From: a virus
Length of the DNA stretch: 64,000 nt
Virus record (IMG/VR): IMGVR_UViG_3300044464_000108
Coordinates: 1 to 64,000 of that record
Direction: 5' to 3' (one strand)
The position numbers and the translations under genes were made by a program. Below, in pieces: positions 1 to 64,000 of this stretch. How positions within the stretch are numbered: the stretch's first letter is position 1; every line of letters starts with the position of its first letter. The notes below the pieces were generated by a model. That model was not told the origin of the DNA, made no database searches, and was given only the letters and a program-made list of their open reading frames with translations.

Positions 1-13
1 TTCCAAACACTTA

Positions 14-53
14 GGGGGTCCCTTAGGAAGAGCGATCTTCCGAAGGGACCCCC
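14..53. repeat. Palindrome family, copy 1 (degenerate, long arms)
   Basis: Two 18-nt arms (14-31 and 36-53) pair with one mismatch around a GCGA loop. The inner half matches the repeated 20-bp core seen elsewhere, but the outer arms (GGGGGTCCC / GGGACCCCC) are specific to this copy. Symmetrical flanks that differ between copies suggest that base pairing, not only sequence, is conserved. There is no T-run after it. It lies between an unseen upstream gene and the small ORF at 72. Confidence 0.8.
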
Positions 54-71
54 GGATTCCAGGAGAGAACC

Positions 72-134
72 ATGGGTTACAAGGCGCACGTCTTCCCGGC
101 TCCCGGCACGTGCTTCGGTTGGCATTCGTACTAG
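72..134 (+). CDS. Possible 20-aa leader peptide
   Basis: A short ORF starts with ATG 6 nt after a good Shine-Dalgarno (AGGAGAG, 61-67) and ends at TAG 132-134. The product contains one Cys, two Trp/Tyr aromatics near the C-terminus and a Pro-Ala-Pro stretch. I recognise no family. The strong ribosome site immediately after the copy-1 hairpin is the only support; it could be a leader peptide or a chance ORF. Confidence 0.3.
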   Translation: MGYKAHVFPAPGTCFGWHSY

Positions 135-155
135 CTCGGTCGATTGGGTCTTGTA

Positions 156-176
156 TCTAGCTCATCATGAGCTAGA
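156..176. promoter_or_regulatory. 21-bp inverted repeat upstream of 186
   Basis: Ten-nt arms (TCTAGCTCAT / ATGAGCTAGA) pair perfectly around one central base. The central CTCATCAT resembles the GCGTCATSAT motif found before replication genes. It may be an operator overlapping a promoter for the gene at 186, or a small terminator. Confidence 0.4.
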
Positions 177-185
177 TTCTCTGAC

Positions 186-380
186 ATGACGAACGACGCC
201 GCGAACCGGGTGCTTCTCCCCTGCAAGCTTTCTCGTGATGCAAAGGGGCAGTACATCCCCGGGCGTGGCGACGCCGGTTGGACAATGTACGAATTCCCGA
301 GCTTGCAGGCGCGGGCTCAATTCATGGCAGCACACGAGCATTGCGCGATGCCTTGCTGGAAGCGTATCCCGCGGGGTTGA
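186..380 (+). CDS. Hypothetical protein, 64 aa
   Basis: Small soluble basic protein with three Cys (residues about 13, 54, 58) and a GWTMYEF aromatic patch. No family recognised. The start ATG has no clear Shine-Dalgarno but lies 9 nt beyond the inverted repeat at 156-176, which carries a CATCAT -10-like core. A short or absent leader is therefore possible. Confidence 0.5.
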   Translation: MTNDAANRVLLPCKLSRDAKGQYIPGRGDAGWTMYEFPSLQARAQFMAAHEHCAMPCWKRIPRG

Positions 381-499
381 AGTTGGGGACGGGTAGGCCC
401 GCGGCGGGGGAGCTGTTGTGACGCGCTCTCTCCCTCGTCGCGCGGAGGTTCGATGCCTTCGCGTTCCACCGATCGCAGCAGAAGAAAGAAGGGGATCCC

Positions 500-733
500 A
501 TGCCTGAATTCGAGCTCTCAAGTTTGCAGGTCGAGACGTTGAAGTTCATCAAGGCGCATTGCGGAGGAATCGACTTTGATAGCCCTACCGCTCAGCAAGT
601 CGATTCAGTACATACGCTGCTCGATCGAGGCTTCGTGTCGCATGTCGAAGGCGTGCTTCGGATCACGTGCACCGGTCGTGATGCGCTCGACATCGTTTCG
701 CTTCGTGCAGCTCGCGCGAGATTGGGGGAGTGA
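500..733 (+). CDS. Hypothetical protein, possible winged-helix fold
   Basis: A 77-aa product preceded by a purine-rich ribosome site (AAGAAGGGG). The pattern (helix, short strand, helix LLDRGFVS, then VLRITCTGRDAL) resembles the 'wing' part of small winged-helix proteins, in which a recognition helix is followed by a beta hairpin and 'T..G' turn. This is a visual resemblance only. Its stop overlaps the next start. Confidence 0.7.
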   Translation: MPEFELSSLQVETLKFIKAHCGGIDFDSPTAQQVDSVHTLLDRGFVSHVEGVLRITCTGRDALDIVSLRAARARLGE

Positions 734-1080
734 TGAACAACCACGAAGGCCGATGCGAATGCAACGGGTGCTCCTTCCGCCGGTACACGCAAGACAAGGA
801 AGTCGAGCGCCTCGAAGAGAAGCTTCTCAAGCTGCAGCGTGCACGTCTCGGACGATGGATCGTGAGTTGGTGGTTTTGGTGTGCGAAGTGCGGAGCCGAT
901 AAGGTGATGGGCGTCGAAGAGACCCCTGACAACGCTCGCGACAATCGACCGAAGGCGAGCACGACAACGGCGATCTGCCCGAGCTGCACAGAGGTTGAGC
1001 GAAGGAAGACGTCCGCACATGCCGTGACGCTCGAGCTCCCGGTGTGTTCGACGTACAGCGCGGCGGGAGACAAGTCGTGA
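730..1080 (+). CDS. Zinc-ribbon-like protein
   Basis: 116 aa, starting in a GTGATGA overlap with the previous gene. It has three Cys pairs: CECNGC near the N-terminus, CAKC after a Trp-rich stretch (residues about 54-57), and CPSC about 30 residues later. The last two pairs make a plausible zinc ribbon. A basic coiled helix (residues 20-40) lies between the first two. Zinc or nucleic-acid binding is inferred; no family name can be given. Confidence 0.75.
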   Translation: MMNNHEGRCECNGCSFRRYTQDKEVERLEEKLLKLQRARLGRWIVSWWFWCAKCGADKVMGVEETPDNARDNRPKASTTTAICPSCTEVERRKTSAHAVTLELPVCSTYSAAGDKS

Positions 1081-1346
1081 TCCCGCTCCTCGCTTCGCAA
1101 TACCGCATCACGACGGCCGAAGGGGTGGACGTGATCGGCAGCGTGCAGGTGACCCAAGGCGAGCTTTCTGGAATGCGGGGGCTCGGCTATCTGCGAAGCC
1201 TCGAAAGACGCGCTAGAGCCGGCGAGCGCTTGCCCATCTACGAACCCGAAGAAGGCTCAATCCTCGTGTTCCAGTCCTCGACGAGTTGGACTGGTTCCCC
1301 CTGCATCGTGCCGCTCGCCGGTGCTTCCTTCGAGCTCGTGAACTAG
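1077..1346 (+). CDS. Hypothetical protein, 89 aa
   Basis: GTG start inside the GTGA overlap with the upstream stop. I prefer it to an in-frame GTG 33 nt upstream because overlap coupling is the rule here. The sequence is mostly beta-type with a basic helix in the middle (RSLERRARAGERL). No recognised family. Its TAG stop overlaps the stop of the convergent reverse-strand gene at 1343-1504. Confidence 0.7.
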   Translation: MIPLLASQYRITTAEGVDVIGSVQVTQGELSGMRGLGYLRSLERRARAGERLPIYEPEEGSILVFQSSTSWTGSPCIVPLAGASFELVN

Positions 1347-1504
1347 AGCAGGTGGATCGTGTGATTCCCGGCTGCAAGCACGGCAGCCATTACCCCACAG
1401 AAGAACAGGATGCGCCCGATCTCCGCTGCCTTCGGGTTCGAAGCGAGCAGATACAGGATCAATCCGACAAGGGCGACGATGACAGCAACGATCGAGATGA
1501 GCAT
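1343..1504 (-). CDS. Small phage membrane protein, two TM segments
   Basis: A 53-aa reverse-strand gene. Residues 2-21 are a hydrophobic helix, followed by the hairpin SNPKAAEIGRILFF, then a second hydrophobic helix. The 'NPK..E.GRi.F..G' turn between two short helices is typical of tiny membrane proteins carried by many tailed phages; their function is unknown to me (a holin-like role is possible). It lies in an otherwise + strand cluster and its stop codon overlaps that of the convergent gene. No clear promoter of either phage class precedes it. Confidence 0.7.
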   Translation of the reverse strand: MLISIVAVIVALVGLILYLLASNPKAAEIGRILFFCGVMAAVLAAGNHTIHLL

Positions 1505-1525
1505 GGGATTGCTTGTACGCCCATC

Positions 1526-1535
1526 GCGTCATCAT
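1526..1535 (+). promoter_or_regulatory. Class B promoter motif GCGTCATCAT
   Basis: Exact match to the motif seen before replication genes. The -10-like CATCAT (1530-1535) would start transcription near 1542, leaving a short leader containing AAGGAAGGTGG before the ATG at 1558. Confidence 0.5.
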
Positions 1536-1557
1536 TCGAGCAAGGAAGGTGGAAGCT

Positions 1558-2136
1558 ATGGCAATTACTTCGATGATTCTCGGGGGAGGTTGGCGTGCGG
1601 TGTACTCGATGTGTGATGACCGTGAAGATGTTGCGAGCGAAGCGGTCGTCGCCTTCGGGGCAATTCTCGAAGGCGACAAGTCCGAGGTCTTTGCTTTCGT
1701 GATCGATGACGGCTCGCCCGGGGAGCTTGTTCGAGCGGATGCATGTGCTCCCGATTGGGCTCACGAGTTCTTGGGCTTGCTCGAACCTGGGAAGGACATC
1801 GACTTCTTTCGCGACGAAGCCAAGCGACGCTGCAAAGAAGTCGATGCAAACGAAGCGAAGGAGCAAGCGAAGGAATGCCTTGCGGAGCTCCGCAAGCGCC
1901 CGGTGTTCGAAGCCGAGTACCAAAGGACGATCCACATGCTCGAGCCGGCGACATGCCGAATCGACTGGGGTGCCGAGTATGTTGCGTTCTTCAGCACCTA
2001 TCCGCCGATTGAAAAGGTGTCCGACGAAGCGCTTGCAGCATGGGCTCTCGCGCTCAGGCTTCGGCACTACCCAACCCAAAAGATCGAACTTGAACAACGT
2101 ATCGAACGATCAAAGAAAGCGGCGGAATCGCTATGA
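1558..2136 (+). CDS. Hypothetical protein, 192 aa
   Basis: The ATG at 1558 is chosen because AAGGAAGGTGG lies 6-8 nt upstream; an in-frame start 45 nt earlier has no ribosome site. The N-terminal half is beta-rich and the middle is strongly helical and charged (FFRDEAKRRCKEVDANEAKEQ). Four Cys are scattered. No family recognised. It begins a run of translationally coupled genes (overlap with 2133) under the class B motif at 1526. Confidence 0.75.
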   Translation: MAITSMILGGGWRAVYSMCDDREDVASEAVVAFGAILEGDKSEVFAFVIDDGSPGELVRADACAPDWAHEFLGLLEPGKDIDFFRDEAKRRCKEVDANEAKEQAKECLAELRKRPVFEAEYQRTIHMLEPATCRIDWGAEYVAFFSTYPPIEKVSDEALAAWALALRLRHYPTQKIELEQRIERSKKAAESL

Positions 2137-2462
2137 GGATAACCACGCAAGAGTTCACGAAACGATACGGCCGAGCGCCGAACCGAAGAGAGCGACGGGG
2201 CGGTCGGACGCGAGGCGAGAAGATCGGGTTGCGTACTCCCGTTGAACTTCTTGGCAAGCCGCACGAGGGCAACGTCTTCACGCTCGAACAGATCAAGGAA
2301 GCGATCCGGGTGCTCGAAGCCAATCAACTAAAGCCGGATGCCGAAGGGCGGATCAGCTTTCATCGTGCAGGACAAGAGCCTTTGCGCATCACGCCCGAAC
2401 AAGCCGCCGAGCGCATTGCCCAATTGAGTGCGATCGTTGCCAAGGCCAAAGGGGGGACGTGA
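2133..2462 (+). CDS. Hypothetical protein, 109 aa
   Basis: Starts in an ATGA overlap with the previous stop. The N-terminus is very basic (RAPNRRERRGGRTRGEK) and is followed by two amphipathic helices, one with a TPEQAAERIAQL repeat-like pattern. This could suit nucleic-acid binding, but no known fold is evident. It is coupled to the next gene by overlap. Confidence 0.7.
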   Translation: MRITTQEFTKRYGRAPNRRERRGGRTRGEKIGLRTPVELLGKPHEGNVFTLEQIKEAIRVLEANQLKPDAEGRISFHRAGQEPLRITPEQAAERIAQLSAIVAKAKGGT

Positions 2463-2965
2463 TGGCTCGTCCAATCGAAGCGACTCCCCCGCTCGAAGGT
2501 GAGGATGCCGATCGACTTGAGGAAGAACTCAAGAACGTTTGCTCGCCGGAAGAGATGGCAATACGGCGAGCGAATGCAAAGGCTCATCTCGCCGAAGTCA
2601 TGCGTTTGAAGGATCCCGAGAAGTGGGTTGGCAAGGCGGTGATCCATCTACCATCGGGAACGATCGGCAAAGTAAAGCGGTACGAGTTGGCCGATCGTGT
2701 GGGCCCTCGGCATCAAGCCCCCGACGTGCTCGAGCTCGAAGACGGAAACAAGTTCATCGCCTCGGACCTATCCGTGTTCGAGTTCCTTTCCGAAGGCGAA
2801 CAGCAGCTCGCCGACATCGGTGTGACTGGCGTGCAGCAGCTTGTCGGCATGCTCGACACCATTGCGCAGCGCTTGAACCTCCCAAGCGCAAAAGCCTTCC
2901 GCATCGTGAGTGCCGTCTTTCAGATGAGCATCCGTCGGCTCGACCGACGTCCCATGACCCCCTAA
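2462..2965 (+). CDS. Hypothetical protein, 167 aa
   Basis: The ATG at 2462 follows AAAGGGGGGACGTG and overlaps the upstream stop; a GTG one codon earlier is also possible. The middle (WVGKAVIHLPSGTIGKVKRYE...DVLELEDGNKFIASDL) reads like a small SH3-like beta barrel, flanked by acidic helices. No named family. It is the last gene before palindrome copy 2. Confidence 0.75.
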   Translation: MARPIEATPPLEGEDADRLEEELKNVCSPEEMAIRRANAKAHLAEVMRLKDPEKWVGKAVIHLPSGTIGKVKRYELADRVGPRHQAPDVLELEDGNKFIASDLSVFEFLSEGEQQLADIGVTGVQQLVGMLDTIAQRLNLPSAKAFRIVSAVFQMSIRRLDRRPMTP

Positions 2966-2972
2966 GTAATTC

Positions 2973-3002
2973 CCCCTTCGGAAGATAGATCTTCCGAAGG
3001 GG
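2973..3002. repeat. Palindrome family, copy 2
   Basis: A 30-nt dyad with one central mismatch, 8 nt after a stop codon and followed by TTT. The core differs from the consensus at one base (AGATAGATCT). Of all copies this looks most like an intrinsic terminator. It also lies 14 nt upstream of a -10-like element (3016-3021). Confidence 0.9.
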
Positions 3003-3011
3003 TTTCGATCG

Positions 3012-3021
3012 GCGTCATCAT
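3012..3021 (+). promoter_or_regulatory. Class B promoter motif GCGTCATCAT
   Basis: Exact motif, downstream of palindrome copy 2. Transcription would start near 3028, giving a short leader with GGGAGGGGGACGAAGG before the ATG at 3044. Confidence 0.5.
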
Positions 3022-3043
3022 TCCCACGGGAGGGGGACGAAGG

Positions 3044-3232
3044 ATGACGCACGATCAGCAAGCGAAGTGCATCCGCTGCGGCAAGACAGGCGCTCAGATG
3101 TGGGCTTGGATTGCAGGCATTGGGTGGGCGTGCTCCGAAGTTTGCCGGCGGGAGCTGCAGAGCTCACAGCCGAGCCGTAGCGAAACGAAGACGGAACCAA
3201 GGGAGGATCCCAATGAACGAACAATTGGATGA
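3044..3232 (+). CDS. Small zinc-finger protein, 62 aa
   Basis: Has CIRCGK near the N-terminus and CSEVC 21 residues later, a four-Cys zinc-knuckle arrangement, then a polar disordered tail. It is preceded by a strong GGAGGGGGACGAAGG ribosome site and a class B promoter motif. It overlaps the next gene by 20 nt. Function unknown; DNA/RNA or protein binding is inferred only from the zinc motif. Confidence 0.7.
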   Translation: MTHDQQAKCIRCGKTGAQMWAWIAGIGWACSEVCRRELQSSQPSRSETKTEPREDPNERTIG

Positions 3233-3458
3233 GCTCTGTAAGGCACCGATTCAAATCCCGCTCGAAGGCGGGGGGAGTCTCGCGATTCCCTTTGCGCAGT
3301 TGCTTGTGATCATCGGCTCGGAGTTGCGCGACCGAAAGATCTTCGTGCTCGACTTCGTTCAAACGCGCGAAGGCGTGAAGCCTTTCCACGTACAGGTTCA
3401 CGTTCATGATGTGCTGCTCGAGCAAGAACCCGCGAAGCCGTCCACGGAGCTCAATTGA
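3213..3458 (+). CDS. Hypothetical protein, 81 aa
   Basis: The ATG at 3213 is supported by GGGAGGATCCCA. The protein is predicted mixed alpha/beta, acidic at both ends, with a hydrophobic central helix (FAQLLVIIGSEL) and a C-terminal strand-rich part (VQVHVHDVLLE). No family recognised. Its stop overlaps the start of thymidylate kinase, so the two are probably translated together. Confidence 0.7.
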   Translation: MNEQLDELCKAPIQIPLEGGGSLAIPFAQLLVIIGSELRDRKIFVLDFVQTREGVKPFHVQVHVHDVLLEQEPAKPSTELN

Positions 3459-4159
3459 ACACCCAAGGCCGGGGCAAGTTCATTGTCCTCGAAGGCATCG
3501 ACGGCAGCGGCAAGAGCCGACAAGCGACGTTGCTCGCGCAATACCTCAACCTCGCGGGCGTCGATGTCGAACCGACGGGGCACGACTTCGGCAAGCTCAT
3601 TCGAGCAGCGCTAAGCGGTGCTCGGAAGTTCGATCCGACAGCGCTCGCCCTGCTCTTCGCAACGGATCGAATCGAGCATTCGATCGAGATCTCGCGTCGG
3701 CTTGTTCGTGGCGAGAACGTGGTCGGCGATCGGTATGCCCTTTCCAACCTCGTGTACTACGCCGCGGGAACCCATGGGCCCCTGTTCGGTCCGGGGTTCA
3801 TCGAGCGCCTGAACTGGATCGCGCATGCGAACGAGCACGCCATTGCCCCCGACCTTTATGTCGTGCTCGATGTGCCGGTCGACGTTGCCCTTGCACGGCT
3901 TCAAGCCTCCGATAAACCCCGGCGGGAGCTCTTCGAGCACAAGGCGTTTCTCGAACGTGCCGAGACTTGCTATCGGCATGCGGAGCTTGTCCTTCGGCCG
4001 AAGAACCTCGGCGAGCCGGTACCCAATTCGGTGCAGCACAAGGTGCAAATCGTCCACGTCTCGGGGGTTGGCCGATGGCACGACGTGCAAGCGCGCATCG
4101 TCGAAGCGATCCACCGCTACCTAGGGGACTTCGTTCCGCTGTCGACCGTGAGCGCCTAG
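3455..4159 (+). CDS. tmk: Thymidylate kinase (dTMP kinase)
   Basis: Phosphorylates dTMP to dTDP with ATP for phage DNA synthesis. Residues 14-21 are the P-loop GIDGSGKS. EPTG about 20 residues later matches the substrate-binding EPxG segment, and VGDRY (about residue 91) is the DR(Y/F) motif that contacts dTMP. Length (234 aa) is near the usual 200-230. The start is TTG inside the TGA overlap of the preceding gene, an unusual start codon here; no better in-frame start keeps the first strand. It is separated from the replication module, which lies 50 kb away. Confidence 0.92.
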   Translation: MNTQGRGKFIVLEGIDGSGKSRQATLLAQYLNLAGVDVEPTGHDFGKLIRAALSGARKFDPTALALLFATDRIEHSIEISRRLVRGENVVGDRYALSNLVYYAAGTHGPLFGPGFIERLNWIAHANEHAIAPDLYVVLDVPVDVALARLQASDKPRRELFEHKAFLERAETCYRHAELVLRPKNLGEPVPNSVQHKVQIVHVSGVGRWHDVQARIVEAIHRYLGDFVPLSTVSA

Positions 4160-4168
4160 ACCTGATAG

Positions 4169-4194
4169 ACCTCGGGAAACTACGACCCCGAGGT
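4169..4194 (+). promoter_or_regulatory. Leader hairpin that buries the ribosome site of 4199
   Basis: ACCTCGGG (4169-4176) pairs with CCCGAGGT (4187-4194). The GAGGT that serves as Shine-Dalgarno for the GTG at 4199 is in the 3' arm, so folding would block initiation. A weak TGATAGACC -10-like string overlaps the 5' arm. Confidence 0.5.
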
Positions 4195-4198
4195 TCAA

Positions 4199-5704
4199 GT
4201 GTCCAAATTCATCCTGATCAATGCCGTACGGCTCGGAGCGGTGGGTGTTCTTACCCCGGGCACACAGTTTGACGATGCCGTAGATCCGACAACGGTTGCC
4301 ACCGTCCGGGCAAATGGTGGCGTTCTTTACCCCGACATCGGAGATCAACTCACGGCAGCAGCCGAGATCGCGCGCAGCATGAAGGCGTCCGGCGTAGCGA
4401 CGGACACGATCGCGGCGTACATGGCGAGCGCCTTCCAAGCGCAGAACTCAACCCTTGGGAACGGGAGCAACGCTCAGCTCGTGTTCTATGTCGACCCTGT
4501 TAAGGGGAAGGACTCGAACCCCGGCACGCAAGCTCTGCCGGTGCAACGCATAGCTCAGCTTTGGCGTCTTCTCGTACCGACGGGGATGCAGCTTCCGCCG
4601 GGTGCGTCGAGTGCGGCATATGCGATCAACGTGTTGAGCAAGCCGCTCGCCGACGATCGACCCATCGGAACCATGCGCGTTGGATTCGGATGCACCCTCG
4701 ATTGGAACGCGGGTTCAACCACGATCAATTACACGGGGTCGATCACGGCGGTTACTCCCGCCGCAACGCCGGGCACCAACACGAGCCCCGACCTCACAGA
4801 TGCAGCTCTCACGGGTGGCACGTGGGCAGGCTTTCCAACTCAGCGCGGTCGTGTGCCGAGCGGAGTTCGAGCCGGTGCGATCTTTTATGGGCAGCACGAT
4901 CTAGGCGGTGCTCGAACACGAACGGCGAAAGCGATCATTCCTGATCCGAACGTGATCAATCAGATCAGCAAGCTTCCGACGTTGGCAATTGCGGACCCGA
5001 TTGTGATCGAGTCCCTCATGCAGGTGGAGGCGCTCCCGATGGACTACGACATCGACGACAGCGCAGACACGACCTTCATTGCAAAGGTGCGGTTCAATAA
5101 CTTCCAGTTCAACAACATGCAGTTGCCGACGAATAAAACCCAATTCGGCCTTGGGTTTTACGGGTGCATCTTCGCAACGTCTGCGGCATCGAGCTCGGGT
5201 GTTGGGTCGGGATCGAGTGCAAACTTCTTCGGATGCCTGTTTACGAAGAAGATCGTCAGTCCCCCCGGTTCAAGCCTATGGCTTGTCGCATGCTCGCTTT
5301 TGGCAGGTCTCACAGTTACACCCGGATCGATTGTGATCCTCGATGGGGACACGTGTTCGGATTCTGCAGCGGCGAACGACTCGATTGAGAACACCGGGGG
5401 GTTTCTGCAGTTGGCGCGGTGCAGCTCCTACGGGTCAATCTCGATTCCAGGAATCCGATGTTATGGTGACACGCTTGTGACGGGCACGGGGCTCTTCGGC
5501 TCAACAGCTTGCTACGGCTCGGGTAACGCGAACGTGGGCATGCATTGCCGAAGTGGTCACACCGTGCTGTACAGCACGATCCCCACCATTACAGGGGCGA
5601 ACAATGATGTTGTCGTTGGCAAGCAAGCGTCCCAAACGTGGGCAAGCTTTGCGACGAACGGCGCTCTCGATGTTTTGACGAATGCTGCGATCGTAAAGAC
5701 CTGA
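4199..5704 (+). CDS. Adhesin / tail-spike-like protein with shared anchor domain
   Basis: 501 aa, GTG start. Residues 1-90 (MSKFILINAVRLG..., then DDAVDP and GG.LYP) closely match the N-terminus of the protein at 15009, pointing to a common anchoring module. The rest is beta-rich. Residues about 315-440 show repeated short strands with turn Cys (FYGCIFA, FFGCLFT, LVACSLL, LARCSSY, GIRCYGD), the look of a right-handed parallel beta-helix as in phage tailspikes. A receptor-binding or glycan-recognising role is inferred. No catalytic motif is evident. Translation may be controlled by the hairpin just upstream. Confidence 0.65.
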   Translation: MSKFILINAVRLGAVGVLTPGTQFDDAVDPTTVATVRANGGVLYPDIGDQLTAAAEIARSMKASGVATDTIAAYMASAFQAQNSTLGNGSNAQLVFYVDPVKGKDSNPGTQALPVQRIAQLWRLLVPTGMQLPPGASSAAYAINVLSKPLADDRPIGTMRVGFGCTLDWNAGSTTINYTGSITAVTPAATPGTNTSPDLTDAALTGGTWAGFPTQRGRVPSGVRAGAIFYGQHDLGGARTRTAKAIIPDPNVINQISKLPTLAIADPIVIESLMQVEALPMDYDIDDSADTTFIAKVRFNNFQFNNMQLPTNKTQFGLGFYGCIFATSAASSSGVGSGSSANFFGCLFTKKIVSPPGSSLWLVACSLLAGLTVTPGSIVILDGDTCSDSAAANDSIENTGGFLQLARCSSYGSISIPGIRCYGDTLVTGTGLFGSTACYGSGNANVGMHCRSGHTVLYSTIPTITGANNDVVVGKQASQTWASFATNGALDVLTNAAIVKT

Positions 5705-5718
5705 AAGAGAGAATCAGA

Positions 5719-6507
5719 ATGCATCTACTCGCTAAAAACCTAGAGTTTCGTCGCAAGGTCGAAGAGCGCCGACAAGCAATCCTCGCGAACCCTGAAGCGC
5801 ATCTCGAGCATGAGATCGAATGGGCAACCCATCCCGATCGAGAGAAGCCGCTTTGGCTCGTCGACTTGGAAGAGGACAACCCCGAGTCCTATGCCGAAGC
5901 GCGCGAAGCCATTCTTCGGCATCACGAGACGGTGAACGACCCCCTACTTGCCTCGAAGCATCATGAGACGCTGAAAGTCACCAAAGAACTTGAAGCGGCG
6001 GGGATCGAGGTCGACAAGCGACCTCCGTTTCATCGACACGAGATCGAATGGGCTCTTGGCCGCAAGCTCGAGTCGCATGAGAAAACCAGCGTGCACGAGA
6101 TCGAACCGCCGTCGGACAAGATGATCGAAGCGTTCGATGCTTTCATTGATGTGGCTTTTGCCGAGCGAGTCGAAGGCGTGATCGAACTTGCTCCCGGGCC
6201 TTGCATTGTGGATCCCTTTCACCGTGATCCCGGGATGCCGATCGAAGAAGTTGTTCACGAGATGGACGAGATGATGAAGGCGGACCCGATGACGTTCGGG
6301 GCAGACTTCGCCGACGGTCCGGATCAAACCGTGAAACTTGACGTGCAAGTCGTCGAGGGGGTGATTACTTCCGTGACCGATGAAGAGTTCGATCGAAACA
6401 TCGCCTTCGATGCCGAGCATTCGCCGACAACGGACGGAACTCACGAAGAGCCCGAGCCTGACCCGAAGTCGCTCGAGCTCGATGGGCTTCCGCCCAAAAC
6501 AGAGTGA
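5719..6507 (+). CDS. Acidic helical hypothetical protein, 262 aa
   Basis: ATG follows GAAAGAGAGAATCAGA. Highly charged and rich in His and Glu, with three HEIEW/HEIEP repeats (at about residues 34, 109 and 131). Repeated HEIE and paired RK/EE blocks suggest long helices; the C-terminus is acidic and disordered. No membrane segment. Its place directly after an adhesin and before palindrome copy 3 suggests a virion or assembly protein, but nothing identifies it. Confidence 0.7.
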   Translation: MHLLAKNLEFRRKVEERRQAILANPEAHLEHEIEWATHPDREKPLWLVDLEEDNPESYAEAREAILRHHETVNDPLLASKHHETLKVTKELEAAGIEVDKRPPFHRHEIEWALGRKLESHEKTSVHEIEPPSDKMIEAFDAFIDVAFAERVEGVIELAPGPCIVDPFHRDPGMPIEEVVHEMDEMMKADPMTFGADFADGPDQTVKLDVQVVEGVITSVTDEEFDRNIAFDAEHSPTTDGTHEEPEPDPKSLELDGLPPKTE

Positions 6508-6513
6508 TCTTCG

Positions 6514-6547
6514 CCGCCCTTCGGAAGATCGATCTTCCGAAGGGCGG
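6514..6547. repeat. Palindrome family, copy 3 (34-bp perfect)
   Basis: The longest perfect copy: 17-nt arms centred between 6530 and 6531, containing the exact 20-bp core at 6521-6540 plus matched CCGCCCT / AGGGCGG flanks. It lies 6 nt after a stop codon and 15 nt upstream of the -10-like CATAAT of the lipoprotein gene. Confidence 0.95.
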
Positions 6548-6562
6548 TCTCGACCTCCGCGG

Positions 6563-6568
6563 CATAAT
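6563..6568 (+). promoter_or_regulatory. -10-like CATAAT for leaderless lipoprotein gene
   Basis: CATAAT is followed by 6 nt and then the ATG at 6575. There is no room for a Shine-Dalgarno, so the mRNA would be leaderless. It is intermediate between class A (TAnnnT) and class B (CATSAT). Confidence 0.55.
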
Positions 6569-6574
6569 GGGGTC

Positions 6575-7138
6575 ATGAAACAATCAATCGGCTTTTTGGT
6601 TCTCATCGCGGGACTCGTCATCGGATGCGGTACCCCGTTCGAAGCGGGGCACTCCGCGCGAGCGGACTTGATCGAACAATCCAATGCCGGCACGGGCGGG
6701 GGGCATGACGGGGCCGGGGGTTCGGGTGGACGTGTTGACCCATCGTCCTCCGTCTCGAGCGGCTCCGGGGGGCAAGGCGGGGCTGCAAGCTCTGCCGAGA
6801 GCTCGAGCGCGGTTACGACGGGCGGCGGGAGCTGCAACCTTCCGCAACGCTGCAAGGATGCGGGCGTTCAGTGCGGCACCGTGACGGTTGATCCGGCGAA
6901 GTGCGGCGGGCAGATGTCGATGGACTGCGGTGTCTGTCCGGAAGGGGACACGTGCGGCGACAACGGGCATGTCCAGCAATGCGGTCATGCGTGTGCAAGC
7001 CTGTACGCCGCACAATGCCAAGCGGCTGGAGCACCTTTCGTGGGTGGCGGTTACAGTGGCTTCTGTACGTTGCTCCCGAAGGATCAATGCTCTTGGACGG
7101 TGATCGACATGTCGACGGCCTTTTGGTGTTGCCCGTGA
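6575..7138 (+). CDS. Myxobacterial-type Cys-rich lipoprotein
   Basis: 187 aa. Residues 1-17 form a signal peptide ending in the lipobox VIGC, so Cys17 would be lipidated. A Gly/Ser linker (residues about 40-85) separates this from a Cys-rich domain. Its pattern (C..RCKDAGVQCG, CGGQMSMDCGVC, GDTCGDNG) matches the repeat module common in Polyangia surface lipoproteins, which is the best host clue in the window. A phage copy could alter the host surface (superinfection exclusion) or be virion-associated; both are inference. It has its own leaderless promoter beneath palindrome copy 3. Confidence 0.75.
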   Translation: MKQSIGFLVLIAGLVIGCGTPFEAGHSARADLIEQSNAGTGGGHDGAGGSGGRVDPSSSVSSGSGGQGGAASSAESSSAVTTGGGSCNLPQRCKDAGVQCGTVTVDPAKCGGQMSMDCGVCPEGDTCGDNGHVQQCGHACASLYAAQCQAAGAPFVGGGYSGFCTLLPKDQCSWTVIDMSTAFWCCP

Positions 7139-7488
7139 GCTCAAGTGAATCGAAGAAGCGCTTTCGTCTGAAGATGCAAGCCCTCAAGAAGCCGGGGTTC
7201 TCCGTTGAACTACCCGAATCTGAGACCGCTCGCTTCGGCATTCTGTACGTCAACGGTGCCGGCTCGAAGCTTGGGCTTGCGCTCTGTGAGCATGGGCTTC
7301 GCGAACTAGCGCGTCAGGCTCTTGCGATTGCGGATGCGAGACCATGCGGACATCCGGTGCATCCACCCGGAAAGAACATCGCATTTGTGGATCATTCGAG
7401 CGGGCTTGCATGGTCGGCACAAGTCGCGTGCGTGCATTGCCAGTTCGATACGAAGCACCCGGAGGTCGAGCTCGACGACGCGGGGTAA
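7135..7488 (+). CDS. Hypothetical protein, 117 aa
   Basis: GTG start in a GTGA overlap with the lipoprotein stop, so probably co-translated. It has a basic N-terminus, a helical middle and C-terminal Cys/His (PCGHPVHPP, then VACVHC) that could bind a metal: C-x-H-x3-H ... C-x2-C. No known family. It overlaps the next start (TAATG). Confidence 0.65.
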   Translation: MSSSESKKRFRLKMQALKKPGFSVELPESETARFGILYVNGAGSKLGLALCEHGLRELARQALAIADARPCGHPVHPPGKNIAFVDHSSGLAWSAQVACVHCQFDTKHPEVELDDAG

Positions 7489-7703
7489 TGCCGGAGTTCT
7501 TCCTCGACTTCTATGTGATCTTCAAGAACCCGCGCGACTACCCGAAGCACTTCGTCGTGCGGCAGTTCTGCGGTGTGCTCCCGACAATGAACTTCGCGAT
7601 CGTGCGCACCCTCGAAGAAGCTAGGCGCGTAATCCCAGAAGGGTGGGTCAACATCGGGCGGTTCGAAACTGACGAACCGCAGATCGTCGAAGTTTGGATC
7701 TGA
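7488..7703 (+). CDS. Conserved small phage protein, 71 aa
   Basis: Resembles a short protein family widespread in tailed phages, recognisable by an FFLDFYV..K.PRDYP..FVVR start, an LEEAR helix (here RTLEEARRVIP) and a C-terminal acidic 'P.IVE.W'. Function unknown as far as I know. The ATG overlaps the preceding stop, and the gene ends shortly before a class A promoter. Confidence 0.75.
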   Translation: MPEFFLDFYVIFKNPRDYPKHFVVRQFCGVLPTMNFAIVRTLEEARRVIPEGWVNIGRFETDEPQIVEVWI

Positions 7704-7709
7704 GCGGTG

Positions 7710-7715
7710 TATCTT
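7710..7715 (+). promoter_or_regulatory. Class A -10 (TATCTT), leaderless
   Basis: TATCTT, 7 nt, then the ATG at 7723. No Shine-Dalgarno fits between them. Confidence 0.55.
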
Positions 7716-7722
7716 CCCGGGC

Positions 7723-8013
7723 ATGACTATCGCCCTTGGAAAGACCGTGACTCCGATCACCGAAGTCAACGGGACCGGTGCCGCTGTTCAGGTCGGAACC
7801 ATTCCGGCAGGACGAACGCCTCTCACGCGCGGCGTGTTGATCTGTGCCCTTGCGGCGAACGTCGGCAGCGTTTGGATCGGTGATGCGACGGTGACGACCG
7901 CGAATGGCTTCGAGCTCGTGAAGGGTGCAAGCCGACTCTTCGAAGTCAGCGACCCGGCGCAGCTCTTCGTCGTTGGGGCGGTGGGCGACAAGATTCACGC
8001 TTTGCTGCTGTGA
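7723..8013 (+). CDS. Small beta-rich phage structural protein
   Basis: 96 aa, all-beta. The pattern (TRGVLICALAANVGSVWIGDATVTTANGFELVKG...) matches small phage proteins whose central motif is 'GV.I.a...N...vyvG...vt..nG..L..G'. They are usually annotated as fibre or head-decoration components. It is the first of the fibre-type cluster running to 15671 and has its own leaderless start. Confidence 0.7.
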   Translation: MTIALGKTVTPITEVNGTGAAVQVGTIPAGRTPLTRGVLICALAANVGSVWIGDATVTTANGFELVKGASRLFEVSDPAQLFVVGAVGDKIHALLL

Positions 8014-8019
8014 TAGCGT
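8014..8019 (+). promoter_or_regulatory. Class A extended -10 (TGATAGCGT)
   Basis: TG-A-TAGCGT, overlapping the upstream stop. Transcription from about 8026 leaves a short leader with GAGGAGGA before the ATG at 8047. Confidence 0.5.
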
Positions 8020-8046
8020 TTCGGTCGAATCCGAGGAGGACGACCG

Positions 8047-9624
8047 ATGGCATCCGGACAGAAGCGGGAATTCATCAACAGCCGAGAACGCGCGATCTCG
8101 ACCGACATCAACCGCATGCAAGCGTTCCTCGGAGCGAGTGCGGCAGAGGTGCTCCGGTGGATGTACGACGCGACGGCAACCGAGGATAAAGCCGGCGGCG
8201 ACGGCACCCCCGGGGTTGCTGCAGGGACCCCACTCCGGGGAGTCATCCTAAACGGCATTCGACCCCGACCCGAGATCGGTACGAAGAACCTCTTCATTGA
8301 GCCGGGAGTCGCAATGGTTTGCGATCCCGACGTGCCGGCGAGCTCCGATGACAGCCCCTTCAAGGTCATCATTGATCCGGGGGTGCAAGTCGCTGGCTCT
8401 CTCTTGATGACCGTCGGGGGCGGTGGGGCGACACGAATCGACATCATCGAATGTCAGCGATCCGAAGTCGTGCTCGAGGTCGACAACCGCGATCTCTTCA
8501 ACGTGCAGACCGGTCTCTTCACTCCGACGAGCGTGAACAAGGTGATCGCGTCGCAGCTCGTCTATCGAATTCGCAACGGTGTGGCCGGGGCTGGCTTTCC
8601 CGCGAACGTTGCCGGGTGGATGCCGCTTGCTGTAGCTCGCGTGCCGAACACGGCTCTGACTTGGGACGATTGCGATCTGTGGGACGTGCGCCCTCTTGCG
8701 TCTGACTTCGCAAGCCCTGGTGGGTTTCCTGTCACGCAAGCCGAGCCGCTCACGTCACGCAATTGGACTTACGTCAACATCGTGGGAGCGAACGCGAAGC
8801 TCATCGGGATCGTTGATACGGTTCAAGGCAGCCGACACGCGGGCGGATTGCTCGCTCCGATCGGCTCATTTATTGACTTGTTCGACACGACGAACGTGCA
8901 GTCTCAAGGCCTTGCGCTCGTTTCGCTTACCCCTTGGTACCTGTACTTCATGTTCCCGAAGGGGCTCCCGCGTTGGGCCAAGTACTCAACAGCGGCAAGC
9001 GGGTCGCGCATTCCCTTATCGCCCCGTGGCATTCCGGTTGTGACGCAGGTGCACCCGGTCAATGCGATGCAACCAACGCCCGTTGCAGCTTTCAATCTTC
9101 CGAGCGCTCTCTTCGGAGTCGCGACGTCAGAGCAGACCGGCGTTGTTGCCGCGACGGGGATTGTCGGTGCGGGTGCAATCACCATTAACGACGTCACAAC
9201 TCAAAACGGGGAAGCCGTTTACGACCCGCCATTCCAACACCTGGCACTGATCTCCAACGTGGCAAACGTTGTGACCTTCGATCTCACGCTCGGCACTCAA
9301 GTGCCGACTCATGTCACGAAGATCAGGCTCTTGTTCGCTATCGAATACACGGGTGCGGCAAACCTTGTCGCATCGATCGCCCGAGCCGTAGGGGTGCTCG
9401 ATGCGGCGAACTCATTAATTGTCACGCGCAAGAGCAATGCGATTGTGCATCTCGGGCCGCCGGGGGATCAGTTTGATGCCTTTGAGGTGGACGTGCCGAT
9501 ATGGCAGCAAACGAGCGCGGCAGTCGGAACCACACGAAGGTTCACGGTGACGATCACCGGCACGGGGATCACGGTCGGTGCTTCGTGTTCTGCCACCGTC
9601 GTAGGGTTTAAGACCGGAACATGA
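8047..9624 (+). CDS. Phage structural protein, probable tail-fibre base or minor virion protein
   Basis: 525 aa with a strong GAGGAGGACGACCG ribosome site. The first 50 residues are helical (INSRERAISTDINRMQAFLG), like attachment segments of fibre proteins. The remainder is beta-rich with Gly/Ala turns and no enzymatic motif. It is followed by a chain of small beta-rich proteins with fibre-type domains. The role is inferred from composition and neighbours. Confidence 0.6.
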   Translation: MASGQKREFINSRERAISTDINRMQAFLGASAAEVLRWMYDATATEDKAGGDGTPGVAAGTPLRGVILNGIRPRPEIGTKNLFIEPGVAMVCDPDVPASSDDSPFKVIIDPGVQVAGSLLMTVGGGGATRIDIIECQRSEVVLEVDNRDLFNVQTGLFTPTSVNKVIASQLVYRIRNGVAGAGFPANVAGWMPLAVARVPNTALTWDDCDLWDVRPLASDFASPGGFPVTQAEPLTSRNWTYVNIVGANAKLIGIVDTVQGSRHAGGLLAPIGSFIDLFDTTNVQSQGLALVSLTPWYLYFMFPKGLPRWAKYSTAASGSRIPLSPRGIPVVTQVHPVNAMQPTPVAAFNLPSALFGVATSEQTGVVAATGIVGAGAITINDVTTQNGEAVYDPPFQHLALISNVANVVTFDLTLGTQVPTHVTKIRLLFAIEYTGAANLVASIARAVGVLDAANSLIVTRKSNAIVHLGPPGDQFDAFEVDVPIWQQTSAAVGTTRRFTVTITGTGITVGASCSATVVGFKTGT

Positions 9625-10040
9625 CCCTTATTGGAACGCTCGAAGTTGGTGCCGTCCAAACGTCGTCAGGGCTGAGCGTTTTGCTTCAATCGATCGGAAC
9701 GACTGAAGTTCCGATCCTGCGAATTACGTTCGACGACTTCTTCACGGGCCTCGGTACATCGACGGACTTGATCGCTTCCCAGATCGGAGTCGACCGCGTG
9801 CTTTTCCGACGTGTCGATCAGGGAAGGCAACCGCTCCCTCTTGCGGTTGCGAAGCTCGTCGTCGCGGTGGTCCCCCCGACCACACGGGTTGTGCAGGTCG
9901 GGACAACAACTTCGACCGAAGTACTTCCAAGGGTGCATCTTGCCGACGTACTCGGAGTCGCACGTTCTTGGACGCCGCTCGATTCCCCCCTTCTCAGAAC
10001 GCCGCTACCCCCCGACACGCTGCTAGGCGACACACTCTAA
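9621..10040 (+). CDS. Hypothetical beta-rich protein, 139 aa
   Basis: Starts by ATGA overlap with the preceding structural gene, so probably made in proportion to it. Short alternating hydrophobic strands rich in Val/Thr, Pro-rich C-terminus (LPPDTLLGDTL), no Cys. Probably a virion protein by context; no named family. Confidence 0.65.
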   Translation: MTLIGTLEVGAVQTSSGLSVLLQSIGTTEVPILRITFDDFFTGLGTSTDLIASQIGVDRVLFRRVDQGRQPLPLAVAKLVVAVVPPTTRVVQVGTTTSTEVLPRVHLADVLGVARSWTPLDSPLLRTPLPPDTLLGDTL

Positions 10041-10074
10041 GGGCGAGCTGCTGTTCAGATCGGATCGGGCGTCG

Positions 10075-10080
10075 TAGTCT
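10075..10080 (+). promoter_or_regulatory. Class A -10 (TAGTCT), leaderless
   Basis: TAGTCT, 7 nt, then GTG at 10088. The GTG start was chosen because of this spacing. Confidence 0.55.
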
Positions 10081-10087
10081 CTCGACG

Positions 10088-10432
10088 GTGATCGACCCGT
10101 TCCGTATCCCGATGGGTGCTCAAGCCCCTTACGAGCTGCGCTACGTCCTCTCAAGCTCAAAGGTCGACCTCACGCTCATCACGAGCGCACGCTTCTCCTA
10201 TCGCCGGAATAGCGGCAAGGGAGCGCGGGAAAGCTGGACGGCCGCAACCCAGAACGTAACCCCGCGACGTGTCGAGCTCGTGCACGTCTTCGCGTTGGGC
10301 GATGTGCCAGTCGTCGACGAGATCGTCTTCGAACCGGCGATCCTGTGTGGCGTACTCGGGCCCGGTGAGCTCATCGGACCGACGCGAACTCTCATCGTGT
10401 TCGACCATCCGAACGCGATGCTCGGACTCTGA
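10088..10432 (+). CDS. Phage fibre-region protein, Ig/beta-sandwich-like
   Basis: 114 aa, leaderless GTG start. The pattern (APYELRYVLSSSKVDLTLITSARFSYRR..G...W) resembles small phage proteins whose core is 'L..L.lvtaA.f.vr.p.G....W', linked to baseplate or fibre accessory domains. Upstream in-frame starts exist but lack signals. Confidence 0.65.
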   Translation: MIDPFRIPMGAQAPYELRYVLSSSKVDLTLITSARFSYRRNSGKGARESWTAATQNVTPRRVELVHVFALGDVPVVDEIVFEPAILCGVLGPGELIGPTRTLIVFDHPNAMLGL

Positions 10433-10443
10433 AAGGGAATTCA

Positions 10444-11097
10444 ATGAGCGGGCTTTTTCATTCAGGCAAGGGGGGCGTGCTCGGAGCGGCTCTCCAAGTT
10501 CCGACCGACAACATCAAGGTCGTGCTCGTCGACTTCGCGCAGTGGACGAAAGCGAAGGCGATCACGGGCGCGACGAACGCGACCCCAATCTCGATTACGT
10601 CGACGGGTCATGGGCTTTCGACTGGGGACTTCGTTTCGCAATCTGGGGTCGGCGGAAACACCGCAGCGAACGGTCGATTCCAGGTCACGAACACGGGCGC
10701 GAATACGTACACGCTGCAGGATCCGATCACGGGTGCCAACGTGGCCGGGAACGGCGCGTACACGTCGGGAGGCTTCGGGGTCGGGCTCGTCGCGGGCATC
10801 AACGCGAACTTGAGCGATATCGACGCCGGGGCGCGCGTGGCGACCTCGGGCAACCTCGGCTCAAAGACGACGAGCACACCGGTTGGCGGTGTGTTTGACG
10901 CGGCGGACGTGACCTTCACGGCGGTTGCCGCGGGTGCTGCCTTGCAAGGGATCGTCGGTTACAAGGATTCGGGCGTTGCGGGAACGAGCACCCTCTTGTG
11001 GATCTCCGACTCGGCAACGGGGCTCCCTGTAACTCCAAACGGCGGCGACATCATTGCCCAATGGGACAACGGTGTGAATCGCATCTTCAATCTCTGA
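10444..11097 (+). CDS. Tail-fibre-like protein with FCCH-type domain
   Basis: 217 aa. Residues about 40-105 (GATNATPISITSTGHGLSTGDF, then NTAANGRFQV and GNGAYTSGG) match the repeat often annotated in phage fibres as an FCCH-like or 'HGL.tGD.V' domain, a small beta barrel. The N-terminus (HSGKGGVLGAALQV) may attach to a neighbouring protein. Good ribosome site (AAAGGGA). Confidence 0.7.
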   Translation: MSGLFHSGKGGVLGAALQVPTDNIKVVLVDFAQWTKAKAITGATNATPISITSTGHGLSTGDFVSQSGVGGNTAANGRFQVTNTGANTYTLQDPITGANVAGNGAYTSGGFGVGLVAGINANLSDIDAGARVATSGNLGSKTTSTPVGGVFDAADVTFTAVAAGAALQGIVGYKDSGVAGTSTLLWISDSATGLPVTPNGGDIIAQWDNGVNRIFNL

Positions 11098-11112
11098 TTG
11101 GGAGATCAATCA

Positions 11113-11391
11113 ATGAAACCCGATGAATTGAAAGCATTGCCCCTCGTGAGTCTCGAAGAGATTGCGCATGGGGAACGGCAGCGACGTGACGATGCCATCG
11201 CTTCGATCCTCATGGTGCAAGCCGAGATCGATCGTCGTGTGCATGTGATCGATGTGGATAAGCAACTCGCCTCGATGCATCCCGACAAGAAGGCTCTTCT
11301 CCTCGAAGCCTTGACCAAGCCTTCGACCCAAGTGCTGCAAGTGGAAGGCATCGTCGAATCCCTCGGGATGGGCGAGCTCAATCAGGGTTGA
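11113..11391 (+). CDS. Helical hypothetical protein, 92 aa
   Basis: ATG at 11113 after GGGAGATCAATCA. Almost entirely helical, with a regular heptad-like charge pattern over residues 15-70, so probably oligomeric. Lies between two fibre-type genes and may be a chaperone or trimerisation factor; inferred only from composition and place. Confidence 0.65.
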   Translation: MKPDELKALPLVSLEEIAHGERQRRDDAIASILMVQAEIDRRVHVIDVDKQLASMHPDKKALLLEALTKPSTQVLQVEGIVESLGMGELNQG

Positions 11392-11392
11392 T

Positions 11393-11731
11393 ATGCCGTC
11401 TTATGCCGATCGAGTGAAGGAGACGACGACGACGACCGGTACGGGGACTGTCACCCTTGCCGGTGCGGTGACTGGCTTTCAGTCGTTCACGTCGGCGTTC
11501 TCGACTGGAGAAGAAGTCTCCTACGTAATCGAGGACGGAACGAACTGGGAGATCGGGTCTGGCATCTTCACAACCTCGGGAACAACGCTCTCGCGCGACG
11601 TGGTGCAAGCGAGTTCCAATGCCGGAGCACTCGTCAACTTCGGGGCAGGCTCGAAGAACGTCTTCGTCAGCTTGTCGGCTCTCGACATCTCATCGCGTGG
11701 CCGACTCTCGGCACAGAGGTTTGCTGTATGA
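11393..11731 (+). CDS. Phage tail-fibre domain protein, 112 aa
   Basis: Carries the recognisable phage-fibre motif (ADRVKETTTTTGTGTVTLAG followed by a GF.SF segment) at residues 4-31, with WEIGSGIFTTSGTTLSRDVV further on. These are hallmarks of a beta domain repeated in many long tail fibres. Here it stands alone as a gene. Its stop overlaps the next start. Confidence 0.75.
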   Translation: MPSYADRVKETTTTTGTGTVTLAGAVTGFQSFTSAFSTGEEVSYVIEDGTNWEIGSGIFTTSGTTLSRDVVQASSNAGALVNFGAGSKNVFVSLSALDISSRGRLSAQRFAV

Positions 11732-12141
11732 CGACACCCAATAAAGATCCCATTTGGGCCAAGACTCCCGCGACGACGTACGGCGCGACCATCGCGACGG
11801 CGAACACCGCAAAGGATGGCACGGGTACGGTGGTGCTCATCGCAACCGCGGGTGCCAACGGCGCCATCTTGCGAAAGGTCGTGTGCGAAGCCATCGGCAC
11901 CAACATCGCATCAACCCTTCGGTTGTTCCGGAACAACGGATCAACCAATGCGACGCCAGCAAACAACAGCCTGATCAAGCAAGTCAGTTTGCCAGCGACA
12001 ACCTTGACCGAGGTTGCTGGACAATCCCCGGTTGAGATCGTTCTCAACATGCCAATGGTTGCCGGCGAGCGGCTGTATGCAACCATTGGCACGACCGTCG
12101 CGGCCGGGTGGTCTCTGTCGGTGCATCAAGGGGACTTCTGA
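11728..12141 (+). CDS. Beta-rich virion protein, 137 aa
   Basis: Starts by overlap with the preceding fibre gene. N-terminus KTPATTYGATIATANTAKDGTGTVVLIATAG, then alternating strands and SLSVHQGDF at the end. This looks like the small jelly-roll-like fibre or decoration proteins adjacent to fibre genes. No Cys except one internal. Function by context only. Confidence 0.65.
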   Translation: MTTPNKDPIWAKTPATTYGATIATANTAKDGTGTVVLIATAGANGAILRKVVCEAIGTNIASTLRLFRNNGSTNATPANNSLIKQVSLPATTLTEVAGQSPVEIVLNMPMVAGERLYATIGTTVAAGWSLSVHQGDF

Positions 12142-12142
12142 G

Positions 12143-13168
12143 ATGGGTTGTCGAGTCCTCATATCAACGCCGACAGAGCGGATTCAATACACGGCTCGGA
12201 CCCGTGCCGAAGTCCTTGCGATGCGTATGTGTTGCGCGAACGATCTCGACGTCGGCGAGTTCCTCGCATCGATTGGGTTTTGGTTCCCTGATCAGAACGT
12301 TCGCAAGGTCGACATACGCCTTGGAGGTGGAACGGCCGCTTCGATCTCGGAGACATGGGACAAGCCAATCGACGCGAGGATCTGCAACTTCATCATTCAG
12401 GGTGGGGGTGCAGGTGGGGGAGCTGGAGTTACGACGGCTGCAACCGGGGGTGGGGGTGGCGGTGGATCGAGCGGCGGTATAGCTCGACTCGGATTCAGTG
12501 CCGAGCAAGTGCCCGATGGTCTCGTGTTCAACATCGGACGCGGTGGGGCGGGAGGTGCATCGAGCGGCAACAACGGCAACACCGGCGGCAACACGACCAT
12601 TGTTGAGATGAGTCAGAACGTGACTCTCTTCACGACGTCAAACACGGCTGGTGCGGGTACAGCAGGGTCGGCAGGAGCTGGCGGGAACGCCGGCTCGGCC
12701 GGCGGTGCACCGGCATCAACCGCATGGTCGGTGACAGCATTCTCGAACGAGCGAACGGCAGGGCAGAATGGTGGGGCAGGAGGGGCTACAGGAGCCGGTT
12801 CGAACGGGACAGGCGGCTCCACTCAAACCTTTGCAGGTGGCGGTGGGGGAGCCGGTTATACCGCCGGTACAGCGGCTGCCGGTGGCACGAGTTCGGGCTC
12901 GAGCATTGTTCGGACAAGTGCCGGTGGGGTCGGTTCGAATGCCGGTGCAGGTGGGAACGGGGACAACGGCGACGGCACGCTCCTAAGCGACATGCACCCC
13001 GTGCTTGTTTCTGCCGGTGGGGGTGGGGGTGGAAGTGGTGGCACGACGGGGGGACTCGGGGGCAAGGGTCACTATGGATCGGGGGGCGGTGGTGGGGGAG
13101 CTGGGATCGGATCGGGTGGGGCCGGTGGGGATGGTGGTCCGGGGTTCATTGTGGTCGTGACGTGCTGA
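12143..13168 (+). CDS. Glycine-rich tail-fibre / adhesin protein
   Basis: 341 aa. Residues 1-85 are a normal globular domain (CRVLISTPTERIQYTARTRA...). From about residue 88 (IIQGGGAGGGAG) to the end the protein is 40-60% Gly with Ala, Ser and Asn. This resembles the polyglycine-helix bundles of T-even distal adhesins and Gly-rich phage fibre tips, which bind host surface receptors. Ribosome site CAAGGGGAC. Local codon use is skewed to GGT/GGG. Confidence 0.7.
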   Translation: MGCRVLISTPTERIQYTARTRAEVLAMRMCCANDLDVGEFLASIGFWFPDQNVRKVDIRLGGGTAASISETWDKPIDARICNFIIQGGGAGGGAGVTTAATGGGGGGGSSGGIARLGFSAEQVPDGLVFNIGRGGAGGASSGNNGNTGGNTTIVEMSQNVTLFTTSNTAGAGTAGSAGAGGNAGSAGGAPASTAWSVTAFSNERTAGQNGGAGGATGAGSNGTGGSTQTFAGGGGGAGYTAGTAAAGGTSSGSSIVRTSAGGVGSNAGAGGNGDNGDGTLLSDMHPVLVSAGGGGGGSGGTTGGLGGKGHYGSGGGGGGAGIGSGGAGGDGGPGFIVVVTC

Positions 13169-13169
13169 C

Positions 13170-13868
13170 ATGTTCGGTTTCAATCCGATCTCGACAACGC
13201 CGCTCGATACCCTTCCGACCGGAGCTACCCAAACTCTGTCGGTGACAGGGATTCAAAGCGGCGAACAGAGCGGCTCGCCACAACTCAATCTTCGCATTAC
13301 GCCGGTCGGTGTGCCTTCGAGTGAGAACGAAGGCAAAGGACAGATCAATCTCAAGATCTTCCCGATTGGGCTTCCCTCAAGTGAGAACGAAGGCAGAGTG
13401 AACCTCGTTCTGAACCTCGTTCTCATTGGCGTGCGGAGCTCGGAGATTCAAGGGCGTCCGACCTTGCTTCCTCAGCCGGTGACCGTGCAATTTACCGGCA
13501 TCCGTTCGAGTGAAGTGCATGGGACCCCGAAGCTCTCTCTTGCGTTGCAAGTTGCAGGCGTGCGGTCGAGCGAGCGCCTCGGGTTACCGAAGCTGACAAT
13601 CGCTGTTCTTCCGACTGGGATCCGGAGCTCTGAAAGCTTCGGCCAACCCCTCGTCAAGATCGGACAGACACTTCACGTATTCGGCGTGCCGAGCTCCGAG
13701 AGTTTGGGCAAGGGAAGTGTTGCGCGAGCTGTACGGATCCCGATCACGGTGACGGGACAACTCTTCGAGCCGGGGAGCTTCATCGGAGTCTTGATCGAGC
13801 CGGGGAGTTCCGAGTCCGGTACGTTGCACGAGGGGACGGCGTTCGCCGGCAAGCTCGAAGACTCGTGA
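13170..13868 (+). CDS. Tandem-repeat fibre protein (SSE repeats)
   Basis: 232 aa made largely of about eight repeats of 20-24 residues with the pattern hhGh-(R/P)-SSE--G-P-L. SSE recurs at VPSSENEG, LPSSENEG, VRSSEIQG, IRSSEVHG, VRSSERLG, IRSSESFG, VPSSESLG and PGSSESG. The design suggests a beta-solenoid or stacked-strand shaft. Related 'GI.S.E.FG.P' repeats occur in phage tail proteins. Follows the Gly-rich adhesin with only 1 nt between stop and start. Confidence 0.7.
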   Translation: MFGFNPISTTPLDTLPTGATQTLSVTGIQSGEQSGSPQLNLRITPVGVPSSENEGKGQINLKIFPIGLPSSENEGRVNLVLNLVLIGVRSSEIQGRPTLLPQPVTVQFTGIRSSEVHGTPKLSLALQVAGVRSSERLGLPKLTIAVLPTGIRSSESFGQPLVKIGQTLHVFGVPSSESLGKGSVARAVRIPITVTGQLFEPGSFIGVLIEPGSSESGTLHEGTAFAGKLEDS

Positions 13869-13874
13869 TAACGT
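13869..13874 (+). promoter_or_regulatory. Class A extended -10 (TGATAACGT), leaderless
   Basis: TG-A-TAACGT, 6 nt, then the ATG at 13881. The motif overlaps the end of the upstream gene. Confidence 0.6.
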
Positions 13875-13880
13875 CCGGGC

Positions 13881-14669
13881 ATGCGATTCGGCTATCTACC
13901 CGACCCTTTTGATGCTCGCGACCGACTTCTTCGACGTGACTTGCTCGGCGTGCCGGCCGAGATGCCGCCTCCCGAGGCGTCCCTAAACAGCTTCCTCCCG
14001 CCGATCTTGGATCAGCAGAATGAAGACTGTACGGCTCACGCGACGTGGTACGCGCTGCACATCGCGGCTTCGAAAGCAGGCATCGAGCTCGAGCAGGTCT
14101 CGCGGCTGTTCCTCTACTGGAACGCGCGGAACTACCACAACGGGACGAACTTCGACGGCGGGACGTACATCCGAGCGGTCTTCAAGGCGCTCGGCAAGCT
14201 CGGCTTTTGCGATGAGGATTGGTGGCCGTACGGCGGTGAAGAGCTCGTGAACGAGCGACCCGAGATGGTTGCTTACGAGATGGCGATCGATCAGGTGATC
14301 GGGCTCGAGTACTACCGAATCGATTCAACCGGAGCGCAGCGCGTACTCGATGTGATGAACGCGATTCACCACGGGCACGCGGTGGTCTTCGGGATTCTCG
14401 TCGACAAGGGTTTCGTGCATGCAGAGCACGACCTTGAAGAACCGGTCTCGGAAGCCAACGCAACCGGCGGGCATGCGCTCACGATCACGGCGTATGACGA
14501 GAACGGGTTTTACGGGCCAAACTCGTGGGGCCCGGCGTGGAATGGGAACGGCTTCTATCGGATGTCGAAGCACTTCCTCGCGTCGGAAGCTCCGACCGAT
14601 CTGTGGGTTGTCGTCGCGGCTCCGCAATTCAGTGATGATCGACAGACGACCCCAAGAGGTGACCAGTGA
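13881..14669 (+). CDS. Papain-like (C1A family) cysteine peptidase
   Basis: 262 aa. The expected catalytic set is present in order: Gln (DQQNEDC, residues 45/46) for the oxyanion hole, nucleophile Cys50, His198 in GGHAL, and Asn214 in NSWG. The spacing is that of a mature papain domain with no propeptide, and there is no signal peptide. The Ser usually before the Cys is Asp here. Such enzymes are unusual in phage genomes. It could process virion proteins, act on host proteins, or aid entry. It has a leaderless promoter and is coupled to the lipoprotein gene that follows. Confidence 0.85.
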   Translation: MRFGYLPDPFDARDRLLRRDLLGVPAEMPPPEASLNSFLPPILDQQNEDCTAHATWYALHIAASKAGIELEQVSRLFLYWNARNYHNGTNFDGGTYIRAVFKALGKLGFCDEDWWPYGGEELVNERPEMVAYEMAIDQVIGLEYYRIDSTGAQRVLDVMNAIHHGHAVVFGILVDKGFVHAEHDLEEPVSEANATGGHALTITAYDENGFYGPNSWGPAWNGNGFYRMSKHFLASEAPTDLWVVVAAPQFSDDRQTTPRGDQ

Positions 14670-14998
14670 AAGCGATCGTTTTGATTGGGTTGCTCACGGT
14701 GTGCGGGTGCCGGATTCAATGCGCGAACGAACCCCCGGGCAAGGTCGGGTCCGGCGCATGTCCTAGCTCGAGCTCGGACCCCATCCGACCGACACCCATC
14801 CCGCCAACACCGGAGCAATGCGGCGCGGCTTGCCATCGTTACGAAGAGCTCGGGTGCGTGCCGGAGAGCCTCGGGAGCCCGAAGGGTTTATCGTGCCGGG
14901 AGGTTTGCGCGAAAGCGTCAGCCGAAGGGATCGACATCACAAGCAACGGTTGCGTCGCAACCGCGAAGAGCTGCGCAGACGCGCGAAAGTGCAGGTAG
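14666..14998 (+). CDS. Small Cys-rich lipoprotein
   Basis: 110 aa, GTG start overlapping the peptidase stop, with AAGAGGTGA upstream. Residues 1-15 look like a lipoprotein signal (VLIGLLTVCGC; either Cys could be the lipidation site). A Ser/Pro-rich linker leads to a domain with paired Cys (EQCGAACHRYEELGC, LSCREVC, NGCVATAKSC). The arrangement is compatible with a disulfide-bonded outer-membrane lipoprotein. An o-spanin role is conceivable, but it is 33 kb from the endolysin. Confidence 0.65.
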   Translation: MKAIVLIGLLTVCGCRIQCANEPPGKVGSGACPSSSSDPIRPTPIPPTPEQCGAACHRYEELGCVPESLGSPKGLSCREVCAKASAEGIDITSNGCVATAKSCADARKCR

Positions 14999-15008
14999 GA
15001 GAAACCCC

Positions 15009-15671
15009 ATGGCTAAGTTCTTTTTGATCAACAACCTCAGGCTCGGCATCGCGTTCTTTGAAGCGAGCCAAACGCTCGACGATGCGGTGGATCCCGTAGC
15101 GGCAATCCGGGCGGCCGGCGGCATTCTTTGGCCGGTCGCTGACGCGGGTGTGGCTGCAGCAGCGGCGAACGGTCAGACGCTCAAGCTGCAAGGGGCTCCG
15201 CCCGAAGACGTTCAAGGGATCATGGTTGCAGCGCTCGAAGCGTCGATCTCGAACATGGTCCAAGGACAGCGCTCGGTGACGATTACGCAAGCCGCAAACC
15301 TTGCGGGACTCGGGGCCGGCGTGAAGACGCTCGACGTCAACGTTGGGCTCGTGCTTCCGACGGGAGCACGTCTCACGAGTCCCCCAACGCTCGAAACCGT
15401 AACCCTCTTCGACGACGCGGCGCACGGTACGTATGCCGTCATCGTCGGCACGACGGTCGGCGGAAACGAGATCGCGACTACTCAAAGCGTTGCGGCAGGT
15501 CAAACCGGGTTTCCCAAGATCATGACGGCCGGTGCGGCAGGCTTTCCACAAGCGTTGCAGAGCGCGGTGCAGGTCAAGGCACGGCTCACGTCATCCGTCG
15601 ATCTCAACACGGCAACGGTCGGAGCCGTGACGATCGTTCTTGGGTTCGTCGTTCCTTCGGCGTTCCTCTAA
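15009..15671 (+). CDS. Adhesin-type protein sharing the anchor domain of 4199
   Basis: 220 aa, ribosome site AGGTAGGAG. Residues 1-90 repeat the N-terminal module of the 4199 protein (KF.LIN..RLG, DDAVDP, AAGG.L.P). Residues 95-220 form an unrelated beta-rich domain. The paired genes look like one attachment module with two different tips, a common way for phages to display alternative receptor-binding proteins. Confidence 0.65.
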   Translation: MAKFFLINNLRLGIAFFEASQTLDDAVDPVAAIRAAGGILWPVADAGVAAAAANGQTLKLQGAPPEDVQGIMVAALEASISNMVQGQRSVTITQAANLAGLGAGVKTLDVNVGLVLPTGARLTSPPTLETVTLFDDAAHGTYAVIVGTTVGGNEIATTQSVAAGQTGFPKIMTAGAAGFPQALQSAVQVKARLTSSVDLNTATVGAVTIVLGFVVPSAFL

Positions 15672-15710
15672 ACCACAACGCAGTTCGAGCCTCTTGGGAG
15701 GAGGAGCGAT

Positions 15711-16283
15711 ATGCAAATCGTCAAAGTAGTGATCTGGGATCCGTCGGGAAAGTTCGCGGAAGGCACCTTTCTCGAGGGACTTCGACAAATGCCTGTCATC
15801 GAAGGGAGGGGCGCGGTGCTCCTCCCTTGCGATGTCGACTTGTTTCAACGGTCGGGGGTCGGGGGGTACTTCATGCGCCGATGGGGCATGGGCTGGGCGT
15901 ACCAAGGGCACGTCGCTTCACGCGGATGCCCGATGGTGCTGCATGTCATGCCCGACCGTCCCTTCATTCATTGGGCGGCTCGGCTCATTCCAGCAACGCG
16001 CACGATGCCCGAGGGCGAGGTTCCCGAGACGGACTTTCACGGGCATCTACGGCTTACGTCGGACTCGTCACAACCGAGTGCGCTAAGCGGCGGATTGAGC
16101 GCGGACAGCGATACGATCGATCTCTCGAAGCTTGGACCGGCGGACCCGCAAGGCGGATGGATCATCCGCGGTCGCTCGCGCCTTTCCGTGGTTGAGCGGG
16201 GCTTCTTCTCGTTCAGCCTGTATGGGCTCGCGAAGGGTTTGAAGGTGCTTTGGAGCGCCGTCTCGCAAAGCTCGACGGACTGA
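15711..16283 (+). CDS. Hypothetical protein, 190 aa
   Basis: ATG after GGGAGGAGGAGCGAT. Mixed alpha/beta with aromatic clusters (YFMRRWGMGWAYQG, FFSFSLYGLAKGL). A low-complexity Ser/Asp stretch (SALSGGLSADSDTIDLS) separates the two halves. No known domain. It closes the fibre region just before the leaderless gene at 16314. Confidence 0.7.
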   Translation: MQIVKVVIWDPSGKFAEGTFLEGLRQMPVIEGRGAVLLPCDVDLFQRSGVGGYFMRRWGMGWAYQGHVASRGCPMVLHVMPDRPFIHWAARLIPATRTMPEGEVPETDFHGHLRLTSDSSQPSALSGGLSADSDTIDLSKLGPADPQGGWIIRGRSRLSVVERGFFSFSLYGLAKGLKVLWSAVSQSSTD

Positions 16284-16301
16284 CCCTTTCAAGAGGCGTG
16301 T

Positions 16302-16307
16302 TAGCCT
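16302..16307 (+). promoter_or_regulatory. Class A extended -10 (TGTTAGCCT), leaderless
   Basis: TG-T-TAGCCT, 6 nt, then GTG at 16314. CTGACC 16 nt upstream is a possible -35, one of few seen for this class. Confidence 0.6.
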
Positions 16308-16313
16308 GCCCCC

Positions 16314-16619
16314 GTGAGCCTTTGGAACACGGTTTCAACGTTGACGCGGGGGGTTGCGGCCGAGCTTCTCGGGAGCGCTGGACGAGCTCTCGGGGGGCTT
16401 GCCGCGCGGGTGACTCCTTCGGAAGATCGATCTTCCGAGGACAGGAGAAAACACCTCGAATCTCTTGCACATTTCGGAGTGCGACTCTCCCCGGAAGCGG
16501 CAGCGATGATCGCATCGAAAGCGCCCGATCCTCGGAGCGTTGCTTTCCAAGAAGAACCGCCTTCGTATCTTGAAGGCAGCGTCGAAGCTCGGCGCGCGAG
16601 AGCTCAGGGCGAACGATGA
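16314..16619 (+). CDS. Hypothetical protein containing an in-frame palindrome copy
   Basis: 101 aa, leaderless GTG. A hydrophobic-helical N-terminus (VAAELLGSAGRALGGLAARV) is followed by palindrome copy 4, read as PSEDRSSED, then a helical, basic C-terminus. The palindrome adds about nine polar residues between two helices and looks like an insertion. The gene overlaps the portal start and may encode a head-packaging accessory protein by position. Confidence 0.6.
   Translation: MSLWNTVSTLTRGVAAELLGSAGRALGGLAARVTPSEDRSSEDRRKHLESLAHFGVRLSPEAAAMIASKAPDPRSVAFQEEPPSYLEGSVEARRARAQGER
16419..16438 (+). repeat. Palindrome family, copy 4 (inside a CDS)
   Basis: Exact 20-bp core with asymmetric flanks (CCT- left, -GG right). 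Read in frame inside 16314-16619 as SEDRSS. Confidence 0.95.
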
Positions 16620-18832
16620 GCATGATGATGCCGCTCATGTCGGATCCCGTTTTGCGGGGCAAGAACGGCGATACGTACGCCGTCTCGAGCTTCGGCACGA
16701 ACGCGACGACGTTTGGACCTGACTTCAAGGTCAACGATCTTTGGAACACCGATCGCCGGAAGGAACTCACTTACCGCGAGACGTTCTTCAAGTGCACACA
16801 GCACGATCACAAGGCGTTCAACTTCAACGGCTCGACGATCAAACCGGGACCGGTTTGGACACAGCCCTTGCTCTCGAGCGCGCAGATCACCCATTACGTG
16901 CCGCTTGATGCAAGGCGCCCGAGCTCGCCGGTGCGCATCTCGAAGAAGATCGTGAAGGACTTCACCACCCTCGTGTTCGGGCACGGGCGCTTTCCGACGA
17001 TCAAAGTCGTGGGGGACCCGGAGACACAGGACTTCTGCACGGCGCTATCCAAGGCGCAGAAGCTCCCGACGATCATGCTTCGTGCGCGGGACATCGGCGG
17101 GAGCGTTGGCACGGTCGGGCTCTCGTGGCGGTTCTACGCCGGCAAGCCGAGGACGCTTCCCCACAACGGCAAGAACCTGTTCGTGCACGAATGGGAGGAT
17201 CGCGAAGAGCTCATCCCGTCCCACGTGTCCGAGATCTATCAAGTCAAACGCGAGGAGTTCGACCCGAAGAAGAAGATGGTTGTCGATCGCATCTACTGGC
17301 ATCGACGGGATTGGACGCCGCTCGCCGACGTTCTGTTCGTGGATACGCCGGTCGACGATGACAATCCGGAATGGGTTGTCGATGAAGCGCACATCCACGG
17401 TGACGGCTTCTGTCACTTCGTGTGGATCCAGAACATCCCCGACGACGAGAACATCGACGGCGAGCCGGATTACGAAGACATCTACGAGAATTGCAACACG
17501 CTCGACGTCTTGAATTCGGTGCTCGCGAAGGGTGCCACGCTGAATCTCGATCCCACCCTTGTGCTCAAGATGGATCCCGACCTCGTAAAACGCACGGCGG
17601 TGCGGAAGGGATCAGAGAACGCGCTCATCGTCGGGCCCGACGGAAACGCGAGTTACATGGAGCTCGCCGGGACGAGCATCTCGGTTGGGATCGCACTCGT
17701 AGACAAGGAACGCGCTCAAGCGCTCGAGACCGCGCAATGCGTTGCGCCGGACCCCGACACGATTGCAGCGGCGGGGCTCTCGAGCGTTGCGATTCGCGCG
17801 ATCTATCAAGGCATGCTCGGCGCGGGGGACGTGCGCCGGACGCAATACGGAACGGGGATCGAACGTCTGCTCGAGCAGCAGGTTGCAAGCTCGCGCCGCA
17901 AGCTGAATGTCGACGATGCATCTACGCCGGAAGATGAGTCCGAAGGGTCGGCGGTCGAAGTCGAATACGACGAAGAGACAGGCGAAGAGACTCCCGTCGA
18001 GTACTACCTGAACCTTCCTCCCCGGGTTGTTGTGTCCGACGTGCGGGACGAGCACGGCGAACCGACGGGCGAGGTAGAGACGAAGTACATCGAACGTCGC
18101 CCGGGGGCCGGCGGACAGATCGAGTGCGATTGGCCGGAGTACTTCCCCGATACCGCGACCGATCAGAAGGATCGAACCTCGACGAATGCGGCAGCGGCGG
18201 GAGGGAAAGCGGTTATGTCGCATCGCTCCGCAGTTGAGATGACGGCGAAGAGCTTCGGGCTCGATCCGACCGAAGAATGGACGGCTGTCTCGAAGCAAGT
18301 GCAAGCCGAGCGGGATGCCGAGTTGCAGATGTTCCCCGGGACCGGCGGCGAAGTCGTCGATCGAAACCAACTCCCGCCGGGAGCTGACGAGCTCGGACCG
18401 GCCGGACATGAGCAACCCGATGGGACAGCCGACCCGCAAAGCGACCCCGTTGTTGTCGTAGGAGGCCGCGGGGGGTTCGCTGAAGCTTCGGCAGCATCGG
18501 CAACAGCGAAAGTGCAGATGACCCAACTCACGAAGGTGCTCACGATGAACGAGCTTCGTGCAGCGGCCGGCGTGGGCAAGCTCATGATCCCGGGCACGAA
18601 TACGCCGGATCCCGATGGGGATCTCGTCATGGCGGAATTCGAGGCGAAGCGATGTGCCAAGGGCAAGGTTGTCGGCGAAGCCGAAGCTGCCGACGAGGTA
18701 CCCCCGCCCGGGGATGCTGCAGGGGTTCAAACCGCTCCGGCGCTTCCGAAGGGGGGCAAGGAAGCTCCCGTTTCCCGGAGCGCTCAAAAGGGCGCTCAGA
18801 GCCCCGGAACGAGCTTCCCGCCTGAGGAGTGA
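16616..18832 (+). CDS. Portal protein
   Basis: 738 aa. Dodecameric portal proteins of this size sit at the capsid vertex through which DNA enters. Features consistent with this: an N-terminal helical/beta wing; a middle with repeated acidic-aromatic segments; the stretch from about residue 290 (CNTLDVLNSVLAKGATLNLDPTLVLK) typical of portal clip/stem regions; and a long acidic, disordered C-terminus (residues about 590-738). It lies before a Mu F-like head protein, as in many phages. Start ATG overlaps the previous stop. The assignment rests on order and pattern. Confidence 0.7.
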   Translation: MSMMMPLMSDPVLRGKNGDTYAVSSFGTNATTFGPDFKVNDLWNTDRRKELTYRETFFKCTQHDHKAFNFNGSTIKPGPVWTQPLLSSAQITHYVPLDARRPSSPVRISKKIVKDFTTLVFGHGRFPTIKVVGDPETQDFCTALSKAQKLPTIMLRARDIGGSVGTVGLSWRFYAGKPRTLPHNGKNLFVHEWEDREELIPSHVSEIYQVKREEFDPKKKMVVDRIYWHRRDWTPLADVLFVDTPVDDDNPEWVVDEAHIHGDGFCHFVWIQNIPDDENIDGEPDYEDIYENCNTLDVLNSVLAKGATLNLDPTLVLKMDPDLVKRTAVRKGSENALIVGPDGNASYMELAGTSISVGIALVDKERAQALETAQCVAPDPDTIAAAGLSSVAIRAIYQGMLGAGDVRRTQYGTGIERLLEQQVASSRRKLNVDDASTPEDESEGSAVEVEYDEETGEETPVEYYLNLPPRVVVSDVRDEHGEPTGEVETKYIERRPGAGGQIECDWPEYFPDTATDQKDRTSTNAAAAGGKAVMSHRSAVEMTAKSFGLDPTEEWTAVSKQVQAERDAELQMFPGTGGEVVDRNQLPPGADELGPAGHEQPDGTADPQSDPVVVVGGRGGFAEASAASATAKVQMTQLTKVLTMNELRAAAGVGKLMIPGTNTPDPDGDLVMAEFEAKRCAKGKVVGEAEAADEVPPPGDAAGVQTAPALPKGGKEAPVSRSAQKGAQSPGTSFPPEE

Positions 18833-21327
18833 TGCCGTCTCGGCGAAGTACCCCGGCGGACGCACTTCGAGCGAACCGTGCGCGAGCTGCCGACCTCGCG
18901 CAAAAGGTCGGGGTGCAGAAGGTTCAGTCGATGTTGCAGCGCGCAAACGACGACCTCGAGAAACGGCTGCATGAGGCAACACAACTCCGGGGACGCGGCG
19001 AAGAAACGTTCTCGGTAACGCAGATGCGCGCGACCGTCGCGCAAGTGAAGGACACGCTTCGGTCTCTCACAACGGGGATGAAGGGGCTCATTCTGGATCA
19101 GGGGCAAGCGGCGGTGACGGCCGAAGTCTCGGGAACGCTTCGCTACCTGAACGCGGCCGAGCGGGAGTTTCGCGGCGTCAATCAACGGCTGCAGCTACCC
19201 GAGGCGGGCATTCTCGACACGGCACAGAGCGGCGTCGAGACGAGCTTGCTCCGAAGGATCGCGACGGACCCCTCGCACCCCGGACATGTCGGCGTCTTGA
19301 ACCGCTACGGCGCGAACGTGATCGGAAACTTCGAGCAAGAGTTGCAGCTCAAGCTCTTGGCGCGGAAGCCGTGGGACGAAGTGCGCGCGGGGCTCGTCGA
19401 GCAATCCCCCTTCTTGCAGGGTGCGCCGGCTCATTGGGCCGAGCGCATCGTTCGCACCGAGTCGATGTACGCGAGCAACCGGGCTGGGTGGGAAGCCACG
19501 CGCGCGGCGAACTCCGAGCTCGGGGACATGGTGAAGATCCTGTGCGCGACGTTCGATGATCGAACGGGCTCCGATTCGATCGCGGTGCACGGCCAGATCC
19601 GACGGCCGAATGAAGCCTTCGAAAGTTGGTTTGGCGCCTATCAGCATCCGCCGAATCGCCCGAACGATCGCGAGACCGTCGTTCCGCATCGCATCTCGTG
19701 GCCGATCCCCGACACGCTCAAGCCTCGGAGCGACGGGGAAGTAGCGGCTCGATGGTTTCAGGAGAAGCGTAAGGGAGCGCCTCCCGGTCGACCCCTCATG
19801 TCGACGGTGGACGTCTCGCTCTTCGGTCGGCAAGAACCCCCGAAGCTCGAGCGGAAGCAACCGGAGCTACCGCAGCAAGCCGCGCCGCAACCTGAAGTGA
19901 TTGCTCCGGCCGAAGGCGCGACTCCGATCGCATCGCCGGAAGTCGTGAGCTCGAGTCCGGCACCCGTTGCACCCGAGCCGAGCGAACCGCAAGCGCCCGA
20001 AGCTCAAGCGGAGCGTCCTCGTGTGCTGCCGCGCTTCCGAAACGAAGCGGCTCGCCGTCGTTATGCCGAAGGGCAGCTCGATCAACTCCCGAGGCTCCCG
20101 CCAGAAGAAGCCGGCGACGACATCATCGTGCGGCATCGGTTCGAGACGAAGAGTGAGGCCTTCGACGAAGCCACGCGCGATCGACTCGAGAGCATCGCGA
20201 ACGATCTCCGTAAGCTCGAGAAAGCCGACGAAGCGCCGCTACCGCGGAACGTGCGCATCGAAGATCTGATCGCGACGCAACCCGATGTCCGATCGGTGCA
20301 CGTGCTCGAAGACATCAACCGAACGAATGCACCCGTGCCCGTTGTCGTGCGGCAAGGCGGGAAGCTTTACGTTCAAGAAGGGCTCGAGACGCTCGTCGCT
20401 CGTGATCTCGCGGGGCATCGCACGGCACCCGTGCACATCATCAATCTCGACACGAAGACACCCTTCAAGGCGCGACCCAAACCGCCGGCTCCGACCCCTC
20501 CCCCTGCCGAAGAGGAGAAGGGGATCCCGGTCAAGAAGGTGCCGGCGAAGGATTATGTCGAGCACCTAAAAAAGTATGTCAAAGGGCGTCCAAAAGCTGT
20601 CGAGGTCTTCGGCGATGTTGCGAAGCATGCACAGCAGATATTCGGCGAACACGCTCCAACTCTCGAGACGCTCGAATCAACTTGGGGGTGCGAACACACG
20701 GGGCACACCGTGCAGGTACAAAAGGTGTCTTCGAGTCATTGGGGTGCCACGGTTGAGATTCAATACGAAGGCGCGATCATGCGCGAAGGTCGTGAGGTTG
20801 GATCCATAATCCGCACGTTCAAGAAGCACCCAACGGGTCGATTCGAAGTGCATCACGATTACTTCAAGCTCGATGTAGCCGGCGAGCAGGGCAAGGGGCT
20901 TGGCGAGTCGATGATGCGGCAGGCGATTCAGACGTACGACAAGATCGGCGTGCATGACGTCACGGTCGATGCGGCATGGATCGGCCGGTATACGTGGGCG
21001 TCGTTTGGCTACAACTGGGATGCCGAGGAAGCGAGCAACCGCGAGTTCGGTCTTTGGAATTACTTGAAGGACAAGGGGATCGAAAGGGATCGAGCTGCTC
21101 GAATCGCGAAGCAAGTTGCTCATCGCGCGTGGGATGTCGCGGGACTCGATGTCGATGGCATCCGAGTCGAAGCGATGGTCAATACCGGTGGGAAAACGAA
21201 GCTCATACCGGACATGACGGTCGGCAAGGCGTTCATGCTCGACAAGGGCATGTGGAGCGGAAAGCTCGTGATCAACAACAAGAACGATCCGAGCTACCTC
21301 CGCGCGAAGTCGCGCCTCAAGCTTTAA
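18832..21327 (+). CDS. Multidomain head morphogenesis protein (Mu F-like + ParB-like + GNAT-like)
   Basis: 831 aa, ATG in the portal stop overlap with GAGGAG upstream. Residues about 150-260 carry a Mu gpF/SPP1 gp7-type head morphogenesis domain (ANVIGNFEQELQLKLL, ERIVRTESMYASNRAG, then DDRTG). A Pro/Ala linker (330-400) follows. Residues about 465-545 look like a ParB/sulfiredoxin-type domain (PVPVVVRQGGKLYV...AGHRTAPVHIINLD), but the usual DGHHR is replaced by QEGLET, so it may be inactive. Residues about 660-745 resemble a GNAT fold (GEQGKGLG, GRYTWASFGYNWD). This is a 'polyvalent' architecture, possibly ejected with the DNA. Confidence 0.75.
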   Translation: MPSRRSTPADALRANRARAADLAQKVGVQKVQSMLQRANDDLEKRLHEATQLRGRGEETFSVTQMRATVAQVKDTLRSLTTGMKGLILDQGQAAVTAEVSGTLRYLNAAEREFRGVNQRLQLPEAGILDTAQSGVETSLLRRIATDPSHPGHVGVLNRYGANVIGNFEQELQLKLLARKPWDEVRAGLVEQSPFLQGAPAHWAERIVRTESMYASNRAGWEATRAANSELGDMVKILCATFDDRTGSDSIAVHGQIRRPNEAFESWFGAYQHPPNRPNDRETVVPHRISWPIPDTLKPRSDGEVAARWFQEKRKGAPPGRPLMSTVDVSLFGRQEPPKLERKQPELPQQAAPQPEVIAPAEGATPIASPEVVSSSPAPVAPEPSEPQAPEAQAERPRVLPRFRNEAARRRYAEGQLDQLPRLPPEEAGDDIIVRHRFETKSEAFDEATRDRLESIANDLRKLEKADEAPLPRNVRIEDLIATQPDVRSVHVLEDINRTNAPVPVVVRQGGKLYVQEGLETLVARDLAGHRTAPVHIINLDTKTPFKARPKPPAPTPPPAEEEKGIPVKKVPAKDYVEHLKKYVKGRPKAVEVFGDVAKHAQQIFGEHAPTLETLESTWGCEHTGHTVQVQKVSSSHWGATVEIQYEGAIMREGREVGSIIRTFKKHPTGRFEVHHDYFKLDVAGEQGKGLGESMMRQAIQTYDKIGVHDVTVDAAWIGRYTWASFGYNWDAEEASNREFGLWNYLKDKGIERDRAARIAKQVAHRAWDVAGLDVDGIRVEAMVNTGGKTKLIPDMTVGKAFMLDKGMWSGKLVINNKNDPSYLRAKSRLKL

Positions 21328-21598
21328 GCCGTATGCCCATCTCAAAGCGGCTCAAGATGTCGACTCGACTCGAGTGCCCTTTCGGGATGCACTCCCCCGC
21401 GCGCTTGATCAGATCTTCGATGGCGTCAGGAGTGAGCTTCTTCTCTCGCCCAAGGCCGACGGCTTCTTCGAAGAGCCAACCCAACGTGTCCCAATCGGGT
21501 TGTCCTTCGGTCGCGTTGGCATAGTCCGCCGAAGCTTCGAGCTCGACGGCTAGATCGTTGTCGCCCTTCCCACGTTCCCGTCTTGCGTTTTTGCTCAT
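21317..21598 (-). CDS. Reverse-strand hypothetical protein, 93 aa
   Basis: Small, acidic-helical protein (LGWLFEEAVGLGREKKLTPDAIEDLIKRAGECI) with a basic N-terminus. No recognised family. The ATG at 21598 is chosen because a class B -10 (CATCAT) lies exactly 6 nt before it; upstream in-frame starts have none. Its 3' end overlaps the head protein by 11 nt in convergent orientation. Probably an inserted accessory gene (moron). Confidence 0.7.
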   Translation of the reverse strand: MSKNARRERGKGDNDLAVELEASADYANATEGQPDWDTLGWLFEEAVGLGREKKLTPDAIEDLIKRAGECIPKGHSSRVDILSRFEMGIRLKA

Positions 21599-21604
21599 GA
21601 TCCC

Positions 21605-21614
21605 ATGATGACGC
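21605..21614 (-). promoter_or_regulatory. Class B promoter motif, leaderless
   Basis: Reverse strand GCGTCATCAT, 6 nt, then the ATG at 21598. Confidence 0.6.
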
Positions 21615-21629
21615 CGGGGAGCGCCCCTT

Positions 21630-21649
21630 ACGGAAGCGCGATCTTCCGT
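21630..21649. repeat. Palindrome family, copy 5 (degenerate)
   Basis: ACGGAAG and CTTCCGT arms keep symmetry around CGCGAT, where the consensus has ATCGAT. It lies between two divergent leaderless promoters (21605 on -, 21652 on +). Confidence 0.7.
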
Positions 21650-21651
21650 GC

Positions 21652-21657
21652 TACCTC
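21652..21657 (+). promoter_or_regulatory. Class A-like -10 (TGCTACCTC), leaderless
   Basis: TG-C-TACCTC, 7 nt, then the ATG at 21665. The last hexamer base is C, not T, so the match is imperfect. Confidence 0.4.
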
Positions 21658-21664
21658 TTCTTGC

Positions 21665-21916
21665 ATGAAACCGTTCAAGATCACGCAACCGGGGGAAGCG
21701 GGGATCGGCCGAGCAGCCGACGGAAAGTTCACGCGCATCGTTCCGCCGGGCCCTCAGCGAATCATGAAAGAGGCGACCGAGCAGGGGCTTGATGTCGACC
21801 GTGTGATCAGCGAACGGCGAGCGCCCGACCACGCGGTCCCAAAGGGCAACCCGTTAAGCACCGGGCCCGAGGGTGGGCCGGTGAACGACGCGAACAAGAA
21901 ACCATTCAGGATTTAG
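21665..21916 (+). CDS. Hypothetical protein, 83 aa
   Basis: Gly/Pro-rich, largely disordered at both ends (KITQPGEAGIGRAADGKF; GPEGGPVNDANKKPFRI) with one central helix. No Cys, no known family. It has its own leaderless start and precedes the decoration/scaffold genes, so is probably a minor head protein. Confidence 0.65.
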   Translation: MKPFKITQPGEAGIGRAADGKFTRIVPPGPQRIMKEATEQGLDVDRVISERRAPDHAVPKGNPLSTGPEGGPVNDANKKPFRI

Positions 21917-21924
21917 GAATTCCT

Positions 21925-21944
21925 TCGGAAGATCGATCTTCCGA
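21925..21944 (+). repeat. Palindrome family, copy 6
   Basis: Exact 20-bp core, asymmetric flanks (CCT- / -GG), 8 nt after a stop codon and 19 nt before the next ATG. Confidence 0.95.
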
Positions 21945-21962
21945 GGATTGAGGAGTAGCAAC

Positions 21963-22274
21963 ATGGGTGACGGAAAAACGAGCCCTTTCGGCAACGGCAA
22001 GGGCGGAATGGGAGGCGGCAGCATGGGCAAGGGCAATGACTTCGTAACGAACCCCGGCGGCAGCGGCTCGAGCGGACAGAAGCCGCGCGACTTCGTAAAC
22101 GCCTCGCGTCCGCAGTCTTCGGGCGGTGACACCACGATCAACACCGAGACGATTCCCGAAGGTGGCATCCGTTTGCAGGCGGATCCGAAGGGGGACGACA
22201 AGGGCAACCCGATCGGAACGACGGCGAGCTCCGACGGCGGGACTCGCAAACCCCCGTTCAAGTTGAACGGTTGA
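21963..22274 (+). CDS. Gly/Ser-rich disordered phage protein
   Basis: 103 aa, mainly Gly, Ser, Lys, Asp and Pro, so intrinsically disordered. Motifs such as SPFGNGKGG, DFVTNPGG and RDFVNASRPQ recur in small proteins next to phage capsid genes; function unknown to me. Ribosome site GAGGAG. It may be a head accessory or decoration linker. Confidence 0.7.
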   Translation: MGDGKTSPFGNGKGGMGGGSMGKGNDFVTNPGGSGSSGQKPRDFVNASRPQSSGGDTTINTETIPEGGIRLQADPKGDDKGNPIGTTASSDGGTRKPPFKLNG

Positions 22275-22278
22275 ACCC

Positions 22279-22686
22279 ATGGGACAGATCAACGTAACGG
22301 GAGCACTCGTCGCGGGGCCGCCGGCCTCGGGCGAAGTCTTTCCCGGAGCATCGTCGAACATCCCGCTTTCGCTCGCATCCAATCCCAAGATCGCGGGCGT
22401 TATGACGGGTTGCCTTACGAGGCTCATCGCGAGCCCCGGGGGCTTCGTTACGTTGAGCGGCGTCGGAGCAACCGACACGGTAACGCACGGCGATACCCTT
22501 TATCTGAAGTGCGATGCGGAGCTTTCCGTTCGGCTCACGCAAGACGATGGGCTTGGCGGGAACGTGGTCTCGACTCTGTTTTTGAGCGGAGCGAACCTCT
22601 TGGAGTTCTCGCCGACGAAGTTTCTCAAGCTGCTCGAGGTAAAGGGGACCGCAACGATCGAGTATTTCGTTTCAGGTTTGATCTGA
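22279..22686 (+). CDS. Beta-rich head/virion protein, 135 aa
   Basis: All-beta with turns every 8-10 residues and one Cys pair. N-terminus INVTGALVAGPPASGEVFPG. Begins 4 nt after the previous stop. Size and place, before scaffold and major capsid genes, suggest a decoration or head-fibre protein. No specific domain recognised. Confidence 0.65.
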   Translation: MGQINVTGALVAGPPASGEVFPGASSNIPLSLASNPKIAGVMTGCLTRLIASPGGFVTLSGVGATDTVTHGDTLYLKCDAELSVRLTQDDGLGGNVVSTLFLSGANLLEFSPTKFLKLLEVKGTATIEYFVSGLI

Positions 22687-22717
22687 CGTTTAACACCCAT
22701 TCCGGGGAGATATCGAC

Positions 22718-23422
22718 ATGAGTGCTTTCAAAGATTCGATGAACCGAGCGGACCTCAATACGGTGGCCGATCAGCTTCGTACGGTGAAGCTCGGCAAGCT
22801 TTTGCGCGGGCAGCTTCCGCAAGTGATCCGCAAGTCCGTACCCGTGCTCGATGGCGCACAGCTCGCGACGTTGACGTCGAACGTGCTCCCGAACGATGCC
22901 AAGGCTTGCACTGTCATTCGTGCGAACGGCCGAAGCATCGGCGGCGGTGGTTCGGGCACCATCGGAGCGGACCTTGCGATTCAAGCCTACGGCGCGACCC
23001 CCGGTGCAAACCAGATCGCGGTAGCCCCGAACGGCGACATCGTGACTCTCGCGGCCGACAAGTGGACGGATCTCGACATCACGTACCTTCCCGAGCGTGG
23101 GGATGTGGTCGTACTGCCCGAGCTTCCCGTTGCAGTCGGCTTGCTGACTCTGCCGTCGATGGTGCTCGATGCGGCCGGGACGAGCCGCGCGATCTACTTG
23201 ATCAACGCGGTCGTGACGGCCGGCACGGTGACGGGTCGCAAGATCATCCTGGTGCCTGCCGCGGGTTTGCCGGCGACGACCAAAGCGCAGATCCACACGA
23301 ACAAGCTGCAGGTGCAGTTCAACAACGCGACGGACGCGCCGACGAAAGCCGTCGTGACGTTGCTCATAACGGCAGCCGACGATCTCGGGGCTATCCTCGA
23401 AGGTGCAGACTCGGAGCTCTAA
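22718..23422 (+). CDS. Putative capsid decoration / head structural protein
   Basis: 234 aa. An N-terminal helix (AFKDSMNRADLNTVADQLRTVKLGKLL) is followed by beta domains rich in Gly/Ala/Val (APNGDIVTLAADKWTDLDITYLP). No enzymatic motif. Ribosome site GGGGAGATATCGAC. The order decoration - scaffold - major capsid is common, but the exact role is inferred. Confidence 0.65.
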   Translation: MSAFKDSMNRADLNTVADQLRTVKLGKLLRGQLPQVIRKSVPVLDGAQLATLTSNVLPNDAKACTVIRANGRSIGGGGSGTIGADLAIQAYGATPGANQIAVAPNGDIVTLAADKWTDLDITYLPERGDVVVLPELPVAVGLLTLPSMVLDAAGTSRAIYLINAVVTAGTVTGRKIILVPAAGLPATTKAQIHTNKLQVQFNNATDAPTKAVVTLLITAADDLGAILEGADSEL

Positions 23423-23455
23423 TCGAGCTCGGAAAACGTTCGGGAGGACGAGACC

Positions 23456-24400
23456 ATGGTTCTTGATCAACAGACAGCAGCCGGAGCGCAGGGAGGCGCG
23501 ACGGCTCCAAAAACCCAATTCGTCGGATCAGCAACAGGGATGAGCTTCGCGCATGCCGCGACTGATCCGACAGCCGAGCCGGCAGAGACGGTCGTCGAGA
23601 CAGCGACCGAACCCACAACCCTCGCGACCCCACCCAAGAGCGTTCTTACGGCGGACCTTCCCCCGGAAGCGCTCAAGGCTCGTCTCGAGCAGACCCGCAA
23701 GACGGCATCCGCGGAAGCGCGAGCGGCAGTCCTTCGCGAGCTCGGGATCGAAGATCCAGCAGCCTTTAAGAAGGCGCAGATCGACAAGGAAGCGGAGCTC
23801 AGGAAGTACAAGGAAGCCGAAGAGAAGCGACGTCGCAACGCGATGACGGAAGCCGATCGGCTCAAAGTCGATCTCGAGAACGAACGAAAGAAGAAGCTCG
23901 AGCTCGAGTCGAAGCTTGAAGCGCTCGAAGCGCAGCAAGTCAGTCACGAGCAAGAGATCGTTGTTCGCGAAGCGGCCGTCGAATACGTCGATCCGGAGAT
24001 GTACGACTTCGCAAAGTCGAAGTTCTCGTCTCACGTCAAAGCGTTGATGCAGGAAGAAGGGGGTGCCGAGAAGGTTGCGGCGTACTCGGTTCGCGACGTG
24101 AGCCGGTTCTTTCGTGAGCTCGTGCGGAAGTATCCCAAGCTCGCGAAGGCCGATCCCGAGGACGCGAAACCGGAAGCGAAAGTCGAAGTGAAGATGCCCG
24201 TCGTTCCTTCCCGACCGCCTATCCGTCGGCCTCTCACGAACGGGGCACCTCCCCCGCGTCTTGCTCCGAAGCCGCCGGCACCTGTTCAATCCGCCGGCAC
24301 GAACGCGAACGGCAAGACGTTCAAGCCGGGCCAAAAGAACTCGATGAGTCGGCAAGAGCTCTCCGCAGAGCTCAAAAAGCGCGGACTCAAGTCCTGGTAA
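23456..24400 (+). CDS. Capsid scaffolding-like protein
   Basis: 314 aa. Long charged helices dominate residues 70-180 (DKEAELRKYKEAEEKRRR, ENERKKKLELESKLEALE), a predicted coiled coil typical of scaffold proteins that shape the procapsid and then leave. The N-terminus is Ala/Thr-rich and disordered. The C-terminus is Pro-rich, then a short basic helix (ELSAELKKRGLKSW), the usual scaffold-to-capsid contact. It precedes the major capsid gene by one small gene. No protease domain is present here or nearby. Confidence 0.7.
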   Translation: MVLDQQTAAGAQGGATAPKTQFVGSATGMSFAHAATDPTAEPAETVVETATEPTTLATPPKSVLTADLPPEALKARLEQTRKTASAEARAAVLRELGIEDPAAFKKAQIDKEAELRKYKEAEEKRRRNAMTEADRLKVDLENERKKKLELESKLEALEAQQVSHEQEIVVREAAVEYVDPEMYDFAKSKFSSHVKALMQEEGGAEKVAAYSVRDVSRFFRELVRKYPKLAKADPEDAKPEAKVEVKMPVVPSRPPIRRPLTNGAPPPRLAPKPPAPVQSAGTNANGKTFKPGQKNSMSRQELSAELKKRGLKSW

Positions 24401-24403
24401 GCT
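24398..24403 (+). promoter_or_regulatory. Class A extended -10 (TGGTAAGCT), leaderless
   Basis: TG-G-TAAGCT overlaps the scaffold stop codon; 7 nt later is GTG 24411. Confidence 0.6.
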
Positions 24404-24410
24404 CCGACGG

Positions 24411-24662
24411 GTGGACACTTCCGCCCGGTACTACCTCGACAGAGACGGCGATGTCGTTCTCTTCCGCTACACCGAAGACCTCCGCGTAGACGATCACGTC
24501 GCAGAATCCGACGAGGGGAAAACTACGCACGTTTACCCCTTTGATTCGACCGAAGAGGGGTGCAGCTTTTGTCACGAAGGTCGATGCGTGCAGCGTGTCG
24601 AATGGCTTCCGAAGTTCGGAACAGCGACCGTTGTGCATGCCTCTCACGACGAGCTTGACTAG
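24411..24662 (+). CDS. Small Cys-containing protein between scaffold and capsid
   Basis: 83 aa, leaderless GTG. Acidic, with CSFCHEGRC in the middle (Cys-x2-Cys-x4-Cys plus His), a possible metal site. The start RYYLDRDGDVVLFRYTEDL suggests a small beta sheet. No family recognised. Its own promoter inside the capsid operon implies separate timing. Confidence 0.65.
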   Translation: MDTSARYYLDRDGDVVLFRYTEDLRVDDHVAESDEGKTTHVYPFDSTEEGCSFCHEGRCVQRVEWLPKFGTATVVHASHDELD

Positions 24663-24806
24663 ACGAATCTGAAAACTTCGTGATACGTCTTTCAGCGTCA
24701 CCGAAACGCGAGAGCTCAAGAGTCACGTGCCGCCGACGGTCAACGGGCGATTCCTCGAGATGCTCCCCGTGAAGGCTTCAGCCACACCACACGGAGGATT
24801 GATCCA

Positions 24807-26207
24807 ATGGCCGTCTCGAATCTTGTGCTCGGCGTTCCGCCGGCGATTTTGAATCTGATCCAAGAAGGTTTGCTCGAGCGCGCGTTCCACGACGGGCTTT
24901 TCCCGGCGCTGCAGTACCGAGCCGAGGCACAAGACGAAGAGTGGGGTGCAAACAGCGGCACCGAGATCTTCATGTCGCGACCGGGCTTGCTTGCTCCGGT
25001 TACGACTCCACTCCTTCCCGGCGTCGATCCGACTCCGCAAACCGTGAGCTATGAGCAGTGGGGCGCGAGGCTTCAGCGCTTCGGCGGGACGATCGATACG
25101 CACATCCCGACAAGCGTTGTCGCGAACGCCGATCTGTTCCTGAGGAACATAAATCAGCTCGGGTTGCAGGCGGGACAGTCACTCAACCGACTCCCGCGCA
25201 ACGTGCTCTTTCAGACTTACCTGCAGGGGCAGACGTGTCTGATTGCGGCGGCAGTTGCCGGCGATACCTCGATTCGCGTGGCGTCTTGCAACGGCTTCTC
25301 GACCGTCGTGACGAAGGGCGTGAACGTCCGGCCGGCGAACGTTTCGGCTGCAGCTCCGCTTTCGATCACGATCGCGGGTGTCACGGGTACCCGCAACGTG
25401 GTCGGTGCAGTGCCCGACAACCCGGACGACGGCAACGGCCCGGGAACCCTCTTGCTCGATGCTGCCGTTGGCGGTGCCGGTGCAGCGAACCGCGCGTCGG
25501 TTCTCTCGGTTGCAGCACCTCGGATCATCCGCTCCGGCGGTGGAACGAGCGTCGATGCCATCACGGCCGGCGACACGTTCACCCTGCAGGACATCATCAA
25601 CGCGGTGAACCGTCTGCGGAAGAACAACGTCCAGCCGCACGAGGATGGGCTCTTTCACGCGCACATCTCGACCGACGGCAACAACCAAGTGTTCGCCGAC
25701 CCCGCATTCCAGCGGCTCAACACGGCGCTTCCCGACGGCATCTACTACCGCGAAGCGTTCATTGGAACGATCGCCGGGTGCGCGTTCTTCTTGAACAATG
25801 AGAACCCCGAGCCGGGCAACGCCGGCACGCGTGTCGCGACCGGCACGAGCGCCTTCTACTCGACGGACATTGGCGCCGAGACCACGAACAACAGCGGCGT
25901 GAACATCGCTCGCATCCTCGTGACGGGGCGCGGTGCGCTGTATGAAAAGTGGCTCGACGAGAAGAAGTACGTCACCGAAGCCGGCATCACCGGCAAGGTT
26001 GGCGAATTCCAGATCGTCAATGCAGGGATCGAAGTTCAGACGGAGCGAATCCGTCTCATCCTCCGCGCGCCGCTCAACCGCTTGCAGGATGTCATCGCGG
26101 CGACGTGGAGCATCACCACGTCCTTCCCCGTGCCGAGCGACGTATCGGCCGGCGGGCCCGAGCTCTTCAAGCGCGCGATCTGCATCGAGCATGCTGCCGA
26201 TAGCTGA
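24807..26207 (+). CDS. Major capsid protein (HK97-fold likely)
   Basis: 466 aa. Follows the scaffold gene and has a strong GGAGGATTGATCCA ribosome site. The sequence has a helical N-arm (LNLIQEGLLERAFHDGLFPAL), RFGGTIDTHIPTSVV, a beta insertion (residues about 150-250) and a long C-terminal domain ending FKRAICIEHAADS. Residues 55-105 (GTEIFMSRPG, EQWGARLQRFGGTID) fit the E-loop/P-domain pattern of capsid proteins in related myoviruses. A strong terminator follows immediately, as usual for the most abundant virion protein. No specific family match can be confirmed here. Confidence 0.8.
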   Translation: MAVSNLVLGVPPAILNLIQEGLLERAFHDGLFPALQYRAEAQDEEWGANSGTEIFMSRPGLLAPVTTPLLPGVDPTPQTVSYEQWGARLQRFGGTIDTHIPTSVVANADLFLRNINQLGLQAGQSLNRLPRNVLFQTYLQGQTCLIAAAVAGDTSIRVASCNGFSTVVTKGVNVRPANVSAAAPLSITIAGVTGTRNVVGAVPDNPDDGNGPGTLLLDAAVGGAGAANRASVLSVAAPRIIRSGGGTSVDAITAGDTFTLQDIINAVNRLRKNNVQPHEDGLFHAHISTDGNNQVFADPAFQRLNTALPDGIYYREAFIGTIAGCAFFLNNENPEPGNAGTRVATGTSAFYSTDIGAETTNNSGVNIARILVTGRGALYEKWLDEKKYVTEAGITGKVGEFQIVNAGIEVQTERIRLILRAPLNRLQDVIAATWSITTSFPVPSDVSAGGPELFKRAICIEHAADS

Positions 26208-26242
26208 TTACTAAAAGTCTGCGGGTGATTCCTAGCCCCGTG

Positions 26243-26287
26243 GCCCTCGGCTCTTGATCCCCCCATCAAGAGCCGAGGGCTTTCGTT
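26243..26287 (+). terminator. Strong intrinsic terminator after the capsid gene
   Basis: A perfect 16-bp stem (26243-26258 with 26265-26280), loop of six C, then TTTCGTTT. Clearly distinct in sequence from the repeated palindrome family. Confidence 0.92.
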
Positions 26288-26330
26288 TGTCTGTTGATCG
26301 GTGCAAGACTGCAGCGGGAGGTTTCAAACC

Positions 26331-26690
26331 ATGGCACGTGCAGCGATCAAAAAAGATGAAGAGCGGGTAACGATCTTGAATGCGACGGCTCCGGCCGAAT
26401 TGCCTGAGATCGATGCGTCGGAATTGGTGTCGACGAACGAGGTTGTCGGCGATGCGACGAAGCGGAACAAGCCGGTCCCGAAGTCGGAAGAAGTGGTTGT
26501 GAAGCGATATCGCGTGACGCGCGTACCGGCGAGCGGGATGGTTCTGTCGAACAACAACCGATGCCGCATGCCGATCGGCAAGATCCTCGATGGTCGGAGC
26601 TACAATCTTCGAGAGCTCCACAATCAAGGCGTCGGGCTCGAAGAGGTGCGCGAAGAGCCGCAAGAGACCTCAAGTCTCAACCTCGACTGA
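26331..26690 (+). CDS. Hypothetical protein, 119 aa
   Basis: ATG after CGGGAGGTTTCAAACC. Basic/acidic mixed N-terminus and a C-terminal beta segment (KRYRVTRVPASGMVLSNNNRCRMPIGKILDGRSYNLRELHNQG) of a type found in small proteins located just after capsid genes in several phages. First gene after the capsid terminator; its promoter is not obvious. Confidence 0.7.
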   Translation: MARAAIKKDEERVTILNATAPAELPEIDASELVSTNEVVGDATKRNKPVPKSEEVVVKRYRVTRVPASGMVLSNNNRCRMPIGKILDGRSYNLRELHNQGVGLEEVREEPQETSSLNLD

Positions 26691-26713
26691 GCTCACGCGG
26701 AGGAAGTTGAATC

Positions 26714-27109
26714 ATGCCCCTTACCGAACAAGAGAAGGTCCGGACCCGCGATCACATGGGTTACTTGAACGTCGTCGATGTGCAGACCTTCGTTCTCGGA
26801 ACACCGGCAGCCGTGGAAACGCAGTTCCTGATCGAAGGGGCGATGAACAAGGTTCTCGAGCACGCTCTGCCGTTGTTCCGGCAGATCTTGGCTAAGTGCG
26901 ACCTGATTCTCGAGCAGAAAGTCGACGACTTGGAGAACCTTGCGGTGGATGAGCTTGGGGACATCAAGCTTCGAAAAGATGAGCAGGCGCGGCTCGATGA
27001 TCAATACGACTATTGGGTCGCGAAGCTCGAGAACATGCTTGGAGTGCCTCGGAACCCGTTCGATAAAACGAGGATGGGTCGGGGGATCAACGTGGCGGTT
27101 ATGGGTTGA
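26714..27109 (+). CDS. Conserved phage neck-region protein, 131 aa
   Basis: Almost all helical. The pattern (EQEKVRTRDHMGYLNV, FVLGTPAAVETQFLIEGAMN, DEQARLDDQYDYW, GVPRNPFD) resembles a small conserved phage protein encoded between major capsid and head-tail connector genes. The exact role is not known to me; connector or head completion by position. Ribosome site GGAGGAAG. Confidence 0.75.
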   Translation: MPLTEQEKVRTRDHMGYLNVVDVQTFVLGTPAAVETQFLIEGAMNKVLEHALPLFRQILAKCDLILEQKVDDLENLAVDELGDIKLRKDEQARLDDQYDYWVAKLENMLGVPRNPFDKTRMGRGINVAVMG

Positions 27110-27114
27110 GTCCT

Positions 27115-27134
27115 TCGGAAGATCGATCTTCCGA
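27115..27134 (+). repeat. Palindrome family, copy 7
   Basis: Exact core, asymmetric flanks, 5 nt after a stop codon. It is followed directly by the ribosome site of the next gene (GGGAGG), so any hairpin would lie in that gene's leader. Confidence 0.95.
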
Positions 27135-27150
27135 GGCGGGAGGAATGATG

Positions 27151-27465
27151 ATGCGAATTCAATACTTGCGAGCGGGCTTTTCCGTTGCAGCGGTGGTCTT
27201 CGCGACCATGGCGATCGGTGCAACCTATCAAGGCATGCTGGGATGCACGCCACACGAGGTCAATCAGGTCGCAAAGACCGTGACGGATGCAGCATGCACG
27301 GAGCTCGAGATCATTCGGCCAAACAACACCGTGAAAATGGTGTGTGTGGTCGCGACCGAGCTCGAGCACTTGGTCGATATCCTTGGAGTCGAAAAGGTCC
27401 AAGCGATGGCAAAGACTCCCGAGGGCAAGGCGCTGATTGTGGCGCTCGCTCGAAAGGGGATCTGA
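27151..27465 (+). CDS. Membrane-anchored or lipoprotein-like protein, 104 aa
   Basis: Three consecutive ATG codons occur; 27151 has the best spacing from GGGAGG. Residues 8-30 form one hydrophobic segment ending MLGC, a plausible but long lipoprotein signal; otherwise it is a signal anchor. The rest is helical with three more Cys. A membrane protein inside the neck gene cluster is unexpected; it may be an accessory gene. Confidence 0.65.
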   Translation: MRIQYLRAGFSVAAVVFATMAIGATYQGMLGCTPHEVNQVAKTVTDAACTELEIIRPNNTVKMVCVVATELEHLVDILGVEKVQAMAKTPEGKALIVALARKGI

Positions 27466-27466
27466 C

Positions 27467-28054
27467 GTGCCGCGACCCCGACCTCTTACGCCTTCCCAAG
27501 CGAAGAAGACCCTTGCGGCCAAGTTCGCCGGCAGGAAGGGAAAGGTCGGACTCGCCGATAGATTGCGGCAGCTCAACACGAAGTTTGGGATCAGGTCGAA
27601 GCGGGTCTTTCTTGTTTGGACCCGCTTCGACGGCGCCGAGACGGGGGAGGGACAAGAGACCCGGCTTGCGGAGGTCGAGCTTTTGCCGACCCCGAAGATC
27701 GCCGATCTCTCGAGCGTGGCGCTCAACCCGTACAGCGTCGGAACGATCCCTATCGGAAGCATCCGTGTCACCGAGGTGAGCGCGGGGCAGTACACGCTCG
27801 ACGACCTCATGGGAGAGATCATCCCGGGGCTCACGACGCGCCTAGCCGAGATGCCCGAGGTGAGCTTTTTTTACGAAATGCGCGAGGACGGGCGCGGCGA
27901 CGATCCTCCTTCGCGTGATCGGTTTCGTTTGGTGTCGCAACCGAACCGCGACGAAGGCGGGGTTCAATGGCAGTTCATTCTCGAGCGCTCGAGTCAGGAT
28001 CGATCGCGCGCGGGCTTGAGCACGTACGGGTCCGGCGGTTGGCGGCAAGTGTGA
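27467..28054 (+). CDS. Head completion / neck protein candidate
   Basis: 195 aa, GTG start 1 nt after the upstream stop. N-terminus basic (PRPRPLTPSQAKKTLAAKFAGRKGKVGLADRL), then beta-rich with a C-terminal strand (GVQWQFILERSSQ). Location between capsid and tail-sheath genes suggests a head-tail joining role. No domain signature seen. Confidence 0.6.
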   Translation: MPRPRPLTPSQAKKTLAAKFAGRKGKVGLADRLRQLNTKFGIRSKRVFLVWTRFDGAETGEGQETRLAEVELLPTPKIADLSSVALNPYSVGTIPIGSIRVTEVSAGQYTLDDLMGEIIPGLTTRLAEMPEVSFFYEMREDGRGDDPPSRDRFRLVSQPNRDEGGVQWQFILERSSQDRSRAGLSTYGSGGWRQV

Positions 28055-28251
28055 GTCGCAAGCTTTTGAGCTACACGGCGAACCTCGAACCCGAACAAGT
28101 CGAACGGTTGCAGGTGATTCGAACGCAGTCCCAAGAGTCGGTCGCGCGTCTCGTTCGCGAGGGCATCGATCTTGTGCTCGCGAAGTACGAAGGGGATGCT
28201 GTGAAGCATGCCGGCGATTCAACTCAAGGGTGCGGCGAGCTGGGTCGATAA
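28051..28251 (+). CDS. Ribbon-helix-helix (CopG/Arc-like) DNA-binding protein
   Basis: 66 aa, GTG start in a GTGA overlap. SRKLLSYTANLEPEQVERLQ is a beta strand leading to helix 1, then QSQESVARLVREGIDLVLAKY is the second helix, the standard RHH pattern with its conserved Ser/Val-Ala turn. RHH proteins bind palindromic operators as dimers of dimers. Its gene lies within the neck cluster and overlaps the next gene by 44 nt, an odd place for a regulator, making it a candidate binder of the repeated palindrome. Confidence 0.75.
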   Translation: MSRKLLSYTANLEPEQVERLQVIRTQSQESVARLVREGIDLVLAKYEGDAVKHAGDSTQGCGELGR

Positions 28252-28708
28252 GCTCGGGAAGGACATGCATGCTGCCGCGTTGCGCGGACTGCTGAGCGCC
28301 GCGAATCGGGGGGTTGGGACCATCGTCTCGGTCATCATCCCGTCGCGAAGTCCGCAACCGGTCGATCGCGGACTCTACAAGGCGGGGTGGCGAGCTCATC
28401 GCGATCCGAACGGGGCGAGCATCGAGAACAATGAGCCGCACGCGCCATTCGTCGAATACGGCGTTCGGGGTGCCAACGTGGCGATCGGTCGAGCCATGAT
28501 CACGGCGCTCGCCGGATGGGTGGCTCGGAAGCGTCTTGCTCGTTCGGGTCCGGAAGCCATCTCAGCCGCGTGGGCGATTGCGAAGTCGATGAAGGCGCGA
28601 GGGATCTTCCGCGGGGGGCGGGGCATGAGGATCCTCGACGAACTGCGCGCGCGCTACCTCGCGACGTTCATCCGCGAAGAGGTCGCTCGAGAGATCAAGC
28701 GTCTATAG
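28208..28708 (+). CDS. Neck / head-tail connector protein (HK97 gp10-type)
   Basis: 166 aa. The pattern (AIQLKGAASWVDKLGK, VDRGLYKAGWRA, NNEPHAPFVEYGVRGANV) matches the small connector/minor tail proteins of the HK97-gp10 group, in which 'G.y...W........i.N..pYa...E.G' is characteristic. The C-terminal half is helical and basic. Start overlaps the RHH gene. Confidence 0.75.
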   Translation: MPAIQLKGAASWVDKLGKDMHAAALRGLLSAANRGVGTIVSVIIPSRSPQPVDRGLYKAGWRAHRDPNGASIENNEPHAPFVEYGVRGANVAIGRAMITALAGWVARKRLARSGPEAISAAWAIAKSMKARGIFRGGRGMRILDELRARYLATFIREEVAREIKRL

Positions 28709-28711
28709 ACT
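28706..28711 (+). promoter_or_regulatory. Class A -10 (TAGACT), leaderless
   Basis: TAGACT overlaps the upstream stop; 7 nt, then the ATG at 28719. Confidence 0.55.
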
Positions 28712-28718
28712 CGCGCGG

Positions 28719-29399
28719 ATGGGTATCTCGGCAGCAGCGGCGCAGCTTCTCGCGGGCACGACGATCGGCAACGTCTATCCGGCGGCGACCCCGGTACCGC
28801 TCGAAGACATCGACGCGCGAACGGCTTCCGTGCGCCGGCTCCGACAGTTCTTCGCGGCGCTCGACTTCTCGCGCATCGGAGCGAAAGGGGCAGCACCGAT
28901 CGGATTCCGGATCCCCGAGTCGGCGATCTTCGAAGAGCAGCCGGACGACGAAGCGAAGATCGTCTTCCCTTCGCTCGGGATGCTTCCTTCCCCGGGCGTT
29001 CACGACGCACCGTTTCTCGGTCCGGCTCAACCGGACGAATCGACGATCGATGTCTTCGCGCCTCGCACGGTTCTTTACTGGCTTGGCGAGTACACCGAAA
29101 CGATCACGATCGAAGTGTGGGGGTCGCATAAGGGGGATCGTCGAGCTCTCATGGCAGGGCTCAAGCAAGCGCTTCGGTCGCAAGAGGACACGATCGGCCT
29201 TCGGCTTACGCTTCCCGAGTATTACGACCGGATCTGTCAATTCAACTTGCCGGCGTCGCAATACATCGATGATCCGGATGTGGTTCGCGGACGACGGCGC
29301 GGACAACTCTCGCTCGAGCTCCGGTGTCCTGAAGTCGTGCTCGTCGATTACGTGACCATGCGCCTCTACGTGACGTCCGAGATCGTGAACGACCTGTAA
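28719..29399 (+). CDS. Tail completion / terminator-like protein
   Basis: 226 aa, leaderless. Mixed alpha/beta, ending LRLYVTSEIVNDL; a segment PRTVLYWLGEYTETITIEVWGSHKGD then helix ALMAGLKQAL recalls proteins that cap the tail tube or sheath before head joining. It directly precedes the sheath gene, where tail terminators are usual. Tentative. Confidence 0.6.
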   Translation: MGISAAAAQLLAGTTIGNVYPAATPVPLEDIDARTASVRRLRQFFAALDFSRIGAKGAAPIGFRIPESAIFEEQPDDEAKIVFPSLGMLPSPGVHDAPFLGPAQPDESTIDVFAPRTVLYWLGEYTETITIEVWGSHKGDRRALMAGLKQALRSQEDTIGLRLTLPEYYDRICQFNLPASQYIDDPDVVRGRRRGQLSLELRCPEVVLVDYVTMRLYVTSEIVNDL

Positions 29400-29439
29400 G
29401 CCGCAACCGCTTCACTTGCGACGAGGTGTCACGGGCGGT

Positions 29440-29445
29440 TAGGCT
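29440..29445 (+). promoter_or_regulatory. Class A -10 (TAGGCT) for tail sheath operon
   Basis: TAGGCT would start transcription near 29452, giving a 38-nt leader with a 5' hairpin and AAGAGGGA before the ATG at 29490. Confidence 0.5.
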
Positions 29446-29456
29446 CCCTCGACATA

Positions 29457-29472
29457 GGCGCCTTGGAGCGCC
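29457..29472 (+). promoter_or_regulatory. 5' leader hairpin of the tail sheath mRNA
   Basis: GGCGC (29457-29461) pairs with GCGCC (29468-29472) within about 5 nt of the predicted transcript start. The ribosome site lies just downstream and stays free. Such 5' stem-loops can stabilise abundant mRNAs. Confidence 0.4.
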
Positions 29473-29489
29473 CAAGAGGGAACACAACC

Positions 29490-31712
29490 ATGGGCGTAGG
29501 GTTTATTAGGCGATTCGATCAGGACCCGGGACTCGCGGTTCTGACTGCAATCGAAGGCGTCGTCATCATCGATCGGGATCCGCCGGCATCGATCACGGGT
29601 GTCGGATCCGGGACCGTGTGCTGTGTTGGCGAGTTCGAAGACGGCGCGTTCAATACGCCGCTCGAGCTTGCGGGTGGGGGTGACTTCCTCGCGACGTTTG
29701 GCGGCTTCGGTTTCAATTATGCCGGAGCTCCGAGTCAGAACCCATGCGCCCGATCGCGCAAAGCGGATGCCGCAATCAACCCCGAATTCTGGAACGGGAA
29801 CGGCTTCATCGCGCTCGTGAACAAGCGTTTCTCGCGCCTCATCTGTGTGCGCGTCGACACGAGCGTTGGATCGGTGCAGTTCACGCGCCTTGCAGCGATC
29901 TCGGGCAAGAGTGACTTCAGCTTCGCGCTGACGACCGGTCAAACCCTGCTCATCGACATCGGAGCCGGTAACCAAACGGCAACGTTTACCGGGGTTGCAG
30001 CCGGGAAGCTGAGCGCCGCGGGGGTCTATCCGAGCGGGTTCACCGGCGGTGAGAAGACCACGATCATCATCGACAGCGTGTCGTTCAATATCGTGTTCCA
30101 AGCGGCCGATTCGACCCAAGCTCAGGTCATGGCCCGAATGAATTCCTTCTTCGGGTACACGGCAGCGACCGACGGCGGCGGCGGCAAGATCCAACTCACG
30201 GGGCGCATCCCGGGGACCGCCGGCAACATTCAGATCGTGTCGATCGATGCGGCCGTCGCAACCGCGACGGGGTTTGCTGCAGGTGCTTCGACGCCAGGTA
30301 CGGGCAACGTCCCGAACTTGAACGCGGTCGTCGATGCAGACCTTCAAGCCGTCATCACGGCGATCGGCGGACTCGCGGGGGTTATCACTGATCGCGACGC
30401 AACCGGAGCGCTTCGGCTCACGGCAACCGCCTTGGGTGGCACGGGCACGATCAAGGTTACGAGCGCAAGCACAGCGCTCGCGTTTGGCTTTGCTCCACTC
30501 GACACGGTGATCAGCGCTGCATCGGGTACGGCGGGGTTCATTCCTGCCGGCACGAGGGTGCGTACGGCCGGCGGTGCTGAATGGGTGACCATGCAGACCA
30601 TCGCGATCACGGCGGCGAGCGCGGGCCCTTACAGCGTCAAGGTTCGTCCTGCGACGGACGACGGCACATCGCTGACTTCGGGCGTCGGAACCATTGTGAA
30701 GGTGCCGTTTGCGATCGGCCTTGGAGCCTTCGCGGTGACGAATGGGATCGCGGTGACGGCAGCGCTTACCGAAGCGCAGATCGACGCTCAGTACGTCACG
30801 GCGATGGCGACCACGGTGAACCTCGCGAACGTTGTGAAAGAGACGAACACGATCATCTCGGCTCGGCAGTCGAACGTCATGCGTTCGCAGCTCCGACAGA
30901 ACGTCTTCGACGCGTCGAGCAACGGCTGCTTTGGCCGCATGACGGTGATCCGTCCCCCGCTCGGAACGACCCGCGTAGCAGCGAAGAGCACGGCAGCACA
31001 GCCGGGCGTTGGGACCTATCGGAACAAGCGGGTCGCGTACGCGTACCCCGGCGGCAACACGTTCGTCCCGCAGATCGCAGCGCTCGGAACGGCCGGCGGG
31101 GCAGGCTTCACGGCCGACGGGAACATCGACGTGGGCATGGACGGTTTTGTCGCTTGCCTCATGTCAAACCTCGCGCCCGAGGAGAACATCGGACAGCAAA
31201 CGAACTTCATCTCGCTCGTGAATTCGATCGAGGTGAACAACGCCGACGTGCAGAACCTCACGATCGCCGACTACATCGCGTTCAAGGCGTCGGGCATCGT
31301 CGCGCTTCGAATCGACAACGGTGACGTGTTCGTCGAGTCGAGCATCACGAGCGTGGATCCACTCACGTTCTCGAACCTTGTCCCGCTTGAGCGACAGCGC
31401 TTCGCGGACTTCTTGACCGACACGCTGTCGCTTCGCTTGATGGCGATCTCAAAGAAGCTGCAGACGCGCGACCGTCGAGCGCAAGCCGTCTCGGAGATCG
31501 ACACGTTCCTCTCCGGGCTGCAGTCGAAAGAGTTCCCGATCAATCAGAGGATCGACAGCTATCTACTTGATCCGAAGAGCGGCAACACCGCGGCGAGTAC
31601 GGCGGCCGGCGTGTTCCGCATCATCATGAAGGTAAAGACCCTCGCGGCATTCCTCGACATCGTGCTTGATGCGACGGTCGGGCCGAGCGTGGTCACGGTG
31701 CAGGCGGCCTAA
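29490..31712 (+). CDS. Contractile tail sheath protein
   Basis: 740 aa. Characteristic features: an N-terminal strand region (ITGVGSGTVCCVGEFEDGAFNTP) used for sheath inter-subunit contacts; a large beta-rich insertion (residues about 130-430, variable in sheath proteins); and the conserved C-terminal domain (NNADVQNLTIADYIAF, RFADFLTDTLSLRLMAISKK, FPINQRIDSYLLD). The start at 29490 is chosen for AAGAGGGA. Sheath followed by tube is the fixed myovirus order and defines this phage as contractile-tailed. Confidence 0.9.
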   Translation: MGVGFIRRFDQDPGLAVLTAIEGVVIIDRDPPASITGVGSGTVCCVGEFEDGAFNTPLELAGGGDFLATFGGFGFNYAGAPSQNPCARSRKADAAINPEFWNGNGFIALVNKRFSRLICVRVDTSVGSVQFTRLAAISGKSDFSFALTTGQTLLIDIGAGNQTATFTGVAAGKLSAAGVYPSGFTGGEKTTIIIDSVSFNIVFQAADSTQAQVMARMNSFFGYTAATDGGGGKIQLTGRIPGTAGNIQIVSIDAAVATATGFAAGASTPGTGNVPNLNAVVDADLQAVITAIGGLAGVITDRDATGALRLTATALGGTGTIKVTSASTALAFGFAPLDTVISAASGTAGFIPAGTRVRTAGGAEWVTMQTIAITAASAGPYSVKVRPATDDGTSLTSGVGTIVKVPFAIGLGAFAVTNGIAVTAALTEAQIDAQYVTAMATTVNLANVVKETNTIISARQSNVMRSQLRQNVFDASSNGCFGRMTVIRPPLGTTRVAAKSTAAQPGVGTYRNKRVAYAYPGGNTFVPQIAALGTAGGAGFTADGNIDVGMDGFVACLMSNLAPEENIGQQTNFISLVNSIEVNNADVQNLTIADYIAFKASGIVALRIDNGDVFVESSITSVDPLTFSNLVPLERQRFADFLTDTLSLRLMAISKKLQTRDRRAQAVSEIDTFLSGLQSKEFPINQRIDSYLLDPKSGNTAASTAAGVFRIIMKVKTLAAFLDIVLDATVGPSVVTVQAA

Positions 31713-31719
31713 ACCCGCG

Positions 31720-31725
31720 TAGGCT
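31720..31725 (+). promoter_or_regulatory. Class A -10 (TAGGCT) for tail tube gene
   Basis: TAGGCT, then a leader of about 28 nt with ACGGAGGA before the ATG at 31760. Same hexamer as the sheath promoter. Confidence 0.5.
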
Positions 31726-31759
31726 AGGCAACGGAACCACGTAACGGAGGATGTAGATC

Positions 31760-32206
31760 ATGGGTGCAGACGCGAGGCTCAAGGGGCAGGAAGTTTCGAT
31801 CCGAGTGATCCAAGCGGGGACCACGGTGAAGGAGCTCGATTCAATCGCGAGCTTCAACGACAACACCGTGTTCGAGATCAAAGAGGACGGCTTCCTCGGC
31901 GAGTCGGTGAACCGATTCGATACGACGCTCTCGGGCTACGGCGGCGACTTCGAGTTCCAAACCACGGGGTCGAAGTATTGGAACTTGATCCTCGCGATTG
32001 AGAAGAAGGCGACCCGTGAAGATCCGACCTTGATCTTCAACGTCGTGCGCACCGACTTCTACGCAAACGGGCAGAGCGCGGTAATCACGTACTCGGACGT
32101 GTCATGGGGAGCCTTCCCGACGAACGTGCCGAAGCGCGACGACTTCGTGAAGATCAAAGCCGAGTTCAAAACATCGAAGCGGACGATTCAGATCGACGCG
32201 GTGTGA
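31760..32206 (+). CDS. Tail tube protein
   Basis: 148 aa. All-beta, with GFLGESVNRFDTTLSGYGGDFEFQ at residues 44-67 and KIKAEFKTSKRTIQI at the end, resembling tube proteins whose 'hyd-G-x-s-x-r-d....G....f..' strands build the central channel. Size and position directly after the sheath support this. Confidence 0.85.
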   Translation: MGADARLKGQEVSIRVIQAGTTVKELDSIASFNDNTVFEIKEDGFLGESVNRFDTTLSGYGGDFEFQTTGSKYWNLILAIEKKATREDPTLIFNVVRTDFYANGQSAVITYSDVSWGAFPTNVPKRDDFVKIKAEFKTSKRTIQIDAV

Positions 32207-32254
32207 AAAGTTCGTCGCGAGCTTAGGTCTCGCGGCAAAGGAGGACGGCCGGCG

Positions 32255-32281
32255 CACGAGTTCACGAGCTAGCTACTCGTG
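32255..32281 (+). promoter_or_regulatory. Leader inverted repeat before tail chaperone
   Basis: CACGAGT (32255-32261) and ACTCGTG (32275-32281) flank a 13-nt loop. It lies in the 124-nt gap between tube and chaperone genes, 50 nt before the GTG at 32331. A terminator without a T-tail, or an attenuator. Confidence 0.35.
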
Positions 32282-32330
32282 ATTCCTCCCCTTGGGCGCC
32301 CGGTCGTCTTTCACTAGCAGGGAGGACAAC

Positions 32331-32879
32331 GTGGAAGACAAGAAGCCGGAACAATCACCACAGGAAACGATCACGGATGCGCTCATCAAGGCAGCGACGG
32401 CGCAAGCCTCGGTCAACATCCCGAAGCCGCTACCAGGAGTAGGCCGCCCGGCGTGGGCAAAGATTCCCGAGGGGCTCGTGCTCCCGCAAAAGCCGATCTA
32501 CTTCATCCGCTTCCCGAGCGAATGGACCGACCTTCCGATCAAGGGAGATGTCTACGAGAACCGGCTCTATCGCCAGTGCATTATCTGGACGCTACTCGAC
32601 GGCGAAGAGCGGGTCGCGATGGAGAAAACCATGGTCTCGGGAACGGCATCGAGCGCGAACACGCACCTTGCGATGCGCATGATCCGAGCGGTGGACGGGC
32701 ATAAGGCGGACTGGTCGGGCGAGCGCGATCAGCCGGGGAGCGTCGAGCAGTATTGGACCGAGCTTGGGAGCAAGTGCCGGAAGATGATGATCGACCTGTA
32801 CCAAAAGATGCACTTGCTCGACGGAGAAGACCGCGTTGATTTTTTCGAGAACTGCGTCGCGGCATGGGTCGGCGGCTGA
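32331..32879 (+). CDS. Tail assembly chaperone, short form (G-like)
   Basis: 182 aa, GTG start after AGGGAGGACAAC. Mostly helical with KIPEGLVLPQKPIYFIRFPSEW in the middle. Lies between tube and tape measure genes, where tail assembly chaperones are almost always found. A T-TTT-TTC slippery site 34 nt before its stop would shift a fraction of ribosomes into the next ORF. Confidence 0.8.
   Translation: MEDKKPEQSPQETITDALIKAATAQASVNIPKPLPGVGRPAWAKIPEGLVLPQKPIYFIRFPSEWTDLPIKGDVYENRLYRQCIIWTLLDGEERVAMEKTMVSGTASSANTHLAMRMIRAVDGHKADWSGERDQPGSVEQYWTELGSKCRKMMIDLYQKMHLLDGEDRVDFFENCVAAWVGG
32840..32846 (+). other. Programmed -1 frameshift slippery site (T TTT TTC)
   Basis: The heptamer fits X_XXY_YYZ in the frame of the chaperone ORF (codons GAT TTT TTC). 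A -1 slip continues as CGA GAA CTG CGT CGC GGC ATG without a stop into the downstream ORF. Confidence 0.8.
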
Positions 32880-33175
32880 CGTGGCTCGGAGACGACCCTC
32901 GGGTTCTGTGCACGCCTGAGATTCTTCGAACTCGTCTCTCGATTCTCTCGAACTACTTCGGCGGTCGACACGAGTTCGAGCATCTCGCTCGGGTCATGAT
33001 GTCGATCGATCCGGCGAAGTGGCTCGAAGGACACGCGCATCGACATGCGTACTTAGGCCGTTACATGCATCAGAGCTCGCGTGAGCTCGAGCAGACGGAC
33101 GCTTATCGGGTGCGCGAATGGGTGCGCGAAGTCAGCGCGATCGTTTCGGCCGAGAACGAGACGAGTTCGAGCTGA
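32846..33175 (+). CDS. Tail assembly chaperone, frameshift extension (T-like)
   Basis: Read after the -1 slip, this open frame adds about 109 residues to the chaperone. An ATG at 32864 could also start it, but no ribosome site precedes it. The product is helical and His/Arg-rich (EFEHLARVMMSIDPAKWLEGHAHRH). In lambda-like systems the G-GT fusion recruits tube subunits to the tape measure protein. The gene ends 17 nt before the tape measure start. Confidence 0.8.
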   Translation, partial: RELRRGMGRRLTWLGDDPRVLCTPEILRTRLSILSNYFGGRHEFEHLARVMMSIDPAKWLEGHAHRHAYLGRYMHQSSRELEQTDAYRVREWVREVSAIVSAENETSSS

Positions 33176-33180
33176 ACGAG

Positions 33181-33186
33181 TAGCCT
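33181..33186 (+). promoter_or_regulatory. Class A -10 (TAGCCT), leaderless
   Basis: TAGCCT, 6 nt, then the ATG at 33193 of the tape measure gene. Confidence 0.55.
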
Positions 33187-33192
33187 CCCGAC

Positions 33193-35121
33193 ATGGGCGG
33201 CGAAGCTGTAGAAGTCAAAGCAAAGCTATCTCTCGACGACGTTGCATCAAGCGCTCTTGGCAAGATCAAGAAGGGCTTTGAAGAGACGGGTGATGCTGAG
33301 AAGAAGGCGCAGCAAGGGCTCGCCGACTACGCAAAGAACTTCGTAAGCACCTTTGCGGCGATGAACGCTGCACCGCTCGCGTCGAAGATTGTCGGCTTCG
33401 GCAAGAGTTTCGTCTCGAGCGCGGCAGACGCGCAAGAGATGCGACGCGAGATCACGGGGTTGATCGCGGTGTCGCAAAACATGCCGGTCGCGCAAGTGAG
33501 CGCGAAGGTCGACATGCTCGGCGAGAAGTTTGCCGAGACGGGGATCAAGGTCGGCGTCGGGGCGGGAGAGATTCGCGAGGCGTTCAACGTCATGCTCGAG
33601 ATGGGTCGCAACATGGGCGACTCGACGCGTACAGCGCAGCAGCTCGCGCAAGTGACGGGCGTCATCGGGGGCAACACCGCTCAGTACGCGCAAGAGTGGG
33701 CGTTCATGAGCGAAGGCGTTCTACGAACGCGCGGGCATCTGTTCCAGCTCTTGAATCAAACGGGCATCTTCGGAAAGGACATCAAGAAGGCTTCGGCATC
33801 GTGGGCACTTCTCACGGATGCGCAGCGCACCGATCGCTTGAACAAGGGGCTCGAGCAGGTCGGCAACAAGCTCTCGAAGATCCCGCCGGGCTTCAACCAA
33901 ACCGTCGCGGGTCTCGAAGGCATGTGGAAGTCCCTCAAGAAGGACGTCGGCGGTCCGATCCTCGATGCGTTGATCCCGATCTTCAAAGACCTGCAACAGC
34001 GCTTTGTAGCGATCCGGCCCGAGCTCAAAGCGTTCGCGAAGAGCATGGGCACCGATGTCGCTTCGGTTGTGAAGGAAGCCGCAAAGCTTGCTTCATCCGC
34101 CTTCGAATACTTGAAGACGCATGCCGACGAGATCAAGGAAGCGATCTCGGATGCCTACAAGGGGCTCCGTACAACGATCGAATTCATCCTCGCGCACAAG
34201 GAAGAGATCGCGCTCATGTTCGGCGGTCTAAAGGCCTTCCAACTCGGGAGCGCAGTCGGCAAGGCGGACGTTGGGGGCAAAGCCATCGGCGCGGCGCAGC
34301 AGCTCGGGGGAATGATGGGCTTCACGGGCAGCGTGAGCTCTGCCGCAGCAGGGCTTGGCTTGATGGCGCTCGCTCTCGCGGCGGTGACTGCAGCGCTTTG
34401 GCAATACGAGAAGCTGCAGAAGGACAAGGAACAGATCAAAGACGTTCACGGGGGCGCCAAGGGGCATCTCGAAAAGCTTGCGGCGTCGGGTGATTCCGAA
34501 AACGTGCAGCGCATGCTCGCGTCGATTCGAGAGACGGAAGCGGCTCGAAGCGGATTCTCGAAGATGCTCGACAAGATCGGGATCTTCAACGGGTCGCTTG
34601 CAATGACGGGCGCGGAATTCGACAAGTGGTCTCAGCAACTCGAGTCCACCGCGGGCATGGTGCAGGTGCAGACCGCGCAGCTCGAGCAGCAAGCCGCCGA
34701 AGCGAACGCGGCCGGAGCGTTCGAAGAGATCGTTCTAACCTACAACCAAGCTAGCCAACTCCAGAACTCAGCCGCGCAAGCGTATGCCGCTCAGATGCTC
34801 GTGACCTCGGGTCTCACGGTGGACGCGATGAAGGGTGCCGGCATGGAGATCGCCGGGGACATGGACGAGTTTGCGGCGACGTTCGCGAAGACGGGCGATC
34901 AATTCAAAGAGGCGCTCGCAAAGTTTCTCGGAGGGGACGCGGGCAAAGCGAGCAAGACGCCGGCCCCTCAGGTCAACATGTCGGGCGGGCAGGTTTTCAA
35001 GATCAATCAAGACTTTCGGGATCAGGATCCCGATCGCGTGGCGGTCGTTCTACGTCGCGAGCTCGGGGCTTCGGCCATCCGTCGCGTGCAAGCGCATACA
35101 AGCGGTGCCTTCGGTCAGTGA
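33193..35121 (+). CDS. Tail tape measure protein
   Basis: 642 aa, leaderless start. Long helical protein rich in Ala/Lys/Glu, with one hydrophobic stretch (residues about 380-402, SAAAGLGLMALALAAVTAAL) that could cross the host membrane during DNA entry. The N-terminal VKAKLSLDDVASSALGKIKKGFEE is typical of tape measures. At about 0.15 nm per residue it predicts a tail near 95 nm. Position after the chaperone frameshift pair is diagnostic. Confidence 0.9.
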   Translation: MGGEAVEVKAKLSLDDVASSALGKIKKGFEETGDAEKKAQQGLADYAKNFVSTFAAMNAAPLASKIVGFGKSFVSSAADAQEMRREITGLIAVSQNMPVAQVSAKVDMLGEKFAETGIKVGVGAGEIREAFNVMLEMGRNMGDSTRTAQQLAQVTGVIGGNTAQYAQEWAFMSEGVLRTRGHLFQLLNQTGIFGKDIKKASASWALLTDAQRTDRLNKGLEQVGNKLSKIPPGFNQTVAGLEGMWKSLKKDVGGPILDALIPIFKDLQQRFVAIRPELKAFAKSMGTDVASVVKEAAKLASSAFEYLKTHADEIKEAISDAYKGLRTTIEFILAHKEEIALMFGGLKAFQLGSAVGKADVGGKAIGAAQQLGGMMGFTGSVSSAAAGLGLMALALAAVTAALWQYEKLQKDKEQIKDVHGGAKGHLEKLAASGDSENVQRMLASIRETEAARSGFSKMLDKIGIFNGSLAMTGAEFDKWSQQLESTAGMVQVQTAQLEQQAAEANAAGAFEEIVLTYNQASQLQNSAAQAYAAQMLVTSGLTVDAMKGAGMEIAGDMDEFAATFAKTGDQFKEALAKFLGGDAGKASKTPAPQVNMSGGQVFKINQDFRDQDPDRVAVVLRRELGASAIRRVQAHTSGAFGQ

Positions 35122-35155
35122 CGGGGGATGCTTGGGTGTCGTAGAACGAGCGTGC

Positions 35156-35161
35156 TAGCGT
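35156..35161 (+). promoter_or_regulatory. Class A extended -10 (TGCTAGCGT)
   Basis: TG-C-TAGCGT, then a leader with AAGGAAAAGGGG before the ATG at 35193. A GTG at 35166 is only 4 nt from the hexamer, so 35193 is preferred. Confidence 0.5.
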
Positions 35162-35192
35162 TCACGTGGACGCAAGGAAAAGGGGTCTACCG

Positions 35193-35960
35193 ATGTCGAG
35201 TGATATGCCGATCATGCGCGGTCTCGTGACCGGACCGAAGGGGCCCGCCGCCGCTCCGGAGGAAGAGGAAGCGCCGCACTACTCGGTTGAGGATCTCGAC
35301 GAGCAGACCATCACGCTGCTCGAGCAGCTCGCCGAAGAGGCGTACACGGCGGGAGCTCTCGAGGTCGATCTAGGCGAAGGGGATGCGGCGGTCGAAGGCG
35401 AAGCCGATCCTGCGGAAGCTGCCGAAGCGAGCGAGACCCCGGCAGATGAAGCAGCGGAACCATCTGACGAGCAGGCTGCAGAACAAGCCGCCGGCACGGA
35501 GCAACAGAGCGCGCAGACGTACGCCACGAACGCGGCGAGTGCAGCGGAAGAGATTGCGAGCTACGCAACGCAGATCGCCGATCTCGAAGATGCGGCCAAA
35601 GAGACCGACGACGGCGATCCGAAAGCGATCAAGAAGCTCGCGAAGGAGTGCGACAAGCTTGCGAAGGAAGCCGAGAAGCTGACTTCGAAGGTCGAGAAAG
35701 CCGCCGACAAGGATGATCTTGAAGGCGCGGCCGAGCTTGCGAAGGAAGTCGACGACCTTTGCACCGAGGCACAAGGGCTGCTCGACGAAGCCAAGCAAGC
35801 GGTGGGAACTCCCGCGGCAGCGGAAGGGGCACCCATGGCTCCCGGGCGTGGGAAGGGACCGCCGGTCGGAGCGAAGATCGAAACGCCTGCCAAGAGCCCG
35901 CCGGGGACCCCCGCGAAGGCTTCCCCTCCGCTCGCGACTTGGGCGAAGCACGCGGGGTGA
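35193..35960 (+). CDS. Acidic coiled-coil/disordered protein, 255 aa
   Basis: An acidic Ala/Glu-rich N-terminal half (residues 20-105), a predicted coiled coil with many Lys/Glu heptads (residues 115-195), and a Pro/Gly-rich tail. No catalytic motif. The composition resembles a scaffold or chaperone. It follows the tape measure and precedes palindrome copy 8 plus a terminator, so it ends the tail operon. Confidence 0.65.
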   Translation: MSSDMPIMRGLVTGPKGPAAAPEEEEAPHYSVEDLDEQTITLLEQLAEEAYTAGALEVDLGEGDAAVEGEADPAEAAEASETPADEAAEPSDEQAAEQAAGTEQQSAQTYATNAASAAEEIASYATQIADLEDAAKETDDGDPKAIKKLAKECDKLAKEAEKLTSKVEKAADKDDLEGAAELAKEVDDLCTEAQGLLDEAKQAVGTPAAAEGAPMAPGRGKGPPVGAKIETPAKSPPGTPAKASPPLATWAKHAG

Positions 35961-35966
35961 ATCCCT

Positions 35967-35986
35967 TCGGAAGATCGATCTTCCGA
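35967..35986 (+). repeat. Palindrome family, copy 8
   Basis: Exact core with asymmetric flanks, 6 nt after a stop codon. A separate, conventional terminator follows 36 nt later, so this copy is not needed simply to stop transcription. Confidence 0.95.
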
Positions 35987-36022
35987 GCGGGGGTCGTAAC
36001 CCCACACAAACACTAACAAAGG

Positions 36023-36060
36023 AAGGCCTCCTAGTCCGGACTAGGAGGCCTTCAGCTTTT
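36023..36060. terminator. 30-bp perfect palindrome terminator
   Basis: AAGGCCTCCTAGTCC and its exact complement (36023-36052), followed by CAGCTTTT. Strong hairpin at the end of the tail operon; sequence unrelated to the repeated family. Confidence 0.85.
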
Positions 36061-36151
36061 CCACGAAACACCCACGCGCTTCGCGACTTCGCAGATCAAC
36101 TGTGGTCGTTCATCCCGAGCTCGGACAGAGGAAGAATTCTTCCGATCCCGA

Positions 36152-36157
36152 TATCTT
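36152..36157 (+). promoter_or_regulatory. Class A -10 (TATCTT), leaderless
   Basis: TATCTT, 6 nt, then the ATG at 36164. First promoter after the terminator. Confidence 0.55.
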
Positions 36158-36163
36158 GCTCGA

Positions 36164-36496
36164 ATGAACCTGATCCAACTCGAGCCTCGTTTTCTAAGGC
36201 ATGCGGTCCGGCACGATCATGAATGGTGCGAAGAGGTTGAGCTAGCCGTGGCGCAAGGGGTGACCTTCCTCTGCCCGAAGTGTTTCGAGCTCAATGGGGG
36301 GCCCGTCGGCACGCATTCGGTGCTCGTGTGGTTTCGTGATCGAGGAGTCGCGGACAACGTGACGCCGGGCCCGGGACGATGGGAGCTCAAGGGCATGACG
36401 CTCGCCGACATCACGCTCGCGCCTTCGATCAGTCTTTCGACGGGGTGCAAGTGGCACGGCTTCGTCACGAACGGGGCGGTCTCAAGCTGCGGATAG
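36164..36496 (+). CDS. DUF6527-like protein, 110 aa
   Basis: Leaderless start. GVTFLCPKCFELNGGPVGTHSVLVWF, then LADITLAPSISL and GCKWHGFVTNGAV, match the pattern of the DUF6527 family ('fLCP.C', 'DLTL.PSi', 'C.WHG.I..G'), seen in many phages. The Cys/His set suggests metal binding. Function unknown. Confidence 0.75.
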   Translation: MNLIQLEPRFLRHAVRHDHEWCEEVELAVAQGVTFLCPKCFELNGGPVGTHSVLVWFRDRGVADNVTPGPGRWELKGMTLADITLAPSISLSTGCKWHGFVTNGAVSSCG

Positions 36497-36499
36497 CGG

Positions 36500-36505
36500 T
36501 ATCGT
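36500..36505 (+). promoter_or_regulatory. Class A -10 (TATCGT), leaderless
   Basis: TATCGT, 6 nt, then the ATG at 36512. Confidence 0.55.
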
Positions 36506-36511
36506 CTCGGC

Positions 36512-37735
36512 ATGGCCGGACCCCCGCCGAGCGTCGTACGGATCGAAGAGCTCATCTCGTCGAGCTTGAAGGTGAACCGCGTGCTCGAGATGGTTGGACC
36601 CGGCGGCCCCTTTCGCGGCGCGGAGTGGGAGAGCACATACGGTCTCGCGACGTCCTTCTATCCGGGCAACCCGGAAGGAACGCAGCATGTCCTAGGCCCA
36701 CAAGAAGCGCCGAGCGAGTGGAAAGGCGAGTGGAAGACGACGCGCATGATCTCCGCGCCGTCGAACTACATCGACGCGGAGGGGGCAACGGAGCGAAAGA
36801 TCACGATCGCTTTTTCGATGTATCAGATCGTGGATTCGTTCCAGCAACGGGGCTCGCTTCTTCGTGTGACGTGGGCAGCCGATCAAGGCCGGCGCATCGT
36901 TCGACTCGGGAGGATCAAGAGCCTCAAGATCTCGCCCGATCGAATCGACGACATCCCATGGTCCATAAGCTTCGAATGGCTCGGGCGCGGGGGACTGCAA
37001 CAGAAGGTCGCGACCTTCAAGCAAGACAACACGCTTGCGCAGCAAGGCGCGATCAATCTTGAGATGAACCAACTCGTCGCGGATCTTGAACAATCGAGCT
37101 TTGTGAGCTCGGTTCACGGGCTTCCGTTTTCGGCGAACGACTTCAGCTTGGGGGATCTCGAAGCGCTCGCAAACCTTCCCGGGCAGCTCATGAAGGATCT
37201 CAAGCAAGTCGTTACGCGCCTTCTTTCGCAGGTGAAAAAGGTCGGAGACATCCTCGCGACGGTTGCATCGATCCCGGCGGACATCGCCGATCAAGCGCTC
37301 GACATCGCCGAAGAGGTTGCCGCGACGCTTGCGCAGTTCATTGATCAGATGTCGCGCGAAGTGCCCGAGAAGTACGTAACGACGGGAACGACGAACGTTG
37401 GGCAGTTCTTGCAGGTCGCGAAGTTCTACGGCGGATCGATACGACAAGCGCAGTCGTGTCTCGATGCGGCGGTGAACTTCCGCGAAGCCGTGAAGGCGCG
37501 GCGCAGCGCGTACGCATCGAACCGATCAAGCGGAGACGCGGCGGGGCCGGCGGACATCTTGGGTGTCTACCTCGCGCACTCGGGCGAGACCTTCGCGAGC
37601 ATCTCGACGAAGTTCTACGGCACGCCTGACAACGGGGTTGCCATCGCGAAGGCGAACGGGTTCCCGGGCTATCAAGTCGAGCCGGGCCGGCACTCGCTCA
37701 TCATCCCGAACTTGCAGGCCTTGAAGAAGCAATGA
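36512..37735 (+). CDS. LysM-containing tail/baseplate protein
   Basis: 407 aa. The C-terminal 50 residues (YLAHSGETFASISTKFYGTP...AKANGF...PGRHSLIIPNL) are a LysM domain, which in phages often joins baseplate hub to tube and may bind peptidoglycan. The N-terminal 170 residues are beta-rich (AFSMYQIVDSFQQRGSLLRV), the middle helical. This corresponds to the LysM tail protein (gp53-like) preceding the hub in many myoviruses. The last 35 nt overlap a convergent reverse gene. Confidence 0.8.
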   Translation: MAGPPPSVVRIEELISSSLKVNRVLEMVGPGGPFRGAEWESTYGLATSFYPGNPEGTQHVLGPQEAPSEWKGEWKTTRMISAPSNYIDAEGATERKITIAFSMYQIVDSFQQRGSLLRVTWAADQGRRIVRLGRIKSLKISPDRIDDIPWSISFEWLGRGGLQQKVATFKQDNTLAQQGAINLEMNQLVADLEQSSFVSSVHGLPFSANDFSLGDLEALANLPGQLMKDLKQVVTRLLSQVKKVGDILATVASIPADIADQALDIAEEVAATLAQFIDQMSREVPEKYVTTGTTNVGQFLQVAKFYGGSIRQAQSCLDAAVNFREAVKARRSAYASNRSSGDAAGPADILGVYLAHSGETFASISTKFYGTPDNGVAIAKANGFPGYQVEPGRHSLIIPNLQALKKQ

Positions 37736-37976
37736 ACTGAAGAAGCGGCGCTTCCTCGCTTCGTGCCGCTTGGACTTCGAGCTCTTCGGGTGGACAGCGG
37801 AGCTCAGTCGCAGCAAGCGCGCGAGCCTTGTACCAAGTTTGCTCTTGGACTTTGCATTGCCTGCCACTCATCCGATGCTGAAAGACCCAATAGACGGGGT
37901 GCGCGGAAGACGTCGAGGTCTTCTCGGAGGGTTCGGCACCATGCTTGATCTTCGTGGGTTTCGTGGGGCGCTTCAT
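37701..37976 (-). CDS. Reverse-strand small phage protein, 91 aa
   Basis: Start ATG 37976, exactly 6 nt after a class B -10. A basic N-terminus, then YWVFQHRMSGRQCKVQEQTWYKARALAATELRCPPEELEVQ, a pattern seen in small phage proteins with a strand followed by a 'W..AR..A...L' helix. Function unknown. It ends inside the LysM protein gene. It forms a two-gene island with the methyltransferase. Confidence 0.75.
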   Translation of the reverse strand: MKRPTKPTKIKHGAEPSEKTSTSSAHPVYWVFQHRMSGRQCKVQEQTWYKARALAATELRCPPEELEVQAARSEEAPLLQFIASSRPASSG

Positions 37977-37982
37977 GATCGG

Positions 37983-37992
37983 ATGATGACGC
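37983..37992 (-). promoter_or_regulatory. Class B promoter motif, leaderless
   Basis: Reverse strand GCGTCATCAT, 6 nt, then the ATG at 37976. Confidence 0.6.
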
Positions 37993-37993
37993 G

Positions 37994-38671
37994 CTAGCGC
38001 TTCACGTGCCCGATCCCATCGAAGAAATGCTCGAACCGATCGAACGGGTCGGGCGCTTGATGCGGGTGCACGAACACGATCACGCTGGCGTGTGTGTTGC
38101 CGGACTTGGGAGTGAAGAACCCATTCGAATCGATCGACAGAAACGAGATGCGACGGGAGGGAATGCAGAGGGGGAAGCGGGCGGCATGGGGAAGGATGCC
38201 GCCGGGCCCGCCTCCCAAGAGCTCTTGGGAGGCGGGATTGACTTGGGTCGTTTGCAGGATCTCGATTGAGAACCCAAGAAAGATCGCGGCGCTGACTCGT
38301 CCTAAGTGAAACTCGCTCACGAGCTTGAACCACCATGCTTTCGCGCTCGACTGCACGGGCCCTTTGCATTCCGACCCGTCTTCGTAGAAGGCACCCTTGT
38401 GACCCTTCACACGGTGGACTTCCACTCCTCGAAAGTCGCAGATGCCGCCGGGAGGATTGAGAAAGACGCGTCCATGCCAGGGTTGAACGAAGCCGTTGTT
38501 CGCCTTCGAGTAGAAGCCTCTTGCCTTGACACTGATCTCGTTCGCGCGAAGGCACGACGCGGGATCGAGATCGATCGCTCCGAGGGTTGAACGTGCAGCT
38601 TCGACAATCTCGGGAGGAGTGAAGTGCTCGTTCGACTCGGAAGAGTGGCGCGATTTGGTTTTTTGAATCAT
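37994..38671 (-). CDS. Phage DNA N6-adenine methyltransferase (Dam-type)
   Basis: 225 aa. FTPPEIVEAAR, DLDPAS and ANEIS.KA near the N-terminus, with catalytic NPPG at residues 72-75, match the phage-type adenine methyltransferases (Pfam Dam family). These transfer methyl from S-adenosylmethionine to adenine, often in GATC. Leaderless start 6 nt after a class B -10. A 30-bp palindrome inserted in frame encodes about residues 146-155 (PASQELLGGG). The genome is rich in GATC and each repeat core has two. Role: protection from restriction or methyl-sensitive regulation. Confidence 0.85.
   Translation of the reverse strand: MIQKTKSRHSSESNEHFTPPEIVEAARSTLGAIDLDPASCLRANEISVKARGFYSKANNGFVQPWHGRVFLNPPGGICDFRGVEVHRVKGHKGAFYEDGSECKGPVQSSAKAWWFKLVSEFHLGRVSAAIFLGFSIEILQTTQVNPASQELLGGGPGGILPHAARFPLCIPSRRISFLSIDSNGFFTPKSGNTHASVIVFVHPHQAPDPFDRFEHFFDGIGHVKR
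38207..38236. repeat. 30-bp perfect palindrome inside the methyltransferase gene
   Basis: CCCGCCTCCCAAGAG and its exact complement meet at 38221/38222. Unrelated to the 20-bp core, but likewise open in the gene's frame. Confidence 0.85.
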
Positions 38672-38677
38672 GCGGAG

Positions 38678-38687
38678 ATGATGACGC
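38678..38687 (-). promoter_or_regulatory. Class B promoter motif for methyltransferase, leaderless
   Basis: Reverse strand GCGTCATCAT, 6 nt, then the ATG at 38671. Palindrome copy 9 begins 11 nt upstream of it, in the -35 zone. Confidence 0.65.
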
Positions 38688-38698
38688 GAGGTCTGCGC

Positions 38699-38718
38699 TC
38701 GGAAGATCGATCTTCCGA
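38699..38718 (-). repeat. Palindrome family, copy 9 (between divergent promoters)
   Basis: Exact core with flanks in reverse orientation (CTC- / -AAGG). It lies between the methyltransferase promoter (minus strand) and the hub gene promoter (plus strand, -10 at 38727), covering the -35 position of the latter. Confidence 0.95.
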
Positions 38719-38726
38719 AGGGGTGC

Positions 38727-38732
38727 TAGCCT
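38727..38732 (+). promoter_or_regulatory. Class A extended -10 (TGCTAGCCT), leaderless
   Basis: TG-C-TAGCCT, 7 nt, then GTG 38740. The hexamer begins 8 nt after the core of palindrome copy 9. Confidence 0.6.
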
Positions 38733-38739
38733 CCGAGCC

Positions 38740-40467
38740 GTGCGCGAGTACCCGATTCAAAGCTATTGGCCGTCCTGCAGGCTTCGTTTCATCGTTCGAT
38801 TCGACGAATTTGCGGCGCACAACCTCCCGCCCGTTCCGAAAAAACCCCCTCAAGTGCGGGGCGGTAAGTCGAAGGATCCCACGCTGCAGGTGAAGCAAGA
38901 CGGCAACGCGTTCGTCATCGGGGGCGACACAGCCGACGGGACGAAGGGGGGACCGCAGAAGGCGACGAGCTCAAGCGACGGTCGCACGTTCGTGATCGAT
39001 GGGATCATCCCGAAGCGGTGCACGCTTCACCGGAACGGGATCCGTACCGCGGACACGCTTTCCGCGGAACTCTCGTTCGCCGATCTGCCGTTCGATCCTC
39101 GTGTGCTTCGCGCAGTTGCGGTCGAAGCGTTCCTCGGCTCCCTAAACGAGCAAGACTTTCAACGGGGTGTAGCAGGTGCAGCGCCGGGCGAGCATGGACC
39201 GAACGATGCCGAGCCGTTGCTCGTGCTCCCCGAAACGTTCAAAGACGGTCAAGGGCGCACACGATCCAACCTTCGCTTCCAGGGCTGGATCGATGAATGG
39301 GAAACATCGTTCGCCGACGGAACGCCGATGGTGAAGATCGAGTGCACGGACAACACCCGTTTGCTCATTGAGCAAGAAGCTCCGCCCAAACTCACGATGT
39401 CCCCCGACAAGACAATCGATCGAGCCATCGCGGATTACTTGTCGAACTTCCCTCAGTTCCGTGGGCTCGCCGTCGAGTATCGCCCGGCGGGAATCTCGAT
39501 CCCGACGTTGAAAGGTGTGCTCGCGAAGACCGCCTACAAGCCGACCCTTGGGCCTTCCCCTCAAGGTGGCTCGAGCAAGCTCACGGTCTGGGACTACATC
39601 ACGGATGTTTGCGGAGCCGTGGGGCACACGGTGCGGATCGTGGGGATCACAATTGTGATCCAGCGCGCGCGCACGCTGTACGGCTCGAAGTTCGCCGGGC
39701 GTCCTGACGATCCCTTTGAGGGACGGATCTTGCCGAGCGGTCGACAGATCAACAACCGCCTGTTCGTGTACGGCCGCAACATCGACACGCTCTCGTTTAA
39801 GCGGAAGATCACGCGCTTCGGTCCGACGAACATCGAAGTGCGCTGCTACTCGGGCAAGCGGAAGAAGACGCTCGTCGTGCGCTTTCCGTTGAAGGGAGAT
39901 CGCGTCGTGAAAGCGATCCCGGGGGATCAGACGGATCAGAAGTGGAGTGTCGTTCGCGTCACGGGCGTGGACGACGAAGCAACCCTTCGCGTTGTCGCGC
40001 AAGGCTATTACGAGAGCTTCGGCCGGAGCGAACTCGAGGTGAACTTCTCAACCAAGAACCTCGCGAGCTTTGGCGGAGACTCTTTGGATCCCGATTGCTT
40101 TGATGCGGAAGCCGGCGACACGGTGGAGATCGAAGTCACGCGCGAGCAAGACTCCTACAACACGATCGCGTCCATCGAAGAGCAGGTCTCGACGCGCGCG
40201 GCCGACTCGCTCAAAGCCATCGGCTACGACGCGAAGCTTGCGAACGCGTATCAGTCGGCAGTGAACAACGTCGGGTACCCCACGACGTTCAAGATTCGCG
40301 ATCTCACGTTCGATTGGGATGACTCCGACGGCGTGAAGATCCACGGAACTGCGGTGAACTATGTCGAGGTGAGGAGCAACGCAAAGCTCCCCGACGGGGA
40401 AGAACCGCCCGAAGCCGGCACGACAACCGCGAAGCCGGTCAAGGTCACAATCGAGGGCGAACTATGA
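38740..40467 (+). CDS. Baseplate hub protein (gpD / gp27-like)
   Basis: 575 aa, leaderless GTG. An N-terminal insertion rich in Gly/Lys (residues 35-85) is followed by hub-type beta domains (FQGWIDEWETSFADGTPMVKIECTDNTRLL, NNRLFVYGRNIDTLSFKRK). The hub caps the tube and carries the central spike, whose gene follows by ATGA overlap. Corresponds to Mu gp44/P2 gpD. Assigned from order plus the 'G.i......f' hub strand pattern. Confidence 0.75.
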   Translation: MREYPIQSYWPSCRLRFIVRFDEFAAHNLPPVPKKPPQVRGGKSKDPTLQVKQDGNAFVIGGDTADGTKGGPQKATSSSDGRTFVIDGIIPKRCTLHRNGIRTADTLSAELSFADLPFDPRVLRAVAVEAFLGSLNEQDFQRGVAGAAPGEHGPNDAEPLLVLPETFKDGQGRTRSNLRFQGWIDEWETSFADGTPMVKIECTDNTRLLIEQEAPPKLTMSPDKTIDRAIADYLSNFPQFRGLAVEYRPAGISIPTLKGVLAKTAYKPTLGPSPQGGSSKLTVWDYITDVCGAVGHTVRIVGITIVIQRARTLYGSKFAGRPDDPFEGRILPSGRQINNRLFVYGRNIDTLSFKRKITRFGPTNIEVRCYSGKRKKTLVVRFPLKGDRVVKAIPGDQTDQKWSVVRVTGVDDEATLRVVAQGYYESFGRSELEVNFSTKNLASFGGDSLDPDCFDAEAGDTVEIEVTREQDSYNTIASIEEQVSTRAADSLKAIGYDAKLANAYQSAVNNVGYPTTFKIRDLTFDWDDSDGVKIHGTAVNYVEVRSNAKLPDGEEPPEAGTTTAKPVKVTIEGEL

Positions 40468-41513
40468 GGCGCGGTCGTCCCCCGCCGCCCATGGATCAAC
40501 GGACGATCGCCGAAGCGTTCGTCTTTCCTGGCTCTGACCCGCGGCAATGGGTGAGCTACGGAACGGTCGACGACGACGACCCCGTGACGTTCGATCCCGA
40601 CTACGGGCCTTTGGTGGCGGTGACGCTGCAGCCGTCGAACAAGTCGGTGCATTGTCGCGTCGCAATGCCGTTCGCTGGCAATGGCGAGGGGGAATATCAC
40701 CCATTCGTCGCGGGGGACGAAGTGATCGTCCTGATCCCCGAAGGGGATGAGCGAGCGGATTGCGCGATCGTCGGTCGCTTCACGAACAGCATCGACAAGT
40801 TCCCGCTCGAGTCGGTCGGCGGACAAGATCCGACGAAGAACAACTTCGGGTTTCGCCGGTACCGCACGCCGTTCGTCGAAGAGGCGGCGGGCCCTTGGAT
40901 GATTCGGCAGGCGACGACGGGCGCGCTTCTCAGCATCGACAAGAACGGCTCGCTTACGTTTCGCGATGGGGCGAAGGATGTGCTGCAGATGAGCGCCGAC
41001 GTGTTCGGCTTTCAGTCCGCGGACTCGAAGTTCTTGATGCAGCTCGACTTGACCGGGGGACGTCTCACGTTGCAGGTGGACGACGCGTTGCTCACGATGA
41101 CGAGCTCGCACGCGAGCCCGCAACAGAGCGCGATTGCTGTTCCGGGCATGTTCAAGCTGAGCGCGAAGGCGAACCCCGCGGGAGAGCATGTCCTCACGAC
41201 GGAGGCGCTCGGGAACGTCCTTGCGGCTTTGATGACGACGATCTCGACGCTCTTCACGGCAGCGATTGCACCTTTGGTGACCCCCGCTCCCGGTGCGCCG
41301 CTCGGAGCTTTGATCTCGGCACCTCTTGCCATTGCGCTACTTCCCACGACGGTTGCAGCAGCCATGACGACAGCAGCCGCAGCGCCGCTCAATCCAGCCA
41401 TCGCAGCGGCGATCTTTGCGGCTTTCTCGGCAGGCGCTCAGAAGCCTCCCCCTGTACCGGGGTCGGGACAGCTCTTGCCGGGTATCGGCTCGCCGGGTTT
41501 CTTGACCGGGTGA
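40464..41513 (+). CDS. Baseplate central spike protein (gp45 / gpV-like)
   Basis: 349 aa. Residues 45-105 form the OB-like domain of phage spikes (RVAMPFAGNGEGEYHPFVAGDEVIVLIPEG, ADCAIVGRF). A beta-rich middle (residues 140-220) suits the triple-stranded spike helix. The C-terminal 100 residues are unusually hydrophobic Ala/Thr/Pro (ALPTT-like repeats, AAAMTTAAAAPLNPAIAAAIF), which could be a membrane-active tip or packed trimer stalk. Follows the hub by overlap. Confidence 0.75.
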   Translation: MRRGRPPPPMDQRTIAEAFVFPGSDPRQWVSYGTVDDDDPVTFDPDYGPLVAVTLQPSNKSVHCRVAMPFAGNGEGEYHPFVAGDEVIVLIPEGDERADCAIVGRFTNSIDKFPLESVGGQDPTKNNFGFRRYRTPFVEEAAGPWMIRQATTGALLSIDKNGSLTFRDGAKDVLQMSADVFGFQSADSKFLMQLDLTGGRLTLQVDDALLTMTSSHASPQQSAIAVPGMFKLSAKANPAGEHVLTTEALGNVLAALMTTISTLFTAAIAPLVTPAPGAPLGALISAPLAIALLPTTVAAAMTTAAAAPLNPAIAAAIFAAFSAGAQKPPPVPGSGQLLPGIGSPGFLTG

Positions 41514-41519
41514 TACCGT
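41514..41519 (+). promoter_or_regulatory. Class A extended -10 (TGATACCGT), leaderless
   Basis: TG-A-TACCGT overlaps the spike stop; 7 nt, then GTG 41527. Confidence 0.6.
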
Positions 41520-41526
41520 TGCCTCT

Positions 41527-41979
41527 GTGAAGCACGGGCATGTGAGCATTCGAAGCGGAAAGTGGAAAGCAACGCCGACTTATTCTTCGTGGAAGAGCAT
41601 GAGAGCGCGATGCATGCACAAATCCAACCCGCGTTATCACCGCTATGGCGGTCGCGGCATCCGAGTCGCGAAGCGTTGGGATGACTTTCGATTGTTTCTT
41701 GCTGATGTTGGCGAACGGCCTTCGCTGCAGCATTCGATCGGTCGAATCGATAATGATGGTCATTACGAGCCGGGAAACGTCGAATGGTCGACCGAACATG
41801 ACCAGCAACGGAATCGATCCAACAACCGTCGGATCACGTTCGACGGTAAAACAATGGTTGTGACCGATTGGGCGAAGAAGTTGGGTATCGATCCGAGACG
41901 AATCTTCGCTCGGTTGGCGAAGGGATGGTCGGAAGAAAGAGCCGTAACGACAGTCCGCGCAACGCGGTGGGGAGGGTAG
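41527..41979 (+). CDS. Free-standing HNH homing endonuclease
   Basis: 150 aa, leaderless GTG. YSSWKSMRARCMH, HRYGGRGIRVAKRW and SIGRIDNDGHYEPGNVEWST form the HNH-type nuclease core found in many phage homing endonucleases. The C-terminal part (MVVTDWAKKLGIDPRRIFARLAKGW) is a helix-turn-helix-like DNA-binding tail. It interrupts the baseplate operon between spike and gp25-type genes, the usual style of mobile insertion. Confidence 0.85.
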   Translation: MKHGHVSIRSGKWKATPTYSSWKSMRARCMHKSNPRYHRYGGRGIRVAKRWDDFRLFLADVGERPSLQHSIGRIDNDGHYEPGNVEWSTEHDQQRNRSNNRRITFDGKTMVVTDWAKKLGIDPRRIFARLAKGWSEERAVTTVRATRWGG

Positions 41980-42052
41980 CGTCATCGGATTCCCCCCGCC
42001 GCCGGATGGTCCGTCCCCCGAAATAAAAGCCGGGATCGATCTTGATGTCTCG

Positions 42053-42283
42053 ATGGCACCGAGTCCTTCGGGCTTCGAACTTTGCGGCTTCAAGTTCCCG
42101 CCGATCTTCAACTTCAACATCTCGTTCAACTTCAGCTTTCCGTTCGACTTTCAGTTCCCTCCGACGTTTTTCTTTGCGATCTCGCTCAAGTGCGATCTGT
42201 CGGATCCGCTCGATGTGGACTTCGGTTTCGGCGGGGGACGCGTTGGATCACGCGATTTGAATGCAGATCCGGAATTCGATTGA
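42053..42283 (+). CDS. Phe/Pro alternating-strand protein, 76 aa
   Basis: The middle (FKFPPIFNFNISFNFSF, then PFDFQFPP) alternates Phe with polar residues or Pro, suggesting exposed beta strands or a polyPro-like rod. The frame is open upstream to about 42000 without an ATG/GTG/TTG, so the true start could be earlier at a rare codon; 42053 is the first standard start. Lies between the HNH gene and the fibre-type genes. Possibly a spike-tip or fibre-cap protein. Confidence 0.45.
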   Translation: MAPSPSGFELCGFKFPPIFNFNISFNFSFPFDFQFPPTFFFAISLKCDLSDPLDVDFGFGGGRVGSRDLNADPEFD

Positions 42284-42348
42284 AGGAGGATCCCGACGTC
42301 AAGAATTAGTCGGGGGATGTGCGCAGCGAACGGGGGTAAGCCTTGGGG

Positions 42349-42681
42349 ATGGCAAACGCAAACCCAAGAGCACTCGACATCACGCTCGACGACATGTCGC
42401 CCGATTGCAGCGCTCCCCGTTACAAGGCGGCTGCCGATGCGTTGATCGAAGAGTTGAAGGTCATCCAACAATCGCGGGGCACATCCGAGCTTGCGCAAGC
42501 GTTTCACAGCAAGGCGATCGAGTATGCGAACGACTTCGCAAAGTGGACGCCGGATGCACTCCCCGACCTTGAGAGCCGGAGCCTGACCCAAGCGTCTTTC
42601 ATCGCGTTCCGGGACAAGGTGCAGAAGTTTCTCGCGACGTATCGGAGTGGGCTTCGGAAGATCGATCTTCCGAAGGAGTGA
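42349..42681 (+). CDS. Hypothetical protein ending in a palindrome copy
   Basis: 110 aa, mainly helical (YKAAADALIEELKVIQQSRG; FHSKAIEYANDFAKW). The last codons (RKIDLPKE) are encoded by palindrome copy 10, immediately before TGA, so the repeat supplies the C-terminus. Weak ribosome site. Baseplate cluster; function unknown. Confidence 0.6.
   Translation: MANANPRALDITLDDMSPDCSAPRYKAAADALIEELKVIQQSRGTSELAQAFHSKAIEYANDFAKWTPDALPDLESRSLTQASFIAFRDKVQKFLATYRSGLRKIDLPKE
42654..42673. repeat. Palindrome family, copy 10
   Basis: Exact core with symmetric CTTC/GAAG flanks (24-bp dyad 42652-42675). It ends the gene at 42349 and lies 21 nt before the class A -10 at 42695. Confidence 0.95.
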
Positions 42682-42694
42682 CCCGAGCCGGTGT

Positions 42695-42700
42695 TAGGCT
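42695..42700 (+). promoter_or_regulatory. Class A extended -10 (TGTTAGGCT)
   Basis: TG-T-TAGGCT, 9 nt, then the ATG at 42710. The longest spacing among leaderless candidates. Confidence 0.5.
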
Positions 42701-42709
42701 CGGCGCATC

Positions 42710-43489
42710 ATGGCGGTTTCGATCATCATCAACCAAGCAGCCGCACCTCCCGGAGTTGCCGGGAAAGCGCGGGAAGATCTCGCAACGGGGGTTGATGTCG
42801 CGCTGTCTCTCGCGGGCGGGCCCTTCCTCGCACAACAATGGTCGTTCGTTCACAAGCCGATCGACATCTTCGCGGGGGTCGCGAGCTCCGCAGCGCTCGT
42901 GACTCCTGCAGCCGCAACGACCCTCGTCTCCCCGATCAACGTGCCGGGCACGCACTTCGTGCAGGTCGTCGTCAATTCGGGGGCGGGGCTCGGCGCGAGT
43001 GCGAACGATATCTCGCGCATCACGTTCTATTGCGGCCCGACGCTCAACATCGCGCCCGAAAAACTCCCGCGCCGCATTCCTGGGTTTCAAGAAACGACCG
43101 AACACAACGTCAATGATGTGATCAGCCCGATCGGGAATCCCGAGGGATGGTCGCGCGAGTGGTACCGATGGTTTGCAGCAATTCAGCGGCTCTATGACGG
43201 GCGCGTTTGGGCCGGCGGCCGGATTGCTCTCACGGGTGCAGGCGCTGTCATCACGCGCGCGTTCAACATCACGAGCGCGGTTCGCACGGCGCAAGGTGTC
43301 GTCGATCTCACGTTCACCAACCCGATGCTGGACGCGCTGTACGGCGTGACGGCGAGCCCGCGCAACGGTGCGGGTTTCATCTCGAACATCTCGGGCGAGA
43401 CGGTGAACAAGTTCACGCTCACGCGCGCGAATGCGGCCGGCGCAGCAACGGATCTCGACTTCTCCTTTGCCGTTTTGATGGGGACCTAA
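42710..43489 (+). CDS. Baseplate/tail-associated structural protein, 259 aa
   Basis: Beta-rich, Gly/Ala-rich, with a central helical part containing EWYRWFAAIQRLYDGRVWAGG and strand repeats at the C-terminus. The composition suits a virion protein. Position between the hub/spike and gp25-like genes points to the baseplate. No clear domain recognised. Confidence 0.65.
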   Translation: MAVSIIINQAAAPPGVAGKAREDLATGVDVALSLAGGPFLAQQWSFVHKPIDIFAGVASSAALVTPAAATTLVSPINVPGTHFVQVVVNSGAGLGASANDISRITFYCGPTLNIAPEKLPRRIPGFQETTEHNVNDVISPIGNPEGWSREWYRWFAAIQRLYDGRVWAGGRIALTGAGAVITRAFNITSAVRTAQGVVDLTFTNPMLDALYGVTASPRNGAGFISNISGETVNKFTLTRANAAGAATDLDFSFAVLMGT

Positions 43490-43490
43490 C

Positions 43491-44387
43491 GTGGCCGGAT
43501 GGGGTGCGGGCAGCGGTGCGATCCCGACAACGGGTTGGGGTGGCACGGGTTGGGGTGGCGGTGGGGCCGGTTCGCAGCTCGAGCTGAATGATGCTTTCGT
43601 GATCGCGGAAAACGTGGTTCGACTGCAGTTCAATCAAGCGGTTCGGTTCACAAAGTTGCTCGACTACACGGACGCTTCGAATCGAAAGCGTTACTCCCTC
43701 GTCGCGGTCGACGGCAGCAAGGGGAACGACGATCTACCCGCGCGCCGCGTGAACCCTTCGGAAGCCGAGCAAGCCGGTGGGGGTGGCACCCTGATCGATC
43801 TCACGACGGATCGATTCTTCAGCCCGTTCCCTGCTCAATATCAAGTCAGCGTGAACGGGCTTGTCTCGAGTTCGGGGAACATCTTGAGTGCGACTTTCAC
43901 GTCTCGCGTGTTCTTTGCGGTGCAGCGCGGGATCAAGCCGCCGAGCGCCGACAATGCCGTCCCGCGCCGCGACTTCGCGAACCCGCAAACGTTGCAAGCG
44001 CTCATTGGGCTTCCGAGTCTCGACCCTGCTTTGCTCGGCTCGTTCACGGTCGACGGGACGGGGGATTACGCGGCCGATCAAGGAAGCGTGAGCTACAAGA
44101 AGCGCCTCTTCCGCCGGCTCACGACACGCAAGGGAGCCTTTGCGCATCTGCCGACGTACGGCGTAGGGCTTCCCGACGACGTGAAGAAGCTCGGGCGCGC
44201 GGGATTCGTGCAAGCGCTCGCGTCGGATTGTGAAGCGCAGATTCGCCAAGAGCCGGAGACGCTCGACGTTGGTGTTCTCGTCGTGCAGGCGACCACGCCG
44301 GGGCTTTGGTTCTTGAGGGTGCGAGCTCGCACGAACACCGGCGACGATCAAAACCTTGATGTGCCGATCCTGGTAGGAGCTAGCTGA
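43491..44387 (+). CDS. Baseplate wedge protein with gp25/gp46-like C-terminus
   Basis: 298 aa, GTG start 1 nt after the previous stop. The first 30 residues are Gly/Trp-rich (GWGGTGWGGGGAG). From residue 200 on (SYKKRLFRRLTTRKGAFAHLPTYGVGLPDDVKK) it matches the P2 gpW/T4 gp25 - Mu gp46 wedge fold. It precedes the J protein, as in Mu-like baseplates. Confidence 0.7.
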   Translation: MAGWGAGSGAIPTTGWGGTGWGGGGAGSQLELNDAFVIAENVVRLQFNQAVRFTKLLDYTDASNRKRYSLVAVDGSKGNDDLPARRVNPSEAEQAGGGGTLIDLTTDRFFSPFPAQYQVSVNGLVSSSGNILSATFTSRVFFAVQRGIKPPSADNAVPRRDFANPQTLQALIGLPSLDPALLGSFTVDGTGDYAADQGSVSYKKRLFRRLTTRKGAFAHLPTYGVGLPDDVKKLGRAGFVQALASDCEAQIRQEPETLDVGVLVVQATTPGLWFLRVRARTNTGDDQNLDVPILVGAS

Positions 44388-44390
44388 GCA

Positions 44391-45494
44391 ATGCCCGAGA
44401 TCCTCTCTCGACTCGACTGCTACCAGATCGGGCGCAGCTACCTCGTAGCGCGCGCGAAGAAGATCGATCCAACCCGGGTCGACGTCGCGGGCAGCGATGC
44501 GAACTTGTTCGTCGGATCGCAATCGTTCGTCGCGGCAGCGATTGCGCAGCAGCTCGCCGACAGACTCGACGCGGTGTTTCTCGCGAGCGCTGTCGGTGAA
44601 GATCTCGATCGATGGGGTTTCGACCGCTACGAGATGACCCGCAAGGGAGCGCAAGCAGCGGTGACACCGGTGCGTTTTTATCGAACGACGGCGCTTGCCG
44701 GGGGAGGTTCGATCCCGCTCGGCACAAAGATCGTGAGCTTGTCGAACATCGAATACATCACGACGACGACGGCAACGTTTGCCGCGTCCGACCTTTCGCA
44801 AACGGCGAACGCTCGCGCGGTGCAAGCGGGGCGCGACTTCCAAGTCGGCAAAAACCAGATCCAGCGAATCCAGAAGCCGGCGGCGCTCTTCGATCCGTCG
44901 ATGCAGGTCAACAATGATGTTCCGAGCTCGGGCGGTGACGATCGCGAGCTCGACCCCGACTACAAGCAACGGCTTCGCAAGTTCTGGCGCGCGCAACGGC
45001 GGGGGACGAAGGGAGCGATCGAGTTTGGGGCAACAACGGTTGTTGCGAGTGCGAACGCGACGGAGGCTCTTAACGGGCTCGGACAACCCGCGCGCGTCGT
45101 GACTCTCTTCATCGCGGATGCCGCCGGGGTTGCCAACGCAGCGCTCGCGAAAGAGGTCGACAATGTGCTCCTCGATTGGCGTGCGTGCGGCATCGCAGTG
45201 ATCACGTCGACAAGCGTTCCGCAGATCGTCCCGCTACAGCTTCGACTCGCGTTCGGTGCAGCCGTGGACACCGAGTCGCTCACCGAGTCGATCGTTGCTG
45301 CGCTCGTCGAATACGTGAACTCGCTCCCCGTGAACGGGATCCTGTACCGCGGCAACCTCTTCAGCGTGCTTTCGCGCTTCAAGAGCTCGGGGCTTCTGCC
45401 CGATCAGGGGACGATCGTTTTGCCGAGTGGGGATCTTGTGCCGGCGGTGGGGCGCACGCTTCGGACGACGGTCGGCAACGTGACTGTGCTTTAA
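44391..45494 (+). CDS. Baseplate wedge protein J (gp47 family)
   Basis: 367 aa, TAGGAG ribosome site. The family signature is visible: GGDDRELDPDYKQRLRKFW about residue 180-200 (the acidic 'ee.D..yR.R' motif), ATTVVASANATEAL, ARVVTLFIAD and IVPLQLRLAFGAA near the C-terminus. J-type proteins form the wedge dimers that link hub and fibres. Followed by a second, larger gene of similar style. Confidence 0.88.
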   Translation: MPEILSRLDCYQIGRSYLVARAKKIDPTRVDVAGSDANLFVGSQSFVAAAIAQQLADRLDAVFLASAVGEDLDRWGFDRYEMTRKGAQAAVTPVRFYRTTALAGGGSIPLGTKIVSLSNIEYITTTTATFAASDLSQTANARAVQAGRDFQVGKNQIQRIQKPAALFDPSMQVNNDVPSSGGDDRELDPDYKQRLRKFWRAQRRGTKGAIEFGATTVVASANATEALNGLGQPARVVTLFIADAAGVANAALAKEVDNVLLDWRACGIAVITSTSVPQIVPLQLRLAFGAAVDTESLTESIVAALVEYVNSLPVNGILYRGNLFSVLSRFKSSGLLPDQGTIVLPSGDLVPAVGRTLRTTVGNVTVL

Positions 45495-45497
45495 GCT
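45492..45497 (+). promoter_or_regulatory. Class A -10 (TAAGCT), leaderless
   Basis: TAAGCT overlaps the upstream stop codon; 7 nt, then the ATG at 45505. Confidence 0.55.
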
Positions 45498-45504
45498 TCG
45501 CTGC

Positions 45505-47334
45505 ATGGCAGTAGAACCGAAGACGGGCCCGCTCTCGATTGCGGAGCTGGAAGCACTTTGGAAGAGCGTTACGGATCAAGGCTATTGGCGGCCCCTCGTC
45601 GAGAAAGGCGAAGGCACGGGTTACGAGGCACACACCCAAGCGTTCGCCCAATTCGCACGCGTGAGCGAAGCGGTAGATCGAACGACGCAAGCTCTCTTCA
45701 TCCGCCCATGGTCGGGACAGAGCGGCGAGCCGGCGGGGGGGCAGCAGAACGCGACGGTGGCGATTACGTTCACGCGCACGGGTAACTTTCAGCGACCGAT
45801 CACGATCGCGAAGGGGTTGCTCGTCGAACAGGTGACGACCGACTACAGCACGACGGGCCCGATCGAAGTGACGACGGGACGTGCTTACGTCCTCGCATCG
45901 GACGTGATCTTCGGTGTCGGCGAGCCTGGCCCGATCACGGTGACAGCTCTCGCCGATCGTCCGGGCTACGGTTACAACCTCCCGCCGCCGGGGGACATCT
46001 CGCGGCTTGTGCAGGTTGCAGCCGGAGCGACGAACGACTTCGCAACGGTCGTCGTTGGGGTTGCAGCGCATCGGCTGCAGGTGGGCATCGATCCGGACGT
46101 CGTGCTCCCCGAACACGTTGGGCAATACGTGCAGTTCGTGTCAGGCGCGAACCTCGGGCAGGTGCGGAGGATCGTGGGGTACGAAGAGCCAACGGTTGGT
46201 GTGAACGGCGGAACGGCTTTGCTAGCGCCGACGGGCGTCTTCCACATCAGTGCGAGTGCCGGTACTCCCATCGTCGGCGAGCCGGTGATCCAGAACGTGA
46301 CCCTCGCGACCGGCTTCTTTACGAAGCGCGCGAATGGCTACCTCGTGATCGAAAAGACAGGAGGCACCTTCGACGCGACGCACGCGATCATTGGGCAGCT
46401 CAGCGGAGCGAGCACGACCCCGGATGCCATTGTGCAATCCCCCAATCTCGTGGCCGAAGTGGGGACCGCTTCGTGGGTAATCCTCGATTGGGTTTCCGAC
46501 TTGCAGATCATCACGACGAATGCCGCCTCTCCGACGGGAGGAAGGTCGGCGATGCTCGATCAGGTCGGTGATGAGCGTGAGACCTATCGGACCTCGGGTG
46601 AGGACGACGACACGTATCGCGAGCGCGTGGCGACAGCCCCTGATGTCGTGAGTCCGCCGGCAATCCAACGCGCGGCGAACCGTGTACTTGCTCCGATTGG
46701 AGCGACGGCGTGTTTGCGCGAAGTCGGGCTCGAGCGGATGCGCGGTTTCTTCTATGACGGCAACCCTTCGAGTGCAGCGCTCGAGCTCGCGTTCGCTTAC
46801 GACCTCGACTTCGTGTTCATGGTTTGCGCTGGCGCATTCTTGGAAGGGGAGCTCATCACGCAAACGGTGGCCGGAGTGGTCGCAAGCGGACGCGCGGTGC
46901 TCGACCTCCAAACAGCGGTGCCGCCTCTTCCCGCACCGATTCCTTCCGTGACTCTTGGCGGGGTTGTGGGGGTGCACGGAACGTTCGTCGCAGGCCAACC
47001 CATCGTGGGGCACGACTCCGGAACGGTGGCCATCCCGGCGATCGTTGTGAGCTTCCCCGTGCAGCCTTTGCACAAGTGGCTCACCTATTTCGATTACACG
47101 GAGATGCGCGCGTTCTTTTTGATCGGGGTGCCGGAGCTCGGGATCGGGGACTTCGGTTTCGCCTTTGACACGGGGGTGAGCAACGCCTACGACGCGAACC
47201 CTTTCCCGGCGTTCTTCGATGGGAGTCCGACCGGAAACGCGAGTGTTTATCGCGCGGTGTGGCAAGCGGTAGATCCCGCTCGAGCGTATGGGGTCGGCTT
47301 CGATCTCTACATCGAGCGGTTCGGCTGCACGTAG
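45505..47334 (+). CDS. Second baseplate J-like wedge protein
   Basis: 609 aa, leaderless. ETYRTSGEDDDTYRERVATAPDVVSPPAIQRAANRVLAP (about residues 366-404) copies the acidic 'D..YR.R......spgai' motif of baseplate J proteins, followed by ATACLREV. The N-terminus is helical and the C-terminus strand-rich with aromatic residues. Two tandem J-type proteins recall the paired wedge subunits of larger baseplates. A role in fibre attachment is possible. Confidence 0.65.
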   Translation: MAVEPKTGPLSIAELEALWKSVTDQGYWRPLVEKGEGTGYEAHTQAFAQFARVSEAVDRTTQALFIRPWSGQSGEPAGGQQNATVAITFTRTGNFQRPITIAKGLLVEQVTTDYSTTGPIEVTTGRAYVLASDVIFGVGEPGPITVTALADRPGYGYNLPPPGDISRLVQVAAGATNDFATVVVGVAAHRLQVGIDPDVVLPEHVGQYVQFVSGANLGQVRRIVGYEEPTVGVNGGTALLAPTGVFHISASAGTPIVGEPVIQNVTLATGFFTKRANGYLVIEKTGGTFDATHAIIGQLSGASTTPDAIVQSPNLVAEVGTASWVILDWVSDLQIITTNAASPTGGRSAMLDQVGDERETYRTSGEDDDTYRERVATAPDVVSPPAIQRAANRVLAPIGATACLREVGLERMRGFFYDGNPSSAALELAFAYDLDFVFMVCAGAFLEGELITQTVAGVVASGRAVLDLQTAVPPLPAPIPSVTLGGVVGVHGTFVAGQPIVGHDSGTVAIPAIVVSFPVQPLHKWLTYFDYTEMRAFFLIGVPELGIGDFGFAFDTGVSNAYDANPFPAFFDGSPTGNASVYRAVWQAVDPARAYGVGFDLYIERFGCT

Positions 47335-47432
47335 GGAGTCCCCCGAATCCGGGCAATCGATGGTCGAGATCGGGCAACGCGATCCCGACACCATGCAAAA
47401 GAAGAGACGAAGTTCGCCGGCATACCGAGTGC

Positions 47433-47438
47433 TAAGGT
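47433..47438 (+). promoter_or_regulatory. Class A extended -10 (TGCTAAGGT), leaderless
   Basis: TG-C-TAAGGT, 6 nt, then the ATG at 47445. First lysis-region promoter. Confidence 0.6.
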
Positions 47439-47444
47439 TCGCCT

Positions 47445-47846
47445 ATGGATGACTACGAGGACTTGCCGAACACGAACGGGAGCAAGCTCGATCGAATCCT
47501 GTCAAAGCTCGATGACGCGCGCGAAGGTCGTGGCGCGATGAACGAGAAGCTCGACGATATCAGCCGCGACCTCGCGAGCCATCGAGCCGAGTTCGCCAAG
47601 CACGACGGTGAGGATCGCGAATTCCGCAAGGCGACGGAACGCCGCGTTGACAAGCTCGAGCGTAAGAGCGAGACGGACATGCGCGAGCGCCTCAATCAAG
47701 AACGCGAAGCGGCCAAGGGTGTAACGGCCGACAAGAAGGATTCGTCGAAGCATTGGACGCGAACGATCGCAGCGGTTGCGATTGGGATCGTGGCTTCGGT
47801 GATCGCGGCGGTCATCACGGCAATCGTGACAGGACACGTGAAGTAG
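47445..47846 (+). CDS. Coiled-coil protein with C-terminal membrane anchor (lysis candidate)
   Basis: 133 aa, leaderless. Residues 12-100 are strongly charged helix (LDRILSKLDDAREGRG; RKATERRVDKLERKSETDMRERL), a coiled coil. Residues 107-130 (TIAAVAIGIVASVIAAVITAIVTG) are one TM segment. The layout resembles XhlA-type phage proteins that assist holins in lysis, or a spanin-like protein. It directly precedes the holin candidate and the endolysin. Confidence 0.75.
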   Translation: MDDYEDLPNTNGSKLDRILSKLDDAREGRGAMNEKLDDISRDLASHRAEFAKHDGEDREFRKATERRVDKLERKSETDMRERLNQEREAAKGVTADKKDSSKHWTRTIAAVAIGIVASVIAAVITAIVTGHVK

Positions 47847-47852
47847 TAAGCT
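47847..47852 (+). promoter_or_regulatory. Class A -10 (TAAGCT), leaderless
   Basis: TAAGCT directly follows the upstream stop; 8 nt, then the ATG at 47861. Confidence 0.5.
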
Positions 47853-47860
47853 CGCCTCCT

Positions 47861-48163
47861 ATGGTGGAGCTCCTACTCAAGAATCCCGCGCTCGTGACCT
47901 TTCTTTGGGCGACGGTGCTTTGGCCCGTCGGTTCGGGAATCGTCAACTTGATCTTCGATCGGTTCATCCCGAATACGGACGCCGGTTGGGACCTTTGGTT
48001 CGCGTCCAACCCCGGGCGTGCAGCGCTCGCGAAGTTGCTCCGGCAATGGGGGGTAAACCTCCCCGGCGGCTTCCGAACCATCCGCGCCTTCTTCTCGGGC
48101 CCTGCCCCTAAATTCCCGGCAAAAACGGAAGAGCCGGTTAAAGACCCTCCCAAGCCCGTTTAA
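47861..48163 (+). CDS. Holin candidate
   Basis: 100 aa, leaderless. Residues 5-32 (LLKNPALVTFLWATVLWPVGSGIVNLIF) form a hydrophobic segment long enough for one or two short membrane helices. The middle is amphipathic and the C-terminus basic and Pro-rich (KTEEPVKDPPKPV). Size, charge layout and place one gene before the endolysin fit a holin; family not recognised. Confidence 0.6.
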   Translation: MVELLLKNPALVTFLWATVLWPVGSGIVNLIFDRFIPNTDAGWDLWFASNPGRAALAKLLRQWGVNLPGGFRTIRAFFSGPAPKFPAKTEEPVKDPPKPV

Positions 48164-48318
48164 GACGTCTTTGGGTTTCCAACACCCTCCCGGGTGATCT
48201 GACCCGTGCGGACTTCGTAAAGGTCAACGTCGACAGACTGAGATGGGGTTTCACTTCCAGGATGCGGACAGGATCCCACACCCGAGTCATTCCAGAAGAG
48301 TCAAAGGTCTAGCTCATC

Positions 48319-48338
48319 TCGGAAGATCGATCTTCCGA
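48319..48338 (-). repeat. Palindrome family, copy 11
   Basis: Exact core, reverse-oriented flanks. In the 213-nt gap between holin candidate and endolysin; 25 nt upstream of the class A -10 at 48364. The rest of the gap holds no gene. Confidence 0.95.
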
Positions 48339-48363
48339 AGGGATTCCAATCCGAGCGACCTGT

Positions 48364-48369
48364 TACCGT
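48364..48369 (+). promoter_or_regulatory. Class A extended -10 (TGTTACCGT), leaderless
   Basis: TG-T-TACCGT, 7 nt, then the ATG at 48377 of the endolysin. Confidence 0.6.
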
Positions 48370-48376
48370 TTGGGAC

Positions 48377-49708
48377 ATGCGTGCTTCCGATTACATCGAG
48401 CAGCTTCCCGAACAAGCCGGACCCGAGCGGGAACGGAAGATCCTCGAATGGGCAATCAAGGGGCAGCTCCGCCCGATCGAATGGGCCCAAGTGCGGTCAG
48501 GGCGCGCGGTGTTTCAAGTGTCCGCCGACGGGCTCAAGGTCGGCGATGAGAACGATTCCGTTCGATTGAACGCCTGCCACGCGACGGCGCAGCAGCTCGC
48601 CGACATCCTTGGTGTGAGGCTTCCGACGACGAAGATTGAAGACCTCGCTTGGGCTCAAGCGCCGCTCAGGATCAAGCCGCAGATCCAAACGCCGGACGCG
48701 GCGATGAGCAACACGAGTCGCATGGTGCAGCACAGCCGGGCGATCGATGCGATTCAGGCGTCGATCCAATCAATGCCCGAAAGCCAGAAGCAGTTTCTGC
48801 GAACCGCCGGCAAGGTTTGGGCGCTGACGAATCGACTCGAAGGCAACCCCGGGCGAGCCGCAAACTACGGTTGGCACGATCGCGGTGCTCCGAACGGCAA
48901 GTGTTGGCAACCGCTCGGACTCGCGCACAACCTCCGGCACGTCGACTATTCGCAAAACCTCTTTTTCGTACACCCGCTCGTCGACATCGAAGGGGTGAAC
49001 TACGGCTACGAAGAAGTCCTAACGACTCCCGCGTTCGCTCAATACGCGAGCGATGAAGGCGTGCTTCGGATCACGCGACATCCCGGCGTGAGTCCGGACC
49101 ATGGCGACATCCTGCATACGCTTCTCCCGCCGCCCTTGCTTGGGTGCGAGGGGCCCGCCGAAGACCCGGGGGTTATCCCGTTCGTGCAGGCGTTTCACTA
49201 CCGCAAGGCGGATCGCAAGGACGTGCGCGTGCTCGTCGTGCACGACACCGAGACCCCGCAAACTGTCACAAGCGCCGAAGTCATTGCCGCGACGTTCGCA
49301 AGCAAAGCTTCGCCCATGGCTTCCCCGACGTACGCCGTCGATGTGGATTCGTGCGTGCAGATGGTGCGCGACGAAGACGTGGCTTTCCACGTCGGAGCTC
49401 CCGCAAACGATTGGAGCGTCGGGATCGAGCATGCCGGCTATGCGCGATACTCCGCGGAGGATTGGGGGAGCATCTACTCGAGAGCGATGCTCCGTCGGTC
49501 CGCTGGACTTGCGGCTCGCATCTGCCGCAAGTGGGGGATCCCGCCGGTGTTCCTAACGGCCGCCCAACTCCGAGATCCTTCGGCGCGCGGCATCACGACG
49601 CACAAGCAGATCAGCGATGCGTTTCACGGGTCGAACCATTGGGATCCCGGTCCGGGCTTCCCGATCCTTTGGTACGTGAACGCGGTCGCTTGCGCTCTCG
49701 CGGCGTAG
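48377..49708 (+). CDS. Endolysin: N-acetylmuramoyl-L-alanine amidase
   Basis: 443 aa, leaderless. Residues about 280-443 are an Amidase_2 (PGRP-like) zinc amidase: VRVLVVHDTE supplies the first zinc His, EHAGYA the central region, and NHWDPGPGFP the last His with the Asp/Pro loop. It would cut the bond between muramic acid and the stem peptide at the end of infection. The N-terminal 270 residues (with WALTNRLEGNPGRAANYGWHD) are an extra domain of unknown role, perhaps cell-wall binding or a second activity. No signal peptide, so it needs the holin. Confidence 0.88.
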   Translation: MRASDYIEQLPEQAGPERERKILEWAIKGQLRPIEWAQVRSGRAVFQVSADGLKVGDENDSVRLNACHATAQQLADILGVRLPTTKIEDLAWAQAPLRIKPQIQTPDAAMSNTSRMVQHSRAIDAIQASIQSMPESQKQFLRTAGKVWALTNRLEGNPGRAANYGWHDRGAPNGKCWQPLGLAHNLRHVDYSQNLFFVHPLVDIEGVNYGYEEVLTTPAFAQYASDEGVLRITRHPGVSPDHGDILHTLLPPPLLGCEGPAEDPGVIPFVQAFHYRKADRKDVRVLVVHDTETPQTVTSAEVIAATFASKASPMASPTYAVDVDSCVQMVRDEDVAFHVGAPANDWSVGIEHAGYARYSAEDWGSIYSRAMLRRSAGLAARICRKWGIPPVFLTAAQLRDPSARGITTHKQISDAFHGSNHWDPGPGFPILWYVNAVACALAA

Positions 49709-49751
49709 CAAAAAGATCCATCGACGTGTTTGCGGGCGCTTTGCGCCTGCA

Positions 49752-49770
49752 GTGACACCGAAGGTGTCAC
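49752..49770. terminator. Hairpin after the endolysin gene
   Basis: GTGACACC (49752-49759), GAA loop, GGTGTCAC (49763-49770). There is no T-run directly after it, but its place between the lysis and replication regions suits a terminator. Confidence 0.55.
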
Positions 49771-49806
49771 CACAAACAAACTATTTTCATCTCCAGCGAT
49801 CCGTCC

Positions 49807-49816
49807 GCGTCATGAG
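49807..49816 (+). promoter_or_regulatory. Class B-like motif (GCGTCATGAG)
   Basis: Matches the GCGTCATSAT motif except at the last base. Transcription from about 49823 would give a leader with AAGGGGGG before the TTG at 49859. Confidence 0.35.
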
Positions 49817-49858
49817 ATCAGAAAAGAAAGGGAATGGGGGGTAAGGGGGGATCTGAAT

Positions 49859-50008
49859 TTGATCCAAGGATCAACGTATCTGCACAAAGTAGATCGCGCG
49901 CGCGAGACGGACGCCGAGTCCGCGCCGGACATGCAGCCGACGGACTGGGAACGGGTTGAGCGATTCGTCCAGCTCGAGCCGCGGGAAGAACCCGAACAGA
50001 AGATCTAG
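49859..50008 (+). CDS. Possible small acidic protein, TTG start
   Basis: 49 aa if started at TTG 49859, which has AAGGGGGG about 8 nt upstream. No ATG or GTG gives an adequate start. The frame shows acidic, helix-like content (WERVERFVQLEPREEPEQ) similar to neighbouring proteins. No family recognised. Low certainty; a longer upstream start is possible. Confidence 0.35.
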   Translation: MIQGSTYLHKVDRARETDAESAPDMQPTDWERVERFVQLEPREEPEQKI

Positions 50009-50028
50009 ATCCTCCCGATGCATCGCTC

Positions 50029-50038
50029 GCGTCATGAT
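50029..50038 (+). promoter_or_regulatory. Class B promoter motif GCGTCATGAT
   Basis: Exact motif. Short leader from about 50045 with GAAGGAGG before the ATG at 50060. Confidence 0.5.
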
Positions 50039-50059
50039 CCGCCCGAAGGAGGATCGACC

Positions 50060-50491
50060 ATGGCAGGCGTAGCGAAACGGTTTCGAATCGAGGAGTGCGG
50101 AACGGGGCGGGTGATCTGGCAAAACCTACCCGCGTTGAACGGGGGGATCACGGGCTCGGAGGTCAAGGTCATCGGGAAGAAACCCGAGACGCTCGAGATC
50201 GGCGAGACGACGGTGCTCGAGTACAAGTTGATCGGTCGGTGCGCACAATACGTGCTTCGACGAACCGACGATGAGGTCTCGAACAAGAAAGAGCCGGCTC
50301 AAGCTCGCGACCCGGGGGACCCGAACGCTGACATCCCGGTGAAGCCGCAAGCCGAGGTGCTCCCCTTCGAGCCTCCGACGAAAGCCAAAAGGCAGCGGAC
50401 TCGGGTGAACGCGATCAACCGGGCGGCGAGTCGTATGCCGGCGGATGGCAACGTGCTCGCCGGTCGAGATCCCGAGGGCGAAGTCTCGTGA
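50060..50491 (+). CDS. Hypothetical protein, 143 aa
   Basis: Strong GAAGGAGG ribosome site. The N-terminal half is beta-rich (FRIEECGTGRVIWQNL, VLEYKLIGRCAQYVLRR); the C-terminal half is disordered and very basic (PPTKAKRQRTRVNAINRAASR). Possibly a DNA-binding accessory protein of the replication/partition region. Overlaps the next gene by GTGA. Confidence 0.7.
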   Translation: MAGVAKRFRIEECGTGRVIWQNLPALNGGITGSEVKVIGKKPETLEIGETTVLEYKLIGRCAQYVLRRTDDEVSNKKEPAQARDPGDPNADIPVKPQAEVLPFEPPTKAKRQRTRVNAINRAASRMPADGNVLAGRDPEGEVS

Positions 50492-51009
50492 GAGGCAGGA
50501 CCTTCAAAGACTTCATTGGAACCGCTGACGATCAACGCGCGAAAGATCTTCAGATGCTCAAGATGGCAGCCGCGGGGCTGCCCGATGAGAAACCCGGGCG
50601 ACATGGGTGCCGAGGGGATGGGCCGTTGGTTCCGAACGCCGCGAAGGAAGCGTTCGCCGACATGAAAGAACGGCTCGAGAGCATGCCGGGGCGTGTGCTC
50701 ACCGAGAAACAACGGGGGTGGCTCAAGCGTGAGCTCGACAGCGAGAGCATTGAATACGAATCGCCTGCCGAGCGGAACGCGTCAGTCCCTCGCGGGAAGG
50801 AAGTAGCACCCGCTTACGACACGAACATCCCGAAAAGGCCGCCGGCACGGGGTTCCAATGTGCCCGTTCTAAGTGGCCGGAATGATGCCGAAAAAAACAC
50901 CGCTCGGAAGATCGATCTTCCGAAGGGTGGGACCATGCTTGCGGGTGACGTCTCGCTCGAATCGCTCTTTGATTCCTACGCCGACGATCCGGACGATCTG
51001 CCGTTTTGA
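50488..51009 (+). CDS. Hypothetical protein with an in-frame palindrome copy
   Basis: 173 aa, GTG start by overlap. Helical N-terminal half (EAFADMKERLESMPGRVLTEKQRGWLKRELD), then disordered. Palindrome copy 12 is read as RKIDLPKG before the final acidic helix (GDVSLESLFDSYADDPDDL). The repeat sits in a region that looks like a flexible linker. Function unknown. Confidence 0.65.
   Translation: MRGRTFKDFIGTADDQRAKDLQMLKMAAAGLPDEKPGRHGCRGDGPLVPNAAKEAFADMKERLESMPGRVLTEKQRGWLKRELDSESIEYESPAERNASVPRGKEVAPAYDTNIPKRPPARGSNVPVLSGRNDAEKNTARKIDLPKGGTMLAGDVSLESLFDSYADDPDDLPF
50904..50923 (-). repeat. Palindrome family, copy 12 (inside a CDS)
   Basis: Exact core, reverse-oriented flanks, in frame within 50488-51009 as RKIDLP. 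Confidence 0.95.
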
Positions 51010-51019
51010 AGGGGATGCG

Positions 51020-51661
51020 ATGCAAGACTACGACGAGATCATCAACCGACCTCCCATGCCGATTCCGTTAACGCCCTTGCAGCCCATCGGCTTCGAATCG
51101 GCAGACGGGGATTGCTTACGACTGCAGCAGTACATCGACACCCATCCTTCGGTAGAGGGAGCTTTTCAACAGCGACAACTTCTCGCACGAGCTGGATGTT
51201 TCGGCAGGGTGGAGCGCTCGCAGCATCGGGGGAGCATCGAATATGAACTCGTCGTGTCGCTTCTTCAGGCTGTGAGGATTCGGGGGTTTCCGATCCCGAT
51301 TGAGTTTCTCGTCGTCGACTTGGCCAAGCCTGGGTCGAAAGAAAACTTCGGCTGTATTGAGGTCGAGGTTGTGATCCATGTCCTTCATCGCGACACGGGG
51401 GAGCCGACCCGTGTCACTTCACGGAATTCGATCTCGGTCGATCTAATCCACAGAAGTACAGCCCAAGAGATCTTGGATCGGATGATCCTCTTCACGGTTC
51501 GCGAGCTCGTGATTCACGAGCTTGAAGAGTGCACGTACTTCGATGGGCACCGATTGAGCGAACCTCACACCGACTCGGTAATGCCGACAGAGAACCAACT
51601 TGACCCGGTTGCGGCGTGGGAGCGCCGTCGGGCTCAAACCAACATCAAGGGAGGCCCGTAG
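51020..51661 (+). CDS. Hypothetical protein, 213 aa
   Basis: ATG after GAAGGGGATGCG. Starts with a Pro-rich segment (NRPPMPIPLTPLQPIGF). The rest is alpha/beta with paired strands (FLVVDLAKPGS, CIEVEVVIHVLHRD) and a C-terminal helix-rich part. No motif known to me. Lies directly before the ParB-like gene. Confidence 0.7.
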   Translation: MQDYDEIINRPPMPIPLTPLQPIGFESADGDCLRLQQYIDTHPSVEGAFQQRQLLARAGCFGRVERSQHRGSIEYELVVSLLQAVRIRGFPIPIEFLVVDLAKPGSKENFGCIEVEVVIHVLHRDTGEPTRVTSRNSISVDLIHRSTAQEILDRMILFTVRELVIHELEECTYFDGHRLSEPHTDSVMPTENQLDPVAAWERRRAQTNIKGGP

Positions 51662-51663
51662 CC

Positions 51664-53373
51664 ATGCAAGAGACCTATATCGATGCTGCCGTTTGCAGCA
51701 TCCAAGAATCCCCGACGAACCCGCGCAAACATTACGACCCGGCGAAGATGACCGAGCTCATCGCGAGCGTGAAAGAGCACGGCATCATCACACCCGTTGT
51801 CGCGCGCTACGTGCGCGGAAGCACAGATATGCTCGAGCTCGTCTTCGGGCATCGACGACTTCGTGCCGCTCGCGCAGCGAAGCTCGATCACATCCCGACC
51901 ATCATCCGGGAGATGACCGACAAGGCCGTTCTCGAAGCGCAGCTCGTCGAGAACAGCCAACGCGAGGACGTGCACCCGCTCGAAGAGGCGGAAGGGTATC
52001 GGCAGCTCAAAGAGGTGCACGACTACACGATCGAAGATATCGCGCTCAAGGTCGGAAAAGACGCGAGCTACGTCTATTCGCGAATCAAATTGCTCGGTCT
52101 CTCCGACCTCGGCAAGCAAGCTTTCTTTGACGGGAAGATCAATGCATCGGTCGCGCTTCTCGTCGCGCGGATGCCGAGCTTCGAGCTTCAAGACAAGGCG
52201 CTGAAAGACATCGTGGGCGAAGGCGACGACGAGCCGATGAACGTGCAAGAGGCGCGGCGTTTTATTACCGCGCACTTCATGCTTCGGCTTGTGGACGCTC
52301 CCTTTCGAAAGGACGATCCAACCCTTGTCGAAGCGGCCGGCGCTTGCACGAAGTGTCCGAAGCGCACGGGCAATCAGAAGGAACTGTTTGCTGACGTCGA
52401 AGCGAAGGACACGTGCACCGACCCGAAGTGCTTCGAGTTGAAGCGGGGCGCGCATTGGGAGCGTGAGAAGGCGAAGGCAAAGCAGGAAGGCCGAAAGGTG
52501 CTTTCACCCGTCGAGACGAAACGACTCTTTCCCTACAACAACGGCTTGATGCCTCATAACTCCCCGTATGTGGCGCTCGACGAGCGCCCGATCGGCGAAG
52601 AGGCTGACAAGCCGTGGAAAGACATTCTCGGTAAGGACACCCCAAAGAGCGTGCTCGTGCTCGACCCGCTCGGCAACCCGCGCAACCTTGTTCTCAAGGC
52701 TGACGTGCTCGCAACCGAGAAGGTGCCCGAGCACATCCTTGACAGCGGAGCTCTGTCGACGGTCGTGCCGACGACACGACAGCAACGCGCGAAGGAGCGC
52801 GAACGGCTCGAGCAGGTGCAGACGATGAACGATGAGTCCATCGCCGATCTCATGAGTGCGATCGGCGGTCGGGGCATTCAGCTCGAGGGCTTCAAGATGC
52901 TCTTGAGTTCAATCCTTGAGAGCTCGCATTGGGCGAGCGTGCTTCGCGACATCACGCGGCGTCGAGGGCTCACGACGTCGAAGGATCTCATGCCTCGGGA
53001 TGCCGTGCGCGAGTACATCGAGCGGATGACCACGATCGAGGAATGCTTTGGGTTGCTTGTCGAAGCGACGGTCTTGCATGACTTGACCGGGGGTGTACCG
53101 CTGCAGAGCGTCGAGCTCATCGAAGGGTTTCGAAAGGTTTACAAGAACGAGGCTTTCGGTGTCGTGGGAACCCCGCCGAAGGCATCGAAGAAGAAGTCCC
53201 CCAAAGAGCTTTTTGCATGCGGCACGGTGCTTCCCAAGGCCGTCAAGACGGTCAAGATTCTTCTGTCCAAAGTCGCCGCTAAGCCGCCCAAGGCGAAAGC
53301 CAAAGCAAAGAAGAAGGCGAAGCCTGCATCGCCCAAGGGCAAGGCCTCAAAAGGCAAACCGAAGAAGCCTTAG
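51664..53373 (+). CDS. ParB/Spo0J-like DNA-binding protein
   Basis: 569 aa, GGGAGG ribosome site. Residues 10-90 carry the ParB N-terminal domain (IQESPTNPRKHYDPAKMTEL, GIITPVVARYV, FGHRRLRAARAAKL, with QLVENSQREDVHPLEEAEGY). Residues about 123-146 (TIEDIALKVGKDASYVYSRI) are the HTH. A four-Cys cluster at about 227-262 (CTKCPKRTGNQ...DTCTDPKC) suggests a zinc site. The tail is Lys/Ala/Pro-rich. True ParBs bind palindromic parS sites with a ParA partner, but no ParA is seen here, so a transcription or nucleoid role is equally possible. Confidence 0.85.
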   Translation: MQETYIDAAVCSIQESPTNPRKHYDPAKMTELIASVKEHGIITPVVARYVRGSTDMLELVFGHRRLRAARAAKLDHIPTIIREMTDKAVLEAQLVENSQREDVHPLEEAEGYRQLKEVHDYTIEDIALKVGKDASYVYSRIKLLGLSDLGKQAFFDGKINASVALLVARMPSFELQDKALKDIVGEGDDEPMNVQEARRFITAHFMLRLVDAPFRKDDPTLVEAAGACTKCPKRTGNQKELFADVEAKDTCTDPKCFELKRGAHWEREKAKAKQEGRKVLSPVETKRLFPYNNGLMPHNSPYVALDERPIGEEADKPWKDILGKDTPKSVLVLDPLGNPRNLVLKADVLATEKVPEHILDSGALSTVVPTTRQQRAKERERLEQVQTMNDESIADLMSAIGGRGIQLEGFKMLLSSILESSHWASVLRDITRRRGLTTSKDLMPRDAVREYIERMTTIEECFGLLVEATVLHDLTGGVPLQSVELIEGFRKVYKNEAFGVVGTPPKASKKKSPKELFACGTVLPKAVKTVKILLSKVAAKPPKAKAKAKKKAKPASPKGKASKGKPKKP

Positions 53374-53378
53374 TAACC

Positions 53379-53388
53379 GCGTCATGAT
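53379..53388 (+). promoter_or_regulatory. Class B promoter motif, leaderless
   Basis: GCGTCATGAT, 6 nt, then GTG 53395 of the intein-containing helicase. Confidence 0.65.
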
Positions 53389-53394
53389 GCGGGT

Positions 53395-55800
53395 GTGCTC
53401 ACAATCACCGTCGACAACAGAATCCGGATCCGAGCGGCCGATGTACCGCTCGAGCTCGCGACGGCGCTACGCGAAGAGTTCACGCACCCCAACCCAGATC
53501 AGAGAAACATCGCGTCGCTCGAGCAGCTCGTGCAGCGCTTACGGAACGGCAAGAAGGACGACCGTAAGCGCGCGGGGCGCTACATGGGAATGCTCGCCAT
53601 CGCGAAGAAGGCCCCTAAGACGATCTGCACGTGGGCGCACGAGAAGGGTGCTCTCACGTTCCCGCGGGGCGGCATGCAGCGGGTGCGCGATCGACTTGGT
53701 GAAGCGGGGATCGAATTCGAAGTCATCGACGCTCGCACCGAAGGATCAAAAGCACTTGCTCGCGAGCTGAAGCATTCGCGCGCGCTGTACGACTTCCAGG
53801 AAGAGATCGTCGAAGTTGGCATCACGCGCGAGAACTGTCTCGCGCGTTCCCCGACGGGATGTCTCGCGGGTGATTCGATCATCGGTGTGAACCGAGCTGG
53901 GAAGAGCTTTCAGATCGAGATCTCTGAGCTCGTTCGTAGACATGAGGGTGGCCTAACGAAGAGTCGAACGTGGGACCGAGAGATCCCGACGACTGTCCGA
54001 GCCCGATGTGCCGACGGAACCATTCGGTTGTGTCGGCTTGTCGATGCGTATGTGAGCGGTGAAAAGCAGGTTTACGAGGTCGTGACGTCCAGCGGGCGAA
54101 AGCTGCGGGCGACGGCAGAGCATCGGTTTTTAACCCCGAAGGGCTGGCGTGTCCTTGGTGGTTTGCATGTGGGGGATCTGCTTTTCTGTGAGGCTCGGAC
54201 GCGAAGGCATGGTGTTCGTCCAAAGACTTGGTATCGGCTCGTTTCCGGCTTGAAGAGTCATCCGTATGCGGGAAGACTTGGCGTGAAGCCTGGGAAGGGT
54301 GGGACGAGTGTTCCAATGCACCGTCTTGTTGTCGAAGCGGTGTTGAACGGTTGCGATTACGAGTCCTTCATCGCCGAACTTCGGAGCGGTGAGATTCCGC
54401 GACATTGGACGTTTCTCGATCCTTCCAAGTGGATTGTTCATCATCGAGACGAGAACCCGAGAAACAACACACTCGAGAACCTTGTCGTGATGACTGACGG
54501 GGAGCACAAGCAAGAGCATGCGGCAGCAAACACTGTGAATGTTCTCCCCCGCACGGTCGAAGAGGAGATCGTTGCCATCTCAAAGTGTGGTGTCGAGATG
54601 ACTTACGATCTCTCGCTCGAGTCACCTCACAACTTTCTTGCAAATGGGATCGTTGTACACAACAGCGGCAAGACGACGGCGGCTCTTGCCTACGCGGCAG
54701 CAACCGGGCTCGCAACCCTCGTGATCGTGGCGAATCAACATCTGCTCGATCAGTGGATCGAACGGTGTGAGCTCGAGCTAGGCATGAACCGAAAGGACGT
54801 CGGCATCATCGGCGGCTCGAAGTTCAAGCTCGGAGCGATGACGATCGCGATGCAGCAAAGTCTCGCGAAGCTCTTCGAACGCGAGGACGACCCGCGCCGC
54901 GAAGAGGTGCTCTCGAGCTTTGGCACGGTGATCGCCGACGAGGTTCACCTGTTCGCCGCAAAGACGTTCCTCGCGGTGATCGATCGCATACCCGCGCGCT
55001 ATCGCCTTGGTGTGTCCGCCGACGAGCGCCGCAAAGACAAGAAACAGTTCCTGCTTTACGACGTCTTCGGACCCGTGGCGGTCGACGTGAAAGAGAGCGA
55101 GCTCGTCGAGCGGAAGATCATTCTTGACGTCGAAGTGCGCGTCGTGCCGACGGGCTTCGACATGCCTTGGTACCAAGAGACTCCCGAGACCGAGCGAGGG
55201 ATGGTCTTTGATCGGGTGCTCGATGGGCTTACAGCTTCGGCCGAGCGGAACACCATCATCCACCGCATCGCGGCCGAAGAGTGTGATGCCGAACAGATCT
55301 TAGTCTTCTCGCATCGGGTCGAGCATTGTCAGCGACTCGAAGCGGACTTCCGGTGTGACTACTCCGATCACACGAACACTGGTTTGCTGCTTGGGGGTGA
55401 CCTCCAAGCCACGGAATTCAAGCGCACGGTCAAAGGCCTTCGAGCAAAGACGGTGAGTGTTGCTTACGGCACGTACCAAGCCATTGCGGCGAGCTTGGAC
55501 TTCCCAAGCATCGCGGTGGGCATCGCGACGACCCCCATCCACAACAACCCCCAGACCATTCGACAAGTCAAAGGGAGGCTCTGTCGTACGGCAGCGGGCA
55601 AAGGAGAAGCACGTCTTTACGCTCTTTGGGATGAAGCCATTCAAGGGCGGCGGTTTTTGCGTAACCTGATCGTTCGCGCTCGGAGGGTTTTGGTTCGCGT
55701 TGGAGAGGAGTGGGTTGATGGTCGGGCTCATCTCGCGAGGCTCGACGAAGAGGCAAGGAAGCACGACACGACAACGGGCACGGGCGATCTTTTTCAATAA
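53395..55800 (+). CDS. SF2 (UvsW-like) DNA helicase containing an intein
   Basis: 801 aa precursor, leaderless GTG. Host residues 1-155 (with YDFQEEIVEVGI and SPTG), an intein (156-423), then SGKTTAALAYAAATG. Removing the intein restores SPTGSGKTT, the Walker A loop. IADEVH is motif II, and QTIRQVKGRLCRT is motif VI. The spliced product (533 aa) resembles UvsW/DEAD-type branch-migration helicases. Without splicing the ATP site is broken, so activity depends on intein removal. Starts the replication operon. Confidence 0.9.
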   Translation: MLTITVDNRIRIRAADVPLELATALREEFTHPNPDQRNIASLEQLVQRLRNGKKDDRKRAGRYMGMLAIAKKAPKTICTWAHEKGALTFPRGGMQRVRDRLGEAGIEFEVIDARTEGSKALARELKHSRALYDFQEEIVEVGITRENCLARSPTGCLAGDSIIGVNRAGKSFQIEISELVRRHEGGLTKSRTWDREIPTTVRARCADGTIRLCRLVDAYVSGEKQVYEVVTSSGRKLRATAEHRFLTPKGWRVLGGLHVGDLLFCEARTRRHGVRPKTWYRLVSGLKSHPYAGRLGVKPGKGGTSVPMHRLVVEAVLNGCDYESFIAELRSGEIPRHWTFLDPSKWIVHHRDENPRNNTLENLVVMTDGEHKQEHAAANTVNVLPRTVEEEIVAISKCGVEMTYDLSLESPHNFLANGIVVHNSGKTTAALAYAAATGLATLVIVANQHLLDQWIERCELELGMNRKDVGIIGGSKFKLGAMTIAMQQSLAKLFEREDDPRREEVLSSFGTVIADEVHLFAAKTFLAVIDRIPARYRLGVSADERRKDKKQFLLYDVFGPVAVDVKESELVERKIILDVEVRVVPTGFDMPWYQETPETERGMVFDRVLDGLTASAERNTIIHRIAAEECDAEQILVFSHRVEHCQRLEADFRCDYSDHTNTGLLLGGDLQATEFKRTVKGLRAKTVSVAYGTYQAIAASLDFPSIAVGIATTPIHNNPQTIRQVKGRLCRTAAGKGEARLYALWDEAIQGRRFLRNLIVRARRVLVRVGEEWVDGRAHLARLDEEARKHDTTTGTGDLFQ
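53860..54663 (+). other. Intein with HNH homing endonuclease
   Basis: 268 aa. Starts with Cys (CLAGDSIIGVN, block A), has a TxxH-like ATAEH in GRKLRATAEHRFLTPKGW (block B), and ends YDLSLESPHNFLANGIVVHN before Ser (blocks F and G). The central domain carries WIVHHRDENPRNNTLENLVV, an HNH nuclease, not LAGLIDADG. Splicing is thus class 1 with Cys1, His-Asn end and Ser+1. Confidence 0.92.
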
Positions 55801-55810
55801 GGGGAGCGGC

Positions 55811-56341
55811 ATGGCACGTGTGCAGATGACATCCGGGTACAAGGACGAGATCTTGACTTCAGCTCGACTCGAAAGTGATCCGAGTCAGCTAGCGCGGGCG
55901 ACAGCTCTATCGGATTGGGTCGGGGTAGGTAAGTCGAAGCCGAAGAGCAAACCGAGTCCGGTGACTTGCTTCAAGCGTGCAAAGCACGAGCTCGAGCAAT
56001 TCCTTTTGGAAGGTCCGCTCGATGACAGGATGAAGGGTCGTCACTTCGTCGCGCTCTATGCACGCTTGCATGAAAAAACTTATGGGGTGGCTCCCGCCGA
56101 GCTTGAAGGAACGGTTTTCTTTGGGGCTGTGAGTGCTGCGGATCGAATGCTTCGCGTCGAGTTCGACGGCAAAGCCGAAGCGATGATCGACTTCATTCGA
56201 TGGGTTTGGGTGCGCGAGCGCTCGCGCGAGAAGGGTCGTCGAGCTCGTGAGGAAGCGACGGCTTTTCGCATTCAGTGGCGTCTTCAGTTCGTTCGACGTG
56301 AGTTGCTCGTCGACTTCCGCGTCATGACTAGAGCACGATGA
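55811..56341 (+). CDS. Replication-region hypothetical protein, 176 aa
   Basis: ATG after AAGGGGAGCGGC. Mainly helical and basic (DFIRWVWVRERSREKGRRAREEATAFRIQWRLQFVRREL). Position between the two helicases resembles helicase loaders or accessory proteins, but there is no AAA+ motif. Overlaps the DnaB-type gene by ATGA. Confidence 0.7.
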   Translation: MARVQMTSGYKDEILTSARLESDPSQLARATALSDWVGVGKSKPKSKPSPVTCFKRAKHELEQFLLEGPLDDRMKGRHFVALYARLHEKTYGVAPAELEGTVFFGAVSAADRMLRVEFDGKAEAMIDFIRWVWVRERSREKGRRAREEATAFRIQWRLQFVRRELLVDFRVMTRAR

Positions 56342-57882
56342 AACGATCGGCGGCTCCTCGGAAGGTTGAAGATCCCAAGGCAAAGGTCCAACCAAAGAAG
56401 ATTCCCCCGAAGCCGCCGCTCCTCACATCCAAGGTACCCACCAAGGCATCCACTAAAGGCGAGATCGTCAAGATCACACACGATGCCGTGAACGAGCAGG
56501 TGCTCATTGCGGCGGCGATTGTGGATCATCCGATGCGGCGCAAGCTGCTCGGCATGGTGAAACCCGATGCACTCTTTGCAAAGGGGCACCCTGAGATCTG
56601 GACTGTGATCGGAGAGCTCGAATCGCGCGGGCTTGGCTACGACCCCGCGACGGTGCGGCAGCTCTCGAATGGTGCGGTTGATACCGAGTACCTCGACGAC
56701 CTCATCCGTCAACGTCCGGCGCTCCCGCCGAACTTGATGCATCACGTGGACTGTCTGCAATGGGACCGTGCTCGCGTTGAAGCCACGCGCGGTCCCATTG
56801 CATCGCTCCTCGATTGCCTTCGTGATCCGACGTCGGATCAAGAGCGGGTGCGCTCTCTCGCGCGGCAGGTGGCCCAATGCTTTGATGGGTACGGCTCGAC
56901 GAAGTACTTGCGCGATCCGGTGCAGCTCGTCGCGGAACAGATGGCGATTATTCGTGCGCGACGCGAGGGGATTGCTTGCTACCCGTTCGGGCTCCCCGGC
57001 TTCGATCACTACACGAGCGGACCCAAAGAGGGCGAGTGGCGAGTCCTTCCCGGACTCGCGCCGAAGATGGTCACACTCATTACGGGGCTCTCGGGTTCGG
57101 GCAAGACGACGGTGACAGCGCAGATTGCGCTCGCCCAGATCAACGCCGGGCGAAAGGTTCTCTATGGGGCTTGGGAACAAGGCGACGGCATGACGCTCGA
57201 GCTGCTCGCATCGATCAGCCTCGGACTCTCACGCTCGCGCCTCACGTCGGGCAGCATCACGGACGAAGAGGAAACCATGCTTCGCGAGGAGATGGATCGG
57301 ATCACGGGGCTCGTTCGCTTCTTCGCGATGCCCTTTGGTAGGGTCAAAGGTGAGAAGCAACAGAACGACAAGAACCTTGATCTGATCCATCAATACGTTG
57401 CGGAGTCCGGGTGTGAGATCTTCATTGCCGACCTTTGGCGGTACGCGCTTCGTCAGTACGAACCGGACGAAGAAGAGCACGCGCTGAAAAGGCAGAAGGC
57501 AATAGCGGTCGAGACGAATACGCATCACATCTTGATCCATCAACTGCGCGGGAAGGAGCTCGAGAACCGACCCGACAAGCGACCGACCCGCGAAGGCATC
57601 AAAGGGACGGGGGCATGGATCGAAGTGCCCGACAACATCCTTGGTGTTCATCGTCCGGCGCTTTGGAAGAACGTGGACGACGTGATCCTTGAGTCGATCT
57701 TGCTCAAGCAACGTCACGGGATCTGGCCGCTGGCCGTCGAGTTCGATTGGGATCCCGACCTCGGCACGATCACGAACGGGCGCGGCGTCGACTACGCGCG
57801 CCCGGGTGAAGAAACGTCGATGGACGACTTCTTGGACGAGACACGAACGCGCAAACGACCGCGGAAGGGGAAAGCATCATGA
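56338..57882 (+). CDS. DnaB-type replicative helicase
   Basis: 514 aa. A basic, Pro-rich N-terminal tail (1-40), then an N-terminal DnaB-like domain (HDAVNEQVLIAAAI, ...KPDALFAKGHPEIWTVIGEL). The RecA-like core starts about 210 (YPFGLPGFDHYTSGPKEGEW). Walker A GLSGSGKTT at about 250-258, Walker B CEIFIADLW near 360, and HHILIHQLRGK further on. It unwinds DNA ahead of the polymerase and works with the primase two genes downstream. Confidence 0.9.
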   Translation: MKRSAAPRKVEDPKAKVQPKKIPPKPPLLTSKVPTKASTKGEIVKITHDAVNEQVLIAAAIVDHPMRRKLLGMVKPDALFAKGHPEIWTVIGELESRGLGYDPATVRQLSNGAVDTEYLDDLIRQRPALPPNLMHHVDCLQWDRARVEATRGPIASLLDCLRDPTSDQERVRSLARQVAQCFDGYGSTKYLRDPVQLVAEQMAIIRARREGIACYPFGLPGFDHYTSGPKEGEWRVLPGLAPKMVTLITGLSGSGKTTVTAQIALAQINAGRKVLYGAWEQGDGMTLELLASISLGLSRSRLTSGSITDEEETMLREEMDRITGLVRFFAMPFGRVKGEKQQNDKNLDLIHQYVAESGCEIFIADLWRYALRQYEPDEEEHALKRQKAIAVETNTHHILIHQLRGKELENRPDKRPTREGIKGTGAWIEVPDNILGVHRPALWKNVDDVILESILLKQRHGIWPLAVEFDWDPDLGTITNGRGVDYARPGEETSMDDFLDETRTRKRPRKGKAS

Positions 57883-58226
57883 GCACACCGATCGACCGAT
57901 TGCAGAACTCGCTCGAAGAGATCCGAGAAGAGATCCTCGACTATGACCCGGACGCGAAGAAGGGGCGCGATGCGTGGGACGAACGCCGAATCGACCTCGA
58001 CGTACGTCTCCGGCTTGCGCTCGAGTATGTCGAGCGGATCCGGGAGGTTTACGAGCGCCCTTCGGAAGATCGATCTTCCGAGAGCCCGCAAGAATTCGAA
58101 GAAGGCACGGCGGAACGTTGGCAAAAGGGACCGGGCGAGCATCTCGCCAAGTATCTCGAAGAGAGCCGGCGGCAGGCGTTCATTGACGAGATGAACGGGA
58201 AGTACAGGAATCCCCGTGCGGGTTGA
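57879..58226 (+). CDS. Hypothetical protein with an in-frame palindrome copy
   Basis: 115 aa, ATGA overlap with the helicase stop. Charged helical protein (RRIDLDVRLRLALEYVERIREV). Palindrome copy 13 is read as RPSEDRSSESP in the middle, separating two helices. Overlaps primase by 11 nt. May be a helicase-primase accessory factor by place only. Confidence 0.6.
   Translation: MSTPIDRLQNSLEEIREEILDYDPDAKKGRDAWDERRIDLDVRLRLALEYVERIREVYERPSEDRSSESPQEFEEGTAERWQKGPGEHLAKYLEESRRQAFIDEMNGKYRNPRAG
58063..58082 (+). repeat. Palindrome family, copy 13 (inside a CDS)
   Basis: Exact core, read in the same frame as copy 4 (SEDRSS), inside 57879-58226. No promoter or gene end is nearby. Confidence 0.95.
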
Positions 58227-59202
58227 TATCCCGAAGTTGCTCGAGCGGCTCGGCATCGACGCGGAGCTCCGGGGGCAATCGTGGTGGGCTTGTTGCCCCT
58301 ACCACACGGAGCGGACCCCGAGTTGGGAGATCAAAGACGAGCCGACGAGCACGAAGCACGGCTTCCACCGTTGCTATGGGTGCGGGTCAGGCGGCGGTGT
58401 GCTCGGGCTTGTCGCCCAAGTCATCGGCGCGGACATCGAGCAACGCGAGGGGCTCAAGGCGTCGATCACGTGGCTCAAGGATGCCGGCGCTCAAGTCGAG
58501 CGGCCCCCCGTCATCGAAGCGCACGTCATCTGCAAGCTACCCCGGCGAGCCTTCACGCTTCCCGCCGGGGTCGTCTTTGCTCCGTTCCAGCGATGGGTGT
58601 CGACCGCGCGGCGCTACCTTGAGACTCGAAAGATCATGAGCGAGCAGGTCGAGCGTTGGGGGCTCGGCTATGCCGTCGATGGTCGTCTCGCGGGACGCAT
58701 CGTCATTCCGGTGCGCAACTCGCTCGGGCGCGTGATCAGCTACGCCGCTCGAGCATTCACGGATGCGAAAAAGAAGTACCTCGCACCCGACAAGAGCGAG
58801 GGGTCAACACCCGGTGCGGTGTTCGGCGAGCAGCATTGGCCCGCTGTCGGCGAGCGAAAGCTGCTCGTGTTGTGCGAAGGCGGCTTCGATGCAATCGCGG
58901 TGCACAACGTCACGGGGGGAAGCGTGGCGGCGATCTTTGGCTCCGAGCTTTTGCCGGCGCATCTCGCGAAGCTGTCGACGTTCGAGGAGATCGTCAACGC
59001 GAGCGACCCCGATGCCGCGGGTGAGAAGGTTTGGAAAGCTCTCTCGATGGCACTCGCGCGTTGGGTGCGCATGCGTCGCGTCGAGATGCCGACGGGGCTC
59101 GATGCAGCCAAGCTCTATCAAGACGATCCGGAGCGTCTTCGGAGGTTGTTCGATGGCAAAGAGAGCAACGGGCCTGTATCGCTTCCTCGCGTCGCAGGGT
59201 GA
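58216..59202 (+). CDS. DNA primase (DnaG-type)
   Basis: 328 aa, GTG start. A CHC2-type zinc finger: Cys27 and His30 (CCPYH) with Cys53 and Cys56 (CYGC). Then a TOPRIM domain: LLVLCEGGFDAIAV with its Glu, and NASDPDAAGEK with the metal-binding DxD-like pair. Short for DnaG (usually about 600 aa), lacking the helicase-interaction tail, as in several phage primases. Makes RNA primers with the DnaB-type helicase. Confidence 0.9.
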   Translation: MRVDIPKLLERLGIDAELRGQSWWACCPYHTERTPSWEIKDEPTSTKHGFHRCYGCGSGGGVLGLVAQVIGADIEQREGLKASITWLKDAGAQVERPPVIEAHVICKLPRRAFTLPAGVVFAPFQRWVSTARRYLETRKIMSEQVERWGLGYAVDGRLAGRIVIPVRNSLGRVISYAARAFTDAKKKYLAPDKSEGSTPGAVFGEQHWPAVGERKLLVLCEGGFDAIAVHNVTGGSVAAIFGSELLPAHLAKLSTFEEIVNASDPDAAGEKVWKALSMALARWVRMRRVEMPTGLDAAKLYQDDPERLRRLFDGKESNGPVSLPRVAG

Positions 59203-59482
59203 AGCCGCTTGGCGGCAGCACATTCTCGACGTGCTCGAGCTTGCGCAAGGCAACGTCACGCGAGCGGCGTACGTGCTCGACATCTCTCGCCGACAATTGA
59301 TCCGCCTGATCAAGCGTGCGACTCTCCTTTCGGAGCTCGAGCGGATTCGCGTCGAGAGCTGGAACGACATCGATCAAGCGATCGTGAAACTAGGAGGAAC
59401 GCCGTGGACGAAGACACAAAGAACATGGTTAAGGCCATCTTCGGCGGCAAAGATGCCGCCCAGATCGAAGCCGAGCTTTTAA
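59153..59482 (+). CDS. Fis-type helix-turn-helix protein
   Basis: 109 aa. The ATG at 59153, inside the primase end, has GGAGG 7 nt upstream. ILDVLELAQGNVTRAAYVLDISRRQLIRLIKRATL is the Fis/NtrC C-terminal HTH pattern ('GN...AA..LgisR..L...i'). Probably a DNA-binding regulator. It overlaps two neighbours in other frames; the Fis motif is the main evidence it is real. Confidence 0.75.
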   Translation: MAKRATGLYRFLASQGEAAWRQHILDVLELAQGNVTRAAYVLDISRRQLIRLIKRATLLSELERIRVESWNDIDQAIVKLGGTPWTKTQRTWLRPSSAAKMPPRSKPSF

Positions 59483-59562
59483 CGAGTTCGCACGCCGGGA
59501 CGATCAAAAGCCCAAAGGTTCTCGCGGCATATCTCGCGAGCGTGGCAAACGGCGACGAGTGA
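59404..59562 (+). CDS. Small acidic protein, 52 aa
   Basis: GTG start with AGGAGG 5 nt upstream. Helical, acidic (DEDTKNMVKAIFGGKDAAQIEAELLTSSHAG), lying across the end of the Fis-type gene. Function unknown; size and ribosome site support expression. Confidence 0.6.
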   Translation: MDEDTKNMVKAIFGGKDAAQIEAELLTSSHAGTIKSPKVLAAYLASVANGDE

Positions 59563-59570
59563 TTCGGTTC

Positions 59571-59580
59571 GCGTCATGAT
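59571..59580 (+). promoter_or_regulatory. Class B promoter motif, leaderless
   Basis: GCGTCATGAT, 7 nt, then the ATG at 59588. Confidence 0.65.
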
Positions 59581-59587
59581 GTGGGTG

Positions 59588-59914
59588 ATGAGTACTTCAC
59601 GCGCAAAAACCGAAGAGAAGGGTGGCTTCCGATTCACCGTGATCGGGGCTCTCATCCCTCATGACCCGAAGGAAGCCGCAAAACAGCTCCAAGCCGTCTA
59701 CGACGCCGAGCTTGCGAAGAAGGATGTTCACTTCAACGGGGTGGGCGTCCGGGTCGCAAAGGTGCTCGGCATTGGCTATGCGACCCTGCAGCGCTGGCTT
59801 CTACGCCTCGAAGAAGCCAAGTGCCCGGTCAATACGGGGCGCGATGCCTGTCAAGCCAAGCACGCGGCAGCGAAGCCGGTGAAGCGCTCTACGAAGCGTT
59901 CCCGAGCAGCTTGA
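59588..59914 (+). CDS. Small HTH protein, 108 aa
   Basis: Leaderless ATG 59588, selected over an ATG at 59576 that lies inside the promoter motif. GVGVRVAKVLGIGYATLQRWLLRLEEA (about residues 57-83) is a Fis-like or HTH recognition helix region, and the tail is Lys/Arg-rich. A second candidate DNA-binding regulator beside the Fis-type protein. Confidence 0.7.
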   Translation: MSTSRAKTEEKGGFRFTVIGALIPHDPKEAAKQLQAVYDAELAKKDVHFNGVGVRVAKVLGIGYATLQRWLLRLEEAKCPVNTGRDACQAKHAAAKPVKRSTKRSRAA

Positions 59915-59989
59915 AAGAACTTCCCTGACCGCGGAAACCGACCCTTCCCGAAAATAGTTCAGGACGATCACCTTTTCCCTATTGCGTCT

Positions 59990-59999
59990 AACTCATCAT
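59990..59999 (+). promoter_or_regulatory. Class B-like promoter (AACTCATCAT)
   Basis: CATCAT at 59994-59999 preceded by TAACT instead of GCGT. A leader of about 45 nt with AGAAAGAGAG precedes the ATG at 60052. Confidence 0.35.
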
Positions 60000-60051
60000 G
60001 AGATATATCTCTTTCACCGGTCGGGCAGACCGAGAAGAAAGAGAGACCTCG

Positions 60052-60654
60052 ATGAGCTACGAAAACGCACCCGGGACCGAGTTGATCGCGACAAGCTGCG
60101 CATGTTGTGCGCGCCCCTTGCTCGATGCCGTTTCGGTCGAGACGGGTGTCGGGCCCGATTGCCGGCGCAAGTTCGGCTTTAACGAGGCGCAACAACCGGC
60201 GGATATGCAAGGGGCCTTTGCTCTACTCGCGAGCCTTGCGACGACCGAAACGGCCGAAACGTTCCTTGCTCCGTTTCGATGCGGCGAGGCTTCACCCCGT
60301 GAGCTTTCCAACCTGCTGGTGCATCGCATTGCGGCAGCGCAGATCGGCGAGCACGTGAACGCCTACACGAACGCGATACGCGCTCTCGGCTTCGTGAAGC
60401 TTGCCGATCGGATTGCGGAGCGGATCGCGAAGGTCGTGATCGAAGCGGACGCGAACGAGCTCACGGTCAAGGTGCCTTACTCCGAGGAAGCGGTGCACGC
60501 GTTCCGCAAGGTGCCCGGTCGACGTTGGGACCGCGAAGCGAAGGTCTATCGCCTGCCGGCGACGTCGAAGCGTGCTCTCTTCAACGTGCTTCGTGACTTG
60601 TTCCCCGGCGTGACGGCACGCGGCCCGAAGGGCGTCTTCGTTCTCGCCATCTGA
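60052..60654 (+). CDS. DUF6011-type zinc protein with HARP-like C-terminus
   Basis: 200 aa. The N-terminal CACCARPLLDAVSVETGVGPDC matches the DUF6011 zinc-binding pattern ('C..CgR.L..p.Sv..GiGp.C'). The C-terminal AVHAFRKVPGRRWDREAKVYRLP resembles the HARP module of DNA-annealing helicases. The start at 60052 is preferred to 59998 because of the ribosome site. Probably acts on DNA structure or replication forks; inference. Confidence 0.75.
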   Translation: MSYENAPGTELIATSCACCARPLLDAVSVETGVGPDCRRKFGFNEAQQPADMQGAFALLASLATTETAETFLAPFRCGEASPRELSNLLVHRIAAAQIGEHVNAYTNAIRALGFVKLADRIAERIAKVVIEADANELTVKVPYSEEAVHAFRKVPGRRWDREAKVYRLPATSKRALFNVLRDLFPGVTARGPKGVFVLAI

Positions 60655-60668
60655 TCGCGCGTCGGTTC

Positions 60669-60694
60669 GAGCTCACGAGCCATTTCGTGAGCTC
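60669..60694. terminator. Hairpin before the sigma-like gene
   Basis: GAGCTCACGA (60669-60678) pairs with TCGTGAGCTC (60685-60694) around GCCATT. Lies 15 nt after a stop codon; no T-run. Confidence 0.6.
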
Positions 60695-60740
60695 CGGCAG
60701 GCGCGGGGGAAGAGAGACCCGCGAGAGAGACAGGGGCAAC

Positions 60741-61400
60741 ATGCGACGAATACCGATTGAGCTTTGTAGGCTCGCGAGTGGGGAGATTCGATTCACTGAG
60801 TTCGTGACGTTGACGCTCGACGAGTGGAAGCGTTACGCGGCGAGCCTCTTGAAACGTTGGCAGGTTCCCGCCGCCGTCGAAGTGTCCGACGTCGTGCAAG
60901 AGCTGCTCATGAGCGTGTCGCGGCATCTCGCGATCTGGGATTCGACGCGCGCGGCGGCGGACAAGTTCCTCGTGTGGAGCGCGACGACGGAGACGAAGCG
61001 CTGGCTGCATCGTCAGCGCAGCGCGAAGCGATTGGATGATCGATCCCCGAGTCGACATCCGTTCTCGTTCTCGACCTTTCCTTGGACAGAGCGATCGACT
61101 TCGAAGAGCAGTGACGATCTCTTTACCGCTTCGGATATCAGCGCTTCGCTTGAGGTCGAAGCCGATCAAGATCAGAACATCGAACGATCGGAGTCGATCA
61201 CTCGAGTGCTCAAGGCACTCAATGCGAGCGATCAATACTGTGTGATCGCGCTCGTCAGCAAAGGGTCTGTCGACGAAGCGGCTCGAGTCGTATACGACGA
61301 TGCGGGCTTTCGTCTCGCGTGTCGATTCCGCGGTCCCGTGGATGCTCGACGCCGGGTGATGCAAGCGGCTTCGAGAGCTGCACACGTTGCGGCTTCGTGA
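60741..61400 (+). CDS. Sigma-factor-like protein
   Basis: 219 aa, ribosome site GACAGGGGC. Residues about 45-100 (VEVSDVVQELLMSVSRHL, FLVWSATTETKRWLHRQRSAKR) fit sigma70 region 2: the acidic DVVQE helix, then a core- and -10-binding helix ending in a basic patch. The C-terminus (ARVVYDDAGF...DARRRVMQAASRA) is a weak region 4. A phage sigma could read the unusual class A or B promoters and replace host promoter choice. ECF-type size. Distant match, so specificity is unknown. Confidence 0.65.
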   Translation: MRRIPIELCRLASGEIRFTEFVTLTLDEWKRYAASLLKRWQVPAAVEVSDVVQELLMSVSRHLAIWDSTRAAADKFLVWSATTETKRWLHRQRSAKRLDDRSPSRHPFSFSTFPWTERSTSKSSDDLFTASDISASLEVEADQDQNIERSESITRVLKALNASDQYCVIALVSKGSVDEAARVVYDDAGFRLACRFRGPVDARRRVMQAASRAAHVAAS

Positions 61401-61430
61401 ATGTTTTTCGCAAAGGAGAGATAGACCACC

Positions 61431-62705
61431 ATGACAACCAACACGCCCGTGAACCATTCGTCGAAGAAGGACAAGACAGAAGCCGACGTCGCAGCGGCGG
61501 TCAAAGCTGTACCGCCGAAAGCCGACTACACGAGGATCGATGAAGCGGTGCTCAATGCGGCGCTTACGGTTCGACAGCTCGGACTCGAGGGAACTCCGCG
61601 CGAACGCGCTCAACGTCTGATTATGGATCTGGCCGAGAAGGTTCCCGATGGACGTCTCGTCGTGTGCTCCGAGTGCGGGTTCTTCTCGGACACACAAGAT
61701 CCCGCGTGCACGTTCTGTGGTACCGGGGACGAACCGAAAACCGCCACGACGAAGGAAGCTTCCGTCGCAGCCGATCCGAAGACAGGACAGAAGCTCGTGA
61801 AGCGACCGAAGACGACGAAGAAGATCAAGTCCGCTCCGAACAGTGCGCCTTCAATTGAAGGCGAGATCGTTGATGCGCCGGCCGGTTCGGGGGCGATCGT
61901 GCTACGTGATCCGACCATGATCACGACGACGCACGTGAACGGGAAGTCGAACGGCAAGATCACGCACGCGAACGGCAGCGATCAACTTGATGCCGCCGTG
62001 GCTGAAGTGAAGCGTCTCAAGCTCGAGACGGTCAAGAGCGCTTGGCAACTAGGGATCCAGTTGAAGAAGATCTTCGACGAGAAGCTCTTCCTGCAACGCC
62101 GGGACTCGAAGGGTGTGCCGGTCTATAAGACGTGGCCCCAGTTCTGTGCGGCAGAGCTCGACCTCACATCGCAACACGCTTTCAAGCTCATGGACGTGGC
62201 GGCGATCTACTCCGAGAAGCAGATCATGCAGCATGGGATCGCCCGGCTTGGGATCGCGATCCGAGTACCCGAAGCGGATCGACAGAAGTTCGTCGACGAC
62301 GCGGCAAAGAAGGGGCTCAACTTGAAGCAATTCAAGGATGCGGCGAGCACGTTGACGGCGGGGCAATCCGCACGTGATACGGGGCGCGGCAAGGGCAATA
62401 GCAACCTTGCCAAGGCTAAGGCCGGGGCGAAGGCAAAGCAGCCGCACAAGGGCACGGCACCTGCCGCGAAAGCACAGCCGGACGCGCGCCCGAAGATCAC
62501 GGTTGCGATGGTGCTCGGTCGCACGAAAGTGCCGCTTTTCGGTCGCCCGAAGAAGAAGGGTGCGGAACCCGTACGCGCGAAGAGCCTCAAGGAAGACCCG
62601 CGTGGATCGGAGATCTCGCCGAACGGAGTAGAGACGACGTACGTGCTGCAAGCCGATGCAAAGGGACAGCTCTTTCTTGTCATCGATCGACATCGCTCGA
62701 CTTAG
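61431..62705 (+). CDS. Zinc-ribbon replication-region protein, 424 aa
   Basis: ATG after AAGGAGAGATAGACCACC. Residues about 80-98 carry CSECGFFSDTQDPACTFCG, a zinc ribbon. The middle (AEVKRLKLETVKSAWQLGIQLKKIFDEKLF...) is a helical domain reminiscent of phage proteins with a KilA/DUF3102-like HTH; the C-terminus is Lys/Ala-rich, then folded (TTYVLQADAKGQLFLV). Likely DNA-binding. Not recognised more closely. Confidence 0.65.
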   Translation: MTTNTPVNHSSKKDKTEADVAAAVKAVPPKADYTRIDEAVLNAALTVRQLGLEGTPRERAQRLIMDLAEKVPDGRLVVCSECGFFSDTQDPACTFCGTGDEPKTATTKEASVAADPKTGQKLVKRPKTTKKIKSAPNSAPSIEGEIVDAPAGSGAIVLRDPTMITTTHVNGKSNGKITHANGSDQLDAAVAEVKRLKLETVKSAWQLGIQLKKIFDEKLFLQRRDSKGVPVYKTWPQFCAAELDLTSQHAFKLMDVAAIYSEKQIMQHGIARLGIAIRVPEADRQKFVDDAAKKGLNLKQFKDAASTLTAGQSARDTGRGKGNSNLAKAKAGAKAKQPHKGTAPAAKAQPDARPKITVAMVLGRTKVPLFGRPKKKGAEPVRAKSLKEDPRGSEISPNGVETTYVLQADAKGQLFLVIDRHRST

Positions 62706-62713
62706 ATAGACTC

Positions 62714-62723
62714 GCGCCATGAT
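62714..62723 (+). promoter_or_regulatory. Class B promoter motif, leaderless
   Basis: GCGCCATGAT (one mismatch), 6 nt, then the ATG at 62730 of DNA polymerase. Confidence 0.6.
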
Positions 62724-62729
62724 GAGCGC

Positions 62730-64000
62730 ATGAAGCGCTCGCAAGTCCGTATCGGTTCGAAGCCAGCCCATCCGCCGGCACCTCTGCCCGAGGTCTCTCT
62801 TCAACCGGCAGGTGGGTTGCCTTCGAACCGATACGTGAACGCGTTTGCGAATGGGGGGCTACTCGTCACCCTGGCTCGAGCGCCGGACGGGAAGTTGGTT
62901 CGCAAGAGTCAGCACGCCGAATATTCGGCCTTCCTTCGCAAAGCCGATCTCACACCCACACTTCAAAGAGAGTTTCGAAACACGAGCTTCGTCACGGGGA
63001 TGCGTGACGAAGGGAGCTACGTACGGCTTACTTTTCGTGATCGCCACATCCGCCGGTCCCTTGTCGAGACGAACGGGTGGTTTGCCTCGCAAGGGATCGA
63101 TGTCTTTGAAGGGGACATCGATCCGGTCCGGCGGTGGATCACCGATCAGAAGATCGAGATCGCTCGACCGCGCCGCGTGTACTTTGACCTTGAGACCGAT
63201 TCACGCGTGTCGGTGTCCCGTGCGATCACGGGAGAGGCGCGAGTCCTTTGCTGGTCTCTCGTCGATGATGCGGGCAATTCAATTGCGGCGAAGGTGCTCG
63301 AGTCGGACAGCGATCAAGCCGAGCGACAGCTTCTCGTCGAGTTCTTCCGTGCGATCGAACCTTACGATCAGGTGCTCGCGTGGAACTTAGACCGCTTCGA
63401 CAAGCCCGTGCTCGAAGGCCGGAGTTACCGCCTTCGGTTGCCGATCGAGTTCCGCACGTGGCTATGGCTCGACCACATGCCCTTGTTCCTCAGGATGAAC
63501 ATGAGCTCGAGCGAGTCGGGGGACGAGAAGCAATATGCCGGATTGAACGCGGTCGCTGAATCCTTGGGCGTGGGGCAGAAGCTCGAAGGGGTGGACGCTT
63601 CGAAGGCCTATGAGCTTTGGCAAGAGAACCCGAAGAAGCTGCTTGAGTACTGCATTCAAGACACGAAGTTGATGCATGGGATCGAAGCCGAGACAGGGTA
63701 CATCGAGCTACTGCAAACGCTTTGCGAGAGCTGCAACGTGTTCCCCGACTCGCGCGGCATCCGCCCTCTAAGGCAGGTCGAAGGCTTCCTCTTGCGCCTC
63801 GGCTCTGAGCGCGACACACGCTTCGCGACGAAGTGTTACGACGCGGTTGAGACGACCTCGGACGATGACGAGGAAGAAGAGGAAGAAGGGCAGTTCAAAG
63901 GGGCTTACTGCATGGCGCCTAAGAAGGGTGTTCATCAGAAGGTCCACGTCGCGGACTTCGCACGCCTGTACCCGTCAATCATCCTGAGTTGGAACATGAG
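62730..64000 (+). CDS. Family B DNA polymerase (3' end beyond the window)
   Basis: At least 423 aa, leaderless. 3'-5' exonuclease motifs: YFDLETDSR (Exo I, DxE), WNLDRFDKP (Exo II), and YCIQDTK (Exo III). Polymerase motif A DFARLYPSIIL appears just before the edge. An acidic run (EEEEEEG) lies between exo and pol domains. Replicates the phage genome, probably with the primase and DnaB-type helicase. The remaining palm motifs lie outside the window. Confidence 0.92.
   Translation, partial: MKRSQVRIGSKPAHPPAPLPEVSLQPAGGLPSNRYVNAFANGGLLVTLARAPDGKLVRKSQHAEYSAFLRKADLTPTLQREFRNTSFVTGMRDEGSYVRLTFRDRHIRRSLVETNGWFASQGIDVFEGDIDPVRRWITDQKIEIARPRRVYFDLETDSRVSVSRAITGEARVLCWSLVDDAGNSIAAKVLESDSDQAERQLLVEFFRAIEPYDQVLAWNLDRFDKPVLEGRSYRLRLPIEFRTWLWLDHMPLFLRMNMSSSESGDEKQYAGLNAVAESLGVGQKLEGVDASKAYELWQENPKKLLEYCIQDTKLMHGIEAETGYIELLQTLCESCNVFPDSRGIRPLRQVEGFLLRLGSERDTRFATKCYDAVETTSDDDEEEEEEGQFKGAYCMAPKKGVHQKVHVADFARLYPSIILSWNM

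Follow-up and report, generated by a model that had tools for sequence, protein, structure and literature searches.

Among the closest described counterparts of the protein reported here are phage-encoded lipoproteins that act on outer-membrane receptors. Llp of phage T5 is a disulfide-containing superinfection-exclusion lipoprotein that jams FhuA and whose gene adjoins the receptor-binding protein gene, and the lipoprotein of phage Rtp (Rtp45) acts against LptDE; both bind their outer-membrane receptor from the inside and stop further adsorption (PMC9586334, PMC12685063). Myxobacterial prophages, for their part, carry lipoprotein toxins delivered by outer-membrane exchange (OME), along with cognate immunity genes (SitA; PMC5562445, PMC10047993). 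Sorting of lipoproteins in M. xanthus depends on residues close to the lipid anchor: Lys at +2 means retention in the inner membrane, and Ala at +7 is the signal by which FibA reaches the extracellular matrix (Bhat et al. 2011, PMC3222651).

Here we describe P0001, a 187-aa Cys-rich lipoprotein encoded by an uncultivated phage whose hosts are probably soil myxobacteria. Like Llp, Cor and Rtp45 it is a phage-encoded lipoprotein, and like the SitA toxins of Myxococcus prophages it is a lipoprotein on a myxobacterial mobile element. However, P0001, with 14 mature Cys besides the lipid Cys, is much larger and Cys-richer than Llp or Rtp45 (about 6–8 kDa), and no sequence relation to Llp, Cor or Rtp45 was detected in PHROGs (E ≤ 0.1). 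To our knowledge, few phages of Myxococcota outside Myxococcus have been described, and we know of no account of how they recognise their cells. A viral lipoprotein built on the host's surface module would offer a handle on the receptor and on superinfection exclusion outside coliphages, and also on surface-protein exchange between predatory, social bacteria and their viruses.

The phage and its lipoprotein gene

The window analysed comprises bases 1–64000 of the 92,033-base IMG/VR virus record IMGVR_UViG_3300044464_000108 (contig G000); the rest was read as two further stretches, L002 and L003. Both ends of the record carry nearly identical stretches of ~70 bases, so that it is probably complete. 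Judged by its terminase, capsid and replication genes, the record is a tailed phage; the latter include genes for a family B DNA polymerase (PolB), a DnaB-type helicase, and RecA-like and SbcCD-like proteins. Among the phage proteins scanned, none was recognisable as an integrase or a repressor. The genes used as landmarks are:

24.8 kb: N4-gp56-type capsid protein (family match)
48377–49708: amidase (domain match)
51616–53373: ParB-type protein (ParB N-terminal and ParB HTH domains)
85.9 kb: terminase, T7-type large subunit (NCBIfam match)

P0001 is encoded in the late region, with structural and tail-type genes around it, in the following setting:

4199–5704: tailspike candidate, one gene from the lipoprotein gene
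6513–6548, unstranded: palindrome/hairpin, after the stop codon of the upstream gene and ahead of the lipoprotein gene, core TCGGAAGATCGATCTTCCGA
6575–7138, + strand: Cys-rich lipoprotein gene (P0001, 187 aa), from intact ORF, lipobox and module HMM
6575–6625, + strand: type II (lipoprotein) signal peptide MKQSIGFLVLIAGLVIG, from sequence and lipobox scan
6626–6628: lipid-anchor Cys18, lipobox LVIG/C
6629–6832, + strand: Gly/Ser-rich linker (aa 19–86), 49% Gly+Ser counted from the lipid Cys
6833–6985, + strand: Myxococcota-type Cys module (aa 87–137), from HMM and alignment A1
6986–7135, + strand: C-terminal Cys-rich region (aa 138–187) ending in FWCCP, the WCC terminus being common to three other viral module lipoproteins
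7135–7488, + strand: downstream gene, 117 aa, whose GTG start overlaps the P0001 stop (GTGA)
7488–7703, + strand: next gene, 71 aa, TAATG overlap, weak phrog_1426 match

The reading frame contains no internal stop, and its start shows the hallmarks of a bacterial lipoprotein processed by Sec, Lgt and Lsp: a Lys in the n-region, a hydrophobic core (hydropathy 3.3), a lipobox and a Cys at +1 (MKQSIGFLVLIAGLVIG/C). The lipobox, Gly/Ser linker and Cys module that the initial annotation had reported for this gene were thus all recovered, the module at 24.4 bits. The mature protein carries Gly at +2 and Ala at +7. Not counting the lipidated residue it has 14 Cys, an even count that would allow seven disulfides. 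In the predicted structure the module alone is of fair confidence (pLDDT 83–87), and the model found no match in the PDB. Neither did P0001 match any family in PHROGs (E ≤ 0.1), NCBIfam, Pfam or PADLOC, and bacterial matches to its C-terminal region were only weak and short. The GTGA overlap suggests that the lipoprotein gene is probably cotranscribed with the downstream gene, for which no Pfam match was found, and with the TAATG overlap that follows it points to an operon probably headed by the lipoprotein gene.

A Cys module of Myxococcota type

Single-protein comparisons were of little use for placing the module. BLAST with P0001 returned weak matches both in 290 genomes of the host class (see below) and in 299 Pseudomonadota genomes, and these were partly composition-driven; tests based on a pattern and an HMM were therefore used instead. 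When the single protein was scanned against viral and genome contigs, no match came up, the 8-residue exact seeds being too strict.

The module spacing CGxCxxxxTCGxxGxxxxCG, sought as DNA in 84,980 species genomes, occurred at no fewer than 119 loci, of which 16 were discounted as low-complexity or out-of-frame. Among the matches listed, 101 of the 103 retained loci, counted by eye from record titles, come from records titled Myxococcota, Myxococcales, Archangiaceae, Polyangiaceae or similar, or Deltaproteobacteria; the two exceptions are a Rubrivivax MAG and a 'Proteobacteria' MAG. The pattern was found in 0 of 50,697 isolated phage records and in none of the plasmids scanned, and the exact spacing was absent from shuffles of the window. 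An HMM built from 197 modules, from genomes labelled almost entirely Myxococcota or Deltaproteobacteria and with P0001 left out of the build, scored P0001 at 24.4 bits (E=5.4e-6), while 2000 Cys-fixed shuffles reached 7.8 bits at most. Within alignment A1 (39 sequences), module identity is 33–48% with 14 invariant columns. By these sequence criteria the P0001 module is of Myxococcota type, in agreement with the myxobacterial type first proposed for it.

The resemblance extends to the layout. Like P0001, the Myxococcota proteins join a lipobox or secreted start to a Gly/Ser linker: a lipobox opens at least 13 of the 25 bacterial module ORFs whose 5' end could be read, and a similar Gly-rich linker is seen in the bacterial module lipoproteins L042, L068, L090, L136 and L139. 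The module of P0001 reads CNLPQRC..CGTVTVDPAKCGG..DCGVC..TCG..G....CG and matches the spacing of the Myxococcota consensus C..TC...G..CG...DGCGG.L.CG.C....TCGGGG..N.CG, although it carries two insertions, three and two residues long, that the usual form lacks. P0001 further differs from the Myxococcota proteins in having a single module in place of tandem repeats and in ending with WCCP, a type of terminus found in 1 of 82 bacterial module ORFs. No bacterial homologue spanning the whole of P0001 occurred in the genomes searched. Widespread as it is in Myxococcota genomes, the module is without a Pfam or NCBIfam model, and neither database gave a match for the module proteins scanned.

Counterparts in other viruses

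A first module pattern returned only low-complexity matches in IMG/VR; a second, covering the other half of the module, matched seven contigs, six of which (of 2.9 million in IMG/VR) encode module proteins. Together with the empty scan of isolated phages, this bears out the expectation that the module would not be common in other phages. The viral proteins are L198, L199, L200, L202 and L201/L203, the last two labels denoting the same protein. All five viral module proteins with a readable start read as lipoproteins, the lipobox of L199 (SIG/C) being atypical. L199, L200 and L202 share with P0001 the module, a Gly/Ser/Thr-rich linker and the WCC terminus, whereas L198 and L203 lack the linker or the WCC end; outside the module, identity to P0001 is low. 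The module score of L199 is no better than that of the best Cys-fixed shuffle, so it is the pattern, together with homology to L200, that places it among the module proteins. The WCC terminus closes four of the five viral proteins with a readable end against one of the 82 bacterial ORFs (Fisher p about 1e-5, a post hoc test that is indicative only, L199 and L200 being homologous).

The contig encoding L202 (G600) belongs, by sequence, to a phage related to the present one, with identities of 45% for the capsid protein, 39% for the sheath, 28% for the portal and 32% for the terminase. There the lipoprotein gene adjoins a macro-domain-like gene and head genes rather than a tail-fibre gene. The lipoproteins of two further contigs, G597 and G598 (L199 and L200), are homologous to each other (35% identity, E 2e-17), and both genes lie tail-to-tail with a gene of 1760–1795 aa, at most 70 bases away. 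These large genes are 54% identical between the two contigs and gave no family match; they look tail-fibre-like, with beta-helix-like repeats seen by eye at their end.

The initial annotation took the P0001 gene as likely to have been acquired from the host. A single, recent acquisition does not fit, since a whole-protein bacterial homologue was not found and viral counterparts, mostly WCC-ended, exist; from these sequences P0001 seems to belong to a viral type of long standing that has a bacterial module at its base. What the DNA shows directly is the gene with its signal peptide and linker, the homology of the module, and its recurrence in other viral contigs.

The upstream palindrome

The palindrome above the lipoprotein gene is predicted to fold into a strong 16-bp hairpin (−40.5 kcal/mol, z=−4.7). 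Its 20-base sequence (TCGGAAGATCGATCTTCCGA or near) has about 16 copies genome-wide, nearly always intergenic, at 24, 2978, 6521, 16419, 21925, 27115, 35967, 38699, 42654, 48319, 50904 and 58062 in the window, and outside it at 5583 and 16294 of L002 and at 3463 and 12986 of L003. It was absent from 290 host-class genomes and from the other viral contigs. The palindrome is thus a genome-wide intergenic element and not specific to the lipoprotein gene. Its copies may act as terminators, of an unusual kind, or as operators to which the ParB-type protein of the phage would bind, by analogy with the KorB operators on plasmid RK2 (PMC11790492); the ParB-type protein is possibly a KorB-like genome-wide regulator or a partition protein.

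While the palindrome noted earlier is thus real, the leaderless promoter proposed along with it was dropped: its sole basis was one hexamer, and no sigma70-type promoter was found upstream of the gene. A TANNNT/CATAAT hexamer follows four of the 16 palindrome copies at varying distance, a count close to that expected from base composition by our own estimate.

Host group

The best single host marker in the phage, judged by sequence, is a second lipoprotein:

88282–88926 (L003:9282–9926): lipoprotein MKIFLALMGMCIG/C of a myxobacterial family

Relatives 36–46% identical (E down to 4e-45) occur in 22 of the 193 genomes searched from the class that includes Minicystis rosea, and in 0 of 200 Pseudomonadota genomes; a wider profile of the family found no other viral copy. 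The phage terminase also has matches there, at 37% identity; among 50,697 isolated phages its best match reaches 26%. These two matches make a host in that class, Polyangia as judged from the centring on Minicystis, likely. The terminase-bearing elements in the host-class genomes examined are integrative elements without module lipoproteins. The module itself had also been read as a pointer to the host group; that group stands on the second lipoprotein and the terminase, but three of the viral module contigs have a GC content of 33–45%, so their hosts may differ and the module by itself does not fix the host.

Possible function of P0001

Expression of P0001, a place in the outer membrane or at the surface, disulfide bonding and receptor blocking are inferred. 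Our preferred reading, a tentative one given somewhat less than an even chance, is that P0001 is made late, goes to the outer membrane or surface as a lipoprotein, and there blocks the phage receptor and so excludes superinfection. The infected, probably myxobacterial, cell would make P0001, export it through Sec and lipidate it at Cys18. The protein would then be sent to the outer membrane, its disulfides forming in the oxidising envelope and its Gly/Ser linker keeping the Cys-rich head off the membrane. The absence of a Lys+2 retention signal and the presence of Ala+7 suggest the outer membrane or the matrix, Ala+7 being a single residue and the rule coming from another class. Late in infection, P0001 would bind the surface receptor used by the phage itself, or mask it, which would prevent superinfection and spare progeny virions from being lost on receptor-bearing cells or debris. 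Viral recurrence and the tail-fibre linkage in two contigs fit this role: the T5 Llp gene adjoins the receptor-binding protein gene, and the genes of the viral relatives in G597 and G598 adjoin a tail-fibre-like gene. Against it speak the larger size of P0001, its lack of family matches and the gene order in G600. In the present phage the tailspike candidate one gene away gave no family match, and its predicted model, with a pLDDT of 31, is too poor to use.

Other roles have to be weighed against receptor blocking. P0001 might be cargo (a 'moron' gene) that alters the surface of the infected or lysogenic host, and thereby adhesion, predation, matrix or signalling, without bearing on phage entry. 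In its favour, the host group has many surface lipoproteins with this module, Ala+7 suggests the matrix, and the phage also encodes the myxobacterial-family lipoprotein, a 688-aa secreted protein and another two candidate small lipoproteins, which together would mean that it alters the envelope broadly. The replication genes (PolB, DnaB, RecA-like, SbcCD-like), however, look virulent and the proteins scanned included no recognisable integrase or repressor, leaving little time for conversion; moreover, the downstream phage genes overlap the lipoprotein gene, which is not set apart like a typical moron. We consider this reading unlikely, if still a serious competitor. A mere passenger without selected function, picked up recently from host DNA or brought in by host contamination of the assembly, would account for a gene slightly richer in GC (63.8%) than the window (60.5%), but the frame is intact and forms part of an unbroken phage operon in which starts overlap, and the whole protein had no bacterial lookalike in the genomes searched while having counterparts in a related phage and other viral contigs; we give this account the lowest probability of all.

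A part in lysis, as outer-membrane spanin or lysis regulator, comes to mind because o-spanins are frequent among phage lipoproteins and the phage has an amidase (48377–49708) and small membrane-protein genes elsewhere. Yet the amidase region is ~40 kb away, no adjacent gene encodes a TM segment and hence no membrane-anchored i-spanin is a neighbour, and P0001, at 187 aa and rich in Gly, Ser and Cys, is neither short nor Pro-rich like an Rz1-like o-spanin, so we rate a lysis role as very improbable. We hold equally little expectation that P0001 is passed to neighbours by OME or shed to the matrix, as a SitA-like effector or a spreader of exclusion. Such transfer has its precedent in the SitA toxins and would suit the outer-membrane or matrix type of signal and the overlapping downstream gene. 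Unlike SitA loci, though, this one has no toxin domain (Pfam, NCBIfam), no SitB-like gene upstream, where the neighbour lacks a signal peptide, and no immunity-like match, nor any Pfam or NCBIfam domain, for the 7135–7488 gene; OME is also less certain outside Myxococcaceae, as Sorangium TraAB alleles failed in M. xanthus.

Receptor blocking might also be one instance of something wider, namely an undescribed class of surface lipoproteins in phages of myxobacteria and other hosts that travels with the tail fibre and blocks or disguises the receptor, possibly also that of neighbouring cells, reached by outer-membrane exchange or through the matrix. Its proposed layout would be a lipid anchor, a Gly/Ser stalk, a host-type Cys module and a WCC terminus; we regard this extension as speculative and rather doubtful. 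More generally, the occurrence of similar proteins in a few other uncultivated viruses suggests that infection by phages of the present group entails a remodelling of the host cell surface.

Other lipoprotein and surface genes

The lipobox scan yielded a further candidate:

14666–14998, + strand: second candidate Cys-rich lipoprotein, 110 aa, 12 Cys

Its gene overlaps (GTGA) an upstream papain-like peptidase gene (13881–14669), and weak matches to the lipoprotein occur in 2 of 174 host-class genomes. Viral contig G601 (301 kb) encodes a related peptidase (27%) at a distance of 6 kb from its module lipoprotein. Elsewhere, L003:3593–5659 encodes the secreted 688-aa protein, which has a CGDGVVNE..E.C motif, and overlaps (ATGA) the gene at L003:5656–5886 for a 76-aa lipoprotein with three DIPPDEQL repeats. 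A possible small lipoprotein at 27145–27465 has a signal region 76% identical over 58 bases to a stretch (17763–17820) of the portal-like gene. Lastly, the structural-type genes at 4199–5704 and 14685–15671 encode the same opening, M[SA]KF[IF]LIN..RLG, which suggests duplicated anchor domains.
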